Below the pieces are notes generated by a model, which was given only the letters and a program-made list of their open reading frames with translations, was not told the origin of the DNA and made no database searches. Positions 1 through 64,000 of a stretch of DNA of 64,000 bases are shown here, in pieces (the stretch's first letter is position 1; each line of letters starts with the position of its first letter). The DNA lies in the NCBI GenBank assembly GCA_903837495.1, contig CAILUT010000009.1, forward strand, positions 1-64,000. The letters run 5' to 3'. The translations under genes were made by a program, and so were the position numbers. Source of the stretch: an uncultured Flavobacteriales bacterium. GTDB lineage: Bacteria; Bacteroidota; Bacteroidia; CAIKAF01.

Positions 1-187
1 TCCTGGGCGGAGGCGCCTTCTTTCCCTAAAATTAGGTTTCTTTAAAAACGGATTTGGCTTGCCTTCCCTTGCCGAAAGCCAATGCAGATGCATCTGGGCC
101 GCATCGGCAAGATGTTTCCTCCTGGGCGGAGGCGCCTTCTTTCCCTAAAATTAGGTTTCTTTAAAAACGTATTTGGATTGCTTTCCT
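1..187. repeat. Tandem direct repeat at left edge of window
   Basis: Bases 1-49 recur almost exactly at 120-168, and the similarity continues more weakly to about 187. Each unit starts with a GC-rich stretch containing GGCGGAGGCGCC and ends in an AT-rich block with AAATTAGGTTT. Between the units lies a 12-bp perfect palindrome (CAGATGCATCTG) inside an outer GCCG/CGGC pair, next to GCCGAAAGCCAATGCAG, which resembles the 3' arm of element R2 at 17.5 kb. This is probably a degenerate or nested member of the R family. The array may continue beyond the window edge. Confidence 0.6.
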
Positions 188-670
188 TGCTGCCTCCTTT
201 CCTCATGCCTTTCCAAATACCTTTTCAAAATCCCACTTCGACCATGGATGACCTGCCACTTCACCCAGTCTCATTCCCGAAACTCCGGCTTCCCAACTCA
301 ACAAAGTCGCCTTTATTGAACTAGAAAGCATTTCTGAGACCCCCTTGCGAGCCATTGAAATGCTTTTAAGCTTTTCTACGACGCACAAACATACTTCACG
401 ACCAAAAAAAACCCTAAGTGTTCTTCGCAGCCCCAACGTGTGGGGAAGCAAATAAAAAACGTTTCACCGATGAACCACGAAATTACGAACGGCATTTTTA
501 TTTGTCAAGTGAAAAGCGGTTTTTTATTTATTTCTACATCTGGTTTTGGTGTTCTGAACGCTTTTTCGCCTTGTTTTTAGGCGATGATGGGTAAAGAAGG
601 GACATCATTGAGCATGGAAGTGAGAAGGAAATCCGGTTTGTTTTCTTTACCGGGCTTGTTTTTTAAACGC
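188..670. other. Intergenic stretch with no supported gene
   Basis: The ORF track offers only short overlapping frames here (80 and 82 aa on opposite strands). They have no recognisable domain and low-complexity composition, and they run into repeat sequence. I see no tRNA-like or riboswitch-like structure. A weak CGCC/GGCG hairpin lies near 567-583 but has no T-tract. I cannot assign a function. Confidence 0.5.
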
Positions 671-818
671 GGCCTTGCGCCCCCGACAGAGGCGGCAGTA
701 TGCACGCAGGCGCCCGGTTGTACCCGGTTGAGGAGGCGACTTTAGGAGCCACCGCAAACCGCAGGTACAACCAGGGCGGCGCGGGCATGCTAGAGCCGAT
801 GGCGGGAAATGGCGCCCC
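671..818 (+). repeat. Structured intergenic element R1 (subfamily II)
   Basis: This is a GC-rich hairpin element. The tip is loop GACTTTAGGA (738-747) closed by GGC/GCC. Below it a perfect 9-bp stem GGTTGTACC/GGTACAACC and an outer GGCGCC/GGCGC-type pairing are visible. The loop is identical to that of R6 at 50.7 kb, although the stems are unrelated in sequence. It ends close to GGCGGGAAATGGCGCC, similar to the end of R2. It lies about 90 bp upstream of the promoter of the haem-uptake operon. Confidence 0.8.
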
Positions 819-904
819 AATACACCTTCACAAACCCCGCATTTTACCTACAATTAGGTATAAAATTACCCCTGACGTGGGATTGCCGAACCTGTTTGCA
901 GCCC

Positions 905-912
905 TACCTTTG
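905..912 (+). promoter_or_regulatory. Promoter -7 box TACCTTTG
   Basis: TACCTTTG matches the Bacteroidota TAnnTTTG box, with TTG-containing sequence about 20 bp upstream. It lies 18 bp before ATG 931 and excludes the upstream start (700) offered by the ORF track. It probably drives the three-gene haem-uptake operon. Confidence 0.7.
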
Positions 913-930
913 TACCGAAATAATTTCAAC

Positions 931-2184
931 ATGAAAACAACTGTACTTTTTTTTGGTTTGATGCTTAGTCTGAATGCCCTGGCTCAGGTGGCCGATTCGG
1001 TCATAATTGGCCCAGCCTACCCCAATAAGGGTTTTTATTCGTTGAGCAATGGCAACGTTGGGCAAATGCCAAATACCAATTGGGATTTGCAGTTTGCCTC
1101 CCATTCTTCTATGTCGTCGACTTTGCGGCTGAACGGTGGATTTAATGTTCGTGCATGGGAATATACCGCTGGCGATTCAAGCCAATGGGCCCAATTGGAT
1201 ACCGCCGGACTTGGAACCTCGAACGGATGGCTACCCATTTATGATGCCATGAATTCCTTTGACCCTGGGGCATTTGAAATGACCGCTACCGGATTTCCGA
1301 ACTACGGTTGGGGTACTTACAATCAGATTTCGCACGACATTGTGGGCAGCAAATTGTTTGTGGTGCAAACCCGTTCTGGTGCATACAAAAAGCTCTTTAT
1401 TAAAGCCTTGCGGGCAGGAACCCAAGAATTGGAACTGCGGATTGCCAATTTGAATGGAAGTGCTGAAAGCAATTTTTCTGCCTCCAGGGCGGGTTTGGTG
1501 GCCAAATCATGGATTTATATTGATTTAGACAATGCAAGTGTAAGTGATCCGGAGCCTTTGGGCGCCGCGTACGATTTGACTTTTGAAAAATATTTGGGAT
1601 TGGCTTCGCCGGGCGTATATTACCCTGTTACCGGTGTGCGTTTGAACCGAAATGTACAGGCTGTGCGTGTGGTCAATACCCATGTGGACGATGTGGATGC
1701 CTCGGGATTGACCTTGGGCGGCGATCTTGTTGCTGTGGGCCACGATTGGAAAACGTTTGCAGGAACGGCCTTTGTATTGGCAGACTCTATGTCGTTTTTT
1801 GTTGAAGACCAACAGGGGGATTTGTGGCAACTTTGGTTTACTGGATTTGTGGGCAGCTCGGCCGGAAAATTTGTCTTCAACAAACGCAAAATCGGAACGG
1901 CATCTGTTGATGGGGCGCAGCAAAATCAATCGGGATTAAGCGTACAACCGAATCCTGTTGCACAGATTGGCCATTGGTTGGTTCGATTGCCTGCGGGCGT
2001 TCAGCAAGCTTGTTTGTATGTTCGAAACCTACAAGGGCAAACGGTGCATCAGGTGGCCTTAAGTGGTCAAGGCTGGCAAGACCTTGCATTTAGCCCCGAA
2101 GCCCTTGGATTAACGTCGGGCATTTATTTAGTGAGTTTAGAAGCTGGACTGCATTCGCGTACAGAACGCATGGTGGTTCGGTAA
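931..2184 (+). CDS. Secreted HmuY-like protein with T9SS sorting domain
   Basis: This is a 417-aa protein beginning with a clear signal peptide (MKTTVLFFGL...LNALAQ). The middle resembles HmuY-family haem-binding proteins: it has a 'NTNWDLQFA' segment, a 'YDLTFEKY' segment and a 'WFTGFVG...FVFNKRKI' end. All of these line up with the lipoprotein two genes downstream (4537-5544), so the two are probably paralogues. The last ~80 residues (from LSVQPNPV) form a type A T9SS C-terminal domain, so the protein should cross the outer membrane and be surface-anchored or released. HmuY proteins are normally lipoproteins, so a T9SS form is unusual. It is first in an operon with a TonB receptor 10 bp downstream. 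A role in haem capture is inferred from family and context. The start was chosen from the signal peptide and the promoter at 905-912. Confidence 0.8.
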   Translation: MKTTVLFFGLMLSLNALAQVADSVIIGPAYPNKGFYSLSNGNVGQMPNTNWDLQFASHSSMSSTLRLNGGFNVRAWEYTAGDSSQWAQLDTAGLGTSNGWLPIYDAMNSFDPGAFEMTATGFPNYGWGTYNQISHDIVGSKLFVVQTRSGAYKKLFIKALRAGTQELELRIANLNGSAESNFSASRAGLVAKSWIYIDLDNASVSDPEPLGAAYDLTFEKYLGLASPGVYYPVTGVRLNRNVQAVRVVNTHVDDVDASGLTLGGDLVAVGHDWKTFAGTAFVLADSMSFFVEDQQGDLWQLWFTGFVGSSAGKFVFNKRKIGTASVDGAQQNQSGLSVQPNPVAQIGHWLVRLPAGVQQACLYVRNLQGQTVHQVALSGQGWQDLAFSPEALGLTSGIYLVSLEAGLHSRTERMVVR

Positions 2185-2194
2185 ACTCAGGCAG

Positions 2195-4540
2195 ATGCGT
2201 TTGGGAATCAATTTTTGCATGGCCTTAGTCCTTGCTCCGATGGTTTCGGGGCAAGGCGCTTTGGTTTTGAAAGTAGTTGATTCCAAGTTTGATCCGCTAT
2301 ATGGGGCGCATGTTCGGGTGTATTCCGACACCAATTCGGCGGCCGTATTGATGGGGGGAGGTACAACGGATTTTAAAGGAAACTGGCCGATTTCTTCCGA
2401 TATTTCAAGCTGTTTGGGCTGTTTTGCTCAGGTTCGGTACATGGGCATGCAGACGCGGTGGGTATCGCTATGGTCGGGAAGTGTTCCGGCGCAAGTGGTT
2501 TTGTATCCTTCGACGTTTTCTGCTCCCGAGTATGTGGTATCGGCTTTAAGCGGGTCAACCCGGATTCGGGAATCGGTGTATCAGGCCCGAGCCATTGGCC
2601 GAGAGCGGATTGAGGGCCAAGGGGCTCAAAACCTGCGGGACGTGTTGAGCAACGATTTAAACATCCGCATTGGGCAGGATGCGGTTTTGGGTAGTGGCAT
2701 ATCCATGCAGGGATTGGGGGGCGAGAATGTGCAAATAATGATTGATGGGGTACCGGTGATTGGCCGTTTAGATGGGAACATTGATTTAAGCCAATTGCCC
2801 CTGCAAAACGTGGAAAAGATTGAAATAATAGAGGGTCCGATGTCGGTGCAATTTGGGTCATCGGCCATTGGGGGTATAATCAACTTAATCTCGAAAAAGG
2901 AACAAACGCATCCATATACAGGCGGGTTTACCTTGTATGGTGAAAGTGTTGGGCAGTACAATGCCGATTTTCGGTTTGGGATTCAGCGGAACCGACATAG
3001 ATTGGCGGTATCGGGCGGGCGGTATTTTTTTGATGGTTTTAGCTCTACCGATTCCCTGCCGCGTTGGCAGGCCTGGAAACCCCGTGAGCAGTATTTTGGA
3101 AATTTGATGTATGGGTATTCCCTAAAGCGTTTGCACCTGAGCAGCAACAGCCAGGTTTTTCATGAAATCCTGCAGTTTAAAGGAGCCCCAGAAGCCCCAT
3201 TCTTTGTGGCGGCTGTGGACCAGTATTTTTATACACGACGGCTAGACCAGACCTTCCAATTGAGTGGATTTACTGGAAAATCTTGGCACCTAAATGTTAC
3301 GGCTGCGTTTAATTACTACGAACGGCAACGGCAATCCTATCGAAAGGATTTAGTTAGCTTGGAGCAATTTCCGATAGACAGCAATGTAGATGTGTTTAAT
3401 CGGGCCATGAGCCGGGGCGTTTTTCATTGGTCGCCCGGGGCCGATAGCACCCGCCTAAAATGGCAAATGGGATACGATGTTTCTTGGGATTATGGGGAAG
3501 GCCCCCGCATTGCCGAGGGCAGCCAATATTTTGCTGAAGCCTCGGGATTTAGCAGCGTGGAATATAGACCAGGAAAGCAATGGGCCTTTACTCCCGGGAT
3601 TCGGTATGGCTACCATTCGGCCTTTAACATGCTGCCCATTCCATCTTTTCATGCCCTGTGGAAAAATGACCGGGGATTGCGCATTCGGGCATCGTACGCC
3701 CAAGGTTTTCGGGCCCCTTCGCTCAAGGAATTGTATTTTGAATTTGTGGACGTCAACCACAATTTGTTGGGAAACCCGGATTTGCTGCCTGAACAATCGC
3801 AGCAAGTACAATGGGGGGTTCAGTGGCAGCGTTCTTGGGTGGCGTTGTCAAAATCCAAACCCAGGCAATGGACCGAATTGCCCGAATCGGCAGAAGGCAT
3901 TTGCCCCAGCAAGAAAACCCAAATTCGATTTGGCATGAATGGATTTTACAACCGGGTAAACAACCAAATTCGGCAGGTTTTGCAATCCAACAGTTCGGAA
4001 GGCATGCTGTATAGGTCTGAAAATATTTCGACGGTAAATACCTTGGGCGGTCGGGTAGAGGCAGGTTTTCAGTGGAATCGGTTTGTGCTGGATGTAGGAT
4101 TTAGCTTGACGGGCATACAGCAGGCCTTGGATTACAATTACCAGGCAGAGCAACCTTTTGTTTGGGCTCAGGAGTATAGAGCTCAAGCCATGGTGGTGTT
4201 GCATGAATGGCAGGGACGTTTTCAGGTTTTTGCAAAATATACGGGTGAACAGCCTTTTTTGTATTCTGAAATTGACCCAATTAGCGGTCAGGCCTCGGTA
4301 AGGCAGGGGCAAATTGGGGGCTTCCCTTCTTTGGACGTTTCGTATTCCCAGCGCTTCATGAAAAACAAATGCATGATTGCTGTTTTGGGAAAGAACCTGT
4401 TTGATGTAGCCAATGTGCTGCAATCGGGTGGGGGAGGTGGTTCGGCCCACAGCCAAGGCAGCGGTAGTTTGCCTACCTTGTGGGGTAGAACCCTGGGAAT
4501 TTCGCTTAGTTATCAATTTTCAGCTGGAAACGAACGATGA
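2195..4540 (+). CDS. TonB-dependent outer-membrane receptor (HmuR-like)
   Basis: This 781-aa receptor has a signal peptide (residues 1-~20) and an N-terminal carboxypeptidase-regulatory-like beta domain (to ~90). The plug domain follows (~115-225), with 'GLGGENVQIMIDGVPV' and 'IEIIEGPMSVQFGSSAIGG'. The rest is a long TonB-type beta-barrel rich in aromatic beta strands. It imports its ligand across the outer membrane using TonB energy. The flanking HmuY-like genes suggest haem or another iron compound, but specificity cannot be read from sequence. Its stop overlaps the next start (ATGA), indicating translational coupling. Confidence 0.9.
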   Translation: MRLGINFCMALVLAPMVSGQGALVLKVVDSKFDPLYGAHVRVYSDTNSAAVLMGGGTTDFKGNWPISSDISSCLGCFAQVRYMGMQTRWVSLWSGSVPAQVVLYPSTFSAPEYVVSALSGSTRIRESVYQARAIGRERIEGQGAQNLRDVLSNDLNIRIGQDAVLGSGISMQGLGGENVQIMIDGVPVIGRLDGNIDLSQLPLQNVEKIEIIEGPMSVQFGSSAIGGIINLISKKEQTHPYTGGFTLYGESVGQYNADFRFGIQRNRHRLAVSGGRYFFDGFSSTDSLPRWQAWKPREQYFGNLMYGYSLKRLHLSSNSQVFHEILQFKGAPEAPFFVAAVDQYFYTRRLDQTFQLSGFTGKSWHLNVTAAFNYYERQRQSYRKDLVSLEQFPIDSNVDVFNRAMSRGVFHWSPGADSTRLKWQMGYDVSWDYGEGPRIAEGSQYFAEASGFSSVEYRPGKQWAFTPGIRYGYHSAFNMLPIPSFHALWKNDRGLRIRASYAQGFRAPSLKELYFEFVDVNHNLLGNPDLLPEQSQQVQWGVQWQRSWVALSKSKPRQWTELPESAEGICPSKKTQIRFGMNGFYNRVNNQIRQVLQSNSSEGMLYRSENISTVNTLGGRVEAGFQWNRFVLDVGFSLTGIQQALDYNYQAEQPFVWAQEYRAQAMVVLHEWQGRFQVFAKYTGEQPFLYSEIDPISGQASVRQGQIGGFPSLDVSYSQRFMKNKCMIAVLGKNLFDVANVLQSGGGGGSAHSQGSGSLPTLWGRTLGISLSYQFSAGNER

Positions 4541-5544
4541 AAACGAGGCATTCTTTTTTTGCATTATGGGTTGTATTGTTGACCGGCTGCTTTGCCGAAG
4601 ACGAGCCGGTTCCTCCCTATGTTTCCCCGCCGGGAGTGGTATCGCGGGTGATTGAAATGGGACCCAGTTATGGAACCCAGCATTTTTACGATTTGGAAAC
4701 CGATTCGGTGGTCGCCGTGGTGAACCGGAATTCCTGGGATTTGGCTTTTGGCAGCAGCAATTTAAATCGGGCTATTTACTTGAACCATTCCAAACTTATG
4801 AAGGTTTGCGATTTGGGGTCGGTTGATTTTGAAACGGCTCTTTTGCCGCAACAGCCGGTTTGGACTATCGATGCCAGCAGTGGAGATCCTGATTCTACCG
4901 GCATTGGTATTTGGGCAGAGGGAACAGCGGGCAATTTGAGTTCGAAAAATCATGTGTATGTATTGGATTTAGGCTTTTCGACCTTGGGTGAGGCCTTGGG
5001 CAGAAAGAAACTGCAGTTTTTGGGATTTCAAAATGGAGCCTATCGCATTCGCTTTTCGAGTTATCCCAGCGGACCAATACAGGAATTAAGCATTCCCATC
5101 GATGTGAATTATTCCTTTATGTATGCCTCTATTGCAGGGTTAGGAGCGGTAGTTTCGGTGGCACCCCCAAGCGATTCCTGGGACTTGTTGTTTACGCAGT
5201 ACACGACCATGGTGCCAAATCCCGACAATGGCGTTCTAGAGGCCTATTCGGTAAATGGAACCCTTTTGAATCCGCAAGGGGTTGCAGCAGTCCGTGCTTA
5301 TGGAGGAGAATATGATTCTTTGGGGATTTCTGATTTGCCTTTTTATCCGCTAAGCAACCGCTGGGATGCGATTGGCTACGGTTGGAAAAGGTATGATTTC
5401 AATACGGCCTCGTACCTGATTGAGCCCCAAAATCGCTACATTGTTCGGAACCGATTGGGTAACTTTTTTAACCTTCGATTCACGGGTTTTGTGAATGAAT
5501 TTGGGCAGTCGGGCTATATAGGTCTTGAGTACAAAAAAATATAA
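4537..5544 (+). CDS. HmuY-family haem-binding lipoprotein
   Basis: This 335-aa protein has a lipoprotein signal (LLTGC lipobox near residue 16), so it is probably anchored in the outer membrane. It carries the HmuY-family pattern 'HFYDLETDSVV...NRNSWDLAF' and the C-terminal 'NFFNLRFTGFVNEFGQSGYIGLEYKKI'. Known HmuY proteins bind haem and pass it to a TonB receptor (HmuR). Here the receptor is the overlapping upstream gene. Together with the T9SS paralogue at 931 it suggests a two-stage capture system. Which residues would bind haem is not evident. Confidence 0.82.
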   Translation: MKTRHSFFALWVVLLTGCFAEDEPVPPYVSPPGVVSRVIEMGPSYGTQHFYDLETDSVVAVVNRNSWDLAFGSSNLNRAIYLNHSKLMKVCDLGSVDFETALLPQQPVWTIDASSGDPDSTGIGIWAEGTAGNLSSKNHVYVLDLGFSTLGEALGRKKLQFLGFQNGAYRIRFSSYPSGPIQELSIPIDVNYSFMYASIAGLGAVVSVAPPSDSWDLLFTQYTTMVPNPDNGVLEAYSVNGTLLNPQGVAAVRAYGGEYDSLGISDLPFYPLSNRWDAIGYGWKRYDFNTASYLIEPQNRYIVRNRLGNFFNLRFTGFVNEFGQSGYIGLEYKKI

Positions 5545-5556
5545 GTGTAGAAAAAA

Positions 5557-5976
5557 CTAGGATGCCAAGTAGGTGTTAATCAGGTTCGCACAATAGGACT
5601 TTATTGAATCGCGCACCCGCCTAAATTCTGCATCCAGTTCTTCGGGACTTCCTGTTGCTTTGGCGGGATCAGGAAAATTGCAATGAAGTCGGATGGCTTG
5701 GCTTGGGAAGTAGGGGCAATTTTCTTGGGCATGGTCGCACACCGTCAACACCAAATCTACCTCCAACTGCCTGTATTCGTCTATGTGGTTTGAGGTATGG
5801 GCAGAAATATCAATGCCGTCTTGGGCCATGGTACGAACGGCCCCAGGATTCAAGCCATGGGTTTCAATTCCGGCACTAAAAATTTGGGCTTTATTTCCAG
5901 AAAAATGCCTCAGGTAGCCTTCGGCAATTTGGCTTCGGCAGCTGTTACCCGTGCATAAAACTAAAATGGTAAACAT
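5557..5976 (-). CDS. arsC: Arsenate reductase, low-MW phosphatase type
   Basis: This 139-aa enzyme reduces arsenate to arsenite in the cytoplasm. The N-terminus carries the phosphatase loop LCTGNSCRS (CX5R), and a second cysteine pair occurs at VCDHAQENC, as in thioredoxin-linked ArsC. It is the last gene of a reverse-strand operon with arsR, DUF6428 and a small membrane peptide. No arsenite exporter (ArsB/Acr3) follows, so detoxification would need a pump encoded elsewhere. An ordinary low-molecular-weight tyrosine phosphatase is a less likely alternative given the ArsR context. Confidence 0.85.
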   Translation of the reverse strand: MFTILVLCTGNSCRSQIAEGYLRHFSGNKAQIFSAGIETHGLNPGAVRTMAQDGIDISAHTSNHIDEYRQLEVDLVLTVCDHAQENCPYFPSQAIRLHCNFPDPAKATGSPEELDAEFRRVRDSIKSYCANLINTYLAS

Positions 5977-5988
5977 GTTCAGAAAAAT

Positions 5989-6114
5989 TCAAACCAACAA
6001 CCAAATCAGGTTGATAATGAAAAATTTCGGATCAAAGCCAAAAATCAATTGAAGAACAATCACCGAGCTGGTGATGAGAATGGCTTTTTTGTATTTTAAA
6101 ACAAAAGACTTCAT
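5989..6114 (-). CDS. 41-aa membrane peptide in ars operon
   Basis: This gene is too short for the ORF track. It starts at ATG 6114 and encodes 41 residues beginning MKSFVLKYKKAIL, followed by a hydrophobic stretch and the tail FFIINLIWLLV. It has a basic N-terminus followed by one or two membrane segments and no acidic cluster. It sits 12 bp before arsC and 9 bp after the DUF6428 gene, on the same strand, so co-transcription is very likely. I do not recognise a family. The tight packing and conserved-looking membrane design support a real gene. Confidence 0.6.
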   Translation of the reverse strand: MKSFVLKYKKAILITSSVIVLQLIFGFDPKFFIINLIWLLV

Positions 6115-6123
6115 AGCATGGGT

Positions 6124-6594
6124 TTAACAGCATCCAGAATCGGGATTGCAGGCATTGTCTGCGTTGCGTTGAAAATCTGCCAATCGAATTCTTGGTTTGG
6201 CAGGAATGCCGCACTGGTCTTCGGCTAGGCAGGCTGTTTTTTTATTCAACAAAATAAACGAAGTTCCATCAAATGCCAATCCAAATTTACCAATGGTTTC
6301 TTGTTGGTATTCTACTTCCAGTTCTTGATCTTGCATTCCCAATTCCTGTTCGAATTGCTCGATGATTCGCATCCATTTTAAGGGGTGGAATCGGTGGTCG
6401 GTGTCATCGGCGGTCCACAACTGCAAACTGATTGTTTTTTCCTGACGCAGGGTACCTCCACAATCCACAAACCGTTTGTCAACGACGCCTATTTCTGTCA
6501 AGTGAAAATGCGCGGGTACGGGCATGCCGTTTTCCAGTTTAAATGCCAAGGAATCTAGGGTTGGCAGAAGGGCTTTGATTTGGGTTAAGGTCAT
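6124..6594 (-). CDS. DUF6428 family protein (arsenic operon)
   Basis: This 156-aa protein matches the DUF6428 family, which is often found in Bacteroidota arsenic operons and has no proven function. It has no signal peptide, so it is probably cytoplasmic. The C-terminus is cysteine-rich (CNPDSGCC), and the neighbouring ArsR also ends in a Cys pair. These tails could bind As(III). The ORF track starts at TTG 6612 inside arsR; ATG 6594 (MTLTQIK) avoids the overlap and is preferred, though the choice is not certain. Confidence 0.75.
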   Translation of the reverse strand: MTLTQIKALLPTLDSLAFKLENGMPVPAHFHLTEIGVVDKRFVDCGGTLRQEKTISLQLWTADDTDHRFHPLKWMRIIEQFEQELGMQDQELEVEYQQETIGKFGLAFDGTSFILLNKKTACLAEDQCGIPAKPRIRLADFQRNADNACNPDSGCC

Positions 6595-6605
6595 CGGATT
6601 TTGTT

Positions 6606-6938
6606 TTAGCAACAGGGGTTTGGATTTGCTTGCTTGGAAGCAACTAGAGATTGAATAAAGCCAAGTAAGGCCTGAATTTTATCGGTATCAATGCAATAGC
6701 AAATGGAGTTGCCTTCGATGTTTCCTTTAACGATGCCGGCCAACTTCAGTTCTTTTAGGTGTTGAGAAACGGTGGGTTGAGCTAGAGGAAGTTCATTGAC
6801 AATATCGCCACAAATGCAGCTGTCTACATTCATTAGATATTGAATAATGGCAATGCGGGCGGGGTGGGCCAAGGCTTTTGAAAGGGAAGCCAAGTCCTGC
6901 TGCTCAACGGAAAACGCATCTGCTTTTGAAGCTCCCAT
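6606..6938 (-). CDS. arsR: ArsR-family metalloregulator
   Basis: This is a 110-aa winged-helix repressor. It has the ArsR core 'LAHPARIAIIQYL', a recognition helix 'LAQPTVSQHLKELKLAGIV' and a beta wing 'GNSICYCID'. A cysteine pair in 'SCICGD' sits where As(III)-sensing ArsR proteins carry their metal site, and the protein ends in CC. It leads the operon and probably represses it through the palindrome overlapping its promoter (6951-6963), releasing on arsenite or antimonite binding. Other thiol-binding metals cannot be excluded. Confidence 0.85.
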   Translation of the reverse strand: MGASKADAFSVEQQDLASLSKALAHPARIAIIQYLMNVDSCICGDIVNELPLAQPTVSQHLKELKLAGIVKGNIEGNSICYCIDTDKIQALLGFIQSLVASKQANPNPCC

Positions 6939-6950
6939 GTCTTATTTTGT

Positions 6951-6963
6951 TATTGCAATATTA
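6951..6963 (-). promoter_or_regulatory. arsR promoter with overlapping palindrome
   Basis: On the minus strand TAATATTG (6956-6963) is one base from the TAnnTTTG box and lies 18 bp before the arsR start. The perfect palindrome TATTGCAATA (6951-6960) overlaps it. This is a natural place for ArsR to bind and block transcription of its own operon. Confidence 0.5.
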
Positions 6964-7099
6964 CGATAAATAAATGAATGGGCTGGATTTTTTTACAAAA
7001 AAATCAGAAAAGGCCCATTTGAATGGGGCGCAACCATGTTGATTTCCAAAAAAATCGGAGGGCCCAGAGGGGCATTTTTTTCCTGAAATTGGGTATTGA

Positions 7100-8194
7100 T
7101 TACCGATGGGTGTCCCACCATTTCTTAACGCGAAGTTTAGCGTTGTTGCGGACACTGAGGTAAAAGAAATTTAAATCGGCCACGTGGTAGTTTTTCATTC
7201 GGATCAGCCAAGCCAAGGGGTGTCTGGGTTTATGGACACGCAGAGCATGGTCTTTGATTTGGGCATCGATGAGTCGGGGGCGCAGGCGAAAGTCCCAAAG
7301 GGTGCCTCCGGGATTGTACTTGGCTTTTACATGGTCATTTGCGGTGGTCCAACTCAAAGGATTAACCATGATGCATTTATCGAAATTCCAGTTGGGTTCG
7401 GTATCTGGGGCATAGGTTGCCCAGGAGGCGATGCATTCTAGGTCTGTGGGCTGCTGGCATGGCCTCAGGGTTTTAAAACTATCAATGGGCAGGGCCATTC
7501 CCGGCAAATAGGCTGCCACAAAACGGTGTTGCAGTTCTTTGCCGTCGATGTATTTTTTTAGCAAATAGGCTCCATGCAAAGAACCTTGGGAATGGCCGGC
7601 GATGATAAATGGGCGTCCTTGGTTGAAGTATTTGAGGTAGTATTCAAAGGCCTGGCAAACATCGTAAAAAGCGGTATCGAACGCGCGTTTGGCACTGAGG
7701 GCATCGGTGGTAAAAAACGATTTTAAGTGCGCTTGACGGTATCGGGGGGCAAATATTCTGCCGGCAGCGTTAAAAATACTGGCCTGAAAGCGCAGGGTAC
7801 TTTCGCCAATTTCCTGATTTAAGCTGTCGTCTTCAATGTCAGCATTCCAAAAATAGGGCGCTTTGCCCTCTTTTTTATACAGGGTTGGATAGATAAAAAA
7901 AACATCGGCCTGGGTGGTGTCGGCAGGAAGAACCGACAGGTTTTTGCCTTTTCTTTTCGGGGTTGGAACGGTATCTGAATGGTCTTTTTTAAAGGGGTGA
8001 GCAGCCCAGTGCGAAAGCTTTGAATAATTGGGCGGGGTAGGGGTAGTTGAGGCAAAGAAATCAGGCCATTCGCCTTGGGGTAAATGTTGGTCGAACTGGG
8101 CAGATGCATTGATTAAAAGGAGTAGAAAACAGAGCAGAGAAATTCCATTGTAAGCAAAGGAAGTCGATTTAAAGGATTGATTTTTATTTGTCAT
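7100..8194 (-). CDS. DUF3089 alpha/beta hydrolase, exported
   Basis: This 364-aa protein has a hydrophobic N-terminal segment (~19-32, ending NASA) that looks like a signal peptide. The DUF3089 fold is shown by 'VFFIYPTLY', the nucleophile elbow GHSQGS (~198-203) and a C-terminal 'NYHVADLNFFY' with the likely catalytic His. The family belongs to the lipase/esterase-like alpha/beta hydrolases; the substrate is unknown. Its ATG directly follows the stop of the 36-aa lipoprotein (TAAATG), so the two are translationally coupled. It ends a three-gene operon starting at 8824. Confidence 0.82.
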   Translation of the reverse strand: MTNKNQSFKSTSFAYNGISLLCFLLLLINASAQFDQHLPQGEWPDFFASTTPTPPNYSKLSHWAAHPFKKDHSDTVPTPKRKGKNLSVLPADTTQADVFFIYPTLYKKEGKAPYFWNADIEDDSLNQEIGESTLRFQASIFNAAGRIFAPRYRQAHLKSFFTTDALSAKRAFDTAFYDVCQAFEYYLKYFNQGRPFIIAGHSQGSLHGAYLLKKYIDGKELQHRFVAAYLPGMALPIDSFKTLRPCQQPTDLECIASWATYAPDTEPNWNFDKCIMVNPLSWTTANDHVKAKYNPGGTLWDFRLRPRLIDAQIKDHALRVHKPRHPLAWLIRMKNYHVADLNFFYLSVRNNAKLRVKKWWDTHR

Positions 8195-8305
8195 TTAAAT
8201 TGGTTTGGCAGGTTCTCCAGCAACAATGGCCCTTTGGCCATTTTTATATGAAGTACAGCCGAAAAAGAGGAAAAAAAGTCCTAAGACTGAAATTGCTTTA
8301 TTCAT
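8195..8305 (-). CDS. 36-aa lipoprotein peptide
   Basis: This gene is missing from the ORF track. From ATG 8305 the frame encodes 36 residues with a textbook lipoprotein signal (MNKAISVLGLFFLFFGC, Cys 17) and a mature part of only ~20 residues (CTSYKNGQ...PAKPI). The stop abuts the start of the DUF3089 gene, and it begins 3 bp after the upstream lipoprotein ends, so it sits neatly inside an operon. It resembles small entericidin-like lipopeptides in size but I see no match in sequence. A role in coupling translation is also possible. Confidence 0.6.
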   Translation of the reverse strand: MNKAISVLGLFFLFFGCTSYKNGQRAIVAGEPAKPI

Positions 8306-8308
8306 TTT

Positions 8309-8824
8309 TTAAGGTTTGAGTTCTACATCACGAAAACAAGTGCAAAGATGCCGGGCACGAAGTTTTAAGCCAGACTCGGGGTTCTCTTTGATTCCAAGGG
8401 GCTCAGCCCAAGTGCGCAAAATCAACCTATTCCCCATGTTCAGGCGCACATCCATCACCCATGTGTTTTTAGGAATTTTATTCCATGGAATAGCTCCGCT
8501 AAATTTTTCTAAATAATCGGGTTCAGGCCCATCCGACCGCAGCAGTTTTAATTCCAGAATATGTCCCCGCCCCTCATCAATCAGGCTTCGGCCCTGCAAT
8601 GCCATTTCATGGCTAATGGATTCCATAAAACGAATAGAATCAGGCCGAAACTGGACTTTTTCGGTGGGTGCATAAAACTCAAATTCATCCAATGGATTCC
8701 CAGCCCAATTGTATAAAGTCATGATCCCCCAGTTTACCTCAGGGTCTTTGCTGCAATATTCCATGCGGGTACTGCACCCACTTATTGCAAGAATCATCAA
8801 TAAAATCCCTAATGAACGGCCCAA
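8309..8824 (-). CDS. Lipoprotein of unknown function
   Basis: This 171-aa protein begins at TTG 8824 (GRSLGILLMILAISGC), giving a normal lipoprotein signal with lipobox ISGC. The ORF track's start at 8866 cannot be right because a TATCTTTG promoter box (8841-8848) lies inside that extension. The mature part has no recognised domain; it contains a Trp-rich beta-like region (NTWVMDVRL...ILRTWAEPLG) and a C-terminal CTCF. It leads an operon with a 36-aa lipopeptide and a DUF3089 hydrolase. Confidence 0.65.
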   Translation of the reverse strand: MGRSLGILLMILAISGCSTRMEYCSKDPEVNWGIMTLYNWAGNPLDEFEFYAPTEKVQFRPDSIRFMESISHEMALQGRSLIDEGRGHILELKLLRSDGPEPDYLEKFSGAIPWNKIPKNTWVMDVRLNMGNRLILRTWAEPLGIKENPESGLKLRARHLCTCFRDVELKP

Positions 8825-8840
8825 ATTTATTAGTTTTGCC

Positions 8841-8848
8841 CAAAGATA
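8841..8848 (-). promoter_or_regulatory. Promoter -7 box TATCTTTG
   Basis: The minus strand reads TATCTTTG here, 16 bp before TTG 8824. It decides the start of the lipoprotein gene and probably drives the three-gene operon down to 7100. Confidence 0.65.
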
Positions 8849-8888
8849 GGCAGTGCCTGTAAACAAGTGGTCATTTTAACTCATTTTT

Positions 8889-9332
8889 ATGAACGCCAAC
8901 ATTGAAACCAAGTATGGAGTAATGAAGTTTGAATTGTTTGTGGAGGAGGCTCCAGGAACTGCCCAGAACTTTATCAAATTGATTAAAGAAGGATTTTACG
9001 ATGGACTCACCTTTCATCGGGTTATTCCGGGCTTTGTAGTCCAAGGCGGATGCCCTAGGGGCGACGGAACGGGAGGTCCAGGTTACCGGATTAAATGTGA
9101 AACATCGGCGCCACGGCAGCTGCACGATCGGGGTGTTTTAAGCATGGCCCATGCCGGAAAAGACACCGGAGGCTCTCAGTTTTTTATTGTGCATAGCCGA
9201 AACACCACAGCCCATTTAGATGGAGTGCATACCTGTTTTGGTAAAATGACGGAAGGCGATGAAATTTTGAGCCAAATTAAGGGAGGAGATCAAATGATTT
9301 CCGTAACCATAGAAGAAACTACTGCCCCATGA
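8889..9332 (+). CDS. Cyclophilin-type peptidyl-prolyl isomerase
   Basis: This 147-aa cyclophilin catalyses cis-trans isomerisation at proline bonds. Active-site motifs are present: [13 protein letters not shown] with the catalytic Arg, 'GGSQFFI' and '[12 protein letters not shown]'. There is no signal peptide, so it acts in the cytoplasm like PpiB. The next gene overlaps by four bases (ATGA). It is divergent from the lipoprotein operon across 64 bp. Confidence 0.92.
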
Positions 9333-9817
9333 ACGGCCTTATGAGTACCAATCCCTGTGTGGTTGTAAAGCGCAAAAACATGCAGGAGGTATTGGAATAT
9401 TGTTTGGACCAACGAATGGCGATTCGTGCTTTGCCTAGAGGCACTGGAGATGAATGGGAGTTGGAGCTTTTTCCTGACAATCACCTTCAAGCTGTGGCTT
9501 TGGGTATGTTTTTAAGGGAACATAAACTGGAATTGCTTGGCTTTGGAACGCCCAGTTCAGCCCCAATTCAAAAAACCAAGCCCAAGCGAAACGAAAAAAA
9601 GGCAGAACAGCCGGTTGATATTCAAACGAAATCCGATCCGATTCAGGTTGCTTCCAATTCTATTTCCGTTCAGGAAGCCACCATAAACAGCCTGCCTGCT
9701 TTTGCGGCGACGCCCTCTGAATCGGTTTTTCAAATTGAAACTACCCCAACGTTAGAAGGAAAGCCTTCTGGCCTTGGTCTGTTTGAAGGCGACAATGAAG
9801 AAGCGCCCTTTTCCTGA
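9329..9817 (+). CDS. Conserved-looking protein of unknown function
   Basis: This 162-aa protein overlaps the cyclophilin stop; an alternative ATG at 9341 (MSTNPC) is possible. The first ~65 residues form a compact folded-looking domain ([19 protein letters not shown]...FLREHKLEL). The remainder is a charged, low-complexity Lys/Glu/Pro/Ser-rich tail, probably disordered. I recognise no family. It sits between ppi and lysS, with lysS starting 28 bp after its stop. Confidence 0.65.
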
Positions 9818-9845
9818 AATTTGGTTTGAAGAACACCGTTTTTTT

Positions 9846-11372
9846 ATGAGTACAGAATTACCCTTAAGTGAGCAGGAAGCAATTCGCAGGCAGTCTTTAG
9901 AACAGATTCGAGCCGCTGGAATAGACCCGTATCCGGCCGATTTGTATCCGGTTAATGCAGCGGCCAAAGACATTTTAGCGCAATTCACAGATGAATCGGC
10001 TGGGATTTGGACCGAAATTTGCCTGGCCGGACGTTTGATGAGCAAACGCATTCAGGGGAAAGCCAGTTTCGCTGTTTTAATGCAAGACGGCGTACGCATT
10101 CAGCTCTATGTAAACCGCGATGAAATTTGCCCAGGCGAAAACAAAGAGGGGTACAACCAATTGTTTAAAAAATGGTTGGATATTGGCGACATTATCGGGG
10201 TGAAAGGGTATGTATTTAGAACCATGGTGGGCGAAATAACCCTGCATGTTCAGGAGTTAACTTTGCTGAGCAAATGCCTAAGGCCTTTACCCATAGTAAA
10301 AACCGATGCCGAAGGAAACGTGTACGACGCGTTCTCCGATCCAGAGTTAAGGCACCGCATGCGGTATGTGGATTTAATTGTGAATCCGGAGATTCGAGCT
10401 ACTTTTATTGCACGCAGCCGCATTGTTTCGGCCATGCGGTCTTTTTTTGATGCCAAAGGTTGGCTTGAAGTAGAAACCCCCATATTGCAATCGGTACATG
10501 GTGGAGCGGCCGCCCGGCCTTTTAAATCGCACCACCAGGCCTTAGACGTCCCTCTGTTTTTGCGCATTGCGAACGAATTGTACTTGAAGCGCTTGTTGGT
10601 TGGTGGGTTAGACGGAGTATATGAAATCGGCAAAATGTTCCGCAACGAGGGTATGGATAAAACCCACAACCCGGAATTTACCTCGATGGAAATTTACGTG
10701 GCGTACAAAGATTACGAATGGATGATGAATATGGTGGAGGAATGCCTGGCATACATTTCTGTGAGCGTTTTTGGCAGCACTCAGGCTGAATATGGTGCGC
10801 ACCGCATCAATTTTCAGGGGCCGTATGCCCGTATTCCTTTGTTTGACGCCATTATGCAACAAACAGGGGTCGATGTGTCGGGCATGAACGAACAGGAATT
10901 GCGGGAACAATGCCGGCAGTGGAACATCTCAACCAGTCCCGAAATGGGCAAAGGAAAGTTGATTGATCAAATTTTTGGGGAAAAGGTGGAAAAGTCCTTG
11001 ATTCAACCCACCTACATTACCGATTATCCAATTGAAATGACCCCCTTAGCCAAAAAGCACCGCAGCAAGGAAGGTTTGGTTGAACGTTTTGAATTGTTCA
11101 TTTGCGGCAAAGAAGTAGCCAATGCCTACTCGGAATTGAACGATCCCATTGATCAGCGGCAGCGTTTTGAAGAGCAATTGGCCTTAGCCAATCGGGGCGA
11201 TGCAGATGCTATGGCATTGGACGAGGATTTTTTGAAAAGCATGGAATTTGCTATGCCACCCGCCTCGGGTTTGGGGATTGGCATTGACCGGCTTGTGATG
11301 ATGATGACCAACCAAACCTCTATACAGGAAGTCTTGTTTTTTCCACAAATGCGGCCTGAAGGAGGAAAATGA
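9846..11372 (+). CDS. lysS: Lysyl-tRNA synthetase, class II
   Basis: This 508-aa cytoplasmic enzyme charges tRNA-Lys. The N-terminal 'GIDPYPADLYPVN' leads into an OB-fold anticodon-binding domain, followed by the class II core: motif 2 'FRNEGMDKTHNPEFTSMEIY' and motif 3 'GLGIGIDRLVMMMT'. The ORF track starts earlier at 9774 inside the previous gene; ATG 9846 (MSTELPLSEQE) matches the usual N-terminus of Bacteroidota LysRS. Its stop overlaps the next gene's ATG. Confidence 0.93.
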   Translation: MSTELPLSEQEAIRRQSLEQIRAAGIDPYPADLYPVNAAAKDILAQFTDESAGIWTEICLAGRLMSKRIQGKASFAVLMQDGVRIQLYVNRDEICPGENKEGYNQLFKKWLDIGDIIGVKGYVFRTMVGEITLHVQELTLLSKCLRPLPIVKTDAEGNVYDAFSDPELRHRMRYVDLIVNPEIRATFIARSRIVSAMRSFFDAKGWLEVETPILQSVHGGAAARPFKSHHQALDVPLFLRIANELYLKRLLVGGLDGVYEIGKMFRNEGMDKTHNPEFTSMEIYVAYKDYEWMMNMVEECLAYISVSVFGSTQAEYGAHRINFQGPYARIPLFDAIMQQTGVDVSGMNEQELREQCRQWNISTSPEMGKGKLIDQIFGEKVEKSLIQPTYITDYPIEMTPLAKKHRSKEGLVERFELFICGKEVANAYSELNDPIDQRQRFEEQLALANRGDADAMALDEDFLKSMEFAMPPASGLGIGIDRLVMMMTNQTSIQEVLFFPQMRPEGGK

Positions 11373-12220
11373 AACAGCCTTTTCTGTTTTTGATCTTGGG
11401 TCTTGCCCTGGTGTTTTCCGTTGGATTGCCCGCTCAAAAGCTTTGGCCCATTGAAGGACAGGAAGGAACCTTGATGGTGCAAGCTGGCCCAAATCACTCT
11501 GAAGCCTGGCTGGGAAATAGCCCCAGCGAAGGTTTCATTCCTTTTGCTTCAGGGGCACTCCCCTTGCCCTTTTCGCACAACCGCTTTTTGGCCTTGACTT
11601 GGGTGGACGTCCGAAATTTAGTTCGGGTATATCAAACCCATTCAGAAACAACCCAGTCCGATGCTTTTATTTGCCTAGAGTCCTTGGCCGATTGGCAGTT
11701 TAAAACCGAGTGTTTTGACCTTGAAACAGGAAAATGGGCGTATTCTATGAGTCGAGATGCACGTCCCTCCATTTTACTAAGACCTGCAGGGTTCAACTCG
11801 GAATCCGATACCAGGTCGTTTCTGCAATCTCTGCCATGCGCAGCCCAAGATTCTGTTTGCCGCCGCTTGGCCATGCCCGCCTTAATGGCCCTGTTGAGTG
11901 AAATGGATTCGGTGGCTTTGCTTCATACCCATACCAATGCAACAGAGGTTTTGACTTTGCAGCATGAATTGCAAACCTTTTTGGAGCGGGGTGCGGGCAA
12001 AACCTTGATGGATTTTAGACGAACCACCCAGGCTCAGGCTTTTTTTTCTGAACCCCATGAAACAGCCGCCCTGTGGAAGGCCTACGACCGCCTTGCCAAC
12101 CACTACATCGAAACACGAAATTGGGGGCCGGCCTTACTGCTTTTGAATACCCTAAAGCGGGTTTACCCTGGAGATTTGACAATTCAATCTCGAATTAAAC
12201 AGGCGGAGCAAGTTCAATAA
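11369..12220 (+). CDS. Secreted protein of unknown function
   Basis: This 283-aa protein has a signal peptide (MKQPFLFLILGLALVFSVGLPAQ). The mature protein starts with a beta-rich part and ends with helices that resemble one or two TPR units (AAYDRLANHYIETRNWGPALLLLNTLKRVYPGD). Two Cys pairs are present in the middle (SLPCAAQDSVC). No family is recognised. It overlaps lysS by four bases, so it is expressed with it, although a link in function is not obvious. Confidence 0.6.
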   Translation: MKQPFLFLILGLALVFSVGLPAQKLWPIEGQEGTLMVQAGPNHSEAWLGNSPSEGFIPFASGALPLPFSHNRFLALTWVDVRNLVRVYQTHSETTQSDAFICLESLADWQFKTECFDLETGKWAYSMSRDARPSILLRPAGFNSESDTRSFLQSLPCAAQDSVCRRLAMPALMALLSEMDSVALLHTHTNATEVLTLQHELQTFLERGAGKTLMDFRRTTQAQAFFSEPHETAALWKAYDRLANHYIETRNWGPALLLLNTLKRVYPGDLTIQSRIKQAEQVQ

Positions 12221-12262
12221 ACCTATTTGCCGCCTTTAGGGCACAGAATTCCCTGAAAGACC

Positions 12263-12270
12263 TATCTTTG
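12263..12270 (+). promoter_or_regulatory. Promoter -7 box TATCTTTG
   Basis: TATCTTTG lies 21 bp before ATG 12292 and overlaps the ORF track's start at TTG 12268, which is therefore unlikely to be translated. It probably drives the methyltransferase-ZIP pair. Confidence 0.65.
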
Positions 12271-12291
12271 CACCTTAGTTGCAAAAAACAG

Positions 12292-13029
12292 ATGAACCCT
12301 TGGTATGCTTCTTGGTTCGATTCTCCATTCTATCCGTTGCTGTACAAGCATAGAGATGAACAAGAGGCGGCCGATTTTTTAGACCTTTTGCTGCAAAAAC
12401 TAAAATTGCCTCAAAAAAGCCGCATCCTTGACCTGGCTTGTGGTCGGGGCCGGCATTCCCGATTTTTGCATTCCAGGGGCATGCAGGTGCATGGAGTTGA
12501 CCTGTCGCCCAGCAGCATTTCCGATGCCAATTTACTGGCTACCCAGGGGCTAAGTTTCGAAATAAGGGACATGCGCATGCCCTGGCCTAATCCTACCTTT
12601 GATTTGGCGCTAAGCCTATTTACCAGTTTTGGCTATTTCGACAGCGATGAAGAAAACGGGAAGGTTTTAAAGGCCCTAAGAACGGCCATACACCCGGGCG
12701 GTTTTGTGCTGCTTGATTTTTTTAACAGCCAAAAAGTACTCGCAGGATTGGGGCAGGTGGAGCAACAGCAACAGCAAATTGGGGGCTACACTTTTTTTAC
12801 CCAAAAACGGGCAGATAAAGGCAGTATTGTAAAAGACATTCAGGTGAAATCGGCCGACAAAGAATGGGAGTTTACCGAACGCGTTCGGGCCTATTCCAAA
12901 CAAGAATTGATTTTATTGTGCACAGCAGCAGGGCTAGAGCCCATTCAAATTTGGGGCAGTTATACCCTAGATGATTTTGACCCCAACCATTCGGAGCGTA
13001 CTATTTTGTTGATGAAACCCCAATTATGA
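12292..13029 (+). CDS. Class I SAM-dependent methyltransferase
   Basis: This 245-aa protein has a Rossmann-fold methyltransferase core: motif I 'ILDLACGRGRHSRFL', the acidic end of strand 2 'VHGVDLSPSSI', and 'IRDMRMPW...FDLALSLFTSFGYF'. It is cytoplasmic and its substrate is unknown; the 'SLFTSFGYF' region resembles small-molecule methyltransferases. It overlaps the ZIP transporter gene by four bases. The start was set from the promoter at 12263-12270. Confidence 0.85.
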   Translation: MNPWYASWFDSPFYPLLYKHRDEQEAADFLDLLLQKLKLPQKSRILDLACGRGRHSRFLHSRGMQVHGVDLSPSSISDANLLATQGLSFEIRDMRMPWPNPTFDLALSLFTSFGYFDSDEENGKVLKALRTAIHPGGFVLLDFFNSQKVLAGLGQVEQQQQQIGGYTFFTQKRADKGSIVKDIQVKSADKEWEFTERVRAYSKQELILLCTAAGLEPIQIWGSYTLDDFDPNHSERTILLMKPQL

Positions 13030-13760
13030 GCTCATTTCTGTTGATTTCTGCTTTGCTTTTTTTTCCGGCATTTTTGGTAGGTATCTTTGTCTTAAAGCGT
13101 CCGCTGAAAAAACCTTCCCTAGGCTTTATGCTCGCCTTTTCGGGTTCTTTTTTATTGAGCATCACCATTACCCATTTGTTGCCTGAGGTTTTTCATGGGC
13201 ATCAGCATTGGTTGGGAGCCGTGGTGTTGGCTGGATTTTTTGTGCAGATTGTTTTTGATGTGTTTTCGGGTGGGGTAGATCATGGGCATGAAGAAATGGC
13301 ACATCAGCACCAAGGTCATACCCATGGCGGGAAGACTACTTTGTCGCTTTGGGGAGTTTTGCCGGCCGTTTTCTTGCACGGTTTGATTGAGGGTATTCCC
13401 TTGTTTTATATACAGCAGTTTAACCACCCACTCGTTCTTGCCATTGCCTTTCACAGTGTGCCTGTGGTGGCGGTTTTTGCTAATTTGTTAAGGGGGCACG
13501 GATTGGGCATACGGCAACGGTTTATGCTGATTGTTCTGTTTTCGGTCATGCCTATTTTAGGGATGTTGCTGGGCGGAGTCCTTTCTGCCAGCAATCAATC
13601 CGTTTGGGCCTTGCTTTTTCCGGCTCTTGCAGCGGGTGTCTTTTTAAACATGGCTACTACAATTTTGTTGGAGTCGGGCCATGAACACCATTACAAATGG
13701 AGGCGGTTGTTGTTCATTTTGCTGGGCCTGATTTTGGGTTTGTCGTTTCACTTGAATTAA
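13026..13760 (+). CDS. ZIP-family divalent metal transporter
   Basis: This 244-aa membrane protein has about seven or eight transmembrane helices. Helix 4 carries 'HGLIEGIPLF' and helix 5 'AIAFHSVPVVAVFA', the conserved ZIP metal-binding helices. A His-rich cytoplasmic loop (HGHEEMAHQHQGHTHGG) is typical of zinc transporters of this family. It probably imports Zn2+ or a related metal. It is co-translated with the upstream methyltransferase. Confidence 0.85.
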   Translation: MSSFLLISALLFFPAFLVGIFVLKRPLKKPSLGFMLAFSGSFLLSITITHLLPEVFHGHQHWLGAVVLAGFFVQIVFDVFSGGVDHGHEEMAHQHQGHTHGGKTTLSLWGVLPAVFLHGLIEGIPLFYIQQFNHPLVLAIAFHSVPVVAVFANLLRGHGLGIRQRFMLIVLFSVMPILGMLLGGVLSASNQSVWALLFPALAAGVFLNMATTILLESGHEHHYKWRRLLFILLGLILGLSFHLN

Positions 13761-13791
13761 ACCATTTGGCGGCTTTTGATGTTTAATAAGC

Positions 13792-14289
13792 GTGAATTCA
13801 AATGCATTGCTTTTTCTCATCACGTTTTTAGTGATTCCGCTGTGCTCCTGTGCTCAATCAAACCCCCAAGCCATGAAATTCCCCCTGCAGAAGACCGATG
13901 AGGATTGGAAAAAACAACTCAGCCCCGAGCAATACAAAGTACTTCGGCTAAAGGGCACGGAGCGTCCGTATTCGGGTGCATTGTACACCTTAAATGAGCC
14001 AGGTATTTACCGGTGTGGCGGCTGCGGAAATCCGCTGTTCGAAGCCGATACCAAATTCGATGCGCATTGTGGTTGGCCCAGTTTTTACGCCCCAGTAAAG
14101 AATGAAGCGATAGCGGAAGAATCCGATTACAGCCATGGAATGCTGCGCACTGAGGTGATGTGCAGCAATTGCGGAAGCCACCTAGGGCACGTATTTCCAG
14201 ACGGACCTGCACCCACCGGATTGCGGTATTGCATCAATTCGATTTCGTTGGATTTTAAGCCCTTGAAATCAGAGCTTCCAGTAGAATAG
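13792..14289 (+). CDS. msrB: Methionine-R-sulfoxide reductase, lipoprotein form
   Basis: This 165-aa MsrB repairs oxidised methionine. The zinc site is complete (CGGC and CSNC), and the catalytic Cys is in 'GLRYCINS'. It starts at GTG 13792 and has an export signal with lipobox 'PLCSC', so this copy should be membrane-anchored and act on envelope proteins. Cytoplasmic MsrB lacks such a signal. It sits between the ZIP and DUF2723 genes and appears to be a single-gene unit. Confidence 0.88.
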
Positions 14290-14314
14290 AACTTAAGTAA
14301 GCCGGACATTTTAT

Positions 14315-14322
14315 TACATTTG
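14315..14322 (+). promoter_or_regulatory. Promoter TACATTTG with adjacent inverted repeat
   Basis: TACATTTG matches the TAnnTTTG box 20 bp before ATG 14342. The last two bases enter an inverted repeat TGTTGA/TCAACA (14321-14338) that would lie at the transcription start, so it may act as an operator or a leader hairpin. Confidence 0.6.
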
Positions 14323-14341
14323 TTGAATATAATCAACAGGT

Positions 14342-17300
14342 ATGTCCCTCAATAAACAGTTTGCCCTTTTAAATCATGGATTAGGTTGGTTGGTCACCTT
14401 AATCGCGTTGGTGGTATATGGTTTAACCATGGAAGACACCGTTAGTTTTTGGGATTGCGGCGAGTTTATTGCCTCGGCCCAAAAATTGCAGGTGGGGCAC
14501 CCCCCCGGGGCCCCTTTGTTCGCCTTGTTGGGCCGCCTGTTCATTGTATTGGGCGGAGACAATCCGGAGACGGCAGCCCTTATGGTCAACTGGCTTTCGG
14601 TTGCTGCAAGTGCATTGACCATCGGATTCTTATTTTGGACCATTACTGGTTTGGTTCAAAAGATTTATAAAGTACAAGACAAAAGCAAGGAGCTGAACTG
14701 GACAATGGTACGGGTGGTTGAAACCATGGGTGCCGGCTTGGTGGGCGCATTGGCTTATACATTTAGCGACACGTTTTGGTTTTCGGCCGTAGAGGGCGAA
14801 GTATATGCCACCTCTAGCTTGTTTACCGCTGCGGTATTTTGGGCCATGTTGAAATGGGATGCAGAAGTAGATCGAGGTGAAGCTTCGGCAGATCGGTGGA
14901 TTATTTTGATTGCCTATTTGATGGGTTTGTCGATTGGGGTCCACTTGTTGAACTTATTGACCATTCCGGCCATCGGACTTTTGTATTACTACAAAAAGTA
15001 CAAAGTTAGCCAGCAAGGTTTGGTGTATGCCTTAGGTATTTCGGTGGCCGTGTTGGTCTTTGTACAGTACGGAATCATACCCGGTACCATAAAATACACA
15101 GCTACCTTTGAACGGTTCTTTACCAACTCCCTTCAGCTTAGCTTCGGCACCGGTTTTTTGTTCTCCCTTTTGGTTCTAGTTTTGGGGCTGGCGGCCAGCA
15201 TTTATTATACCCAAATTAAAGGAAAAACCTTAGCCAATTTAGGTCTATGGGTTGTTGCGGTTATCATTGTGGGGTATTCCTCTTACGGGGTTATCTTTAT
15301 TCGTTCCATGGCCAATACACCAATGGATGAAAACAACCCTGAGGATGTATATTCTATGATTTCGTATTTGAATCGAGATCAATATGGAGACCGGCCCCTG
15401 TTTTATGGGCAGTATTTCGATGCCAGGTTGATTGGGATTTCGGATGGCAATCCCGTTCGAATGAAGTTGTATGTAGTTAAAGACGAATCGGGCAAAGAGG
15501 TTGGCAGTTTTGGGTTGAAGCACGATGCGGAATCCTTTCTTGCCGCTCAAAAAGGCAGTGCTTCAATGAAGATTGACCACGAATATCAAATCATTGAATA
15601 CAAGCCCAAGTACAGTTACGAGAAAAGCCGGCAAACGGTGTTTCCGCGCATGTACAGTGCCCAAGGCTCGCATGTGAATGCATACAAAGATTGGACAGGC
15701 TTGGCAGAGGGCCAAAAGGCAGGAGGCAAAGAAAACTTATCGTTTTTCTTCAACTATCAAATGCGTTGGATGTACTTCCGTTATTTCTTCTGGAACTTTG
15801 TTGGCCGAGAAAACGACAGCCAAGGGCATGGTGAGCAGGGCAGTGGGCATTGGATTTCAGGAATTTCATTCATCGATGAAATGATTACAGGCATACCCCA
15901 GGACAATCAGCCGGACAAATGGGCCAAGAACCCCGGCAGAAATACGTATTACTTTTTGCCCCTGATTTTGGGCTTGCTGGGCTTAGCCTTTCAGATTTAC
16001 AAAGATCCCCGCGGTTCGGCAGTGGTGGGGATGTTGTTTTTCTTAACCGGCTTGGCCATTGTTATTTATTTAAACCAAACTCCGTATCAACCCCGGGAGC
16101 GGGATTATGCCTATGCTGGCTCTTTCTATGCCTTTTGCATTTGGGTGGGAATGGGCGTTTTGGCCTTGGTGCATGGAGCTCAAAAGTACTTGAATAAAAC
16201 AGGAGTGCCGGTGGCTTTGGCTTCGACGCTGGTTGCCTTAGGTATGGCGCCTGTGCTGTTTGGTTTGCAAAACTGGGACGACCACGACCGGTCAAACCGC
16301 TACACCGCCAGGGATTTTGCATACAACTACCTGAACAGCTGTGAGAAAGATGCGGTGTTGTTTACCAATGGCGACAACGATACCTTCCCGCTTTGGTATT
16401 TGCAAGAGGTAGAAGGAGAGCGGAGGGACGTACGCGTAGTGAATTTAAGTTTGTTGAATACCGATTGGTACATCAATCAAATGAAACGCAAAGCCTACGA
16501 CGGGGTTCCTGTGCAGTTTTCTTTGACCGAACCGGAATACAGGGGCAGTACGCGGGACCAGGTATTGATGGACAAATCCAACGACAAATACTACACCGTT
16601 CAAGAACATTTGGATTGGCTTCGCCGCTCGGATGGCAAAAACATGACCTCGATTCAAGGGGGTGAATTGCTGTACTATTTGCGTTCAAACAAATTTATTT
16701 TGCCCATTGATTCGGCCAAAGTAGTTCAGGCTGGATTGGTTACTGCCGAAGAAATGGCGGGATTGCCTAAGGAACTGCGCTGGGAGATTCCCAAATCCTA
16801 CGTTTTGAAAAGCGAAGTAATGCTGTTGGACTTGTTGGCCTCCTTTAAATGGGACCGCCCCATGTCCTTCTCGGTAACCGTAGGAACGGAGAACTACCTA
16901 GGTTTGGATAAATTCTTCCGTCTTGATGGCTTGGCCTACCGCTTGATGCCCAAAGAAATGAACCCAGAGGTGAAAGGGCAAACGGGGGGAGTCGGCATTG
17001 AAACCACCTACAAGAGCTTCATGGAAACCTTTAAATGGGGCAACATGAATGGGGAAGGGGTGTATTTAGATGAGACGAATCTACGCATGACCATGAATTT
17101 TAGGAGCAATTTTGTGCGCTTGGCCACCGCCTTGTTGAACAAAGGCGACAAGGTTCGGGCAGAAAAAGTGTTGGACCGTGCCCAAGAATTGATGCCCGAC
17201 CATAAAATGGCCTACGATTACTTTAACGTATTGATGGCGGATTTGTACAGGCAAATGGGTCAAAAAGAAAAGGCGTTGAAGTTGGCCACCGAATTGGAAG

Positions 17301-17437
17301 CCAAGTTTAGTGAAGAACAAACCTACCTGCGGCGCGTGCGTGTTCGCGATTCCGGACTAAATCAGGAACTGCAGCGGGCCGATTACTTTGTGCAGGCCGT
17401 TGCCAGTTTGAAAAAGCAACTGGAGTCGGCCTCTTAA
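14342..17437 (+). CDS. DUF2723 membrane glycosyltransferase (GT117-like) with TPR tail
   Basis: This is a very large 1031-aa membrane protein. The N-terminus matches DUF2723 ('VSFWDCGEFIASAQKLQVGHPPGAPLFALLGRLF'-type motif, with the catalytic-type Asp/Glu in the first loop), and about twelve hydrophobic helices follow to ~650. The soluble C-terminal half ends in TPR-like helices (AEKVLDRAQELMPDHKMAYDYFNVL). The family includes human TMEM260, a protein O-mannosyltransferase. In Bacteroidota it may glycosylate exported proteins from a lipid-linked sugar, which is inferred. A conserved 'NGDNDTFPLWYLQEVEG' loop in the second half is typical of the bacterial family. Confidence 0.85.
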   Translation: MSLNKQFALLNHGLGWLVTLIALVVYGLTMEDTVSFWDCGEFIASAQKLQVGHPPGAPLFALLGRLFIVLGGDNPETAALMVNWLSVAASALTIGFLFWTITGLVQKIYKVQDKSKELNWTMVRVVETMGAGLVGALAYTFSDTFWFSAVEGEVYATSSLFTAAVFWAMLKWDAEVDRGEASADRWIILIAYLMGLSIGVHLLNLLTIPAIGLLYYYKKYKVSQQGLVYALGISVAVLVFVQYGIIPGTIKYTATFERFFTNSLQLSFGTGFLFSLLVLVLGLAASIYYTQIKGKTLANLGLWVVAVIIVGYSSYGVIFIRSMANTPMDENNPEDVYSMISYLNRDQYGDRPLFYGQYFDARLIGISDGNPVRMKLYVVKDESGKEVGSFGLKHDAESFLAAQKGSASMKIDHEYQIIEYKPKYSYEKSRQTVFPRMYSAQGSHVNAYKDWTGLAEGQKAGGKENLSFFFNYQMRWMYFRYFFWNFVGRENDSQGHGEQGSGHWISGISFIDEMITGIPQDNQPDKWAKNPGRNTYYFLPLILGLLGLAFQIYKDPRGSAVVGMLFFLTGLAIVIYLNQTPYQPRERDYAYAGSFYAFCIWVGMGVLALVHGAQKYLNKTGVPVALASTLVALGMAPVLFGLQNWDDHDRSNRYTARDFAYNYLNSCEKDAVLFTNGDNDTFPLWYLQEVEGERRDVRVVNLSLLNTDWYINQMKRKAYDGVPVQFSLTEPEYRGSTRDQVLMDKSNDKYYTVQEHLDWLRRSDGKNMTSIQGGELLYYLRSNKFILPIDSAKVVQAGLVTAEEMAGLPKELRWEIPKSYVLKSEVMLLDLLASFKWDRPMSFSVTVGTENYLGLDKFFRLDGLAYRLMPKEMNPEVKGQTGGVGIETTYKSFMETFKWGNMNGEGVYLDETNLRMTMNFRSNFVRLATALLNKGDKVRAEKVLDRAQELMPDHKMAYDYFNVLMADLYRQMGQKEKALKLATELEAKFSEEQTYLRRVRVRDSGLNQELQRADYFVQAVASLKKQLESAS

Positions 17438-17460
17438 AGAAAGGCAAGCCTTCGCTATTG

Positions 17461-17610
17461 CGGGGCTGCGCCCCCGATTGAACCGGCATTGGCTGAACGG
17501 GAAAGCCAGCCGGCCTTTGCCGAGGAGGCGACCAGGGGGAGCCACCGCAGGCAAACAGGCCGGCAGCTTGACCGAAAGCCAATACAGGTGAAAGCGGGAA
17601 TTGGCGCCCA
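17461..17610 (+). repeat. Structured intergenic element R2 (subfamily II)
   Basis: This GC-rich hairpin element starts 24 bp after the DUF2723 stop. The tip loop is GACCAGGGGGA (17530-17540) between GGC and GCC. Long-range pairs include ATTGGCT/AGCCAAT and GCCGGCC/GGCCGGC. It begins with CCCCCGATTGAACCGG and ends in GGTGAAAGCGGGAATTGG, so it links the arm motifs of R3-R6 (GATTGAACC, GGTGAAAGC) to those of R1. Confidence 0.8.
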
Positions 17611-17645
17611 AATTCCTTGCTATTTGCAAAACCGAAAATTAGGTT

Positions 17646-17653
17646 TACCTTTG
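17646..17653 (+). promoter_or_regulatory. Promoter -7 box TACCTTTG
   Basis: TACCTTTG directly follows AAATTAGGTT, a string also found in the repeats at the left edge. It predicts a leader of about 95 bases before the RRM gene (17752), long enough for self-regulation by the RNA-binding protein. Confidence 0.6.
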
Positions 17654-17751
17654 TCTCAATTCAATAAGGTGTAAAGGTTCTGATCCAGTAGTCCTTAAAT
17701 TTTATTACGCAGCACCGTTTGCCTTACTGAAATCACTTCTTATTTTTTTCC

Positions 17752-18060
17752 ATGAACATTTTTGTAGCAAAGTTGAGTGACCAAACCACCAGCGAAGACC
17801 TAAACCAACTTTTCGCTGAGTACGGCGAAGTAACGTCGGCCAAGGTAATTATGGACCGCGAAACCGGTCAATCTAAGCGTTTTGGATTTGTCGAAATGCC
17901 CAATGACGATGAGGCCAAAAAAGCCATCAAAGAATTGGACCAAGCTGAATACGACAGCCGTCGAATCGTTGTCAAAGAAGCACGCCCAAAAGAAGAACGT
18001 CCGCGTTCTAATTACGGCGGCGGTGGCGGCGGCGGCGGTGGATACCGCGGCGGATATTAA
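17752..18060 (+). CDS. RRM-domain RNA-binding protein with Gly-rich tail
   Basis: This 102-aa protein is a single RNA-recognition motif with RNP2 'IFVAKL' at residue 2 and RNP1 'KRFGFVEM' near 44, followed by a short Gly/Tyr/Arg tail. Such small RRM proteins are common in Bacteroidota and bind single-stranded RNA, affecting stability or translation. The poly-Gly run is encoded by a GGC repeat that could vary in length. It has its own promoter and a ~95-base leader, and is followed by two palindromes. Confidence 0.9.
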   Translation: MNIFVAKLSDQTTSEDLNQLFAEYGEVTSAKVIMDRETGQSKRFGFVEMPNDDEAKKAIKELDQAEYDSRRIVVKEARPKEERPRSNYGGGGGGGGGYRGGY

Positions 18061-18063
18061 TTC

Positions 18064-18092
18064 AATCTGTAAACAGATTTGGATTAATCCAA
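18064..18092. promoter_or_regulatory. Two palindromes upstream of rimP promoter
   Basis: A hairpin AATCTGT/ACAGATT (18064-18079) directly precedes, sharing a base with, the perfect 14-bp palindrome TTGGATTAATCCAA (18079-18092). The second lies in the -33 region of the rimP promoter and could be a repressor site. The first could also end RRM transcription. Confidence 0.45.
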
Positions 18093-18101
18093 GGCATTTA
18101 T

Positions 18102-18109
18102 TATCTTTG
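18102..18109 (+). promoter_or_regulatory. Promoter -7 box TATCTTTG
   Basis: TATCTTTG lies 59 bp before ATG 18169 and downstream of the palindrome at 18079-18092. It is the likely promoter of rimP-nusA(-infB). Confidence 0.6.
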
Positions 18110-18133
18110 CCTGACGTAAGAGAAAATTGATGG

Positions 18134-18151
18134 AAGGGCCTACAGGCCCTT
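18134..18151 (+). terminator. Leader hairpin, possible attenuator of rimP-nusA-infB
   Basis: The inverted repeat AAGGGCCT/AGGCCCTT is followed by TTTCGTCATT. It lies between the promoter and the rimP start, so it would form in the leader RNA. It resembles a terminator or attenuator stem, though the following T-tract is short. Confidence 0.4.
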
Positions 18152-18168
18152 TCGTCATTATTAAGACC

Positions 18169-18636
18169 ATGAGTGTACGAACTATTTTAGACGAAATTTT
18201 GCCCGAACTGCTGAACGAACACAGTTTGGAGTTGATTGAGCTGAATATACCGGCCGAGCACCGCATTGAAATCTATGTGGACGGGGAAAACAACGTGAGC
18301 ATTGAGCAATGTGCAGCCATCATGCGTCAACTGCGCGGACGTACCGCCGAAGCCTTAGACCCCTTTCACATCATTATCTCTTCCCCAGGTTTAGATAAAC
18401 CCCTTAGGCACCCTCTGCAATTTAAAAAAGCCCTGAATAAATCAATCGAAGTGTTAATGAACAGCGGCGAAAAACATTTGGGCATTTTGACAGAGCACCA
18501 TACAGATTTTTTAAAATTGAACCTGTTTCGCAACACGAAAACCAAATCTGGAGCCAAACCACCCCTCAGCGAAATTGTTCTTGAATTGCCGCTGGCCGAC
18601 ATAAAAAAAACAACAAAACTCATCTTTTTCTCCTAA
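18169..18636 (+). CDS. rimP: Ribosome maturation factor RimP
   Basis: This 155-aa protein helps assemble the 30S subunit. It matches RimP in size and pattern: 'LELIELNIPAEHRIEIYVDGENNVSIEQCAAIMRQL' and the signature 'SSPGLDKPLRHP'. The C-terminal SH3-like part is shorter and less conserved. ATG 18169 (MSVRTILDEI) is preferred over 18127, which would translate the leader hairpin. It opens the classic rimP-nusA-infB cluster; nusA starts 23 bp downstream. Confidence 0.9.
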   Translation: MSVRTILDEILPELLNEHSLELIELNIPAEHRIEIYVDGENNVSIEQCAAIMRQLRGRTAEALDPFHIIISSPGLDKPLRHPLQFKKALNKSIEVLMNSGEKHLGILTEHHTDFLKLNLFRNTKTKSGAKPPLSEIVLELPLADIKKTTKLIFFS

Positions 18637-18659
18637 CCTTAGTTAATCTTTTACATCCC

Positions 18660-19898
18660 ATGAATACCATCTCTTTGATAGATTCTTTTGCCGATTTTAA
18701 AGAGCAAAAAAACATTGACAGAGTAACCATGATGCACATCTTGGAAGAAGTCATCCAGGGTATGATTGTGCGTAAATATGGCGAAGTAGAAAACTTTGAC
18801 CTGATTGTTAACGTAGACAAAGGCGACCTTGAAATTTTTCAAAACCTGTCGATCGTTGAAGACGGACAGGTGGCCGACCCCGTTACCGAAATAGCGTTGT
18901 CGGATGCCCTAAAAATAGAACCTGATTTCGAGGTTGGCGAAGAAGTGTCGGTGGCCGTTCCCTTTTCAAACTTTGGACGCCGAGCCATTACTTCTATGCG
19001 TCAAAATCTGCATGCCCGCATTCAGGATTTAGAAAAAGACGCGGTGTATAAAAAATACAAAGACCGGGTGGGCGAAATTCTGGCCGGCGAAGTATATCAG
19101 GTGTGGAGAAAAGAACTGCTGGTGCTGGACGACGAGGGAAATGAATTGATTTTACCCAAGTCGGAAATGATTCCCAGCGATTTCTTCAAAAAAGGAGAAA
19201 CCATTCGGGCCGTTGTTTTAAAGGTGGACTTAAGAAACAATTCTCCCCTAATTATTTTGTCTCGCACCGCACCCGAATTCCTCGAAAAACTGTTTGAGCA
19301 AGAAGTGCCCGAAGTGTTTGATGGCTTGATTACCATCAAAAAGATTGTGCGCATTCCGGGCGAGCGTGCCAAAGTGGCGGTTGAAAGTTTTGACGACCGG
19401 ATTGACCCTGTTGGAGCCTGCGTAGGAATGAAGGGCAGCCGCATTCACGGTATTGTGCGTGAATTGCGCAACGAAAATATTGACGTGATTAACTTTACCA
19501 ACAATACCTCGCTGTACATTCAGCGGGCCTTAAGTCCGGCTAAAGTTGTAACCATGGAACTGAACGATGCAGATCGCCGGGCCCGGGTCTTTTTAAAACC
19601 AGACCAAGTAAGTCTAGCCATTGGCAAAGGCGGTATGAACATCAAACTGGCCAGCCGCTTGACCGGCTACGAAATCGATGTGTACCGCGACGATGAACCC
19701 GATATGGAAGACGTCGCTCTGGATGATTTCCGCGACGAAATCCAAGACTGGGTCATCGATACCTTGAAGTCCATAGGCTGTGATACCGCTAAGTCTGTAT
19801 TGGAATTAACCAAAGAAGATTTGCTGAGCCGCACCGACTTAGAAGAAGAAACCATCGATGATGTGCTTCGAATTTTTAAGGCTGAATTTGAAAAGTAA
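18660..19898 (+). CDS. nusA: Transcription elongation/termination factor NusA
   Basis: This 412-aa protein binds RNA polymerase and controls pausing, termination and antitermination. It has an N-terminal polymerase-binding domain, an S1 domain (~135-200, 'VGEILAGEVYQVWRKELLVLDDEGNELILPKSEM'), two KH domains with 'GACVGMKGSRIHGIVREL' and 'IGKGGMNIKLASRLTGYEID', and a helix-hairpin-helix-like tail. The order and length are normal for Bacteroidota. It lies between rimP and infB. Confidence 0.95.
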   Translation: MNTISLIDSFADFKEQKNIDRVTMMHILEEVIQGMIVRKYGEVENFDLIVNVDKGDLEIFQNLSIVEDGQVADPVTEIALSDALKIEPDFEVGEEVSVAVPFSNFGRRAITSMRQNLHARIQDLEKDAVYKKYKDRVGEILAGEVYQVWRKELLVLDDEGNELILPKSEMIPSDFFKKGETIRAVVLKVDLRNNSPLIILSRTAPEFLEKLFEQEVPEVFDGLITIKKIVRIPGERAKVAVESFDDRIDPVGACVGMKGSRIHGIVRELRNENIDVINFTNNTSLYIQRALSPAKVVTMELNDADRRARVFLKPDQVSLAIGKGGMNIKLASRLTGYEIDVYRDDEPDMEDVALDDFRDEIQDWVIDTLKSIGCDTAKSVLELTKEDLLSRTDLEEETIDDVLRIFKAEFEK

Positions 19899-19916
19899 CC
19901 ATTTGTCCGAATTCCC

Positions 19917-19924
19917 TACCTTTG
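19917..19924 (+). promoter_or_regulatory. Internal promoter -7 box TACCTTTG before infB
   Basis: TACCTTTG lies in the 67-bp gap between nusA and infB, 41 bp before ATG 19966. It suggests infB can be transcribed separately from rimP-nusA. Confidence 0.6.
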
Positions 19925-19965
19925 TGGTCTTCCACCCAAGGGTCGTTTGATGTTTAATTCTATCT

Positions 19966-22950
19966 ATGTCTGAAGTCAAAACACCGAGATTAAGTAAAGT
20001 TGCCAAAGATTTGAATGTTGGAGTCGCCACTTTGGTGGAAACCCTCAACAAACTTGGACACTCTATTGAGTCCAATCCCAACACAAAAATTTCGGAAGAA
20101 CTTTATTTAATTCTGTGCAAAGAACACCAATCGGATGTTCAAGCAAAGGAGAAGTCTCGCCAAATGAGCGGAAGTCCAGCTCCTAGGGAAACCGTTACCA
20201 TCGAGGATGTCAAAAGGACAGAGCCTCAGCATGTGTACGATGAGCCTCAGCAGGAAATGCTGATTAAAGACATTAGCCTTTCAACGCCGATGATTCCTGA
20301 GCCCGAACCGGCCAAGGAAAAAACCGCCGTTGTTCCTACTCCTCCGCCTGCTCCTGAGGTCCCCGCGGCACCTTCTGTTTCCGCAGCCCCGGTTGTTCCC
20401 CTTGAGGTTGTTGGTTCTACAGAACCCGCTGCCCCTGCTGCAATCGAGGTGCCTGCGCCCGCTCCCGAGGAGAAACCCCAGGTAGCCGGATTTAAGGTGT
20501 TAGGAAAAATTGATTTGGCTCCCAAAAAGCCGGCTAAAAAGGCCGAACCACAGCCCCTTGTACCCACGCCGGCCCCCGTTCAAAAAGAAGAACCTAAGGT
20601 TGCCGAACAAGCAAAACCACTGGACCAATCTGCTCCTGAAGATCCAGAAACACCCGCCGTCCTAGCCCCCGCCGCGGAAGTCCCTACCGTTCCGCAGCCC
20701 GATGCTGCCCCCGAAGTGTACCGTGCCGCTGCCAGCAAGTTAGATGGCCCGACCATTATCGGGAAAATTCAGCTTCCTGCGGCCGGAGACCGCCGTTCAG
20801 ACGACAAAACCAAACGGAAACGAATTACCAAAGAAGGCATTAAAAGGCCTACTCTTTTGGGCGGGCAAACCCCAGGTCAAGGACAATCCAGCCCAGGGCA
20901 AGGCGGCCCCGGACAAGGCGGTCCCGGACAACGCGGTCCCGGTCAATTTCAACGCGGTCCCGGCCAACCCGGACAGCCCGGCCAACGCGGCCCTTCTGGC
21001 GCACAACGCGGACCCCGAAAAGACATTCGTCCCGATATTAAGGTTGAACTTACCGAAGAGGAAATCCAAAAGCAAATTAAGGAGACCTTGGCTCGCCTCA
21101 GCGAACGAGGAAAGTCCAAATCGGTAAAAATGCGACGCCAAAAGAGGGACGGCATCCGCGAAAAAATTCAAAACCAAGCCGAAGCCACCGAACGCGAAAG
21201 CAAAATCCTGAAGGTAACCGAATTCGTTTCAGCAAACGAACTCTCCCAAATGATGGACGTTCCAGTAACCGAAATTATTTCGGCCTGCATGAGCCTAGGT
21301 CTCTTTGTTTCCATTAACCAACGGTTGGACGCCGAAACCATTCAAATTATTGCCGAAGAATTCGGACATGAAATCAAATTCGTTTCGGCCGATACCGAAG
21401 ACGCGGAGGAAGAAGAAGTAGATAGCCCAGAATCCCTGAGCGACCGCCCCCCCATTATTACGGTGATGGGACACGTTGACCACGGTAAAACCTCGCTGCT
21501 CGATTACATTCGAAAAGCCAATGTTATTGCCGGAGAAGCCGGTGGCATTACACAGCACATCGGAGCTTACGGCGTTACCTTAGAAAGCGGAAAACAAATT
21601 ACTTTTATTGATACCCCCGGACACGAAGCTTTTACCGCTATGCGTGCCCGAGGTGCCCAATTGACCGATGTAGCCATTATTGTGATTGCTGCCGACGACT
21701 CGGTGATGCCCCAAACTATCGAAGCCATTAACCATGCCAAGGCCGCCAACGTGCCCATGGTTTTTGCCATCAATAAAATGGACAAACCCGGAGCAAATCC
21801 CGAAAAAATTCGAGAAGCCCTGGCCAACATGAACCTGTTGGTCGAAGATTGGGGGGGGAAATACCAGTGCCAAGAAATTTCGGCCAAACAAGGCATGAAC
21901 ATCGACGCGTTGTTAGATAAAGTACTGCTGGAGGCCGAAATCCTAGAACTGAAGTCCAATCCCGATAAAAACGCCCAAGGGGTAGTTATTGAAGCTCAAC
22001 TTGATAAAGGTCGAGGATACGTGGCCACCCTGCTGGTGCAGTCTGGTAGTTTGTCTATGGGCGATGTGGTGCTGGCTGGTCAATACAGCGGGCGCGTTAA
22101 AGCCATGTTCAACGAGCGCGGTGTACCCATCAAAAAGGCTGGCCCTGCCATGCCCGTGCGGGTCTTGGGCTTGAACGGTGCGCCACAAGCCGGCGATAAA
22201 TTTAAGGTCATGGACGACGAACGCGAAGCCCGTGAAATTGCTACAAAACGCCAGCAATTGCAACGCGAACAAGGCCTTAGAACCCGCAAACACATTACCC
22301 TTGACGAAATTGGACGACGCATTGCCATCGGTGATTTCCAACAACTCAACATCATCATCAAAGCCGATACCGACGGTTCTGCCGAGGCCCTCACCGATTC
22401 GCTGCTCAAACTCAGCACCGACAGCATTCAGGTTAATATCATCCATAAATCAGTGGGTGCAATCAGCGAAAGCGATGTGATGCTTGCCTCTGCCTCTGAC
22501 GCCATTATTCTTGGATTCCAAGTACGCCCAAGCCCTGCGGTTCGACGTCTAGCCGAAGCCGAAGAAATCGACATTCGAACATACTCCATTATCTATCAGG
22601 CAATTGACGAGGTTAAAGCCGCCATGGAAGGCATGCTTGCGCCCGAGTTTGAAGAAAAAGTAATGGCCACCGTCGAAGTACGCGATGTCTTCAGCATCAC
22701 CAAAGTAGGCACCGTTGCCGGCTGTTACGTGACCGATGGTAAAATCAGCAGAAACCACAAAGTCCGAATTATTCGCGACGGAATCGTTATGCATACCGGC
22801 AAACTCAGCAGCCTAAAACGCTTCAAAGACGACGTCAAAGAAGTCGCAACCAGCTACGAGTGCGGCCTTACCATCGACCGCTTCAACGACATCAAAGTGG
22901 GCGATATCATCGAAGCCTTCGATGAGGTTGAAATCAAGCGCAAGCTCTAA
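19966..22950 (+). CDS. infB: Translation initiation factor IF-2
   Basis: This 994-aa GTPase brings initiator tRNA to the ribosome. It has an IF2 N-terminal helical domain (residues 1-~55), then a long disordered Pro/Ala/Glu region (~90-270). A Gly/Pro/Gln/Arg repeat block follows (~300-350, units like GQGGPGQ), then a second N-terminal domain near 410. The G domain carries [17 protein letters not shown] and NKMDKPGA, and the C-terminal beta barrels follow. The length is typical of Bacteroidota IF-2. It is followed 12 bp later by element R3. Confidence 0.96.
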
Positions 22951-22962
22951 TTCCCTTTTTTT

Positions 22963-23113
22963 GGGGCGGGATACCGGGCTTTCTCCGGTAGTCCGCGGTG
23001 CTCAGTGGCAGGTCCAGCGGCCTTGCGGTGGCTCCTGAAGTCGCCTCCGCGGCACGCGGAACCTGGCACTTCGCCCCTTGCGGGCTACCGGTTCAATCCC
23101 GCCCGCGGGCGGC
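22963..23113 (-). repeat. Structured intergenic element R3 (subfamily I)
   Basis: The element starts 12 bp after the infB stop and reads GGGCGGG...CCGGGCTTTC...GGTAGTCCGCGGTGCT on the plus strand. The tip is TCCTGAAGTC (23033-23042) between GGC and GCC, the complement of the GACTTyAGGA loop. Stems GGTAGTCC/GGGCTACC and AGTGGCAGGT/ACCTGGCACT pair with one mismatch. The 3' arm holds GGCTACCGGTTCAATCCC. It sits between convergent genes. Confidence 0.85.
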
Positions 23114-23143
23114 AATGTTGCTTTTATGGGTTTGCATTTCCCT

Positions 23144-24514
23144 TTACCTCAACCAAACATACCCCGGTAGGGTGTTGGTCGATGAACCTAGGTTCCATTC
23201 TGAATACCCACAACTGGTCGTTTTTGAAAGGTTTCCGCCGGATGTGCCAAAACCAAAACCGGAATCAGAACCCCCATTGCTGGGTTGATTGAAGCTGTTG
23301 CTGTTGTCGTCCAACGGACAGCCAATCCAAGCTCCAGCACGGCCTGTGTTGGTAAACCCTTCTCCGATGTTTGTATTTGAAGAGTTAAACGCCCACATGC
23401 CAATTCCATACGATTGTATAAATTGTTCCTGTCCATTCGCATTTGAAAAGGCAGCTCCAGCCTTCATGGGCAAATTCCAATACCTGCTTCCGGGCGGTAT
23501 GGCTGGGTCGGTGGCATCGCAGCGAACGGTCGAGTTGAAATTGCTGGGGGCATTCACGCCTCCCGCCAACGCAATCGCTTGGGCAAAGGTCCTGGCTGTG
23601 TTGTAAATTTGAATGGGAGGCACCTTTGATTGCCCACCTTGCCGCATTTCCATCGCCAATCGGGTGAAAGGAAAACGGTTCCATGTGGCATATTTTGACC
23701 AATTGCCTGAATTTATATTGAAATCGCTGGCGTTGTGCAATAAGGTGTCGGTCCAGCGGACGCTGCCCGATGGCATATCGCCTTGGTTGAACACCTTTAG
23801 CATCAACACCCAATCTCCACCGTCCAGGTAATTAAATCGGCAATACGCCTGAATTGCTGGGCCGCTGTTTGGCGCTTGTATCCAATAAACCCCATCTGCA
23901 ATCTGGGGATTGGCCTGACGGATGGCCGAGGGATGCACAGCCGGGCAACCGCTTCGTTGACCGGGGTACGCGCAAGGATTTACTGACATTTGGCTTGCAA
24001 GCCCAACACCACAGCTGTTTTTGTCGCTTACCGATACCTGGCCGGTATCCGATCCCACCTGAACCAAAACGGTCGGTGTCAATTGACCACTCAAAACACT
24101 CCAGTTCGAGGGCAGGCTCCATTGTGCTTGGGTTAATCCTATGTTTGAAACCGAATAGGTGGCTTGGCCGCCTGCAGTGGGATCGCTGGGCCCATTAAGT
24201 TGGGTTGGCGGAGCCGGTGGTCCGGTGCAGGTGTCGTCGCACACCGATTTCCATATTCTACCCACCCAAATTTCCAAGCAATGGTTGCTCAGGTTGTAAA
24301 TGGTCAAGCCCTCCAGTCCCAGATTTTGAACTCCGGGCGTGGCAATGCTGTCGCGTTGAACCGTGGTTAACCTTGGAGGAAAAAAGCCCTTGTTCGTACT
24401 TTCCAATTCTAGAACTGCACTGGGACTCAAAAGTTGGGGGTTGTCCCCAATTTTTACTTGTGCCTGAAGAACAACAGCAAAGCACAAACAACACAACAAA
24501 AAGAAATTACGCAT
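23144..24514 (-). CDS. Secreted protein with fibrinogen-like C-terminal domain
   Basis: This 456-aa protein has a signal peptide (ending VVLQAQ). The N-terminal segment 'VLELESTNKGFFPPRLTTVQRDSI' is common in Bacteroidota surface and tail-fibre-like proteins. A PKD/immunoglobulin-like domain follows (~105-180). The C-terminal half (~205-456) resembles fibrinogen-related/lectin domains: 'YWIQAPNSGPAIQAYCRFNYLDGGDWVLMLKVF' mirrors the 'CDM..GGGWTV' start, and the glycine/asparagine-rich end holds paired Cys. It probably binds glycans or particles outside the cell. No T9SS tail is visible, so the export route beyond the Sec pathway is unclear. Confidence 0.72.
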   Translation of the reverse strand: MRNFFLLCCLCFAVVLQAQVKIGDNPQLLSPSAVLELESTNKGFFPPRLTTVQRDSIATPGVQNLGLEGLTIYNLSNHCLEIWVGRIWKSVCDDTCTGPPAPPTQLNGPSDPTAGGQATYSVSNIGLTQAQWSLPSNWSVLSGQLTPTVLVQVGSDTGQVSVSDKNSCGVGLASQMSVNPCAYPGQRSGCPAVHPSAIRQANPQIADGVYWIQAPNSGPAIQAYCRFNYLDGGDWVLMLKVFNQGDMPSGSVRWTDTLLHNASDFNINSGNWSKYATWNRFPFTRLAMEMRQGGQSKVPPIQIYNTARTFAQAIALAGGVNAPSNFNSTVRCDATDPAIPPGSRYWNLPMKAGAAFSNANGQEQFIQSYGIGMWAFNSSNTNIGEGFTNTGRAGAWIGCPLDDNSNSFNQPSNGGSDSGFGFGTSGGNLSKTTSCGYSEWNLGSSTNTLPGYVWLR

Positions 24515-24626
24515 TTGAATGGGGTTTCTTACCTCCCCTAAAGTATCATTCCCTGTTGAGTTGTCAAAATTTCAGGTCCTATTTTAAAAAAAGGCAACTT
24601 TATTATAACAGATAAGGCCTGTAAGA

Positions 24627-25205
24627 TTAACCTTTCAGTCCTTTAAAACTCATTCTATGCAAAGGGCTTGGCCCAAATTGCTGAATGGCCCCTTTGTGGA
24701 ATGGGGTAGGGTAGCCTTTGTTTTTCTTCCAACCGTACTGAGGAAATTGGGCATCTGCTTGGAGCATAAAGGCATCTCGATGCGTTTTGGCCAAAATACT
24801 GGCGGCAGCAATGCAGGCAAAACGGGCATCTCCTTTAATTTCACACCGGTGTAAGATGCCGTTATACGCCTTAAAGCGGTTTCCGTCGATCAACAATCCT
24901 TCTGGGCGTATGCTGAGTCCGTCAATGGCTCGGTGCATGGCCAGTATGGCAGCATTTAGCACATTTATCTTGTCCACTTCTTCATGGCTGCATGAACCTA
25001 TGGCATAGGCGAAGGCTTTTTCTTCAATTTCGATTTTCAACCGATTTCGGTCTTGCAGATTCAGCACTTTTGAATCGTTTAGTCCCTGAATGGGGCGATC
25101 GGGATTTAAAACAACGGCGGCCGCAAAAACCGGCCCAGCCAGGCAGCCCCTTCCGGCTTCATCGCAACCGGCCCAAAGCCTTGAATCTGCCTGTGGATAA
25201 ATCAC
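24627..25205 (-). CDS. rnhB: Ribonuclease HII
   Basis: This 192-aa enzyme cleaves the RNA strand of RNA-DNA hybrids and removes single ribonucleotides from DNA. The catalytic Asp/Glu are in 'AGCDEAGRGCLAGPV', with further acidic residues in 'LIDGN' and 'KTHRD', and the family signature 'NDSKVL'. The C-terminal 'NKGYPTPFHKGAIQQFGPSPLHRMSF' is standard for RnhB. Its start overlaps the end of the upstream unknown gene by four bases. Confidence 0.94.
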   Translation of the reverse strand: MIYPQADSRLWAGCDEAGRGCLAGPVFAAAVVLNPDRPIQGLNDSKVLNLQDRNRLKIEIEEKAFAYAIGSCSHEEVDKINVLNAAILAMHRAIDGLSIRPEGLLIDGNRFKAYNGILHRCEIKGDARFACIAAASILAKTHRDAFMLQADAQFPQYGWKKNKGYPTPFHKGAIQQFGPSPLHRMSFKGLKG

Positions 25206-25894
25206 AAAGGCAAATGGTCGTTGTCCGATTCAAAACGAAAGCCCAAGCGTTTTCCGGTGCGGCCCATTGCCAGTTTGGTGTAGGCCTGTACTTGCTCAAC
25301 AGTAGCTACTTTAACCTGCTCATAAGGTGGCAGCAACATGTCAAAATCTAAGCTGTACAGCAAACAGGTATGCAGCACTTTTTCAAAGGCCTCAATGCTG
25401 ATTTCTTCTTCGCTAAACCGGTTGTATAAAAAGCCGAGCTGCCGTTTCCCTTCCACCATAAAATGATTTTCTTTATTGATGAAAATACGGGCAATTAAAT
25501 ATCCGTAATCTTCTTGACGTTGAAAGGCCAAACTGTCGTGCAAGAAATTGTACACATGAATAACTCCAAAAAAACTGCGTTGTTCGTCTGCTTTCAAATA
25601 GCTGGTTTGCCATTGAGGGTGGCTGCGCTCAAACTGAAATACATTGGAGTGGTGGTTAAGGATCATGACATCTGAGCCAAAGGTCAGGCTAAATTCATGG
25701 CTATTCACATCTTGAAGTTTCCAGCGTGCAGCCGGGGCGGTCCAGGCTTCTACTTCGGGTTTTAAATCGGCAAATACGGCATTCATGGCTTGCCGAAGCA
25801 AGTTAAACCCGTTCAGGGTATTCGCATACACCTGCTGTTTCAGGCGGTTTTTTTCTTTCAGGGTTTCAAGAATCAGCGATCGGGTATCGGCCAT
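25202..25894 (-). CDS. Conserved-looking cytoplasmic protein, unknown
   Basis: This 230-aa protein has no signal peptide. It begins with a helical, possibly coiled-coil segment (LILETLKEKNRLKQQVYANTLNGFNLL) and continues as a mixed alpha/beta fold (FSLTFGSDVMILNHHSNVFQF...). I recognise no named domain. It lies between proS (11 bp away) and rnhB (4-bp overlap) on the same strand, so it is part of that operon. Confidence 0.65.
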   Translation of the reverse strand: MADTRSLILETLKEKNRLKQQVYANTLNGFNLLRQAMNAVFADLKPEVEAWTAPAARWKLQDVNSHEFSLTFGSDVMILNHHSNVFQFERSHPQWQTSYLKADEQRSFFGVIHVYNFLHDSLAFQRQEDYGYLIARIFINKENHFMVEGKRQLGFLYNRFSEEEISIEAFEKVLHTCLLYSLDFDMLLPPYEQVKVATVEQVQAYTKLAMGRTGKRLGFRFESDNDHLPL

Positions 25895-25905
25895 AGTGCT
25901 TTTAT

Positions 25906-27378
25906 TTAATAGGCTAAAGCAAAATAAACCCTTTGCGAAGAGGGTTTGCCCGAGAAAATACAGGCTCCAGCTTCTGGCTTATTGTTCAGTGGAATGCAGC
26001 GAATGCTGGCTTTGGTTGCTTCTTTTATTTTTTCTTCTGTTTCGGTGCTGCCATCCCAATGGGCCGAAATAAACCCACCTTTGTTTTTCAAAACCGATTG
26101 GAATTCCTCCCATGTTTCAACGGGAGTAATGTGTTGATTTCGGAATTCGAGTGCACGTTCAAACAAAGATTGTTGTATTTCTTCCAACAAAAGGGGTAGG
26201 CGTTCGCTTAGCCCATTTATTGAAACACTTTCTTTGGTCAGGGTATCTCTGCGGCTTAATTCTACGGTTCCAGATTCCAAATCACGAGGCCCTATGGCCA
26301 ATCGAATAGGCACCCCTTTGAATTCATACTCAGCAAACTTCCATCCGGGTTTCTTTTTGTCGTCGTTGTCGAGTTTTACTCGAATGCCCACCGCTTTCAG
26401 TTCGACAACCAATTTTTGGCAAGCATCTACCATCGCTGTACGCTCCTCTTCCTTGCGGTAAATAGGCACCAAAACCACTTGAATTGGGGCCAGCCGGGGT
26501 GGCAGCACCAAGCCATTGTCATCCGAATGGCACATAATTAAGGCACCCATCAGCCGAGTTGAAACTCCCCAGCTGCTCGCCCATACATATTCTTGTTTTC
26601 CTGCTGCATTGGTAAATTTAACGTCAAAGGCTTTGGCAAAATTTTGCCCTAAAAAGTGCGATGTTCCTGTTTGCAATGCTTTTCCGTCTTGCATCAAAGC
26701 TTCAATGCAATAGGTGTCTATGGCTCCAGCAAACCGTTCGCTTTCTGTTTTAACTCCTTTAATAACGGGAATGGCCAAAATATCCTGTACAAAATCAGAA
26801 TAGACATCCAACATCAATTTGGTTTCAACTTCGGCTTCTTCTCGGGTGGCATGGGCGGTATGGCCCTCTTGCCATAAAAATTCGGCTGTACGCAAAAACA
26901 AACGTGTTCGCATCTCCCAACGTACCACATTGGCCCATTGATTAATAAGCAAAGGCAAATCGCGGTAGCTGTTGATCCAATTTTTGTACGTGTTCCAAAT
27001 AATGGTCTCTGAGGTAGGCCTTACAATAAGCTCCTCTTCCAGTTTGGCTTCGGGATCTACAATTACGCTTTTTCCATCTTCTGAGGTTTTTAGCCGGTAA
27101 TGGGTTACCACAGCACATTCTTTGGCAAACCCTTCGATGTGTGCGGCTTCTTTGCTCAAGAACGATTTGGGAATAAACAACGGAAAATAGGCGTTCTCAT
27201 GCCCAGTTTCTTTGAACCGCCGGTCTAAGTCATCCCGCATCCGTTCCCAGATGCTAAAGCCATATGGCTTGATAACCATACAACCGCGAACCGCAGAATG
27301 CTCTGCCAATCCTGCCTTTAATACTAAGTCGTTATACCACTGGGCATAATTGGTACTTCTGGGTGTCAACTGTTCCAC
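25906..27378 (-). CDS. proS: Prolyl-tRNA synthetase, archaeal/eukaryotic type
   Basis: This 490-aa enzyme charges tRNA-Pro. It lacks the editing insertion of bacterial-type ProRS and ends in an aromatic tail (YFALAY), as in the shorter archaeal-type class. Core motifs are '[16 protein letters not shown]', '[25 protein letters not shown]' and '[16 protein letters not shown]'. It starts at GTG 27378, with a TACTTTTG promoter box 53 bp upstream. It leads an operon with an unknown gene and rnhB. Confidence 0.93.
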
Positions 27379-27424
27379 TTCCGATCTGTGTTATTATTGG
27401 TATAATATTTGCAATACTCTCGCT

Positions 27425-28585
27425 ATGCTTCAAAAGTACAAATTGCCATTCATTGTTCGTCCTTCTAAGGCTTCTTTGATGCATTTGTTTGCTATTGGCT
27501 TTTTTTTGATGGGATTTCAAGGCTGCCGAGTCGCCGATATTCAGTCTTATGCCACCGATGACGCTTATTTTTCCCTGTCTGATTTTCCTCCATCCGACTA
27601 CGTTCCGCTGTACAGCCCTTCTTTCGGTCTTTTATCCGATACGATGCTTGACGCAGAAATGCGGGCATCGCCCGGTTATACCTGCGATGCCTTTGGCAAT
27701 TTGATTATTTCTTCGGGCGAGCCAGGCCTGTATTACGAGGATTATTACGATTTTTCGTACAGCGCTCGGATTCGCCGATTTAGTTCTGGCCCTGCCTTTC
27801 CCGATTATTTTTCGCCCTGGTACACGGAGCATTACTGGTTTTCGAACGAAACGCCCTATTGGGGAACCAGCATCTACGAAACGGTGCCATGGAATTGGTA
27901 CGGCTACGGTTCCCCACATCATTTCGCTCCGCAATCGTGGTGGTTAAATTCCGTTTTCTCCCCTTTTGCTTGGCCCAATTCTTTTGGGTATTTCGGTTTT
28001 TCAGGCCATTCTGGCTCCGGTTGGAACGGGAACTCTGGATCCATTGCCAATCCGGTTCTTTTTCGCAAAAGAATGACGCCGCCTACCCTTCAGTCCTCTT
28101 TTTCAGGTTTTTCCTATTCTGGAAGACCCGCCTTCGCACCGGGCAAGGCCTCGAGTTCTGACCCTGAGGTGCGTCCAGCTCGGTCCATTCCCCCCGCTAC
28201 CCGAAGCAGTAGCGAGCCAGCCCCTGTAATCCCCATCACCCGCCCAGCTTCAACAACCAGGCCCCCCCTGCGCGGTGAATCCACCCCGGTTAATTCAGCC
28301 AGCCGCTTTGACAACCGCAAAGAAAATGGCCTTATTAAAGAGGACTTCCCCGCCTCAAACCCAAGGCGTGTGCCTGCTGCACCGGCTACCAATACCGGCC
28401 GAAAAGTTACCTTTGGAGAGGGGAGTCGGTCGGTTCCGCGTTCCTCGCCCCCTCCAATGCGCTCAACCACCCCAAGCTATTCCCCGCCCCCCAGAAGCAA
28501 TCCCGTCCCTCGGCCTTCAGGTTCTTCCCCACAGCGGCAAGCCGCCCCTGTTCGTTCAACGCCTTCAGGCCAACGCCCACGTTAA
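27425..28585 (+). CDS. Tyr/Trp-rich lipoprotein with Pro/Ser/Arg-rich tail
   Basis: The 386-aa frame starts at ATG 27425; ATG 27479 (MHLFAIGFFLMGFQGC) gives a cleaner lipoprotein signal, and a promoter box for the divergent proS lies at 27431-27438, so 27479 is also plausible. After the lipobox Cys comes ~180 residues rich in Tyr, Trp, Phe and Gly (YYEDYYDFSY, WNWYGYGSPHHF). The last ~150 are disordered, rich in Pro, Ser and Arg and strongly basic. No family is recognised. It is 2 bp from the downstream barrel gene, so they are probably co-transcribed. Confidence 0.65.
   Translation: MLQKYKLPFIVRPSKASLMHLFAIGFFLMGFQGCRVADIQSYATDDAYFSLSDFPPSDYVPLYSPSFGLLSDTMLDAEMRASPGYTCDAFGNLIISSGEPGLYYEDYYDFSYSARIRRFSSGPAFPDYFSPWYTEHYWFSNETPYWGTSIYETVPWNWYGYGSPHHFAPQSWWLNSVFSPFAWPNSFGYFGFSGHSGSGWNGNSGSIANPVLFRKRMTPPTLQSSFSGFSYSGRPAFAPGKASSSDPEVRPARSIPPATRSSSEPAPVIPITRPASTTRPPLRGESTPVNSASRFDNRKENGLIKEDFPASNPRRVPAAPATNTGRKVTFGEGSRSVPRSSPPPMRSTTPSYSPPPRSNPVPRPSGSSPQRQAAPVRSTPSGQRPR
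27431..27438 (-). promoter_or_regulatory. Promoter -7 box TACTTTTG for proS
   Basis: The minus strand reads TACTTTTG 53 bp upstream of the proS GTG start. It overlaps the first codons of the divergent gene if that gene begins at 27425. Confidence 0.45.
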
Positions 28586-28587
28586 AG

Positions 28588-30084
28588 ATGGACTGTCGTA
28601 CAAAGTTTGTTTTTTTTAAAGTCCTGAGGTTTGGAAACCGGATGTCTTTCCTGTTTTTCTTTTTAAGCCCGTTCGCTTCGGTGCTTCAGGCACAATACGC
28701 TCAAGATGCACTGCGGTTTTCTATGTATAATCTGCAAGGCAGCAGCCGTTTTGTTGGAATGGGTGGAGCCATGGGGGCGGTAGGAGCCGATTTCACCACA
28801 GCCTCCTACAATCCGGCCGGTATTGGTTTTTTCCAAAGGCAGGCCTTAAGTTTAAGCCCCGGATTAAACTGGGCCAGCACGGAATCCAATTGGCTAACGC
28901 GTCAAAGCGATACGAAATCTCTGTTTCAATTTGGAAGCGCGGGCCTGGTTCTTACCCGCCGCAGCAACCACGACAGCCATCAAGGCTTGCAGTTTTTTAA
29001 TTTCAGTATTGGCTACAACCGTTTGGCCTCTTTTAATCAACGCATTTTGGTGAGCGGAGAACAAGCCATTCATGGATTGGGCTCCTACTTTACTGCAATA
29101 TCCAATGGCTCTTCGCCCAATGATTTAGACCCTTTTTCTTCAAGGTTGGCCTTTCAAACGTATCTGATTGATTCTGTTCCAGGCTTAGGCGGCCTTGCCT
29201 ACGAACCCCTAGGTGCTGCCGACGGAACCCAAGTTCAAATTTCACGGCAAATAAGCCGGTCGGGGTCTCATGGCGAAGTGGTGATCAACAGTGCAATCAA
29301 TTACGCCCACCGTTTTTACGTTGGAGCCACGGTGGGCGTACACCGCATCGATTTTGAACAGGAATCCATCGTACAAGAACGCGATGTTCAGGGAACGGTT
29401 CCTTTTTATCAATCTGTTGATTGGCGCGACAATTTACAGGTCAGCGGAACAGGGTTCTCTTTTAAAATAGGTGCTATTTATCGAATCACCGATGCCTGGA
29501 GGCTTGGATTGTCTATACATACCCCCGTTTTTTTAAGCTTGGACGAACAGTTTAGCAGCAGAATGCAAACCCAATTTGACGGGGCAACCTACTCCGCCCT
29601 AAGTCCAACCCTTCAATTTGCCTACGATGTAAATCTTCCCTGGCGTTGGCAACTCTCCTCGGCTTACGTAATAAAAAAGAAGGCGATTCTGGGCTTGGAA
29701 TACGAACAGGTCGATTACGCTGGAATCTCTTTTGCTCCTGCTTTGGTTTTTAGTCAAGATAACGCCTTTGTTGACACCGCTTTTGGCCTAAGCCACATTG
29801 CAAAACTGGGATTTGAATACCGCTTCGAAGGGGTGTATGCCCGACTGGGATATCAGTTTCAAAGTTCGCCCTTCCATAGTTCCGTTCAATCCTCTTTTCA
29901 CAACCATACCTTTTCAGGGGGCTTGGGTTGGCAGTTGCGCAAATGGATAACCATAGACGGAGCTTTTGCCCTCCACCATCGGGAAGGGCGGCAGTCGGTT
30001 TTTGAAGGCTATGGTGATTTATCTACTGCCCGCGTTCTTCAGCAAAACCTGCTGTTTCAGGTTTCAGCAACCTTGTTTTTTTAG
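28588..30084 (+). CDS. FadL/OMPP1-like outer-membrane barrel protein
   Basis: This 498-aa protein may start at 28588 or at ATG 28642 (MSFLFFFLSPFASVLQAQ), where the signal peptide begins. The mature N-terminus 'DALRFSMYNLQGSSRFVGMGGAMGAVGADFTTASYNPAGIGFF' is characteristic of the FadL/OMPP1 (TodX-like) superfamily, with the conserved NPAG. The rest is beta-barrel and ends in Phe (VSATLFF), the usual outer-membrane assembly signal. It probably forms a channel for hydrophobic compounds; the substrate is unknown. Confidence 0.82.
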   Translation: MDCRTKFVFFKVLRFGNRMSFLFFFLSPFASVLQAQYAQDALRFSMYNLQGSSRFVGMGGAMGAVGADFTTASYNPAGIGFFQRQALSLSPGLNWASTESNWLTRQSDTKSLFQFGSAGLVLTRRSNHDSHQGLQFFNFSIGYNRLASFNQRILVSGEQAIHGLGSYFTAISNGSSPNDLDPFSSRLAFQTYLIDSVPGLGGLAYEPLGAADGTQVQISRQISRSGSHGEVVINSAINYAHRFYVGATVGVHRIDFEQESIVQERDVQGTVPFYQSVDWRDNLQVSGTGFSFKIGAIYRITDAWRLGLSIHTPVFLSLDEQFSSRMQTQFDGATYSALSPTLQFAYDVNLPWRWQLSSAYVIKKKAILGLEYEQVDYAGISFAPALVFSQDNAFVDTAFGLSHIAKLGFEYRFEGVYARLGYQFQSSPFHSSVQSSFHNHTFSGGLGWQLRKWITIDGAFALHHREGRQSVFEGYGDLSTARVLQQNLLFQVSATLFF

Positions 30085-30097
30085 CGTTTTAAGCACA

Positions 30098-30128
30098 ACC
30101 GCTCCACTTTATAAAACGAATGGAGCCG
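30098..30128. terminator. Possible bidirectional hairpin between convergent genes
   Basis: The inverted repeat CCG-CTCCA/TGGAG-CCGG with an AT-rich loop lies between the convergent barrel gene and sucC. No long T-tract follows, so a terminator role is tentative. Confidence 0.3.
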
Positions 30129-30190
30129 GAATCAAGACAAAAAACGAAAGCCAGCTTTTCCTGTTTAGAAAGAAAGCGAACCTTTCAGGT

Positions 30191-31381
30191 TTAGGCAAGA
30201 ACTTCGGCCACTTTTTGTGCCGCTTCTTCCAGCTGAATGACGGAAAATACCTTAAGGCCTGATTCGTCGATTAGGATTTTGGCTTCTTTGGCGTTGGTTC
30301 CTTGCAATCGAACAATGATGGGTACAGAAATTGTGCCCATGTTTCGGTAGGCATCTACCACGCCCTGGGCAACCCGGTCGCAGCGTACAATTCCTCCAAA
30401 TATATTCACCAGAATGGCTTTTACATTGGGGTCTTTCAAAATAATGCGAAAGGCTTGTTCTACCCGTGCGGCATCGGCGGTTCCTCCTACGTCCAAGAAG
30501 TTGGCAGGCTCTCCTCCGCTTAATTTAATGATATCCATGGTGGCCATAGCCAAACCGGCACCGTTCACCATGCAACCGACGTTCCCGTCTAATTTCACAT
30601 AATTCAACTGGAACTGAGCGGCCTCGACCTCGGTGGGATCCTCTTCGCGTTCGTCGCGCAATGCAGCCAAGGTAGGGTGGCGAAATAAGGCGTTGTCGTC
30701 TAGGTTGACTTTGGCATCTACGGCTACAATTTTATCGTCGCTGGTTTTAAAAACAGGATTGATTTCAAACATGGAGGCATCTACGCCTTCGTAGGCCGCA
30801 TACAAGGCCTGAACAAATTTCACCATTTCTTTAAGCGCCTTGCCACTCAATCCAAGATTAAAGGCAATTTTTCGTGCTTGAAAGGCTTGCAAACCAATGC
30901 CTGGGTGAATTTCCTCTTGGTATATTTTTTCGGGCGATTTCTCGGCAACTTCTTCAATGTCCATGCCTCCTTCCGGTGAATATACGATGATGTTTCTGCC
31001 GGAACTCCGGTCTAGCAAAACCGACATGTAATATTCAGCAGTAGGAGCAGGGCCAGGATAGTACACATCTTGAGAAACCAAAACCATGTGCACATGTTTT
31101 CCCTGTTCGCCGGTTTGCTTGGTTACTAAATTCATGCCAATAATAGCTGCCGATTTTTCACGAACTTCTTCTAAGGTTTTAGCCAACTTTACACCCCCAC
31201 CTTTGCCGCGGCCACCCGCATGCACTTGTGCTTTTATTACCCACCATTCTGTCCCAGTTTGGGCTTGTAAGTCTTTAGCAGCCTGCACCGCCTCTTCGGG
31301 GGTATGTGCTAAAATGCCCTCTTGTATGGCGACTCCGAAGGATTTTAAAATGTCTTTTGCCTGATATTCGTGAATGTTCAT
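30191..31381 (-). CDS. sucC: Succinyl-CoA synthetase beta subunit
   Basis: This 396-aa ATP-grasp subunit works with SucD (not in the window) in the TCA cycle, making ATP or GTP from succinyl-CoA. It begins 'MNIHEYQAKDILKSFGV' and contains 'KAQVHAGGRGKGGGVKLAK' in the nucleotide site and 'VNIFGGIVRCDRVAQGVV' in the CoA/phosphate domain. A TATTTTTG promoter box lies 23 bp upstream. It appears to be a single-gene unit here. Confidence 0.95.
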   Translation of the reverse strand: MNIHEYQAKDILKSFGVAIQEGILAHTPEEAVQAAKDLQAQTGTEWWVIKAQVHAGGRGKGGGVKLAKTLEEVREKSAAIIGMNLVTKQTGEQGKHVHMVLVSQDVYYPGPAPTAEYYMSVLLDRSSGRNIIVYSPEGGMDIEEVAEKSPEKIYQEEIHPGIGLQAFQARKIAFNLGLSGKALKEMVKFVQALYAAYEGVDASMFEINPVFKTSDDKIVAVDAKVNLDDNALFRHPTLAALRDEREEDPTEVEAAQFQLNYVKLDGNVGCMVNGAGLAMATMDIIKLSGGEPANFLDVGGTADAARVEQAFRIILKDPNVKAILVNIFGGIVRCDRVAQGVVDAYRNMGTISVPIIVRLQGTNAKEAKILIDESGLKVFSVIQLEEAAQKVAEVLA

Positions 31382-31403
31382 GGAAAGTCTGTTAATGTGC
31401 CCA

Positions 31404-31411
31404 CAAAAATA
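31404..31411 (-). promoter_or_regulatory. Promoter -7 box TATTTTTG for sucC
   Basis: The minus strand reads TATTTTTG 23 bp before the sucC ATG (31381). The rest of this 130-bp gap holds a 10-bp direct repeat CTAAGTTGGC (31428 and 31500) around an ATAGGC/GCCTAT hairpin. Confidence 0.55.
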
Positions 31412-31511
31412 GAAGAAATGCCCTAGGCTAAGTTGGCTTTTTCTTAATTTAATGCAGAAAGTTTATCTGCTACCCTATAGGCATGGGTGTAAGCCTATTC
31501 TAAGTTGGCAG

Positions 31512-32621
31512 TCAAACGGCGGTTTGATTGGGATTTCGGGCAATAAATCCCCCTCCAATTACATCTTCGCCTTCATACATTACTGCCGATTGGCCGGGGG
31601 CAATAGCTTCAACCGGGTGCTCAAAAACCACCTCTAACAGTTCCGGTCCTGGATACAGGGTGGCTAATGTTCCCCGGTCTTTATACCGAATCTTGACAAC
31701 AGCTTGTTGACCCTCTTGAATTTGCTCGTATTTTAACAGGTTTAGGTTGCGAACAAACATGGTTTGCTGCAACAAATCTTCTCGGCTTCCAAGCACGACC
31801 TCGTTGGTTTCAGGTCGAATTCCAGTAACAAATGCGGGTTCACCTAGAGCAATGCCCAATCCTTTGCGTTGGCCAACCGTAAAAAAAGGATAGCCAGAAT
31901 GGGTTCCAAGTATTTTGCCGCTTTTATCTACAAACTGACCGTTCTGCATGCGGTTGGTTTCTTCCGGTTTTTTTCGCTGCAAAAAGCCCCTGTAATCGTT
32001 GTCGGGTATAAAGCAAATTTCGTAGCTCTCTGCCTTTTTTGACAAACGTTCGAACCCAGCTTTTGAGGCCAATTCTCGGATTTCGGTTTTTTTGAACCCC
32101 CCAATGGGGAAAAGCGTCTTGGCTAAAGCCGACTGACTCAGCCCCCACAGCACATAGCTTTGGTCTTTTTGAACGTCCAAACCCGCACTTACCACATACC
32201 GCTGCCCTTCTTTTCGAACGCGGGCATAGTGTCCGGTTGCAATAAATTCGCAATCCAATTGTTCGGCTCGCTTCACCAAGGCATCCCACTTGATGTGGGT
32301 ATTGCACAAAACACAGGGGTTGGGCGTTCTGCCCGCCAAATATTCTTCAACAAAATTTTCGATGATGGCCTCACCAAATTCCGAGCGAATATCTAAAATG
32401 TAATGCGGGAAACCCAATTCAACAGCCATGGCTCTGGCATCGTTGATGTCGTCTAAACTGCAGCAGCCCGTCGTTTTTTTGCCCCCTCCGCTTTGGGCAT
32501 AATCCCAAGTTTTCATGGTTACCCCAATGACCTCGTACCCTTGATGATGCAGCAGCATAGCGGCCACCGAACTGTCAATGCCGCCGCTCATCGCAACCAA
32601 AACCCTTCCTTTTTTACTCAT
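31512..32621 (-). CDS. mnmA: tRNA-specific 2-thiouridylase MnmA
   Basis: This 369-aa enzyme puts sulfur on the wobble uridine of tRNA-Lys, -Glu and -Gln. The PP-loop 'AMSGGIDSSVAAMLL' binds ATP. The catalytic cysteines are in 'TPNPCVLCNTHIK' and 'SYEICFIPDNDYRGF'. The C-terminal barrel ends 'VIGGGFI'. The gene follows a YwqK-like gene by 7 bp on the same strand. Confidence 0.95.
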   Translation of the reverse strand: MSKKGRVLVAMSGGIDSSVAAMLLHHQGYEVIGVTMKTWDYAQSGGGKKTTGCCSLDDINDARAMAVELGFPHYILDIRSEFGEAIIENFVEEYLAGRTPNPCVLCNTHIKWDALVKRAEQLDCEFIATGHYARVRKEGQRYVVSAGLDVQKDQSYVLWGLSQSALAKTLFPIGGFKKTEIRELASKAGFERLSKKAESYEICFIPDNDYRGFLQRKKPEETNRMQNGQFVDKSGKILGTHSGYPFFTVGQRKGLGIALGEPAFVTGIRPETNEVVLGSREDLLQQTMFVRNLNLLKYEQIQEGQQAVVKIRYKDRGTLATLYPGPELLEVVFEHPVEAIAPGQSAVMYEGEDVIGGGFIARNPNQTAV

Positions 32622-32628
32622 TTTATGC

Positions 32629-33408
32629 TTACCAATCCGAATAGCCCTTTTGGCGAAATTGCTGCTTTAGTTGCTCTTCAGGTATGTACTCTTTTTGTTC
32701 GGGTATGGCTACTTTCGACCGGTCTGATGGGTGTAAATCTCCCTTCATGTATCTTAAGGTCATTCGCATGCGGCCATCTTCATGAAAATGGGTAAAGGTT
32801 CCATTTCGAAGGTCATTCTCATACACGCCGGTCATGGCTACCCTTCCATTTGAATGAAAAAAGGCCACATGTCCATGCAGTTTGTTTTTCACATAAACCC
32901 CTCGGGCTTTCAGGACCCCAGAATCAAAGTATTGCTCCCACAAGCCCTCTTTCACTCCATTTTTATACACCCATTTTTCATACAACTTCCCATTAAAATG
33001 AAAATGCTTTATCGTGTCGTTTAGCAATCCATGCAAGTAGCGCTCTTCAGATATTCCTGTTCCATCGCTGTCGTAAAAATACCAAGTTCCCGTTCGTTTT
33101 TTGCTCTTATACATTCCCTCTCCGGCTACTTTCCCATTGGGATGATAAAATTTGGCGTTGGTATAAGCCGTATCGGTTAGGAACTCCATTTCTGACTTAA
33201 GCTTACCCTGTTCATTAAAAAACACCCAGCGTCCAATTTGCCTTCCATCCTTAAAAAGACCTTCGGATTTTTTTTCTCCATTGTCGTACCGATTTACCCA
33301 TGCCCCCTGTTTGCGTCCTTTGGAATCTATTGCATTCCCAATTTGCGCATGCATTAAGCCCCCTATTGCAATGCCCAAGAACAGAAATACACGTGAAGAC
33401 CATTTCAT
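32629..33408 (-). CDS. Secreted YwqK/MORN-like repeat protein
   Basis: This 259-aa protein begins at ATG 33408 (MKWSSRVFLFLGIAIGGLMHAQ), which gives a signal peptide. The ORF track's longer start is excluded by a TACCTTTG box at 33413-33420. The mature protein has about eight repeats of ~22 residues with the pattern 'yHpNGKvagEGmYKsgkrtGtW', as in YwqK-family and MORN-repeat proteins. The YwqK name 'antitoxin' does not imply a toxin here; none is adjacent. Its role is unknown and it is co-transcribed with mnmA. Confidence 0.8.
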   Translation of the reverse strand: MKWSSRVFLFLGIAIGGLMHAQIGNAIDSKGRKQGAWVNRYDNGEKKSEGLFKDGRQIGRWVFFNEQGKLKSEMEFLTDTAYTNAKFYHPNGKVAGEGMYKSKKRTGTWYFYDSDGTGISEERYLHGLLNDTIKHFHFNGKLYEKWVYKNGVKEGLWEQYFDSGVLKARGVYVKNKLHGHVAFFHSNGRVAMTGVYENDLRNGTFTHFHEDGRMRMTLRYMKGDLHPSDRSKVAIPEQKEYIPEEQLKQQFRQKGYSDW

Positions 33409-33412
33409 ACGA

Positions 33413-33420
33413 CAAAGGTA
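33413..33420 (-). promoter_or_regulatory. Promoter -7 box TACCTTTG, near-leaderless
   Basis: The minus strand reads TACCTTTG-TCGT-ATG, so the box ends only four bases before the start codon at 33408. Transcription would start at or next to the A of ATG, predicting a leaderless mRNA. Confidence 0.6.
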
Positions 33421-33648
33421 CAAAGCACCCGCTTGCTTTTCAAGTAATTTCAAATTCCGTTCAACTTTATTGGTGTTCACTTTTGCAGCAATCCTTTTTT
33501 GTTCCCAATGCATGTTATAATCTTAAAGGCTGTGGGGTGTATGCTTTAAAAAACAGAGTCGTTCGTCGTTTTCCTTTTCCCCTGTGGGGCCTAGGTGGTT
33601 TATTCCAGTTAACCTTTTCATTTTTTATCCGTTTTTAAACAGATGCAT

Positions 33649-33656
33649 TAGCTTTG
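33649..33656 (+). promoter_or_regulatory. Promoter -7 box TAGCTTTG
   Basis: TAGCTTTG lies 15 bp before ATG 33672 and covers the ORF track's upstream start (33654). It probably drives the methyltransferase-fusion enzyme operon. Confidence 0.6.
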
Positions 33657-33671
33657 TGGCAATTCTTCGGC

Positions 33672-34445
33672 ATGAAATTTATCATCAGCATTGTAACGAG
33701 ATTGGTGCCCCGTTCGTATTTGCACCATGTTAGCCATTTTTTCCTGAAAATCATTGGTCTTTTTTACTTTGGAAATCGGGTAGAAGACCCCATTACGGGC
33801 GATACTTTCGGCCGATTTTTGCCCTATGGCCGTATGGTTTCTCGAAAAAACGCGCTCAGCCCCTCTACCTTAAGCCTAGAAAGGCATCGATTGATGTGGC
33901 TTTACTTGCAGCGGGAAACCGATTTTTTTACCGCAGCCCTTAAAGTCCTTCATATTGCTCCGGAATACTGCTTTTTAAAACGGTTTAAATCCATGAAAAA
34001 TCTGGATTATTTGTCCGGAGATCTGCTCTCGCCGTGGGCCGACATAAAAATGGACATTCTGGCTATGCCCTTTGAATCCAATTCCTTCGATGTTGTTTTT
34101 TGCAACCATGTATTAGAGCACATCCCCGACGATGTGCATGCGATGAAAGAAATATGCCGAGTTATGAAGCCCGGGGCTTGGGCCATATTGCAGGTGCCGA
34201 TGCGCCCCGGTGCCGAAAAGACCGACGAGGACATCAGCATCACAGATCCGCGCGAACGGGAGCGCCGTTTTTTGCAGGCCGACCATTTTCGGCTGTACGG
34301 CAACGATTACGCCGACCGACTCGCTTTGGCGGGCTTTGAGGTCGAAATCAACGATTTGGCACTGCGCCTCAGCCAAATCGAACGCGAACGCTATGCGGTG
34401 CCCGCCGCCGAAATGCTCTACATAGCACGAAAACCCTTCGCATGA
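33672..34445 (+). CDS. SAM-dependent methyltransferase (Methyltransf_11-like)
   Basis: This 257-aa protein has a short hydrophobic N-terminal region followed by a methyltransferase core. Motif I is degenerate ('VLHIAPEYCFLKRFKSM' in place of a Gly-rich loop), as in a subset linked to cell-surface glycans. 'MDILAMPFESNSFDVVFCNHVLEHIPDDVHAMKEICRVMKPGG'-type sequence (here KPGAW) follows. It overlaps the fusion enzyme gene by four bases (ATGA), so it may act in the same sugar or envelope pathway. Confidence 0.8.
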   Translation: MKFIISIVTRLVPRSYLHHVSHFFLKIIGLFYFGNRVEDPITGDTFGRFLPYGRMVSRKNALSPSTLSLERHRLMWLYLQRETDFFTAALKVLHIAPEYCFLKRFKSMKNLDYLSGDLLSPWADIKMDILAMPFESNSFDVVFCNHVLEHIPDDVHAMKEICRVMKPGAWAILQVPMRPGAEKTDEDISITDPRERERRFLQADHFRLYGNDYADRLALAGFEVEINDLALRLSQIERERYAVPAAEMLYIARKPFA

Positions 34446-36322
34446 TTGCCATTGTTTTAGCCGGAGGAAAGGGAACCCGCTTGGGCCAAGCTACCGCGCT
34501 GAAGCCTAAACCTATGGTCGAAATCAATTCCAAACCCCTTTTGGAATACACCCTGATCTGGCTTAAGCAACAGGGTGTTGCAAAGGCCATTCTGACCTTA
34601 AATTACCTGCCCAATTGCATCATTCAATATTTTGGAAACGGCGGCGGCGATTTCCCCGCCATTGAATACATTACCGAATCAAGCCCCCTTGGAACGGCCG
34701 GTTGCCTCGCTGGCCGTGCACATCAATTTTCTGAGCCGGTTTGGATTGTTTATGGAGACGTATTTATGGATTTGGATTTGACCCGAATCTGGGACTCACA
34801 CTGCCAAAACCATGCCGATTTAACCTTGGTTGTGCACCCCAACGACCACCCCCACGATTCAGATTTGGTGCAGGTCGATGCCAACAACAAGGTGCTTCAT
34901 TTTCACTCCAAACCCCGAATCGGAAATCCTTGGTTGCCCAATTTGGTCAACGCCGGTTTGTACCTCTTGAACCCTGCTCTGCTCAATGCCATTCCCAACA
35001 AGGCCTGCGATTTTGGCCGCGATTTAATTCCTGCTTGGCTAAATCAATATTCCGTTTACGCCTACAGTACCCCCGAATACATGAAGGACATGGGAACCCC
35101 AGACCGGCTAAAAAAGGTGGAAAACGATTGGATTCGCGGCTTTACAAAAAACAGAAACTTGGCACGCAGGCAAAGTGCTCTTTTTTTAGACCGCGATGGG
35201 GTTATTAACGACGATACCCATTTTATTTCTAAAGCCGAAGATTTTCGGATTTTCCCTTTTGCACACAAAGCCATTTCTGAAATCAACCGATCTGGTTTCT
35301 TAGCCGTGGTTGCAACCAACCAATCTGTGTTGGCACGAAATATGACCACCCAAGAGGGATTGCAGCGCATTCACCACCGCATGGAAACGGAATTGGGCGA
35401 GCATGGAGCCTATCTGGATGCCATTTATTATTGTCCCCACCACCCCGACAAAGGCTTTCCCGAAGAAAATCCAGACCTTAAAATAGATTGCGATTGCCGA
35501 AAGCCAAAACCTGGCATGCTTTTTCAAGCCGCTCAACGGTTTAACATCGACCTGAACTCTAGTTTTATGGTGGGCGACAACGAGCGAGATATTTTGGCCG
35601 GTAGGGCAGCCGGTTGCACTACGGTGGGGGTCGCCACAGGAAAAGGCCTGAAATCAGGAAGCACACAACCCGATTTGTTCTTTCCGAATTTGCTGGAAGC
35701 CGTACATTTTATTCTAAATCCCCCTTTTCTACCTTCTGTTTCGTCGTTGTGTAGCCTAATTTTAGCCAAGGCCACCCAGCCTTTAACCTTTATCCGCATT
35801 GGCGGAAATACCGGCAGCGGCAAATCTTCGCTCGCCGCATTGATAAAACGTGAATTGAATTTGATCCAGCAATCTTGCCACACGGTTCGCCTTGACGATT
35901 GGATTCTGCCTTCCAGCGAACGCAAAAATCAACCCCACGATTGGAAAGCCGCTTTTCAACTTTCAATCCTGCAAACCCAACTCAACCAACTCTTGCTCGG
36001 CCATCAGGTTCAGGCCCCCGGGTATGCCCGGCACCCCAATCAACACGTTCAACACGTTGTTTATGGCCCATTTCAAAGCGGAATTGTTCTGGTCGAAGGA
36101 ATTCCCTCTTTTTCAGATGAACTCGATTCCTTGCCCTGGAGCCTGAGTCTGTTTATTGAACAATCTGAACAAGAACGCAAACAGCATGTGCTGCAATTGT
36201 ATGCTTGGAAAGGGTGCACGGAAGAACAAGCTCAGCACCTTTATTTGCAGCGAAACAACACCGAATACCAACAAATAAACGCCTTGAAATCAAAGGCCGA
36301 CATCTGCATTCTACGTTCCTAA
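34442..36322 (+). CDS. Three-domain fusion: nucleotidyltransferase + HAD phosphatase + P-loop kinase
   Basis: This 626-aa protein joins three enzyme domains. Residues 1-~230 form a sugar-phosphate nucleotidyltransferase (MIAIVLAGGKGTRLG, 'KPKPMVEINSKPLLEY', 'GTAGCLAG', 'VYGDVFMDLDL'). Residues ~244-425 form a GmhB-like HAD phosphatase (FLDRDGVIND, 'ATNQSVLARN', zinc-type 'CPHH...CDCRKPKPGM', 'MVGDNERDILAGRAAG'). Residues ~450-626 form a uridine-kinase-like P-loop domain (GGNTGSGKSS, Walker B-like 'GIVLVEGIPSF'). The first two match heptose-bisphosphate dephosphorylation and NDP-activation steps (HddC/GmhB-like), so the protein may make an NDP-sugar, with the third domain as sugar kinase. The substrate is inferred. 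All key motifs look intact. Confidence 0.85.
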   Translation: MIAIVLAGGKGTRLGQATALKPKPMVEINSKPLLEYTLIWLKQQGVAKAILTLNYLPNCIIQYFGNGGGDFPAIEYITESSPLGTAGCLAGRAHQFSEPVWIVYGDVFMDLDLTRIWDSHCQNHADLTLVVHPNDHPHDSDLVQVDANNKVLHFHSKPRIGNPWLPNLVNAGLYLLNPALLNAIPNKACDFGRDLIPAWLNQYSVYAYSTPEYMKDMGTPDRLKKVENDWIRGFTKNRNLARRQSALFLDRDGVINDDTHFISKAEDFRIFPFAHKAISEINRSGFLAVVATNQSVLARNMTTQEGLQRIHHRMETELGEHGAYLDAIYYCPHHPDKGFPEENPDLKIDCDCRKPKPGMLFQAAQRFNIDLNSSFMVGDNERDILAGRAAGCTTVGVATGKGLKSGSTQPDLFFPNLLEAVHFILNPPFLPSVSSLCSLILAKATQPLTFIRIGGNTGSGKSSLAALIKRELNLIQQSCHTVRLDDWILPSSERKNQPHDWKAAFQLSILQTQLNQLLLGHQVQAPGYARHPNQHVQHVVYGPFQSGIVLVEGIPSFSDELDSLPWSLSLFIEQSEQERKQHVLQLYAWKGCTEEQAQHLYLQRNNTEYQQINALKSKADICILRS

Positions 36323-36354
36323 TTTAAGTGAGATGATTACGTATTATTTTTCCC

Positions 36355-36362
36355 TACCTTTG
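36355..36362 (+). promoter_or_regulatory. Promoter -7 box TACCTTTG
   Basis: TACCTTTG lies 25 bp before ATG 36388 and follows the fusion-enzyme stop by ~33 bp. It probably starts transcription of the hydrolase-engB pair. Confidence 0.6.
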
Positions 36363-36387
36363 AACACCAAAACAATTCCATAAAGGA

Positions 36388-37152
36388 ATGGAACTGAAGG
36401 TCAAAAAAGAAGGAAGTTTCGAGTATGTGGAGGAAGGACAGGGGCCTGTTCTGATTATTCTTCACGGTCTTTTCGGTGCTCTAAGCAACTTTAAAGAGGT
36501 CGTTGCGCATTTCAGTGCGAACTACACCTTAATTATTCCCATTATGCCCATTTATACCATGCCCATGTTGGACACCAACGTGAAACGGCTGGCTGATTTT
36601 TTGGCAGATTTTATCGACTTTAAAGGATATAAGCAAGTTTCGCTCTTGGGCAATTCTTTGGGTGGCCATGTGGGCCTAATCTATACCGCAGCCCACCCCA
36701 GCAAAGTGCAGCGCTTAATTCTAACCGGATCTTCAGGATTGTATGAAAACGCCTTCGGAGGTTCCTATCCCCGTAAATCCGATTACAATTTCATTCGGTC
36801 TAGGGTTGAATTTACCTTTTACGAGCCCGCTACCGCCAGTAAGGAACTGGTGGACGAGGTATTCGAAATTGTGAACAACAAACTGAAAGCCATTCGCATT
36901 ATTTCGCTAGCCAAATCGGCCATTCGCCACAATATGGCCAACGAATTGCCGAACATGAACATTCCAGTTTGCCTGATTTGGGGAACAAACGACCACATTA
37001 CTCCGCCCGAAGTGGCCAAGGACTTCCATGCTCTGTTGCCCAACAGCACCCTGTTTTGGGTCGAAAAATGTGGACACGCACCCATGATGGAACGCCCTGC
37101 CCAATTTAATGCCCTGTTGCAAGGTTGGCTTGAATCAACCCAAACGGCATAA
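36388..37152 (+). CDS. Alpha/beta hydrolase
   Basis: This 254-aa cytoplasmic hydrolase has the oxyanion segment 'ILHGLFGALSNF', nucleophile elbow GNSLGGH, and the acid/His pair in 'LIWGTNDHITPPE' and 'KCGHAPMMERP'. It belongs to the large esterase/MhpC-like family and the substrate cannot be told. The stop overlaps the engB start (TAATG), so the two are coupled. Confidence 0.88.
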   Translation: MELKVKKEGSFEYVEEGQGPVLIILHGLFGALSNFKEVVAHFSANYTLIIPIMPIYTMPMLDTNVKRLADFLADFIDFKGYKQVSLLGNSLGGHVGLIYTAAHPSKVQRLILTGSSGLYENAFGGSYPRKSDYNFIRSRVEFTFYEPATASKELVDEVFEIVNNKLKAIRIISLAKSAIRHNMANELPNMNIPVCLIWGTNDHITPPEVAKDFHALLPNSTLFWVEKCGHAPMMERPAQFNALLQGWLESTQTA

Positions 37153-37772
37153 TGGGGCATAGAACCGTTGAATTTATTGCCTCCTCGGCCAAGGTTTCTC
37201 AATGCCCAAGTTCCGGCATGCCTGAATATGCCTTTATTGGCCGGTCTAACGTAGGCAAATCTTCTTTGCTAAACCTGCTGGCCGGTGGAAAGGGCCCAGC
37301 AAAAACTTCTTCTACCCCCGGAAAAACTCGACTCATCAACCATTTTTTGGTTAACAATCGCTTTTATTTGGTCGATTTGCCCGGCTACGGTTATGCAAAA
37401 GTGAGCAAAAGCCTGCGCCGCGATTTTGACCAACTCATTCATGGATATTTAGCAAAAACCCAAACCCTTCTCGCTGCCTTGGTTTTAATCGATTGCCGGC
37501 TTCCCCTTCAAAATCTGGATAGGGAAATGCTGCTCTGGCTTGCAAAAAACAACATTCCCTGCGCCATCGTTTACACTAAAATTGATAAACTCTCTAAACT
37601 TCAAGGCCAAAGGCAAATTCAAACCATTCAGGCGGAACTTAAAAAAGATTGGGGCATGCTGCCGCCCGAATTTATGACCAGCGCATTTAAAAAAACAGGA
37701 CAAGATTCCCTGTGGGACTGGATGGAAACCCACATCCCCATTTCCCAATCGGTTTCTCTAAACAGCCCTTAA
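37152..37772 (+). CDS. engB: Ribosome-biogenesis GTPase EngB/YsxC
   Basis: This 206-aa GTPase acts in late 50S assembly. The motifs are GRSNVGKSS (G1), 'SSTPGKTRLINHF' (G2), DLPGYGYAK (G3) and YTKIDKL (G4). Its length is normal. Its last 15 bases overlap the convergent rpe gene on the other strand. Confidence 0.94.
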   Translation: MGHRTVEFIASSAKVSQCPSSGMPEYAFIGRSNVGKSSLLNLLAGGKGPAKTSSTPGKTRLINHFLVNNRFYLVDLPGYGYAKVSKSLRRDFDQLIHGYLAKTQTLLAALVLIDCRLPLQNLDREMLLWLAKNNIPCAIVYTKIDKLSKLQGQRQIQTIQAELKKDWGMLPPEFMTSAFKKTGQDSLWDWMETHIPISQSVSLNSP

Positions 37773-38414
37773 GCGGGCAATGGTTTCAGGGGGATTCGCC
37801 GAACCAAAAACGCTGCTGCCAGCCACCAATACGTTGGCCCCCGCTTTCACTATGGCTCCCGCATTTTCCAACCCAACCCCACCGTCAACCTCAATGTATA
37901 TGTCGGGGTAGCCTGCATCCTCTATCATTTTACGCGCTTCTGAAACCCGCTCCAGCGCCTCGGGAATAAACCGCTGTCCTCCAAATCCGGGATTGACACT
38001 CATAATTAAAATCAGGTCGGTTGACGATAAAATACTCCGCAATCCTTTTACCGGAGTGTGCGGATTGATGGCCACCCCAGCTTTTTTTCCCTGTCCGCGA
38101 ATCTGTTGCAAGGTCCGATGCAAGTGCCTACACGCTTCCCAATGCACCGTAATGAGGTCGGAACCCGCCTGGGCAAACCGTTCAACATACAAGTCCGGCT
38201 GCTCAATCATTAAATGAACGTCCAAAAACTTTTTGCTTTGACGCCGAACCGCTTCAATCACCGGAAACCCGAACGAAATATTTGGAACAAATCGCCCGTC
38301 CATTACATCTAAATGCAACCATTCGCATTCGCTCGACTCCAACATGCTGAGCTCTGCATTCAAATGACCAAAGTCGGCCGATAGCAGGGAAGGTGCAACT
38401 AGGTGCGTTTTCAT
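37758..38414 (-). CDS. rpe: Ribulose-phosphate 3-epimerase
   Basis: This 218-aa TIM-barrel enzyme interconverts ribulose-5-P and xylulose-5-P in the pentose phosphate pathway. It has 'PSLLSADFGHL', the metal-site 'WLHLDVMDGRFVPNISFG', 'DVHLMIEQPDLY', 'VNPGFGGQRF' and 'EVDGGVGLENA'. Its 3' end overlaps engB tail-to-tail by 15 bp. On its 5' side lies a 630-bp stretch of uncertain coding status. Confidence 0.95.
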   Translation of the reverse strand: MKTHLVAPSLLSADFGHLNAELSMLESSECEWLHLDVMDGRFVPNISFGFPVIEAVRRQSKKFLDVHLMIEQPDLYVERFAQAGSDLITVHWEACRHLHRTLQQIRGQGKKAGVAINPHTPVKGLRSILSSTDLILIMSVNPGFGGQRFIPEALERVSEARKMIEDAGYPDIYIEVDGGVGLENAGAIVKAGANVLVAGSSVFGSANPPETIARLRAV

Positions 38415-39138
38415 GCCCGAAAGGTACTATTTTGTTCTGAACTACCCAGCCAATCCAGTACGCTTGGCTGGGGCTTCGAACTGCATACCTGCTTGGGTTG
38501 GCCTTCTTCCTTCTCCGGCTCCATCTATTTTTTATTCAGCTCCCAACGGCTTTCTTTTCGGTCTTTCTTTTCCTGTCCTCTTTGCAGCTTTCAAACCAAA
38601 GGCGAAATCCCGTCCGTTTTTCGCCTCCATTCCCCAACCGAAACAGAGGTGGGCCTTGTTTTTAAACCGCTCTTACATCCGGTTTTACTTGATGGCTTGG
38701 TGTGGTTTTTTTGCACGCTGTTTTTTGTTCCCATCCACTTTGCATGGAATCAACCTTGCACATGTTCCCCAACTTGCCTCTACGTTATGTGCCTTGGGTT
38801 TATGGTTTTTAACCCTACTTTTCGAATTCCATGTTTCTACTGCAACCCAATCCCCATGCCTAAAATGCCTGTTAGGCCTTGTCCACACCGGGCTTGTAAA
38901 TCTGCTCACCAAGGCAGGACGTTTTTTGTCTTTTTTTCAAAAAAAGCTTCCACACCGATGGGCTGTCAATCCATGGCACCGCAAGGTGGACGTTCGGCGC
39001 TCGCAGCCCTCCACGCTATGGCGATACATGGGTTTTGCCCCCGTTTTACAAATAGCTGCGCAAGGCCGTCAAATTCGAGCGTTGTTTTATACGCCGAAGG
39101 GAGTGCTCTTTGATTTGCCGTACCCGCTCTCGGGTTAA
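38413..39138 (+). CDS. Doubtful ORF in gap between rpe and rpoD
   Basis: A 241-aa frame fills this gap, but a competing frame of 236 aa (38403-39113) is open too, and a third encodes a hydrophobic stretch (LLGLAFFLLRLHLFFIQL) before a stop at 38664. All are open because the strand is pyrimidine-rich. The 241-aa product has hydrophobic segments near 90-150 but very few acidic residues, and it would run 93 bp antisense into rpoD. It may be a small membrane protein with a shorter extent, a decayed gene, or noncoding. No family is recognised. Confidence 0.22.
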   Translation: MPERYYFVLNYPANPVRLAGASNCIPAWVGLLPSPAPSIFYSAPNGFLFGLSFPVLFAAFKPKAKSRPFFASIPQPKQRWALFLNRSYIRFYLMAWCGFFARCFLFPSTLHGINLAHVPQLASTLCALGLWFLTLLFEFHVSTATQSPCLKCLLGLVHTGLVNLLTKAGRFLSFFQKKLPHRWAVNPWHRKVDVRRSQPSTLWRYMGFAPVLQIAAQGRQIRALFYTPKGVLFDLPYPLSG

Positions 39139-39906
39139 ATGCAGCCGAAAACTGATTTCCTCTAAATTCATCGGCTGGTCGCCCGTTAATCCAAAATACA
39201 TATTTATTACCTGACGCTCCCGGTCGTTGAGCGCATCCAACCCACCCATCAATTCCAATTTTAATCCACTGTCAATCAGTGCGGTGTCTGGTTTTTCCAT
39301 GTTCGGGTCCGAATACATATCCAAAAAACTGCCTTCTTCCCCTTCCTGCATGGGAGCATCTACCGAATGGTGCTTCGAGGGTGCATTCAAGGCCTCAACC
39401 ACTTCGCTGTGGGTCATGTCCAAGGCATCTCCCAATTCCTCAACCGAGGGTTCCCTGCCATACAATTGCTCCAATTCCCCAAAAATACGGTACACTTTTT
39501 GGGCCGATCCAATTCGGTTGGACGGCAAACGCACCAACCGGGCATTCTCGGCCAGCGATGCCAATATAGATTGCCGTATCCACCAAACGGCATACGAAAT
39601 AAACTTAAACCCCCGGGTTTCATCAAAGCGACGGGCTGCTTTTATTAAGCCCATGTTTCCCTCATTTATTAGGTCGGGCAAGGTCAAACCTTGGTTTTGA
39701 TACTGCTTGGCTACCGATACCACAAAACGCAAATTGGCACTCACTAGGCGTTTCAGGGCCTCTTCATCTCCTTCCCGAATCCGCCGTGCCAACTCCACCT
39801 CTTCTTCCATCACAACCATGGCTTCCCGGCTAATTTCGCTTAAATATTTGTCCAGCGAGGGGTAATCTCGGTTGGTTACTTGCTTGCTTATTTTTAGTTG
39901 CCTCAT
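39046..39906 (-). CDS. rpoD: Primary sigma factor RpoD/SigA
   Basis: This 286-aa sigma factor directs RNA polymerase to most promoters, including the TAnnTTTG boxes noted here. It lacks sigma region 1.1, as usual in Bacteroidota. Region 2 has 'LINEGNMGLIKAARRFDETRGFKFISYAVWWIRQSIL'-type sequence, region 3 'LPSNRIGSAQKVYRIFGELEQL', and region 4.2 a helix-turn-helix 'NLEEISFRLHLTRERVRQIKEHSLRRIK'. The start at ATG 39906 is normal for the family. Confidence 0.95.
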   Translation of the reverse strand: MRQLKISKQVTNRDYPSLDKYLSEISREAMVVMEEEVELARRIREGDEEALKRLVSANLRFVVSVAKQYQNQGLTLPDLINEGNMGLIKAARRFDETRGFKFISYAVWWIRQSILASLAENARLVRLPSNRIGSAQKVYRIFGELEQLYGREPSVEELGDALDMTHSEVVEALNAPSKHHSVDAPMQEGEEGSFLDMYSDPNMEKPDTALIDSGLKLELMGGLDALNDRERQVINMYFGLTGDQPMNLEEISFRLHLTRERVRQIKEHSLRRIKQRSNLTALRSYL

Positions 39907-40068
39907 CTTTTTTTGTTTTCCGTTTTCTTATACGATTTCGGCATACCCTCGGTTGCAGCCAATGCCGAATCATTTGTTTAATTATGTTAAACCCTATGGC
40001 GAACAAACTCAGCCCCCCCCCCTCTCAATTTCTTTCGATTTTTTCTCTTTCTGCTCAGCCCTTTGGCC

Positions 40069-40076
40069 TATTTTTG
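40069..40076 (+). promoter_or_regulatory. Promoter -7 box TATTTTTG, near-leaderless
   Basis: TATTTTTG-TGCC-ATG puts the box four bases before ATG 40081. The predicted transcription start coincides with the start codon, giving a second leaderless candidate. The ORF track's upstream start at 40063 lies before the box and is rejected. Confidence 0.55.
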
Positions 40077-40080
40077 TGCC

Positions 40081-41268
40081 ATGAAGTATTGCTTGATCCG
40101 CGAACGAAAATCCCCACCCGATTTCCGATGTCCTTTAAATCCTGAGCAGGCAATGGCTTTCGCTAAAAGCAACTCCAACGTCTCAATTTGGGCCGAATCT
40201 TCGGCCCACCGCTGCTTTTCCGATGCCGAGTTTTTGCAACAAGGCATAGCCTTGGCCGAAGGAAAGCCCGCCCAGGTCTATTTGGGCATTAAAGAGGTCC
40301 CACCCTCTGCACTGATTCCCAATTCTACCTATTTCTTTTTTTCGCACACCATCAAACGGCAACCGCAAAATCGGGAACTTCTGCAAGCTGTGCTGCAAAA
40401 CAACATTCGCCTTATCGATTACGAATGCCTGCGCGATCCCCAAGGGCAACGCCTCATCGGCTTTGGGTTTTATGCCGGGGTGGTGGGGGCCTACAATACC
40501 CTGCGCACGTTTTCCTTAAAAACCCAACAGCAGCCACTGCCGCATTCTGCCCAGCTGCAAAGTCGAACGCACATGGATCAAGTTCTATCCGATTGGTCGG
40601 TTCCAGACCTGCGCATTGTACTTACCGGGCAAGGGAAGGTGGCTCAGGGCGCGCTGTCTATTTTAAAGCAATTGAATTTTATCCAGCTTGAACCCCATCA
40701 GGATTTCCCAGAAACGGGACGCTGGGTTAAAATCATCGATTACCATCAATACAATGTTCGCATTCAAGACGGGGGCTTCGATGCGGCCGAGTTTTATGCC
40801 CAGCCACAGCTGTACCAAGCCCGTTTTTTGCCTTTTTTATCCAACGCTCAAATTCTTCTCACAGGGCATTTCTGGTCTGCCGATTCTCCCCGCTTTTTAA
40901 GCCCAGAACAGCTCGGCAGCACTCAGATTTTGGTTGTGGGCGACATCAGCTGCGATGTCAACGGCCCTTTGCCCTGCACGCTGCGGCCCTCTACTTTACA
41001 GGAACCCGCCTATGGTTGGGACAAAATCAGCTTTCAGGAAACCGATTTGATTAAGCCTTCCGCCATCGCGGTTATGGCGGTCGATAACCTGCCTGCGGCA
41101 TTGCCGGCCGATGCTTCCAATCATTTTGGTACAGCACTGCTCCCCATTCTTCAAGCCTTTGAAAAACAGCCCAATGCCCCCGTTTTTGAGCATGCTACCA
41201 TTGCCCAAAATGGAGCACTTATGCCCAAATACGCGTATTTACAGGCCTGGGTTGATGGGTTGGAGTAG
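40081..41268 (+). CDS. Saccharopine dehydrogenase-like NAD(P)-binding enzyme
   Basis: This 395-aa protein resembles the alanine dehydrogenase/saccharopine dehydrogenase (lysine-forming) family. The N-terminal 'IRERKSPPDFRCPLNPEQA' matches the substrate-domain start (the K in ERK and the R after PPD are typical). The 'KEVP' and 'FFFSHTIK' motifs and a Rossmann loop 'IVLTGQGKVAQGALSIL' follow. It probably catalyses NAD(P)-dependent oxidation or reduction of an amino-acid adduct; no lysine pathway genes are adjacent, so the exact reaction is open. Element R4 begins at its stop codon. Confidence 0.78.
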   Translation: MKYCLIRERKSPPDFRCPLNPEQAMAFAKSNSNVSIWAESSAHRCFSDAEFLQQGIALAEGKPAQVYLGIKEVPPSALIPNSTYFFFSHTIKRQPQNRELLQAVLQNNIRLIDYECLRDPQGQRLIGFGFYAGVVGAYNTLRTFSLKTQQQPLPHSAQLQSRTHMDQVLSDWSVPDLRIVLTGQGKVAQGALSILKQLNFIQLEPHQDFPETGRWVKIIDYHQYNVRIQDGGFDAAEFYAQPQLYQARFLPFLSNAQILLTGHFWSADSPRFLSPEQLGSTQILVVGDISCDVNGPLPCTLRPSTLQEPAYGWDKISFQETDLIKPSAIAVMAVDNLPAALPADASNHFGTALLPILQAFEKQPNAPVFEHATIAQNGALMPKYAYLQAWVDGLE

Positions 41269-41409
41269 GGCGGCTGCGGGCTTTCGCAGGTAGTCCTCGG
41301 TGCTCGGCTCCGCCGGCAGCCGGCTGCGGGTAGCTCCCAAGGTCGCTCCCACAGCCCCGCGCCGGCAGGGCCTTGCCCCTGTGGGCTACCTTGCTCTATC
41401 CCTGCCGCT
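41268..41409 (-). repeat. Structured intergenic element R4 (subfamily I)
   Basis: The element begins at the last base of the preceding stop codon. The tip loop is TCCCAAGGTC (41335-41344) between AGC and GCT, the complement of GACCTTGGGA found in R5. Stems GCAGGTAGTCC/GGGCTACC and GGCTCCGCCGGC/GCCGGCAGGGCC (11 of 12 paired with one G-T) are visible. The start GGGCGGCTGCGGGCTTTC matches R6 read on its minus strand. Confidence 0.85.
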
Positions 41410-41589
41410 CTCATTCCTTACCCCTTTGCATTAAAAAAAGAACCCAGTCAAAGCCGCTGTGTTTATAAATTCACACCCAAGGCTTTGATGTTGAGTGCAA
41501 AAGAGCAGTAAAAAGGGTGAAACGCTTTTTGTTTGAAGGTATTTCTTTTTACAAACTAAACATTTTGAAGGTCTTGGGGTTATACCCAC
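41410..41589. promoter_or_regulatory. Leader region of LON gene with nested hairpin
   Basis: A 41-base hairpin (41448-41488) has outer arms TCAAAGCC/GGCTTTGA and inner arms GTGT/ACAC around an AT-rich loop. It lies ~100 bp upstream of ATG 41590. No TAnnTTTG box is found, so the promoter of the LON-M61-MazG operon is not clear. The hairpin may be an operator, a leader structure or a terminator of the upstream gene. Confidence 0.4.
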
Positions 41590-42258
41590 ATGACCCCTAG
41601 GCCAACTTCCTTTTTTTTGCCCCTTTTTCCCTTAAATGCAGTGGTTTTTCCCAAAGAGAAATTCAACCTGCACATTTTTGAGCCCCGCTATAAAGAGCTG
41701 ATTCAACACATTAAAAATGGGGATTCTCGATTTGGCTTGGTACCTGTTTTAAATGGAACTCCCGCCGAATGGGCTACCATTTTAGAGATCGACCTTATCG
41801 ATACAACTTATCCGGACGGCTCTATGGACATCAAAACCACCGGCCAACATTGTGTACGAATTTTGGAGTTTTTTAAAACGGCCCCCAATGCCTCTTGGCC
41901 TGCTGGAATTGTAACCGAAAACCACGAACTGCATACCTTCCACAGCCAAGCCGAAGCCGATTCTACCGTTTGGGAAGTTTTTAGAGAAAGCCTCATTAAG
42001 TTGGCCCACGTTCTAAACATTCCCGAACGCTTTGTGCCCAACAGCAATAATTTCGCATCCTTTCAGGTGGCTCATTACCTCAATTTACCCATCGAACGCG
42101 AATTTAAATTGCTTACCCTGCCCAGCGAAACCGTACGGCAAACCGAAATTTTAAGCCATTTGCGCGAATTTCTTCCTAATTTAGTCCACCGCGAAGAAAT
42201 TAGAAAACGGGTCGCTCTAAATGGTCACTTTAAACACATTCCCCCTGCCAAATGGTAA
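41590..42258 (+). CDS. Stand-alone LON substrate-binding-domain protein
   Basis: This 222-aa protein consists of the Lon protease N-terminal domain without ATPase or protease parts: 'LPLFPLNAVVFPKEKFNLHIFEPRYKELI', then 'FGLVPVLNG' and 'TTGQHCVRILEFF', and a helical tail. Such stand-alone forms are common in bacteria; a substrate-binding or adaptor role is assumed but unproved. Its last 38 bp overlap the M61 peptidase gene in another frame. Confidence 0.85.
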   Translation: MTPRPTSFFLPLFPLNAVVFPKEKFNLHIFEPRYKELIQHIKNGDSRFGLVPVLNGTPAEWATILEIDLIDTTYPDGSMDIKTTGQHCVRILEFFKTAPNASWPAGIVTENHELHTFHSQAEADSTVWEVFRESLIKLAHVLNIPERFVPNSNNFASFQVAHYLNLPIEREFKLLTLPSETVRQTEILSHLREFLPNLVHREEIRKRVALNGHFKHIPPAKW

Positions 42259-44125
42259 ATCCATTTTAACGGCTTTTTTCCTTTTCGTTTTTTTTGCAAG
42301 CTCCAAAGCCAATCCCGATTCCCTTCAAGTTCGCCTGCAATTAAACCGGGTTGAAAACGATCGAATTCAAGTGCATTTTCGTTGGACGGCTGCCCTTAAA
42401 CCCCCTTTTCAATTCCGCATGCCCCGAATGGTTCCCGGCACCTATGCCGTGTACGATTTCGGACGTTTTGTCGATTCTTTGTTTTACTGGCAAAAGGCCC
42501 AACGGTATTTTCTAGCCCCAACCGATGCCAATACTTGGAATATTCCAGCCCAAGCCGATTCCTTGGATTATTGGGTGCAGGATAGTTTTGACGACAGCCA
42601 AATTTTAAACCGGGTTTTTGAACCTGCGGCCACATCTTTTGAAGAAGGAAAGGTTTTTCTGCTGAATACCCACGGCATTGTAGGCTATATTGCCGGACAA
42701 GAGGGCCGCCTGCCTTATGCCCTTCACCTTCAATTGCCCACAGGTTTTTTGCTGAGCAGCGGCAACGATGCTCAGCAGCATGGCAATTCGGCTTTTCTGA
42801 AATACCGGAATTACCACCAACTTATTGATCAACCCTTGCTTGCAGCCCAGCTCGACACAGCCTATCTGACCGTGGGCAATTGCCAAATTGAAATTGCCGT
42901 TTACCACGAAAAGAAAGAAATTACAGCCCAAGAAATTAAAGAGGTGCTGCAACCGCTTATGAATGGAATTCATTCTTATTTAGGTGGACAGCTGCCGGTG
43001 AATAAATACAGTTTTTTGTTTTACATCAGTTCCGAATTACGCCCCTCGGCCGGTGCCCTAGAACATGGAAACTCTTCGGTGTATTTTTTGCCGCTCATTA
43101 CCCGCGAGTACCTTCTGAACATGATTCGCGACGTGGCCTCCCATGAATTTTTTCATATTCTAACCCCATTAAACTTACATTCAGAGCAAATCCATCAGTT
43201 CGATTACCACAATCCCAGCATGTCGCGGCATTTGTGGTTGTACGAAGGCGCCACCGAATACACCAGTGCCTTGGTTCAGGTGCGGGCTGGAATGATGAGC
43301 CCCGACGCCTTTTTGGAATGGATTGCAGAGAAAATTCGAGGAGCCGCACCCTACGGTGACAACCTTTCCTTCACCGAACTTTCTTTAAACTGCCTCGGAA
43401 AAACAAAGGCCCAATATGGGAATGTGTACCAAAAGGGAGCCTTGCTGGCCTTGGGATTGGATTTGTGGCTTCGCCAGTTGAATCCAGACCGGGGCTTCCC
43501 TGAATTGATGCAGGAGTTAATGCAGCGCTATGGGCCAGAACGGCCTTTTGCCGATTCGGCCTTAATTTCTGAAATAGCAACCTTACACCCCGGGGGGGGC
43601 CTGCCCACGTTTTTTAAAAACCACGTTGAAGGCAGTCTGCCTTATGGGGTACTTAGCACGGCGGGCTTGCCTTTAGACGGAGCCCATTTAAAATCGGCCT
43701 TGGCCTTGGCCGGAATTTCCTACCGAAACCGCGATACCTTGTTGTGCATCGACCCGGGTTTTTTGCCCTCTGAGTTGGGTTGGAATGGCCGGGAACAACA
43801 TGCCTATATTCCAAGCAGGCAGGTTTTAACCAAAATTGGAAAGAAGGCCGGCTTGCGCATGGGCGACAACATCTTTTCGGTTGGCGGAATTTCTATTCCC
43901 TCGGCCAAAGAGCTTAAAAAGTTCCCCCAAGCCCTTTGCGCCCTTCAACCGGCTGAATTTGTAGAATTGCGAATTGGGCGACTTAAAAAAAGAGGTATTA
44001 AAGAAAAGCGGGTTCGACTTCCCCTGCACCGAATTCCATGGGTGAGCGGGCTAGAACTGAATTGGATGGATAATCAGAACAGCGAACAACAAAAGATTAA
44101 ATCAGCATGGCTCAATCAACCCTAA
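42221..44125 (+). CDS. Peptidase M61 family metalloprotease, exported
   Basis: This 634-aa protein has a signal-like hydrophobic N-terminus (ILTAFFLFVFFASSKA). An N-terminal beta domain with 'RMPRMVPGTYAVYDFGRF' matches M61 glycyl aminopeptidases. The zinc site HEFFH (~307-311) is followed by the downstream Glu in 'WLYEGATEYTS'. A C-terminal PDZ-like domain (KIGKKAGLRMGDNIFSVGGISI) completes the family layout. It probably trims or degrades peptides in the envelope. It overlaps the LON gene by 38 bp and the MazG-like gene by 19 bp. Confidence 0.88.
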   Translation: MVTLNTFPLPNGKSILTAFFLFVFFASSKANPDSLQVRLQLNRVENDRIQVHFRWTAALKPPFQFRMPRMVPGTYAVYDFGRFVDSLFYWQKAQRYFLAPTDANTWNIPAQADSLDYWVQDSFDDSQILNRVFEPAATSFEEGKVFLLNTHGIVGYIAGQEGRLPYALHLQLPTGFLLSSGNDAQQHGNSAFLKYRNYHQLIDQPLLAAQLDTAYLTVGNCQIEIAVYHEKKEITAQEIKEVLQPLMNGIHSYLGGQLPVNKYSFLFYISSELRPSAGALEHGNSSVYFLPLITREYLLNMIRDVASHEFFHILTPLNLHSEQIHQFDYHNPSMSRHLWLYEGATEYTSALVQVRAGMMSPDAFLEWIAEKIRGAAPYGDNLSFTELSLNCLGKTKAQYGNVYQKGALLALGLDLWLRQLNPDRGFPELMQELMQRYGPERPFADSALISEIATLHPGGGLPTFFKNHVEGSLPYGVLSTAGLPLDGAHLKSALALAGISYRNRDTLLCIDPGFLPSELGWNGREQHAYIPSRQVLTKIGKKAGLRMGDNIFSVGGISIPSAKELKKFPQALCALQPAEFVELRIGRLKKRGIKEKRVRLPLHRIPWVSGLELNWMDNQNSEQQKIKSAWLNQP

Positions 44126-44520
44126 CCGACTTGGCGGCGTGCGTGGCCGAATTTCACGATGCCTTTCAAATTGGAAACAACCACAGTCCGAATCGGCTTG
44201 GTGCCGAGGAGCAAGTGCTGCGCTACTCGTTGATGCGCGAGGAAAACGAAGAGTATTTGGAGGCAGCTCAACAGGGCAACCTGATTGAAATTGCAGACGC
44301 TTTGGGCGATCAATTGTACATCTTGTTGGGAACGGCCTTGAGGCATGGATTGATGGACAAGATGGAAGCCGTTTTCTTAGAAATTCACAGGTCAAACATG
44401 TCGAAGTTGGATGCCGAAGGAAAGCCCATTTTTCGGGAAGATGGAAAGGTGTTGAAAAGCGACAGGTACTTTCGACCCAACATTGCCGCCTTTTTTAAGG
44501 AAGAAGAGTTGGGTTTGTGA
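44107..44520 (+). CDS. MazG-like nucleotide pyrophosphohydrolase
   Basis: This 137-aa all-alpha protein carries the MazG-superfamily metal site 'REENEEYLEAAQQGNLIEIADALGDQLYIL' (EExxE, then ExxD). It probably hydrolyses non-canonical NTPs to NMP and pyrophosphate; the C-terminal 'SDRYFRPNI' resembles the phage/HisE-like relatives. Its start lies inside the M61 gene (19-bp overlap), so it is translationally coupled. Confidence 0.85.
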   Translation: MAQSTLTDLAACVAEFHDAFQIGNNHSPNRLGAEEQVLRYSLMREENEEYLEAAQQGNLIEIADALGDQLYILLGTALRHGLMDKMEAVFLEIHRSNMSKLDAEGKPIFREDGKVLKSDRYFRPNIAAFFKEEELGL

Positions 44521-44599
44521 GGATTTCGGTAAAACCCATTCGCCAATAAAGACCTGCGTTTTTTGCTGGAATTCTGGGTGCAGGATATCGGACATGGTT
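44521..44599 (-). pseudogene. Possible truncated start of a second decayed gene
   Basis: Directly after the remnant at 44600-44760 (minus strand), ATG 44595 opens a frame MSDILHPEFQQKTQVFIGEWV that then runs antisense into the MazG-like gene. The stop-start spacing looks like an operon junction (TAA, then ATG), so this may be the cut-off beginning of a lost gene. Confidence 0.25.
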
Positions 44600-44760
44600 T
44601 TATTCTTTTGATGCCAATTCTTGCTCGATCTCTTTGATGGTCTGATAATATAATTGTACGCTTCAGAAAGTGTTTTTGATTTAGTACGAATTTCAACAAG
44701 GCTATTTTAACACGGGCAATTTTTATCCGATCATTGACCTCTTTAAGCCATGTGAATTGG
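44600..44760 (-). pseudogene. Frameshifted remnant of a helical protein C-terminus
   Basis: On the minus strand three frames join into one plausible helical protein tail: 'WLKEVNDRIKIARVKIAL', then 'VEIRTKSKTLSEAYN', then 'LYYQTIKEIEQELASKE' followed by TAA (44600-44602). Two frameshifts are needed, and no start codon is present. The composition (Lys/Glu/Ile-rich, low GC) is unlike neighbouring genes, which suggests a decayed, perhaps imported, gene. The family is unknown. Confidence 0.4.
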
Positions 44761-44878
44761 GGTAGTTCAAAATAGGTTTTATTTAAAACGACCTACAAAC
44801 GGAGCCATCTATTTGTTGGTTGTTGGCGGTTTTGGCCGAAACTGAAATAAGATTTCAGGGGCATTTTTTATTGTGATG

Positions 44879-45026
44879 GCCTGCGGTAGGGATTGAACCG
44901 AGTAGCCCGTAAAGGCCTGGGGCCTGCGTGCGCGCGACAGGCAGGGCGACCTTGGGAGCCCCTGCCTGGCCGCTGCACGCAAGCCCCAGGACTGCGGACT
45001 ACCGGTGAAAGCCCGGCAACCGCCCC
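44879..45026 (+). repeat. Structured intergenic element R5 (subfamily I)
   Basis: Tip loop GACCTTGGGA (44948-44957) is closed by a long clamp CAGGCAGG/CCTGCCTG. Further stems are GCCTGGGGCCTGCGTGC with GCACGCAAGCCCCAGGAC (nearly perfect) and GTAGCCCG/CGGACTAC. Its outer arms carry GGGATTGAACCG and CCGGTGAAAGCCCGG. It ends 10 bp from the stop of the minus-strand von Willebrand A gene, and transcripts of that gene would read it in the same sense as infB reads R3. Confidence 0.85.
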
Positions 45027-45035
45027 CAAAAACCC

Positions 45036-46982
45036 CTATCTTTTTTGCAAGATGATGCGTTGAATTATTCTGAAATCGTCTTTGAACAGAGCCAAATAGT
45101 ACATTCCAGAGGGCAAGTGGCTGATGTCGGGGCGGAAATCGCTGCCGCGTTCGATGCTCCAGGTTTGCACCACGCGGCCGCCCAGGTCGAGCAGATGCAT
45201 GGTGCTGCCTTGAAGGTTGCCGCCCTCTAAGCGCAATTGAAATGGGCCGGTGCTGGGATTTGGGAATACGGTAAGGCGGATGCCGTCGGGGTTGCTGTTG
45301 TTGGGCTGGTCTTGCAGTTGCTCGAACCATTTTTCAACGTAGCGAACTTGATTGCTGTCGATGCTGGGGTTTTCAGGTTTGCTGCAATCGGGCATCCATG
45401 TAAATCGGTAAAGGATGTCGGCCAACAGGGCATTCAGCTTTTGCACGTTGAGCGAAGCGGCGACGGGTGCGCGGTGGCTGCCGCCCACTTTGCTGTCGTC
45501 GGTTAAGCTGGTATAGGTTCCGTTGGTGGCCAGGGCGATGGACCGCATTAAGAATTCGGCGCTGGCGTCCATGCCGCTGCAAGCCAAGGTAACGATGCGA
45601 ATGCCTCTGGCGGCAGCTTCGGCTGTAAGGGTTTGCATGCGGATTTTAACCAATTCATCTTGGTGGGGAGGGGCGTCCAAGGCAATGAACAGGATGCGGG
45701 TGCGTGCTTCGGGGTTCCAGCTCAGTCTGCGAAGGGCTACTTCAAGGGCCTCGTCAACGGCTTCGGGAAAATCGCCTCCGCCGCCGGCGGCTTGTGCACT
45801 GAGGAAAGAACGGGCGGCCGAGCCTTTTTCAAAATCTTGAAAGCGCGTTAGGTACTCATCGCCATGGTCGCGGTACACCACGGCAGCGGTTCTGAATTCT
45901 AGGGTTGAGTTGCGGGCAATGGCTTTTTGAATCACGTCGTCGAGTTCCGATTTTAGGTAGTTTAGTTCATCGCCCATGGAACCGGTGGCGTCCACCACAA
46001 ATGCGACATCTACTTTGTTTGAGTTTCGGCAGGGTAGATTTAAGGTAAATTCCAATTGCCTTGTTCTCCAACCTTTGGCTGGGGCGTCGAAGTTCTGGCG
46101 GGTTTGGGTTCCGGGTTTTCCGGCCACAAGGGTCCATTTTCCTTTTACCTGAGCTGAATCGCGGAACAAATGGGCCCACAATTCGGCGTGGCCTTGGTTG
46201 TCGGTTAGGGCGCTCCACATTAAATTTCCGGAAGGGCCAATCAAGTCAACGGGAACGTTGGCAAGAGGCTGGCCTTCGCTGCCTTGCACATACACCGCAG
46301 TGCGGAAACGGGGGAAAAGGCTCCAGGCCTTGCCGCCCGACAAAAGGGTAGGCAGGGCGCTTTTTTCCCAAAAGCTCCATTGCAAAAAATCATTGACTTC
46401 GCCGGCAGTCAGCGTTCCTGCCCCCGGGGCAACGGGGCTTGGACTGTCAGTGGCAACCGAACCACTGCGCGATTCCATCCGTTCAGATTCTGCCGCCATG
46501 GGTATGGCATCGTAGGCAACCGAGCGGCTGGCTTCCCGTTTGTATTTGGTTGAAGGCTTGCCTTCGGTTGTTGAGCTGCTTAATTTTCGGGAATCAAATT
46601 CGTGGTTGGAATGTGTGGGCAAGTCGGGAGGGGCTTGGGCAAAAAAGCCGGGTTTTAAATCGAGGGCATGCAATTGGGGGTTGCTGTCCACCGTTAGGAA
46701 CCAGCGTCCGAAGGACTGCATGCCGGTGCTTTGGATGTCGAGGCGGTAAAGGCCTGGTCTTAAATCAATCCAAAGGGTGTCTCCGGGCAAGCGTTCTCCG
46801 CCAAAAACAAGGCTGTCGTTGTGGTATAAGGTGAAAATATGGGCTTGGTCGGAAAACCGTGGACTTGCTTTTGTGCTGAAAACGATGCCTGAAAGGGGCA
46901 GGCGTTCTTTTGGAGTTTTAATTCCTGCAAGGGCCCAAAGGGTTGCAAGGAATGCGGTGGTAAGAACAAGGTAATTTCTCAT
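45036..46982 (-). CDS. Secreted von Willebrand A-domain protein with T9SS sorting domain
   Basis: This 648-aa protein has a signal peptide. An N-terminal beta domain is followed by a Ser/Pro/Lys-rich linker (~130-200) and an immunoglobulin-like segment (~225-300). A vWA domain (~325-520) has the metal-binding DATGSMGDE (MIDAS) and 'TRILFIALDAPPH'. The last ~80 residues (from LTVFPNPSTGPFQLRLEGG) form a type A T9SS domain. It probably acts at the cell surface in adhesion or binding, with a divalent metal in the MIDAS site. The gene stands alone; R5 lies just past its stop. Confidence 0.87.
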   Translation of the reverse strand: MRNYLVLTTAFLATLWALAGIKTPKERLPLSGIVFSTKASPRFSDQAHIFTLYHNDSLVFGGERLPGDTLWIDLRPGLYRLDIQSTGMQSFGRWFLTVDSNPQLHALDLKPGFFAQAPPDLPTHSNHEFDSRKLSSSTTEGKPSTKYKREASRSVAYDAIPMAAESERMESRSGSVATDSPSPVAPGAGTLTAGEVNDFLQWSFWEKSALPTLLSGGKAWSLFPRFRTAVYVQGSEGQPLANVPVDLIGPSGNLMWSALTDNQGHAELWAHLFRDSAQVKGKWTLVAGKPGTQTRQNFDAPAKGWRTRQLEFTLNLPCRNSNKVDVAFVVDATGSMGDELNYLKSELDDVIQKAIARNSTLEFRTAAVVYRDHGDEYLTRFQDFEKGSAARSFLSAQAAGGGGDFPEAVDEALEVALRRLSWNPEARTRILFIALDAPPHQDELVKIRMQTLTAEAAARGIRIVTLACSGMDASAEFLMRSIALATNGTYTSLTDDSKVGGSHRAPVAASLNVQKLNALLADILYRFTWMPDCSKPENPSIDSNQVRYVEKWFEQLQDQPNNSNPDGIRLTVFPNPSTGPFQLRLEGGNLQGSTMHLLDLGGRVVQTWSIERGSDFRPDISHLPSGMYYLALFKDDFRIIQRIILQKR

Positions 46983-47166
46983 GGGTTGGATTTTTTATAC
47001 CCTGTTATACTCTTCAAAGCGAAGTAGGTTCACCTGGGGTTCAACTTATTTTAAGGCCTAGGCAAAAGGCCTTTGGTACCTATGAAAATTGCATAAAATA
47101 GAAGGGGAAATGGGTGCAAGGGGCAGTTAAATAGCCATCTAAGCTAAACGGAGGGGGCTAATTGCT
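46983..47166. other. Gap with AAGGCC/GGCCTT hairpin
   Basis: This 184-bp gap separates the vWA gene start from the gpsA stop, both on the minus strand. The only structure seen is an inverted repeat AAGGCC-N9-GGCCTT near 47055-47075. No exact TAnnTTTG box for the vWA gene is present. Confidence 0.4.
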
Positions 47167-48165
47167 TCAAATAAAATCGATGTCTTCTCGCACGGGGACC
47201 TTCATTAAAACATCGATGGCTTCGCGGGCTGGGAAGCCGTCGTACAAGACCTTGTACACCATTTTGGTTATGGGGGCTTTAAGGCCGTTTGCTTCCAGAA
47301 TTTTGAAGATAACGCGGGTAGTTTCAACGCCTTCGGCGGTTTCTTCCATCAGGTTTTGAATTTCTTCTAAGGATTTGCCTTTAGAAAGCCACATGCCCAC
47401 GGTAAAGTTTCGGCTGTTGACGCTGCTGCAGGTAGCCATTAAATCGCCAAGGCCGGCAGCTCCAAGGAAACTGGCTAGGGTTCCGCCTAAGTGCCGTCCG
47501 ATGTGAATCATTTCGACCATAGCGCGGTTTATCAGGAGCGCTTTGGCGTTTTCGCCGAGTTCAAAGCCATGCAGGGCGCCGGCGGCAATGGCCATGATGT
47601 TTTTTAGGACGCCGGCCAATTCGATGCCGCGTAAATCTTCGGCCACCAAAACTTGAAAGCGAGGGCTTCGAAGCAGGCCGGGGATGTACTCTAAGACCTC
47701 GTGGTTTTGCGATGCAACGACGGTGGCGGCGGGTTTTCCTTCGGCGATTTCGCGGGCCAAATTGGGACCGGCCAGGCAACCGATTTTAGTGGATCCTGTA
47801 AGGTCGTGAATGAGTTCGCTCATAGTTCGAACGCCGGGTCCGTTGTATTGAGCGTCAAGGCCTTTCACTCCGTGCACCAAAAAATGAGCATTGGTAATCA
47901 TGGGAGCAAAGCGTTTGAACACCTCGGCCATGTTTTGGCTGGGAACCACAGGGAAAATGGCTTTCGCTTGGCACAGTTCTTCGGGGTTTCCGGTTAGAAC
48001 GATGTCGGGGTGCAAGGATTGTCCGGCGCAGGTTCGGGTATTCATTGCCGCCTGAAGAACCTCTGCATTGCGAATAAAAAGACAGGTAGGTTGATTTTCT
48101 ACCAGCAGATTGGCGATGGCAGTACCAAAGCTTCCACCACCAATTACTCCGGCCACAGGGTTCAT
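47167..48165 (-). CDS. gpsA: Glycerol-3-phosphate dehydrogenase [NAD(P)+]
   Basis: This 332-aa enzyme makes sn-glycerol-3-phosphate for phospholipid synthesis. The Rossmann motif 'GVIGGGSFGTAIANLL' is at the N-terminus, 'VHGVKGLD' and 'AGPNLAREIAEGKPAA' follow, and the catalytic Lys region 'GVLKNIMAIAAGALHGFELGENAKALLINRAMVEM' is intact. The ORF track's TTG start at 48189 lies upstream of the TACTTTTG box; ATG 48165 is preferred and would be nearly leaderless. Confidence 0.94.
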   Translation of the reverse strand: MNPVAGVIGGGSFGTAIANLLVENQPTCLFIRNAEVLQAAMNTRTCAGQSLHPDIVLTGNPEELCQAKAIFPVVPSQNMAEVFKRFAPMITNAHFLVHGVKGLDAQYNGPGVRTMSELIHDLTGSTKIGCLAGPNLAREIAEGKPAATVVASQNHEVLEYIPGLLRSPRFQVLVAEDLRGIELAGVLKNIMAIAAGALHGFELGENAKALLINRAMVEMIHIGRHLGGTLASFLGAAGLGDLMATCSSVNSRNFTVGMWLSKGKSLEEIQNLMEETAEGVETTRVIFKILEANGLKAPITKMVYKVLYDGFPAREAIDVLMKVPVREDIDFI

Positions 48166-48170
48166 GGGTT

Positions 48171-48178
48171 CAAAAGTA
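48171..48178 (-). promoter_or_regulatory. Promoter -7 box TACTTTTG, near-leaderless
   Basis: The minus strand reads TACTTTTG-AACCC-ATG, with five bases between the box and the gpsA start at 48165. This is the third candidate for a leaderless mRNA in the window. Confidence 0.55.
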
Positions 48179-48248
48179 CTAAAAACCAAGGCCTGACCAA
48201 CAAAAGGTATGAAGTGTTCAATCGGATTGCTGGGATTTGTCTTCTTGA

Positions 48249-50426
48249 TTATTTCAGGAAGAGCAGTTCCCGGTATTTAGGGAGGGGCCAATCGGCGTCG
48301 TCGATCATCAATTCCAGTTTATCAACATGGTATCGTATTTGGTCTAAGAAAGGCCGAACTTGATGGCAATAGGCTTTGGCTTTTTCTCGGGTATCTTCAA
48401 GCGCGTTGGCGGTTTTTCGGGCCTCGGTCATCTGTTCCACCAAAATTTGAACCTGTTGAATGTGCAGGGACATTTCGCGGATGTATTCTAGGGGGCCTAG
48501 TTCGGTCATGCCAAGGTTTTGCAACCCTTGTTGGTGTTGAACCAAGAGGTGTTGGTATTTGATGGCGGTGGGCACCACGTGGTTTCTGGCCAAATCGCCT
48601 GCAATACGGGCCTCAATTTGAATTTTCAAGATGTATTCTTCCAGCAGAATCAGGGTTCTGGCTTCCAGTTCTTCGGCACTAAAAATTCCGAGCTTTCCAA
48701 ACAGGTTTTTGGCCTTTTTGCTCAGCAAGGCATCTAAGGCTTCGGGGGTAGTGGGGGTGTTGGGGAGTTTTCTTTTTTCGGCCTCTTTTTTCCAGGCTTC
48801 GGCGTAATTGTCTCCTTCAAAAAGAATGGCTTTGGATTCTTTGAGCATAGAGCGCAGCAATTTGAGTACCACCTCTTCGCGCTTCAGGCCTTTTTCAAGT
48901 TGTTTTTCGGCGGTTTCCGCAAAATCGTGGAGAACTTCTGCCACGGCAGCATTCAGGGTAGTCATGGGATCAGAGCAAATTCCGAGGGAGCCCACGGCCC
49001 TGAATTCGAATTTATTGCCCGTAAAGGCAAAGGGAGAGGTTCGGTTTCGGTCGGTATTGTCGAGCAGGATTTCGGGCAATTTTGAGATACCAAGTTTTAG
49101 GTACACATTGTCGCCTTTTTGCACGTTGAGTTCTTCGTTTTTTTCGAGTTCCGATAAAAATCGGGTTAATTCTTGGCCTAAGAACACGCTCATAATGGCT
49201 GGGGGCGCTTCGTGGGCTCCCAGGCGCAGGTCGTTCGAGGCCGAAGCGATGCTGGCCCGAAGCAAATCTGCATGCCGGTGAACGGCTTGAATGGTGCAGA
49301 CCAAGAAAGTGAGGAATTGCAGGTTTTCCTTTGGTTTTGACGAGGGGGAGAGCAGGTTTTTGCCTTGGTCGGTGATAAGCGACCAGTTGTTGTGTTTGCC
49401 GCTGCCGTTGATGCCTTTAAAGGGTTTTTCGTGGAAAAGAACCTTAAAGTTGTGTTTTTCGGCCAGGCGTTCCATGATGTCCATCAGAAGCATGTTGTGG
49501 TCAATGGCCAGGTTGGCTTCTTCAAATTGGGGGGCCACTTCGAATTGGCCTGGGGCGACCTCGTTGTGGCGGGTGCGAACGGGAATACCCAGGCGGTGTG
49601 CCTCGGTTTCAAATTCCACCATAAAATTGGTAACGCGCCGGGGAATGCTGCCAAAATAATGGTCGGACAGTTGTTGTCCGCGGGCGGGGGAATGTCCGAA
49701 AACGGTTCTTCCGCACATAACAAGGTCGGGCCGAGCCAGGAACAGGTGGCGGTCAATCAAAAAATATTCTTGTTCAATGCCAAGGCTTGGTTTAACGGAG
49801 TTAACCTGCCGGTCAAAAATTTGGCAAACCCGGGTAGCGGCCTTGTCGATGGCCTCGACCGCTTTAAGTAGGGGAGCTTTGTGGTCGAGAGCTTGGCCTG
49901 TGTAGGCCACAAAAACGGTAGGAATGCACAGAGTTTTGGCCAAAGCTGTTTCGTAGATAAAAGCGGGGCTGGTGGGGTCCCAGGCGGTATAGCCACGGGC
50001 TTCGAAGGTAGAGCGGATTCCCCCGCTGGGAAAAGAAGAGGCATCGGGTTCTTGTTGGACCAAAGCGGTGCCTCTAAAGGTTTCAATGGGGATGTCGCCT
50101 TTAAGTTCGAAGAAGGTATCGTGTTTTTCGGCAGTGGTACCGCGCAGGGGGTGGAACCAGTGGGTAAAGTGGGTAGCGCCGTGGCTCATGGCCCAATTTC
50201 GCATGCCGGTAGCCACAGCATCGGCCAGGTCGGCGTCCATTTTGGCACCTTCGTGGATGCATTTAAGCATTTGTTTGGCTTGAGGAGGAGAAAGCCATTT
50301 TTGCATGGTGGAGTCGTTGAACACCAATTCGGCAAAATAGTCAGAGATGGGGGCCTTAGGTCTGGCATAGGGCTCAAATTTGTGTTGAGCGATGGCTTGA
50401 ACGGCAGAAAAGCGTGGATTTTTCAT
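48249..50426 (-). CDS. glnN: Glutamine synthetase type III
   Basis: This 725-aa enzyme makes glutamine from glutamate, ammonia and ATP. Its length and motifs are those of GSIII, the class typical of Bacteroidota: 'THFTHWFHPLRG', 'SSFPSGGIRSTFEARGYTAWDP', 'LGIEQEYFLID', 'RHNEVAPGQFEVAP' and 'LFHEKPFKGINGSGKHNNWS'. A helical C-terminal extension (~570-725) is also class-typical. An inverted repeat overlaps its start codon. Regulation by nitrogen is expected but no known operator is seen. Confidence 0.95.
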   Translation of the reverse strand: MKNPRFSAVQAIAQHKFEPYARPKAPISDYFAELVFNDSTMQKWLSPPQAKQMLKCIHEGAKMDADLADAVATGMRNWAMSHGATHFTHWFHPLRGTTAEKHDTFFELKGDIPIETFRGTALVQQEPDASSFPSGGIRSTFEARGYTAWDPTSPAFIYETALAKTLCIPTVFVAYTGQALDHKAPLLKAVEAIDKAATRVCQIFDRQVNSVKPSLGIEQEYFLIDRHLFLARPDLVMCGRTVFGHSPARGQQLSDHYFGSIPRRVTNFMVEFETEAHRLGIPVRTRHNEVAPGQFEVAPQFEEANLAIDHNMLLMDIMERLAEKHNFKVLFHEKPFKGINGSGKHNNWSLITDQGKNLLSPSSKPKENLQFLTFLVCTIQAVHRHADLLRASIASASNDLRLGAHEAPPAIMSVFLGQELTRFLSELEKNEELNVQKGDNVYLKLGISKLPEILLDNTDRNRTSPFAFTGNKFEFRAVGSLGICSDPMTTLNAAVAEVLHDFAETAEKQLEKGLKREEVVLKLLRSMLKESKAILFEGDNYAEAWKKEAEKRKLPNTPTTPEALDALLSKKAKNLFGKLGIFSAEELEARTLILLEEYILKIQIEARIAGDLARNHVVPTAIKYQHLLVQHQQGLQNLGMTELGPLEYIREMSLHIQQVQILVEQMTEARKTANALEDTREKAKAYCHQVRPFLDQIRYHVDKLELMIDDADWPLPKYRELLFLK

Positions 50427-50452
50427 TTTACCCTTAAAATTTAGGGGTAAAA
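50426..50452. promoter_or_regulatory. Inverted repeat at glnN start codon
   Basis: TTTTACCC and GGGTAAAA are separated by 11 bases and end at the first base of the glnN start codon. The RNA hairpin could hide the start, or the DNA palindrome could be an operator. No exact TAnnTTTG box is found; TACTTTTA lies just upstream. Confidence 0.45.
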
Positions 50453-50645
50453 GTAAGAAATTGCTTTGTTTTTTTGGGATATGCCTTTAAAAAATGGGGG
50501 TTTTTTGGGGAAATTAAAAAAACAAGGTTGGGGAGTGAGGGGTTGGGTGGCTGCTCGTTTCTGCAGTAGCGAGGTATGCCAATTCAGCCCATTTTTGGGG
50601 ATTGAATTGAATGCAATCGGTTATTGGTCGATGTTGTTTTTTTAC

Positions 50646-50794
50646 GCCGCCTGCGGCAGGGATTGAACCGGATAGCCGGAAAGGTTGCCGGCTTGCTGCC
50701 CGCGTGGCGCGGAGGCGACTTTAGGAGCCACCGCAAGCCCGCTGGGCAGCTGGCCGGCAGCCGCGGACTATCGGTGAAAGCCCGCAGCCGCCCC
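50646..50794 (+). repeat. Structured intergenic element R6 (subfamily I)
   Basis: Tip loop GACTTTAGGA (50717-50726) on GCGGAGGC/GCCACCGC. The main stem is GGTTGCCGGC-TTGCTGCCC with GGGCAGC-TGGCCGGCAGCC, and the base pairs CCGGATAGCC with GGACTATCGG. Arms carry GGGATTGAACCGG and CGGTGAAAGCCCGCAGCC. It lies about 45 bp beyond the terminator of the leftward tRNA-Met gene and ~220 bp upstream of glnN. It is the best copy for defining the consensus. Confidence 0.87.
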
Positions 50795-50840
50795 TAAAAA
50801 AAACATTTTACCTGAGCCGGATTGCCTAGGGCCGTAAATA

Positions 50841-50870
50841 AAAAACCCGGCTCAGTGAACCGGGCTTGTT
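50841..50870 (-). terminator. Rho-independent terminator of tRNA-Met
   Basis: On the minus strand AGCCCGG-N7-CCGGGTTTTTT forms a GC-rich hairpin followed by six T, about 12 bases after the tRNA end. It is a standard intrinsic terminator. Confidence 0.75.
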
Positions 50871-50881
50871 TATTGAAGTTG

Positions 50882-50955
50882 TAGCGAGGACGGGAGTTGA
50901 ACCCGTGACCTCAGGGTTATGAATCCTGCGCTCTAACCAACTGAGCTACCTCGCC
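50882..50955 (-). tRNA. tRNA-Met (CAT)
   Basis: This 74-base cloverleaf reads GGCGAGGTAGCTCAGTTGG from its 5' end, with anticodon loop TTCATAA (CAT) and T-arm GGGTTCAACTCCC. The acceptor stem GGCGAGG/CCTCGCT has a terminal G-T pair. CCA is not encoded. The anticodon also fits tRNA-Ile2 after lysidine modification; the overall sequence resembles elongator tRNA-Met of Bacteroidota. Boundaries may be off by a base. Confidence 0.93.
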
Positions 50956-50966
50956 AAAAAGGAGTG

Positions 50967-50974
50967 CAAATATA
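50967..50974 (-). promoter_or_regulatory. Promoter -7 box TATATTTG for tRNA-Met
   Basis: The minus strand reads TATATTTG 11 bp before the mature tRNA 5' end, predicting a primary transcript with only a few extra 5' bases. Confidence 0.6.
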
Positions 50975-51203
50975 GGGAACGCAATTTGGTTTTCAAAAAG
51001 GCGGAGCTGCATGCGGCTTAATGGGTTGGTTTTTAGGCATTTGGTTGAAATGTGCTGCAGCAAGCTTAGGTCTTTAACTGTTTGAATCGGTTCTTTTTAG
51101 GCTGATTGGCATTGGGCGTGCCGGGTGGGCAAACCAATGCCGAAAAAGAAGGTCGAGTTAGCAATATTTGATTATCTTGTAGCGTATTAAACCCAATTTC
51201 GCC

Positions 51204-51581
51204 TTGAATTCTACCCTAGAACTGGAATATTTGGTTCGATCGAGCCCCAAGATTTTGTTTAAATTTTTAAGCAATCCTGATTCGTTGCAAGAATGGTTTG
51301 CCGATAAGGTCAACAAAGAGCAAAATGTATTTTCGTTTGTTTGGGACGGAGAGGAAGAGCAGGCGGAGTTGCTGGATTTTAAAGAGGCGGAAGCGATTCG
51401 GTTTCAATGGATAAATGGGGAGCGAGCCGGAGCTAGTTTTGGTTTTCGCATTGAAAAAGACGATTTAACTGGAGGGGTGGCGTTGTGGATCAGCGATGAG
51501 GTGCCAAAGGGGAAAACGCAGGAATACACCCTAATTTGGAATGCGCAAATTGAGGCCTTGATGAAGGTTCTAGGCTCCTGA
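51204..51581 (+). CDS. START-like (SRPBCC/AHSA1-type) domain protein
   Basis: This 125-aa protein is one START-like/Bet v1-type domain: 'LEYLVRSSPKILFKFLSNPDSLQEWFADKVN' and 'EYTLIWNAQIEALMKVLGS' are typical of a conserved Bacteroidota group. The cavity of such folds binds hydrophobic ligands, but no ligand is known. It starts at TTG 51204; no ATG is available in frame. It lies 28 bp before the LptF/G gene and ends over that gene's promoter. Confidence 0.8.
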   Translation: MNSTLELEYLVRSSPKILFKFLSNPDSLQEWFADKVNKEQNVFSFVWDGEEEQAELLDFKEAEAIRFQWINGERAGASFGFRIEKDDLTGGVALWISDEVPKGKTQEYTLIWNAQIEALMKVLGS

Positions 51582-51586
51582 TTGCC

Positions 51587-51594
51587 TACCTTTG
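51587..51594 (+). promoter_or_regulatory. Promoter -7 box TACCTTTG
   Basis: TACCTTTG lies 15 bp before ATG 51610 and covers the ORF track's start at 51592. It probably drives the permease-glycosyltransferase-rhomboid-PabC gene string. Confidence 0.65.
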
Positions 51595-51609
51595 CCGCAT
51601 AGGTTGAGC

Positions 51610-53079
51610 ATGAAACGTTTAGGTGTCCTGTTGCTGCGCATGTATGTAGGTCCGTTTTTTATGACCTTCTTTATTGCCTTGTTCGTGTTGGTTATGCAGT
51701 TTTTGTGGAAACACATTGATGACTTGGCCGGAAAGGGATTGGATTGGCTGGTTATTTTTCAACTTTTGTTTTATGCCAGTGCCACCTTGGTGCCATTGGC
51801 CTTGCCCTTAGCGGTTTTGCTGTCGTCTATTATGACCATGGGGCAGTTGGGCGAGAACCTGGAGCTGGTGGCGGCGAAGTCGTCGGGGATTTCGTTGTTG
51901 AGGCTGCTGCGGCCTTTGGTGGTGTTTATTTTGGTTGTGGGATTGGGCGCCTTTTTATTTAGCAATTACCTCATGCCGGTGGCCAATTTTAAGGCAAAAA
52001 ACCTGCTGTCGGCTATACGTTCTACTCGACCGACCTTGGAATTGCAGGAGGGGGTGTTTTATCAGGGTTTGTCGGGGGTTTCTGTATTTGTGGGGAAAAA
52101 AGATCCGGACGGAAAAACCATTTACAATGTGATGGTGTACGACCACAGCCGTGGGGGCACAGGAGCTTCAAGGGTAACATTGGCAAAAAAAGGAAGGATT
52201 TATCCCACCACCGACGAAACCTATTTGGTTTTAGAGCTCAACGATGGGATACGCTACGATGATTCGGATTTTTATTTGCAGCAATACGGGAAAATGCGCT
52301 TGTTTACCGAATCCTTTAAAAACCAACAGCTGTGGATTGATATGTCGTCGTTTACGGTAGATACCAAATCGAACCGCGATTATTTGAAACATTCGTACAC
52401 CATGATGAATGTGGTGCAGTTGCAGGAGGTGTACCGAAGCATTCGCAGCGACTTGAAAAAGCAACAGCTGTATGAGGCAAACCAGCAGTTGGGGCAAATG
52501 CAGGGAAGGGATTTTGGTTCGAATCGGGGTCCTGCTGATGCTCCCACCTTTCCCATTGAACAGGTGTCTGCCAGCCCAGAATCGACCAGGCCGGTTGCCG
52601 AAATAGACCTTAAACGGGAGTCGGCCATGGCCGTTTTTTCTAAACCTGAGTACCAAACGGTGATGGCCGAGGCAAAGAATCAATGGGCGGGCTTTCAGCA
52701 GCAAGCCGAGCAGCGGATTCAGAATGCAGAAGCCACCGAGAAGAATTTGGTGATTAATCGGGTAGAATGGCACCGTAAATTTACCCTGGCTTTTGCTTGT
52801 GTGGTGTTCTTTTTTATTGGAGCTCCCTTGGGTGCCATCATTCGAAAAGGGGGATTGGGATTGCCCCTTATTCTGTGTATTCTTATTTTTATTGGGTATT
52901 ACGTGTTTTCAACCTTAACCGAGAAGTCGGCAAAAAACATGAATTTGGATCCGTTTTGGGGGATGTGGTTGAGCAGCCTTGTGTTGCTGCCCATTGGTTT
53001 GTTTTTGACCTTAAAGGTATCAACAGAAAGTCCGTGGTTTCGATTGGAAACCTATTTGCGATGGATGCGTCAGCGGTGA
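51610..53079 (+). CDS. LptF/LptG-family lipopolysaccharide export permease
   Basis: This 489-aa protein has the YjgP/YjgQ layout: three N-terminal membrane helices, a large periplasmic beta-jellyroll domain, and three C-terminal helices (~400-480). 'GENLELVAAKSSGISLLRLLRPL' is the conserved coupling helix. A charged, possibly coiled insert (~280-390) enlarges the periplasmic part, which is common in Bacteroidota. With LptB it would extract LPS for transport to the outer membrane. The next gene overlaps its end by 19 bp. Confidence 0.87.
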   Translation: MKRLGVLLLRMYVGPFFMTFFIALFVLVMQFLWKHIDDLAGKGLDWLVIFQLLFYASATLVPLALPLAVLLSSIMTMGQLGENLELVAAKSSGISLLRLLRPLVVFILVVGLGAFLFSNYLMPVANFKAKNLLSAIRSTRPTLELQEGVFYQGLSGVSVFVGKKDPDGKTIYNVMVYDHSRGGTGASRVTLAKKGRIYPTTDETYLVLELNDGIRYDDSDFYLQQYGKMRLFTESFKNQQLWIDMSSFTVDTKSNRDYLKHSYTMMNVVQLQEVYRSIRSDLKKQQLYEANQQLGQMQGRDFGSNRGPADAPTFPIEQVSASPESTRPVAEIDLKRESAMAVFSKPEYQTVMAEAKNQWAGFQQQAEQRIQNAEATEKNLVINRVEWHRKFTLAFACVVFFFIGAPLGAIIRKGGLGLPLILCILIFIGYYVFSTLTEKSAKNMNLDPFWGMWLSSLVLLPIGLFLTLKVSTESPWFRLETYLRWMRQR

Positions 53080-54254
53080 AAGGTAGGGTCTTGTTGCTGT
53101 GTTCAAAGCCTCCGTTTCCGAGCTTAGACGGGGGCTGCAAGGCAACGGCATCGATGCTTCAACTGCTGTCGGATTGTGGGCTGGAAGTGGATGTATTGAC
53201 CTTTTCAACCTACAAGCATCCGTTTGACCTTGGGGCATTTCCAGCGCCTTGGAATACCGCCGAGCGGTGTTGGGAATTGCCCATGGATACCCGGCCAAGG
53301 GTGCTTGATGTTGTTCCATTTTTGTTTTCGAAGGCGCCTTATCAGGTTCTGCGGTTTACCCGTTTTGCAAAAAGGGAGTTTAAACAGATTCAACAACGGG
53401 TAAGGGGAAATACCTACAGCTTGGTGGTGTGGGACAGCTTGTATTCCCGGTCTATTTGCGGGGAATTGGAATTTACGGGGAGTCCAAAGCAGGTGCTGCG
53501 CATCCACAACGTAGAGCACCGCATTCAGCGGTTTTCAAAGGTTCCGGCTGTTTTGAGCTTTCTTTTTCAGAGAGAAACCGATCGGCTTGCCCGGTTTGAA
53601 GTGATGCACTGGGGGCAGGTTGATGAAATATGGGCAATGACCGAAGCGGATGCTCAGGAGGTTGCGGTGGCAGTATCAAAGCCGGTGCGGACTCTACCTG
53701 TTCCTTTAAAAACAGCATTGCAGGAATGGCCCCAGGGGCCGGTGCGGTTTTTTCATTTGGGGGCCATGGATTGGTTGCCCAATCGGGAAGGCTTGGATTG
53801 GTTGCTGGAACAGGTCTGGCCTATGGTATTGATGGACTGTCCTCAAGCTGAATTGCATTTGGCGGGACGTTCGTTTCCGGCGGGGTACGCTGAGGGAATT
53901 AGGGGGGTCGTGGTTCATGGGGAGGTGGAGGATGCCGAGGCATTTTCGGCTCAGCATCATGTTTTGGTGGTGCCGGTGCGCAGCGGTTCTGGATTGCGCA
54001 TAAAAACAGTGGAGGCGGCTTTGCAGGGACGAATGGTGGTGAGCACAAAGGTAGGGGCGGAAGGGTTGCCGGAATCGGTTAGGATGTATTTGTTGGAAGA
54101 GTCGCACCCTCAATTGTTTGCAAAGGTCATGATTCAATGTTGCCGTCGTGCCGAGGAGCTCAAAGGAATGGGGGAACAACTTCGTGCGGCCATGTTTGCG
54201 TTTGCCGGTTGGGAATCGGCCCGAATAAACTTGAAAAAGGTGCTGCAATCATGA
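53061..54254 (+). CDS. Family 4-type glycosyltransferase
   Basis: This 397-aa protein has a GT-B fold. The N-terminal half has 'KPPFPSLDGGCKATASMLQLL' (donor/acceptor loop) and 'LRIHNVEHRI'. The C-terminal half has 'FLGAMDWLPNREGLDWLL'-type sequence (here FHLGAMDW) and the nucleotide-sugar motif 'RSGSGLRIKTVEAALQGRMVVSTKVGAEGL'. It probably adds a sugar to LPS or another glycan, fitting its overlap with the LPS permease gene. ATG 53061 is chosen; the longer ORF from 52797 runs through the permease gene. Confidence 0.85.
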   Translation: MDASAVKGRVLLLCSKPPFPSLDGGCKATASMLQLLSDCGLEVDVLTFSTYKHPFDLGAFPAPWNTAERCWELPMDTRPRVLDVVPFLFSKAPYQVLRFTRFAKREFKQIQQRVRGNTYSLVVWDSLYSRSICGELEFTGSPKQVLRIHNVEHRIQRFSKVPAVLSFLFQRETDRLARFEVMHWGQVDEIWAMTEADAQEVAVAVSKPVRTLPVPLKTALQEWPQGPVRFFHLGAMDWLPNREGLDWLLEQVWPMVLMDCPQAELHLAGRSFPAGYAEGIRGVVVHGEVEDAEAFSAQHHVLVVPVRSGSGLRIKTVEAALQGRMVVSTKVGAEGLPESVRMYLLEESHPQLFAKVMIQCCRRAEELKGMGEQLRAAMFAFAGWESARINLKKVLQS

Positions 54255-54877
54255 GTATGACCTTTGTTTTAATGGGTTTGATTGCCTTGGTTAGCCTGCT
54301 TGGATTTTGGTTGCCCTGGTTGAAGGCTGCAGGCTGCTTTTCGCCGTACGAAACGGTGCATCAGGGAAAGTGGTGGCAGCTGTTTACCCATGGATTTTTT
54401 CATGCCGATGGCATGCATTTGGCTTTGAATTTATGGGTGTTTTATTTGATGGGAAGTCCGGTAGAATCGTATTTGGGACTTGTTCAGGGTGATCGGGGCT
54501 ATTTGTCTTATTTGGCCTTGTTTGTGGGTGGTTTGCTGTTTTCATCGTTGTGGGCGTTGCTCACCAAATCGAACCGGCCGAATTACCGGGAGTTGGGAGC
54601 CTCGGGGGCAGTTAGTTCAATGTTGTTTGCATTTATACTCATCAATCCCAACCAAAAGCTGTACTTCATATTTTTGCCTGGGATAGGCATACCTTCTGTG
54701 TTTTTTGGTTTGGCTTATTTGGGCTATTCGGCTTGGATGGCTCGGCGAAATTCAGATGGAATTGCCCACGACGCCCATTTTACTGGAGCTCTTTTTGGAA
54801 TTGGGTATATGTTGATGGTGAGGCCAGAACTTGGGGTGTATTTAATGGAATTGGTTCGGTATTATTTGGGAATATGA
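54251..54877 (+). CDS. Rhomboid-family intramembrane serine protease
   Basis: This 208-aa membrane protein has six hydrophobic helices. The catalytic Ser lies in 'ELGASGAVSS' (GxSG) and the His in 'HDAHFTGALFG'. The 'WWQLFTHGFFHADGMHLALNLW' loop is standard. It cleaves membrane proteins within the bilayer; targets are unknown. It overlaps both neighbours by four bases, so it is translated as part of the string. Confidence 0.9.
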   Translation: MSMTFVLMGLIALVSLLGFWLPWLKAAGCFSPYETVHQGKWWQLFTHGFFHADGMHLALNLWVFYLMGSPVESYLGLVQGDRGYLSYLALFVGGLLFSSLWALLTKSNRPNYRELGASGAVSSMLFAFILINPNQKLYFIFLPGIGIPSVFFGLAYLGYSAWMARRNSDGIAHDAHFTGALFGIGYMLMVRPELGVYLMELVRYYLGI

Positions 54878-55695
54878 GCGAATTGATTTGGTTTGAGGGC
54901 CGGTGGACACGCACCGATTTAATTCCGGCTTCGGCGTTTAAACGGGCCTGGGCCTATGGCGAGTTGATTTTTGAGACCTTCCGGTCGGATTCTGGGGGCA
55001 TCCCATTTTTGAGACGGCATGCGGAACGGATGGAGCAATCTTTGGGGCTAATGAACTCGGCCGGAATTCCGGCTGATTTGGCTGCCTTGTTTCAAGCTTG
55101 GGCGGAGCAGGCTCATGTGCAGTGTCGGGAGCCGCATTTGGCCTTGAGGGTAAACGCGTACAGGAGTGGTTTGGGTTTGTTTGACGGGGCCAAGGAATGG
55201 TCGTTTTTCGTATTGCCCAGGGCCATTGAATCGGCAGAAAGAATGGCCTTATTGCCATTAAAGGTGGAATTGTTGCCTTTTGAGGATGGGCTTGTTCCGG
55301 GGCGGGGAGGAATGAAAACATCGAATTATGTGCCGTATTTGAGGGGGAGTTCAGGCGATTCAAATAGGGAAGGGGTATTGCTTGGGCCCGAGGGGCAGCT
55401 TTTAGATGGGCTTAGGAGCCATTTGGTTTTTCAAATGAAATCGGGGGAATACATTAGTCCAGTAGAGGAGAATGGGATGTTGAGGAGTTTGTCGAGGCAA
55501 CGGGCTTTGGCGTGGTTTAGGGAAAAGGGCTTGGCCTTGACGGAAGGGCGGGTTTATAAAGCGGAGTTGGGGCAGGTTGGGTATGCTTGGGCGGGGAATG
55601 CGGTTTGGGGGTACCGGCCCATTTCGGAGGTAGGGGGTATTTTTTTAGAAATGCGTGAATTGATGCCTGTTGGGGATTTTTGGAACTGGGAATAA
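54874..55695 (+). CDS. Class IV aminotransferase / PabC-like enzyme
   Basis: This 273-aa PLP enzyme has 'AWAYGELIFETFRSDSG' at the N-terminus and the PLP lysine in 'RGGMKTSNYVPYLR'. It resembles aminodeoxychorismate lyase (PabC) and branched-chain aminotransferases. The C-terminal half is more divergent than usual (DGLRSHLVFQ instead of DG...E.SNiFw). A folate role is possible because folP lies 4 kb away, but a D-amino-acid or branched-chain aminotransferase cannot be excluded. Confidence 0.75.
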   Translation: MSELIWFEGRWTRTDLIPASAFKRAWAYGELIFETFRSDSGGIPFLRRHAERMEQSLGLMNSAGIPADLAALFQAWAEQAHVQCREPHLALRVNAYRSGLGLFDGAKEWSFFVLPRAIESAERMALLPLKVELLPFEDGLVPGRGGMKTSNYVPYLRGSSGDSNREGVLLGPEGQLLDGLRSHLVFQMKSGEYISPVEENGMLRSLSRQRALAWFREKGLALTEGRVYKAELGQVGYAWAGNAVWGYRPISEVGGIFLEMRELMPVGDFWNWE

Positions 55696-55756
55696 AGGAA
55701 CTGCAAGGTTGGACATTGGTTCAAGCATGGATGGCAATAAAGTAGCCTTTTCTCTT

Positions 55757-56395
55757 TTAAAGTGGGTAGCGTTCTTCCCAGATTTGGGGGCGAGGGAGTT
55801 CTGAGAGGAAATTGGGATTGGGGGGCCAGCCGGCATTTTTTTTAAGGCTATCAATTTTCAGCAGAGCGGCCAAAGAGATGGCATCGGTAATGGTTCCGTT
55901 TTTAGCCCATTCAATGGCTTGGTCGATGTGGCAATGCTGAAGGGTAAGCTGTTCGGTTTCTTCGGGCAGGGCGGTACCTTGTTCAAGTCCGGTGGCAATA
56001 AAAACCGTAGCGTGTTCATCGGTGACGGAATTGCTGGTGTGCAAATCGAGTAAATAATGGAAATGGGCGGCACTGAGGCCGGTTTCTTCGGCCAGTTCTC
56101 GTTGGGCGCCGAGCAAGAGGGGTTCACCGATTGGGCAACCTCCCTCGATGATTTCCCAGGAATAGGTATTGAGCGGATATCGGTATTGGCCAACCAAATA
56201 GGTGAAACCCTGGGAATCGATGGGCACGATACCGACCGCTACATTTTTAAAGGAAACGACACCATAGATGCCCGGGTTTCCGGCGGGATTGAGTACTTGG
56301 TGTTCTTGTACTTGAATCCAGGGATTGGAATAAACGAGTTTGGTGTGTTGTGTAACCCAGGGGTTTGTTTCCTTCTTATTTTGTCCCTTTGACAT
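55757..56395 (-). CDS. Nudix hydrolase, ADP-ribose pyrophosphatase type
   Basis: This 212-aa enzyme has a perfect Nudix box ([23 protein letters not shown]). The preceding '[17 protein letters not shown]' is typical of ADP-ribose pyrophosphatases. ATG 56395 (MSKGQNKKE) overlaps the floA end by 20 bp and is preferred to the ORF track's 56485, which lies deep inside floA. It probably clears ADP-ribose or similar nucleoside diphosphates. Confidence 0.87.
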
Positions 56396-57359
56396 CGGGT
56401 TGAGTTCCTTCCGATTTGCTAATGGCATCACGCATTTGGGTATCGCTTTGCAGGTTTTGCATGCGGTAATAATCCATGATTCCAAGGTTTCCGGAGCGGA
56501 AGGAATCGGCTATAGCTTTTGGAATTTCAGCTTCGGCCTCAATTACTTTAGCACGGGCTTCTTGGGCGGCGGCTTTCATTTCTTGTTCTAGGGCGATGGC
56601 CATAGCGCGGCGTTCTTCGGCTTTTGCTTGGGCGATGTTTTTATCGGCTTCGGCCTGGTCCATTTGCAATTGGGCACCGATGTTTTTTCCAACGTCAATA
56701 TCGGCAATATCGATGGAAAGGATTTCAAAGGCGGTACCGGCATCCAAGCTTCGGGCTAAAACTGTTTTTGAGATGCGGTCGGGATGTTCGAGTACTTCTT
56801 TATGGGAAAGAGCGGCGCCAATGGAGGAAACGACGCCTTCGCCGATTCGGGCAATAATGGTGTCTTCGCCCGCTCCCCCAACCAAACGGCGGATGTTGGC
56901 ACGAACTGTTACCCGGGCTTTTGCAATCAATTGAATTCCGTCTTTCGCTACACCTGCAACGGGCGGAGTATGAATAACCTTTGGATTGACCGACAACTGC
57001 ACGGCTTCAAAAACATCGCGCCCTGCTAAGTCAATGGCGGTTGCTGTTTTAAAGTCAAGGTCAATGTTGGCTTTGTCGGCCGAAATTAGCGCGTTAATAA
57101 CGGGCAGCAGGCGGCCACCGGCTAGAAAGTGTGCTTCGAGTTCGTCTCTATTCACAGTTAAGCCAGCTTTGGTTGCGGTTACCAAAGCTTTTACGATGAT
57201 GCTTGGCGGAACCTTACGGATGCGCATAAAGGCCAGTTGGAATAGGTCAATGCGGACGCCCGCGAACTGGGCAGAAATCCACAGTCCAAAGGGTAAGAAA
57301 TAAAAGAAAACCAAGAAGAAAAGCACTACTGCGCCAAGAATAATAAATACGGAAGCCAT
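56376..57359 (-). CDS. floA: Flotillin-like protein FloA
   Basis: This 327-aa protein has one N-terminal membrane hairpin/helix, then the FloA (YqfA) SPFH-like domain with '[27 protein letters not shown]', '[32 protein letters not shown]', and a helical Ala/Glu-rich region '[31 protein letters not shown]'. It organises membrane microdomains. It follows an nfeD gene by 2 bp, the usual partner. The Nudix gene overlaps its end. Confidence 0.92.
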
Positions 57360-57361
57360 AA

Positions 57362-57826
57362 TTAGGAATTGGATTTGATGTAAATGTACTGATTTTCGAT
57401 CCGTTCAACTAGGATAGGGGTGCCGGATTCCAAATAATCTCCGTTTGCATAGACTTCGTGCAGTTGATTTAAAATTTCAGCCTGCCCAATGGGATTGCAT
57501 CTGGTTGTAGTTATTCCGGTCATTCCGGCCAGAATTTGACCGGATTGGCTTGGAGCTTTGGAGCCAATAGCTGATTTCACTTCAAATCGATTCCAGGTTT
57601 TGGAGCGCAGCCCCAGGATGCCAAGTCCACCCGAAATTCCAACGGCAGAACCGGTAAACAACCAAGCTTGAAGGCTTTCTAAATAATAAAAAGCGAGACC
57701 AATGGAAAGGACAGAGAGCAGAGCACCGACAACTCCAACAACGGTACTTCCAGGAATTAAAACAATTTCGACTGCAATCAATAGAAGGCCAAGAAGTAGA
57801 ATTAAAACAAGGGAGGTTAGCGTCAT
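57362..57826 (-). CDS. NfeD-like membrane protein
   Basis: This 154-aa protein has three or four N-terminal membrane helices and a C-terminal OB-fold (~90-154, '[18 protein letters not shown]...[17 protein letters not shown]'). This is the short NfeD type without the protease domain. It is encoded directly before floA, as in many bacteria, and the two probably work together in the membrane. Confidence 0.87.
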
Positions 57827-57831
57827 TGCAA

Positions 57832-58113
57832 TTAGGCTACGGTTGCGCTTAACCCACGCAAATGAAGTTCTTTTTTCATGCGAACCAGCCGGGGCTCTTC
57901 CCCTTCCTTAACAATGCACTTTCCGGTAAAGTGAACCAGATAGGCCGATTGTTCCGCTTGTTCGGTGTCGTGGCCACATACATCGATTAAGGTCTTAATG
58001 ACCCAGTCAAAGGTGTTCACATCGTCGTTGTGTAAAATGAGGGAAGCGTCCTTGCCAGAATCCAATGCCAGGTCAGCTTCTTCAAGGTCTGATTGCCATA
58101 AAGGTGATTGCAT
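57832..58113 (-). CDS. clpS: ClpS adaptor for Clp protease
   Basis: This 93-aa adaptor delivers N-degron proteins to ClpA/ClpC-ClpP. The core 'LILHNDDVNTFDWVIKTLIDVCGHDTEQAEQSAYLVHFTGKCIVKEG' contains the conserved N-degron pocket residues (NDD, and the His in VHFTG). It lies 6 bp before nfeD on the same strand. Confidence 0.92.
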   Translation of the reverse strand: MQSPLWQSDLEEADLALDSGKDASLILHNDDVNTFDWVIKTLIDVCGHDTEQAEQSAYLVHFTGKCIVKEGEEPRLVRMKKELHLRGLSATVA

Positions 58114-58161
58114 AGGGGAGGGAAAAATTTAGGTCAAAGTTGTAAAAAACAAACCGACTTT

Positions 58162-58395
58162 TCAAGGCTTTTGTTCTACTTCCGATGGATTTTTTAATGG
58201 GCAAGTGGAAATTCCCAGCAGGGTGTACAAGCCACAAAAACCAACCAGGCCAGTTGCGAGCAAGGCTATTGCTCCGACAAGAAGCAACCAAGAAAACGTC
58301 CAATTTGAAGCTAAGGGGCTGAAATACAATCCCAAGAGACCGGCGGCTGCGATCCAACGAATCCACTTATCTATGTTTCCTACGTTTTTTTTCAT
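58162..58395 (-). CDS. DUF2892 small membrane protein (YgaP-like)
   Basis: This 77-aa protein starts MKKNVGNIDKWIRW, followed by two membrane helices separated by a short turn and the sequence 'GFCGLYTLLGISTCPLK'. It matches DUF2892, the membrane part seen in YgaP-like rhodaneses. The two conserved Cys suggest sulfur or redox chemistry, but there is no rhodanese domain here. It lies 48 bp upstream of clpS. Confidence 0.82.
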   Translation of the reverse strand: MKKNVGNIDKWIRWIAAAGLLGLYFSPLASNWTFSWLLLVGAIALLATGLVGFCGLYTLLGISTCPLKNPSEVEQKP

Positions 58396-58480
58396 GGGGC
58401 AAAATGGTTGATTTTGTTAAATGTACCAAGAAAAGCGCGAGCAACCAAGTTGCAAGGGCAATGAAAAGGTAAAGCTGAGG

Positions 58481-58996
58481 TTATTTTAAGGGTAAGGTAT
58501 ATTCCAGCGATTTAACAAAATTCACCGTAGCTACTACGGTTAAAAAACTTCGGGGTCCTTTTCCAAGCAGCAGCAAACTTCGGTTTCCTCGGTCAATGGA
58601 GTACATGGCGATGGTTTCGGGTTGGTCAAAATAATTCAAAACCAAGTGTTGCCCTTGCAGAAGCAAGCGTTTCCCTTCGGTGGTTTTTACTTTTTGCTCG
58701 TACTGGGTCCATTCCGATAGGTCGGCATTGATGGTTTTTACCCAGCTGCGCATAAATCCAACCAGGTCGTGGGGGGCTTCTTTTTTCCATTCAATCCAGA
58801 GCATTCCACGTTGCAGCGGGCCTGCCAGGGTATCCAATAAAAATTGTGCTTTTGCCTGCTCAGTTTCAAAGGTTTTAGAAACAGGGTAGCTCCAAGGTTT
58901 ATGAACCACCCAGCCGAAAGGGTCTTTTTGCTGGGAAAAAGCGATTTGGCTAAAGGTCCAAACAAATGCTATTCCGAATATGGGGAACAACCTCAT
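58481..58996 (-). CDS. Exported protein of unknown function
   Basis: This 171-aa protein has a signal peptide (MRLFPIFGIAFVWTFSQIAFS). The mature part is mixed alpha/beta with many Trp (GWVVHKPWSYPV, LWIEWKKE), and a 'FLTVVATVNFVKSLEYTLPLK' end. I recognise no family. It overlaps the DUF1599 gene by four bases, so it is translated with it. Confidence 0.6.
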   Translation of the reverse strand: MRLFPIFGIAFVWTFSQIAFSQQKDPFGWVVHKPWSYPVSKTFETEQAKAQFLLDTLAGPLQRGMLWIEWKKEAPHDLVGFMRSWVKTINADLSEWTQYEQKVKTTEGKRLLLQGQHLVLNYFDQPETIAMYSIDRGNRSLLLLGKGPRSFLTVVATVNFVKSLEYTLPLK

Positions 58997-59535
58997 TGCC
59001 CTACACCCAATTTGATTAGAGCAAAAAGGGAGTAGTTCACCATGTCCATGTAGTTGGATTCAATTCCTTCGGATACGCTTGTTTTTCCTTGGTTGTCTTC
59101 AATCTGTTTGATGCGGTGAATTCGGTTCAAGAGCATGTCGGTTAAAGAGGATGTACGCATATCGCGCCAGGCTTCGCCATAATCGTTGTTTTTGGCTTTC
59201 ATCAGTTCAAAAATTTCATTGGCTATGCTTTGGTACCAATCCAAAATGGGTTCTGTGTGTTCTGCTGGAGCATCAAGGTGGCCATTTCGGCATTGAATAA
59301 TGGCCATTATGCAGTAGTTTACAATGCCCATGTATTCGGGTTCTACTCCTTCGGCGACTTGGGCTTGGAGTCCGCTCTCCAGGTTGCGGATGCGCCTCGC
59401 CTTAATCAACAATTGGTCGGTGAGGGATGCCGGGCGTAAAATCCGCCAATTGCTTCCATAATCTGCCAATTTAGCCTCAAATATGGATTTGCATACCTTT
59501 GAGGCTGCCTGATATTCCTGTTCTGTTTTTTCCAT
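58993..59535 (-). CDS. DUF1599 protein with internal duplication
   Basis: This 180-aa cytoplasmic protein belongs to DUF1599, a family thought to act on nucleotides. Two ~70-residue halves repeat clearly: 'KLADYGSNWRILRPASLTDQLLIKARRI' and 'KNNDYGEAWRDMRTSSLTDMLLNRIHRI', each ending in 'Y.gmVNYclmAiI'. Both halves keep the DYG..W and SLTD motifs. Its promoter lies within the first codons of the divergent folP. Confidence 0.82.
   Translation of the reverse strand: MEKTEQEYQAASKVCKSIFEAKLADYGSNWRILRPASLTDQLLIKARRIRNLESGLQAQVAEGVEPEYMGIVNYCIMAIIQCRNGHLDAPAEHTEPILDWYQSIANEIFELMKAKNNDYGEAWRDMRTSSLTDMLLNRIHRIKQIEDNQGKTSVSEGIESNYMDMVNYSLFALIKLGVGQ
59494..59501 (+). promoter_or_regulatory. Promoter -7 box TACCTTTG for folP
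   Basis: TACCTTTG lies 47 bp before ATG 59549, inside the 5' coding part of the divergent DUF1599 gene. It predicts that folP transcription begins within the neighbouring gene. Confidence 0.5.
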
Positions 59536-59548
59536 GCTAAAAACTGCT

Positions 59549-60385
59549 ATGCAAACCTACCAATTTAGATGGAACAATTCCATTGTTTCGTTTCAACGGC
59601 CCTTGATTATGGGGGTCTTAAATGCGACACCCGATTCTTTTTTTTCTGGCAGCCGAAGCACCGAACAGGGCGAATTGGTTCAGCGTGCCAGGGCAATGCA
59701 AGCGGCTGGGGCCGATGTGCTGGATTTGGGTGGCATATCTACCCGCCCGGGGTCCGAAGCGATTTCGGTAGAAGCAGAATGGGAGCGGTTGAAAGGGTGC
59801 TTGGAGGCGCTGGCCGAGGCAGAACTTACCATTCCTTTGTCTTTAGACACCTATCGTAGGCCCGTTGCTGAAAAGGCATTGGCGTATGGGGTTGCCATCA
59901 TCAACGATGTTTATGGGGGCGCATACGACCCAGAACTCCCTAAATTCGCCGCCGAACATTCCCTGGTTTATGTTTTAACTCACAGCCAGGGAACAGCCCA
60001 AACCATGCAGGTGAATCCACATTATTCCGATGTGGTTTCAGAGGTGATGCAGTTTTTTAGTGCCAAGCGGGAAGCCCTTTATGACCTTGGACTTCACGAT
60101 TTGTGGTTGGATCCAGGGTTTGGTTTCGGAAAAACCATGCAACACAATTATGACTTGCTGCGTGCTTTGCCTTCGTTTCAAACGCTTTTTCCAGAACCTA
60201 TTTTGGTGGGCCTTTCCCGGAAACGCATGATTCAAGAGGCCACAGGGCAAGGAGCAGAAGCATGCCTGCCGGGAACCCTGGCGGCTCAAACCCTTGCAAT
60301 GGAATGGGGGGCCGGAATTGTTCGGGTGCACGACGTAGCCGAAGCTGTTCAGTGCCGCGCGGTTTGCTTCGCAGGTTTGGATTGA
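59549..60385 (+). CDS. folP: Dihydropteroate synthase
   Basis: This 278-aa TIM-barrel enzyme joins p-aminobenzoate to the pterin in folate synthesis and is the sulfonamide target. Signatures are 'IMGVLNATPDSFFSGSR', 'GADVLDLGGISTRPGSEAIS', 'VAIINDVYGG' and 'LWLDPGFGFGKTMQHNYDLL'. ATG 59534 is an alternative start. A PabC-like gene lies 4 kb upstream on the same strand, separated by a reverse-strand block. Confidence 0.94.
   Translation: MQTYQFRWNNSIVSFQRPLIMGVLNATPDSFFSGSRSTEQGELVQRARAMQAAGADVLDLGGISTRPGSEAISVEAEWERLKGCLEALAEAELTIPLSLDTYRRPVAEKALAYGVAIINDVYGGAYDPELPKFAAEHSLVYVLTHSQGTAQTMQVNPHYSDVVSEVMQFFSAKREALYDLGLHDLWLDPGFGFGKTMQHNYDLLRALPSFQTLFPEPILVGLSRKRMIQEATGQGAEACLPGTLAAQTLAMEWGAGIVRVHDVAEAVQCRAVCFAGLD
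59552..59559 (-). promoter_or_regulatory. Promoter -7 box TAGGTTTG for DUF1599 gene
   Basis: The minus strand reads TAGGTTTG 16 bp before ATG 59535. It overlaps codons 2-4 of folP, so the two divergent promoters are embedded in each other's genes. Confidence 0.5.
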
Positions 60386-60466
60386 TTTTGACCCATTTAA
60401 GGCCTAGATTTTTTTCGAGCTCCCAACCTCAGATTTATCAAAAAACAAGGAAAAAAGGGGTTTTCC

Positions 60467-63400
60467 TTAGTGGCCAACCAGCAACGGCAGGTTCCAGATG
60501 CGTTGGTTTGTGCTGATGTTCACCATGTAAAATCCAGAATCCCAATTTTCCATTGGAAGTTGTACCGTTTCTCGCTGTCCGCTTTTCCAAGCATAAACCA
60601 CTTTTCCTTGAACATTCATCAATTTAACCTGGGCCTTTTCGTTTGGATTCAGTCCGGGTATTTCTAGGGTTAGGCTTTGCCCGGAACAAATGGGGTTGGG
60701 GTACAGAGCACAGGTGGCGGTACTTGAAATAGTAGGATTTGAGTTTACTTGTCCGGTAATATTCACCTTGTCAATAAAAAGGTTGTTGCCCCAATAGCCC
60801 CAATTTCGGAAGGCAATCATTAATTTGTTTGCCTGCAGGTAGTTTTGAAGCGAAACGGTATCGGTTCTCCATTGGTTGGCATTGGGCACAAAGTAATTTT
60901 GGTCGAAGGGTGCGGTGGAAAGGTCGGCTCCGCCTTTTTTATACAAAGACTGGAAGCTTTGTCCACAATCGCTTGAAATCAATACTTCAAGGGTGTCGGA
61001 ATAATTTGAGGCATACGCCGTATTGGCCACATCAAAGGTTAGGTTCGATTCAATGGCATTGGCCGTTGAAAAAATGAACTGCAGGTCATCGTAGCTGCCT
61101 TGGGAGTCGATGTCAAAGTTGGCAAAGAGGGCGCTGTTTGAAGATTGACCAAAACTTCCCGCTTGGGGGCTTTTGGTCCATTGTCCTGATTGGTTTTGGT
61201 CGATGACGCGCCACGCGGGCGGAGGGAAGCTGCCTTCAAAATTTTCGGATATTTGGGTTGAGGGGCTGAGCCTTGAAACCCCCACAAAAACCGTGTCGCG
61301 GCTTTCGTTGCCCTGGGCATCCCGAATTTTTAAGGTAACCCTGTGGTTCCCGTCTTGAGAAAAAAACACCACCGGGTTTCGTAGGGTTGAGGTAGCGGGT
61401 TGGCCATTTTGAAAGGTCCATTCCCAAGTAGCGTTTTGGTGGTTCAAAAAGGAATAGTCTTCAAAATAGAACGAGTCTGGATCGCAGAGAACAAGCTGGT
61501 CAAGTTTGTCCACAGTAATTCTTGCGATGGGTAGAATGGAGGGCTCATCAAGGTCTTTTTCCCAAATCCCTTTTCCATACGAGGCCAGCCGGATTTTTCC
61601 ATCGCGGTAAAACGGCCTGCCTATGTTTCCGTTGCAGTAGGTTGGAAGTCCGGTGTTGTCGATAATCCAACCCGAGCTGCTGTTGTTTCGGTAGTAGGCA
61701 GAAAATTGGGTAAACAGGTAAACGGCCCCATCGGTTCCGGCAATGTGGACCAAGGCTTGGGGCGATTCGTTGTTTAAAACAGCACTGCTCAGGTTGTTCC
61801 AGCTTGTTCCTCCATTGCTGGTTTTAAAAACCTTGTTTCCGTTTGAGCCATCGGGATAAGCGATCCACAATTCATTTTCGTTGAGGGGATTTAGGCTAAG
61901 GAGCATGCGGCGGCTGTTTCCGGGGGGGAGGCTAAGAGTTGCCCAAGTGGTTCCTCCATCGGTGCTTTTCCATACTTTACCAAGGTTTCCGGAGTTGGGT
62001 TGTTGATTTAAATAAATCACTTTTGGATTTGAGGAAGCGATTTCGATGTAGTGGATTCGGTCAAGGGTGTTGTTGCCAAATTGATGCACAAGGGAATAGG
62101 AGGCCCCGCCGTCCATGGTTTTCCAAAGGCTGTTCTCTTTGCCAATGTAGGCGATGGAATAGCAGTTGGGGTGAAATTCCATTTCACTGGATTCAGCGGC
62201 CCAGTAAGATTGATTGGGGAACATACCCACGGAAAAATAGCTGAGCGGATCGCCAAAGGCGTATGGGATCACCACCCCACCCACATCGGAATGGTAGGTT
62301 TTTCGATTGAAGCCTGGATTTACGTAACCGGTTGGGTCTTCAGCTCCGCCCAAGGACAGAAAATTACCGGCGCCGTAGTTCTCGTGGTGGGCCAAATTGC
62401 CGTTGTGGTAGAGTCCGCCCACCAAAACATCTTCGTTCCAGCCGCTTCCCAAACCCCAATAATCGCTGCCCCGAAGGCCTTGCATTTTAAAATCGGGTTG
62501 GGAGTTGAAAAAGTCGGTGGAACGGTAGATGCCCCCATCCGTGCTAATCCAATAATCGCCGTTTCCAACCCGAAAGTCCTGCATGTCCACGTGCATGTCT
62601 AAGGGGCCGCCCACGTAACCGGCCACCGATGAAAAGCTAGCTCCTCCGTCCTCCGATCGCCATAGGTTGAGTCCCCCAATTAAAAGGTGGTCGGCATTGG
62701 TTTGCGAGGCCATCAAGGCACAGTTGTAAAAACCCTGGTGGTAGGTCCAATTTGGATTGCCGTAGGCCAGATTTGGATGGGATGCGGTATATGGTCCGCC
62801 GGCAGGGCCATTTGGCAAGGTCCAAGATTGCCCGGCATCTGTGCTTTTGAATACGCCAATAAATCCGTAATCGTTGGGCTTTGAATCTCCGATTAGGTAG
62901 GCATATACTCGGTTTGGGTCGGCCGCCGATACGGCAAGTCTAGCCCCTCCGTCGTACCGAGCCGGGTCGGTTGAAGTGTACCAGCCATTGCTTTGCATGG
63001 CCCAAGTTGCTCCCATATCGGTGGAACGGAAAAAAGAACAGATGGATTGGCCCGGATCGTTTTTTAGCAGGTAAACCATGGAAGGATTGCTTGGATTGGC
63101 GGCCAGATCGTAGCTTTTTTCGGTGAACAATTGAACCCAATTGCTTCCGGCATCGGTTGAGCGGTAAAGTCCTTTTTCGGTGGCGGCTAAAACCACCAAA
63201 CCTTGTGCTGGCTCCACCCATATTTCATTTACGCCCAGTTGGTTGTCGGGCAATACGTTTGTCCATTGATTTCCGGCATCGGTGGTTTTAAAAACGCCGA
63301 GGTTGCCACCAGCAAAAGCAATGGAGGGATTGCTGGGGTGCACTGCCAAAGCCGTAACGCCGTATCCAAAAAAATCATCGAGCGAAACACAGTCCCAGGT

Positions 63401-63898
63401 ATTGCCCGCGTTTGAGCTGCGGTAAATTTCGCCCGGCTCGGTGCCGGCGTACATAATTTGGGGGTTTGAGGGGGAAATGGCTAAACTGTAAACGTTGGAC
63501 TGGGTTTTTCCTTGCAAAAACTGGGGATTTGAAACAAAAAAGGGCCCAAGGGCCGACCAGGTGGCCGAACGGCTTCCCGATTGCTTGGACTCATAATTTT
63601 GAAGAAGGTCTGTCCATTCCTCTTGGCTTGGCATTTGCACCTCACCTTGGGGGTTGATGAAATTGGAAATACTTCGGCGCCAACGTTTGTAGTATTGCGT
63701 GTGAAAACTCTTTTGAAAAGGGTGTTGGGCATAGTAGGTTCGAAACAAAGAATCGACCTGAAATACATTGGGCGTAGCGCTGTACATCCGCTGAGCCCAC
63801 TCGGGTAGGCCCGCAATTTCAAAAGAAGAGGGATTTTGCTGGCTCCAAATCGAACCCAGGCCAAGCGAAAAAAGAAAAATAAAAACCAGCCTTTTCAT
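60467..63898 (-). CDS. Large secreted Asp-box (Vps10/sialidase-like) protein with T9SS domain
   Basis: This 1143-aa protein has a signal peptide (ending SIWSQ). Residues ~120-780 form a beta-propeller of the Vps10/BNR type with at least nine Asp-boxes such as STDAGSNW, STDMGATW, STDGGTTW and TSNGGTSW. A PKD-like domain follows ('WEWTFQNGQPATSTLRNPVVFFSQDGNHRVTLKI'), then a jellyroll-like adhesive domain (~890-1045). The C-terminus (LYPNPICSGQSLTLEI) is a type A T9SS sorting domain. Such proteins are often cell-surface glycan-binding or hydrolytic; no catalytic site is obvious. Confidence 0.87.
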   Translation of the reverse strand: MKRLVFIFLFSLGLGSIWSQQNPSSFEIAGLPEWAQRMYSATPNVFQVDSLFRTYYAQHPFQKSFHTQYYKRWRRSISNFINPQGEVQMPSQEEWTDLLQNYESKQSGSRSATWSALGPFFVSNPQFLQGKTQSNVYSLAISPSNPQIMYAGTEPGEIYRSSNAGNTWDCVSLDDFFGYGVTALAVHPSNPSIAFAGGNLGVFKTTDAGNQWTNVLPDNQLGVNEIWVEPAQGLVVLAATEKGLYRSTDAGSNWVQLFTEKSYDLAANPSNPSMVYLLKNDPGQSICSFFRSTDMGATWAMQSNGWYTSTDPARYDGGARLAVSAADPNRVYAYLIGDSKPNDYGFIGVFKSTDAGQSWTLPNGPAGGPYTASHPNLAYGNPNWTYHQGFYNCALMASQTNADHLLIGGLNLWRSEDGGASFSSVAGYVGGPLDMHVDMQDFRVGNGDYWISTDGGIYRSTDFFNSQPDFKMQGLRGSDYWGLGSGWNEDVLVGGLYHNGNLAHHENYGAGNFLSLGGAEDPTGYVNPGFNRKTYHSDVGGVVIPYAFGDPLSYFSVGMFPNQSYWAAESSEMEFHPNCYSIAYIGKENSLWKTMDGGASYSLVHQFGNNTLDRIHYIEIASSNPKVIYLNQQPNSGNLGKVWKSTDGGTTWATLSLPPGNSRRMLLSLNPLNENELWIAYPDGSNGNKVFKTSNGGTSWNNLSSAVLNNESPQALVHIAGTDGAVYLFTQFSAYYRNNSSSGWIIDNTGLPTYCNGNIGRPFYRDGKIRLASYGKGIWEKDLDEPSILPIARITVDKLDQLVLCDPDSFYFEDYSFLNHQNATWEWTFQNGQPATSTLRNPVVFFSQDGNHRVTLKIRDAQGNESRDTVFVGVSRLSPSTQISENFEGSFPPPAWRVIDQNQSGQWTKSPQAGSFGQSSNSALFANFDIDSQGSYDDLQFIFSTANAIESNLTFDVANTAYASNYSDTLEVLISSDCGQSFQSLYKKGGADLSTAPFDQNYFVPNANQWRTDTVSLQNYLQANKLMIAFRNWGYWGNNLFIDKVNITGQVNSNPTISSTATCALYPNPICSGQSLTLEIPGLNPNEKAQVKLMNVQGKVVYAWKSGQRETVQLPMENWDSGFYMVNISTNQRIWNLPLLVGH

Positions 63899-64000
63899 GC
63901 CATTTATATTTAAAACGTTTGAGGCACCTCCATAGGAACCAACTCTGATTTATCGGGCAGAAAGATACGAAAGGAACCCTTGTTTCGTTTGATTTTTAAA
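63899..64000. other. Upstream region of the Asp-box protein gene
   Basis: These 102 bp hold no exact TAnnTTTG box on the minus strand and no other gene start. The promoter may lie beyond the window edge or be divergent. Confidence 0.4.

Follow-up and report, generated by a model that had tools for sequence, protein, structure and literature searches.

A candidate family of interspersed intergenic hairpins with a fixed head in Bacteroidota genomes

Most of what is known of long intergenic palindromes comes from Proteobacteria. REP and BIME elements with their RAYT transposases, whose palindromes are GTAG- or CGTC-tagged (PMC3733652), share with the element described here a high copy number and an intergenic position 3' of genes, and their GTAG class is recognised as folded single-stranded DNA. 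ERIC sequences, long palindromes and MITEs (PMC10969869) resemble it in length, in being intergenic, in occurring in tens to hundreds of copies and in sometimes lying at gene 3' ends. Integron attC sites (PMC2727003) are, like our element, long imperfect hairpins with extrahelical or internal-loop bases and a variable stem, placed after a stop codon, and an integron-integrase-like recombinase or its relics lie near some copies of the element. Palindromic structured-RNA candidates of Bacteroidetes from the HMP2 set (PMC8040213; 80–132 bp, one near phage-integrase domains) can be likened to it by description only. A search of the literature, sequence words included, for an already named repeat of this type found nothing usable, and our best reading of the sequence comparisons is that we are dealing with a new family of interspersed intergenic hairpins, one that matches no described family in the searched libraries and papers.

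Architecture and copies of the hairpin

The window, i.e. the whole stretch of DNA analysed, comprises 64,000 nt (contig C9, 1–64000) of a freshwater Bacteroidota genome, G000, of 2.51 Mb in 67 contigs. An earlier note on this DNA had drawn attention to a conserved tip at 50711–50736, which proves to be the head of an interspersed, imperfectly palindromic intergenic hairpin of ∼150 nt. The hairpin at this site (R1), its parts and the other copies in the window are as follows.

50646..50800, + strand: full hairpin, R1, 168.5 bits, between a glutamine synthetase type III gene and tRNA-Met
50658..50675, + strand: conserved basal internal loop region, 5' strand, AGGGATTGAACCGGATAG
50711..50736, + strand: conserved tip module GGAGGC-GACTTTAGGA-GCCACCGCAA, window letters GGAGGCGACTTTAGGAGCCACCGCAA
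50717..50726, + strand: the '10-base loop', a GA/GA tandem mismatch around C(TTTA)G
50767..50785, + strand: conserved basal internal loop region, 3' strand, GACTATCGGTGAAAGCCCG
50792..50800, + strand: A-run, the typical 3' end of the element
44876..45032, + strand: copy, 136.7 bits, loop GACCTTGGGA at 44948–44957; 3' end adjoins the stop codon of an opposing gene (end at 45036)
41261..41415, − strand: copy, 111.8 bits, loop GACCTTGGGA at 41335–41344, clamp AGC/GCT; 3' end at the stop codon (41268) of an opposing gene
22957..23113, − strand: copy, 139.2 bits, loop GACTTCAGGA at 23033–23042; 3' end just past the stop of the IF-2 gene (22950)
670..824, + strand: divergent copy of the 'GCGCCCCCGA' subfamily, 59.7 bits, loop GACTTTAGGA at 738–747
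17461..17616, + strand: divergent copy of the 'GCGCCCCCGA' subfamily, 52.5 bits, loop GACCAGGGGGA at 17530–17540

A covariance model of the hairpin, built from 33 copies, recovers the six window copies with E = 1e-35 to 6e-10 and finds at least 150 copies in the host genome, where BLAST gave 40 scored copies of 234 candidates; nhmmer applied to 858 kb of a sister genome found 87, or ∼255 per genome by extrapolation. We estimate ∼250 copies per genome (∼2.5 Mb). Several contigs of G000 break inside an element (C35:1–136, C44:1–137, C61:4661–4797, C39:12556–12692 and C20:13633–13769), and four of these contig-end copies share one score, so near-identical copies exist and are undercounted by the draft assembly.

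The six loops quoted in the earlier note are all present, and the one at 41335 is closed by AGC/GCT, as claimed. Is the loop invariant, as the note also held? Unrelated loops were sought among 125 host-genome copies aligned to the model, and all 124 copies with a complete tip fit GAC-N4/N5-GGA, with a C always at loop position 3 and a clamp of GGC/GCC in 119 and AGC/GCT in 5; in other words, invariance holds for the GAC and GGA ends, but not for the middle four bases, which read TTTA in 61 copies, CTTG in 33, GTTA in 11, TTCA in 6, CTTA in 4 and otherwise in one or two each. Bases 1 and 4 of this mini-loop are T-A in 67 copies, C-G in 34 and G-A in 14. Given this base set and this pairing, the '10-base loop' is most naturally read as a tandem G.A/A.G step followed by a C-G pair and then a mini-loop of two residues, with bases 1 and 4 paired on either side of them. 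Loops of type II, which have this pairing, have been described for DNA TTTA and CCTG repeats (PMC5661647), where a G-A loop pair is also cited for d(ATCCTA-GTTA-TAGGAT); by analogy, we infer that the TTTA/CTTG/GTTA set would fit DNA mini-loops.

Beyond the host, the number of detectable copies in genomes of the same genus ranges from 67 to at least 150, and other genomes gave 32 (G014), 39 (G055) and at least 110 weaker matches (G056). The tip also occurs in Flavobacteriales LaPlata_bin-1703, Bacteroidetes K_DeepCast, Sphingobacteriaceae nzgw119 and Sediminibacterium MAG03, on unrelated stems with similar base motifs. Many copies in G001/G004 and in G056 carry other tips, and the head is thus common, not universal, in the wider family. 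For example, copies in G001/G004 (L095, L097, L107, L108 and L109) have the GACYTTRGGA head replaced by a perfect mini-hairpin such as GGCCCCCGATNTTTCGGGGGACC on the same base, and G056, of another family, has a shorter (∼100 nt), very abundant relative (L065, L071, L075, L078 and L089) that keeps the basal motifs GGGATAGAGGCAAGTAGCCCACAGGA / GACGAGGACTACAGCCGATAGCCCG and leaves stem and tip free. A survey of 396 genomes of the phylum with an exact tip pattern picked out only two of them, which says little about the true spread, as the pattern (four variable bases, R, G, one base, AGCC) demanded a longer loop than most copies have. Phages and plasmids searched by blastn, and viral contigs searched with the tip pattern, yielded no element.

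Conservation of shape and place

RNAalifold folds the 33 copies into one long stem of 49 pairs, with compensatory changes at 28. In 81 further copies, 39 pairs show two-sided changes, 96.8% of cells pair as compared with 75.9% after shuffling, and two-sided changes fill 707 cells as compared with 183 in shuffled alignments, none of 500 shuffles reaching 707; when the alignment is slid as a control, pairing falls to 32–53%. These stem alignments were fitted to the structure and are biased towards it to that extent. The stems thus vary and yet stay paired, which upholds the earlier description of a fixed loop on a freely exchanged stem. Nearly all copies keep conserved interruptions of the pairing, both at the base (GGGATTGAA.. 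opposite ..GTGAAAGCCC) and inside the stem, so that simple correction to a perfect palindrome is not all that is happening to the element.

The copies are also retained in place. All six window sites hold the element in the same orientation in G005, a sister species, and in G002, and the 50646 site, between the glutamine synthetase III gene and tRNA-Met, holds it even in G001 and G004. Where host sites could be aligned to part of the G005 genome, the element is kept at 34 of 35, always in the same orientation. Orthologous elements are typically ∼90% identical (median 91.6% over aligned positions), as compared with 73% for the 65 nt flanking either side and 46% for random pairs. For 22 of the 34 elements no G005 copy matches better than the ortholog, and about 6 of the 34 look replaced by another copy, which indicates that occasional gene conversion between copies contributes to the covariation. 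In the 25 vertically inherited ortholog pairs, the substitution rate is 4.5% at paired as compared with 11.7% at unpaired sites, and 23 double changes are seen where 3.4 are expected, 20 of them from one Watson–Crick pair to another: this is compensation in place. Gain or loss does occur, as two copies of G002 have no counterpart in G000; the empty G000 sites are too diverged from G002 for the element boundary to be placed.

How do the copies lie with respect to genes? Among 109 copies with both neighbours called (by crude ORF calling), 78 have an antisense gene on the 3' side (p = 8e-6), whose stop codon lies a median of 21 nt from the A-run end of the element; the gene on the 5' side shows no orientation preference (58:51), and 11 copies lie between divergent genes. 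Examination of the 5' flanks of the copies gave no strong motif.

Folded DNA, RNA or a dead repeat?

Since the copies change in sequence but not in shape or position, it is probable from the comparisons that something in the cell recognises the folded form. The reading that we favour, tentatively and at a little under even confidence, is that the element would be a folded-DNA recognition element, a single-strand hairpin or a cruciform, retained at gene ends. The element may have spread long ago. A putative structure-specific DNA-binding protein, possibly a recombinase or transposase to which it owed that spread, would read two fixed modules: the head, consisting of GGC, the tandem G.A step and the C(YTTR)G mini-loop, and the basal internal loops GGGATTGAA../..GTGAAAGCCC; the arms between them would need only to pair. 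Copies would no longer be moving fast, selection would hold them in place, and those retained would perhaps serve as 3' boundary elements of genes.

The alternative with the next claim on our attention, which we regard as possible but doubtful, is that the element acts as RNA, either as a 3' UTR hairpin of the abutting gene (− strand) or as a small RNA of the + strand, and that it shields the ends of mRNAs or is bound at its tip by an RNA-binding protein. Copies do lie within a few tens of bases past stop codons, folding is strong (z = −5.1 on the + strand and −4.0 on the − strand), and the internal loops conserved on the + strand are G.A-rich. RNA parameters slightly favour the − strand in folding energy, and DNA parameters make the strands equal. 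The pair statistics speak to the choice more directly. Both alignments together, with one ambiguous pair left out, contain 5729 Watson–Crick cells, 58 G-T/T-G, 22 A-C/C-A and 131 others. The excess of GT over AC (58:22, p = 7e-5) suggests that the + strand is the one that matters and allows some RNA-level tolerance on it. However, G.T makes up only 1.0% of Watson–Crick plus GT pairs, short of the appreciable G.U share expected of a structured RNA (the control, a small sample of tRNA acceptor stems in the same genomes, gave 4 of 49), and this low share speaks for a constraint on DNA structure and points to folded DNA more than RNA. The RNA alternative is further weakened by a GA-bearing strand that is mostly antisense to the adjacent gene, by the 11 of 109 copies between divergent genes and by the absence of common RNA tetraloops such as UUCG from the loop set. 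It also lacks an Rfam family: covariance models run on the window returned only tRNA-Met at gathering score, with element matches far below it, and only tRNA and chance miRNA matches at permissive settings. Nor is the hairpin an intrinsic terminator, a candidate that we rejected as no T-run follows it on either strand, the + strand 3' end being an A-run and the 5' flank giving no T-run on the − strand. Thus, of the earlier suggestion that this looks like a protein- or RNA-binding site, the look of a recognition site has gained ground, with a fixed head on exchanged stems in 124 copies and in other Bacteroidota orders, and for the putative binding the pair statistics favour DNA over RNA.

Could the copies instead be dead? 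A MITE- or ERIC-like palindrome (PMC10969869) that transposed long ago, was then shaped by gene conversion and palindrome correction and has no present function would account for the intergenic, palindromic, high-copy habit, the signs of ectopic conversion, the GC-CG pair flips without GU intermediates and the near-identical copies at some contig ends. We judge this explanation unlikely, since correction would erase the internal loops and bulges that remain imperfect in nearly all copies, and since 34 of 35 sites are kept while their flanks diverge and the positions of the fixed head stay constant. A target site duplication is also wanting: matches between flanks are no longer than in a swapped-flank control, although old insertions could have lost it.

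Recombinase neighbours

Given equally little weight is the possibility that the hairpins are attC-like folded-DNA recombination sites of an integron-integrase-like tyrosine recombinase, with solo copies as leftovers of past activity. A recombinase of this kind (Phage_integrase, PF00589) is full-length in G005:C29 (L388:1550–3120), where an element precedes it by 76 nt and a palindrome, AAAACTTCGCC..GGGGAAGTTTT and ATAAATGAGTT, follows closely. Its final ∼70 codons survive as many relics scattered through the genus (L378, L377, L383, L381, L376, L391, L409, L405, L404 and L408); several carry the palindrome, and the hairpin usually lies on their N-side. In G000, G002 and G005, at 6 of 8 loci (C29 included, and the G000:C22/G005:C14 pair taken once), an element lies 25–530 nt away on the N-side in the same orientation, an association that was noticed after the fact. 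Element, relic and palindrome form a repeated unit in G001/G004, and this unit and the recombinase-bearing one of G005:C29 both begin with the element. The relics of G001/G004 have GAGTT at their end, after which come RRRY-like bases and different genes.

Two further observations would suit recombination sites. Placement after stop codons resembles that of cassette attC sites, and inverted orientation holds for 40 of 49 neighbouring pairs less than 10 kb apart, both in G000 and in G002, counts that are largely orthologous and not independent; below 3 kb no direct pair occurs (21/21 inverted in G000, with eight weaker copies counted, and 11/11 in G002), the closest pairs being head to head. Such an excess is expected if recombination deletes direct pairs, and deletion between direct repeats would explain it.

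Against this stand attC core boxes (RYYYAAC...GTTRRRY) at the arms in 0 of 112 copies, the lack of cassette arrays, and 2 of 8 relic sites without a nearby element. The recombinase itself falls below the integron-integrase cut-offs (NF040815, 202.5 bits as compared with 220; TIGR02249, 196.7 as compared with 265), no protein in nine genomes exceeds that for TIGR02249, and G000 and G003 are rich in copies without a full-length gene, G000 having only relics plus Xer-like genes. Adjacency can be chance, as an element 93 nt from a Xer-like gene in G002/G003 illustrates, and a single unit with an element in it by accident may be the ancestor of all the relics. With the core boxes absent and the adjacency possibly due to chance, we rank attC-like function as a minority hypothesis. 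A slightly less probable variant still is that of an arrayless integron, in which folded-DNA sites dispersed genome-wide, with a fixed mini-loop head read by the integron-integrase-like recombinase, would have been domesticated as gene-end elements. The recombinase neighbourhood is a lead, not yet an explanation.

The idea in the earlier note that the AGGA/GGGA part of the loop might be a Shine–Dalgarno or anti-anti-SD site acting on translation can be set aside with near certainty: codirectional genes on the 3' side start 24–622 nt (median 82) past the element end, with the tip ∼75 nt further inside the hairpin, no classified copy lies in front of a start codon at Shine–Dalgarno distance, and these bases are best explained as half of the tandem G.A step plus the R of the Y..R loop pair.

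Comparison with known repeat systems

The hairpins form one family across several Bacteroidota orders, at up to ∼250 copies per 2.5 Mb, with two fixed modules on exchangeable stems, and these modules, together with retention of position across species and compensatory change in place, make its function directly testable. If its reader is a recombinase, integron-like systems would be linked to dispersed repeats; if an RNA- or nucleoid-binding protein, Bacteroidota would gain a BIME-type gene-end control element.

The mobiliser of REP sequences does not fit. Y1 transposases (PF01797) have no match in G000, G005 or G014, which makes a REP/RAYT system unlikely, and no IS200/RAYT-type transposase was found in the host. 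We rejected RAYT as mobiliser on the missing host gene and because the RAYT-like genes in sister genomes come with palindromes of another kind, e.g. GAGACGCAC..GTGCGTCTC. These genes (L120:1990–2830, L121:2060–2180 and L125:1460–1910) have short palindromes of their own, AGAGACGCACAATCGTGCGTCTCT and AGGGGCAGACC..GTCTGCCCCT, beside them and even inside the frame, and one such gene or palindrome locus lies within a broken copy of the hairpin.

In form, the element differs from REP sequences in its length, 150 nt as compared with 20–40 nt, and in an alignment without an unpaired GTAG or CGTC terminal tag. From ERIC and MITE palindromes it differs in sequence and phylum, in a multi-module structure with a fixed head, and in strong in-place compensation and site retention with no target duplication found. 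Unlike integron attC sites, it has no R and L core boxes and lies outside cassette arrays, its copies being dispersed singly and mostly inverted with respect to their nearest neighbour.
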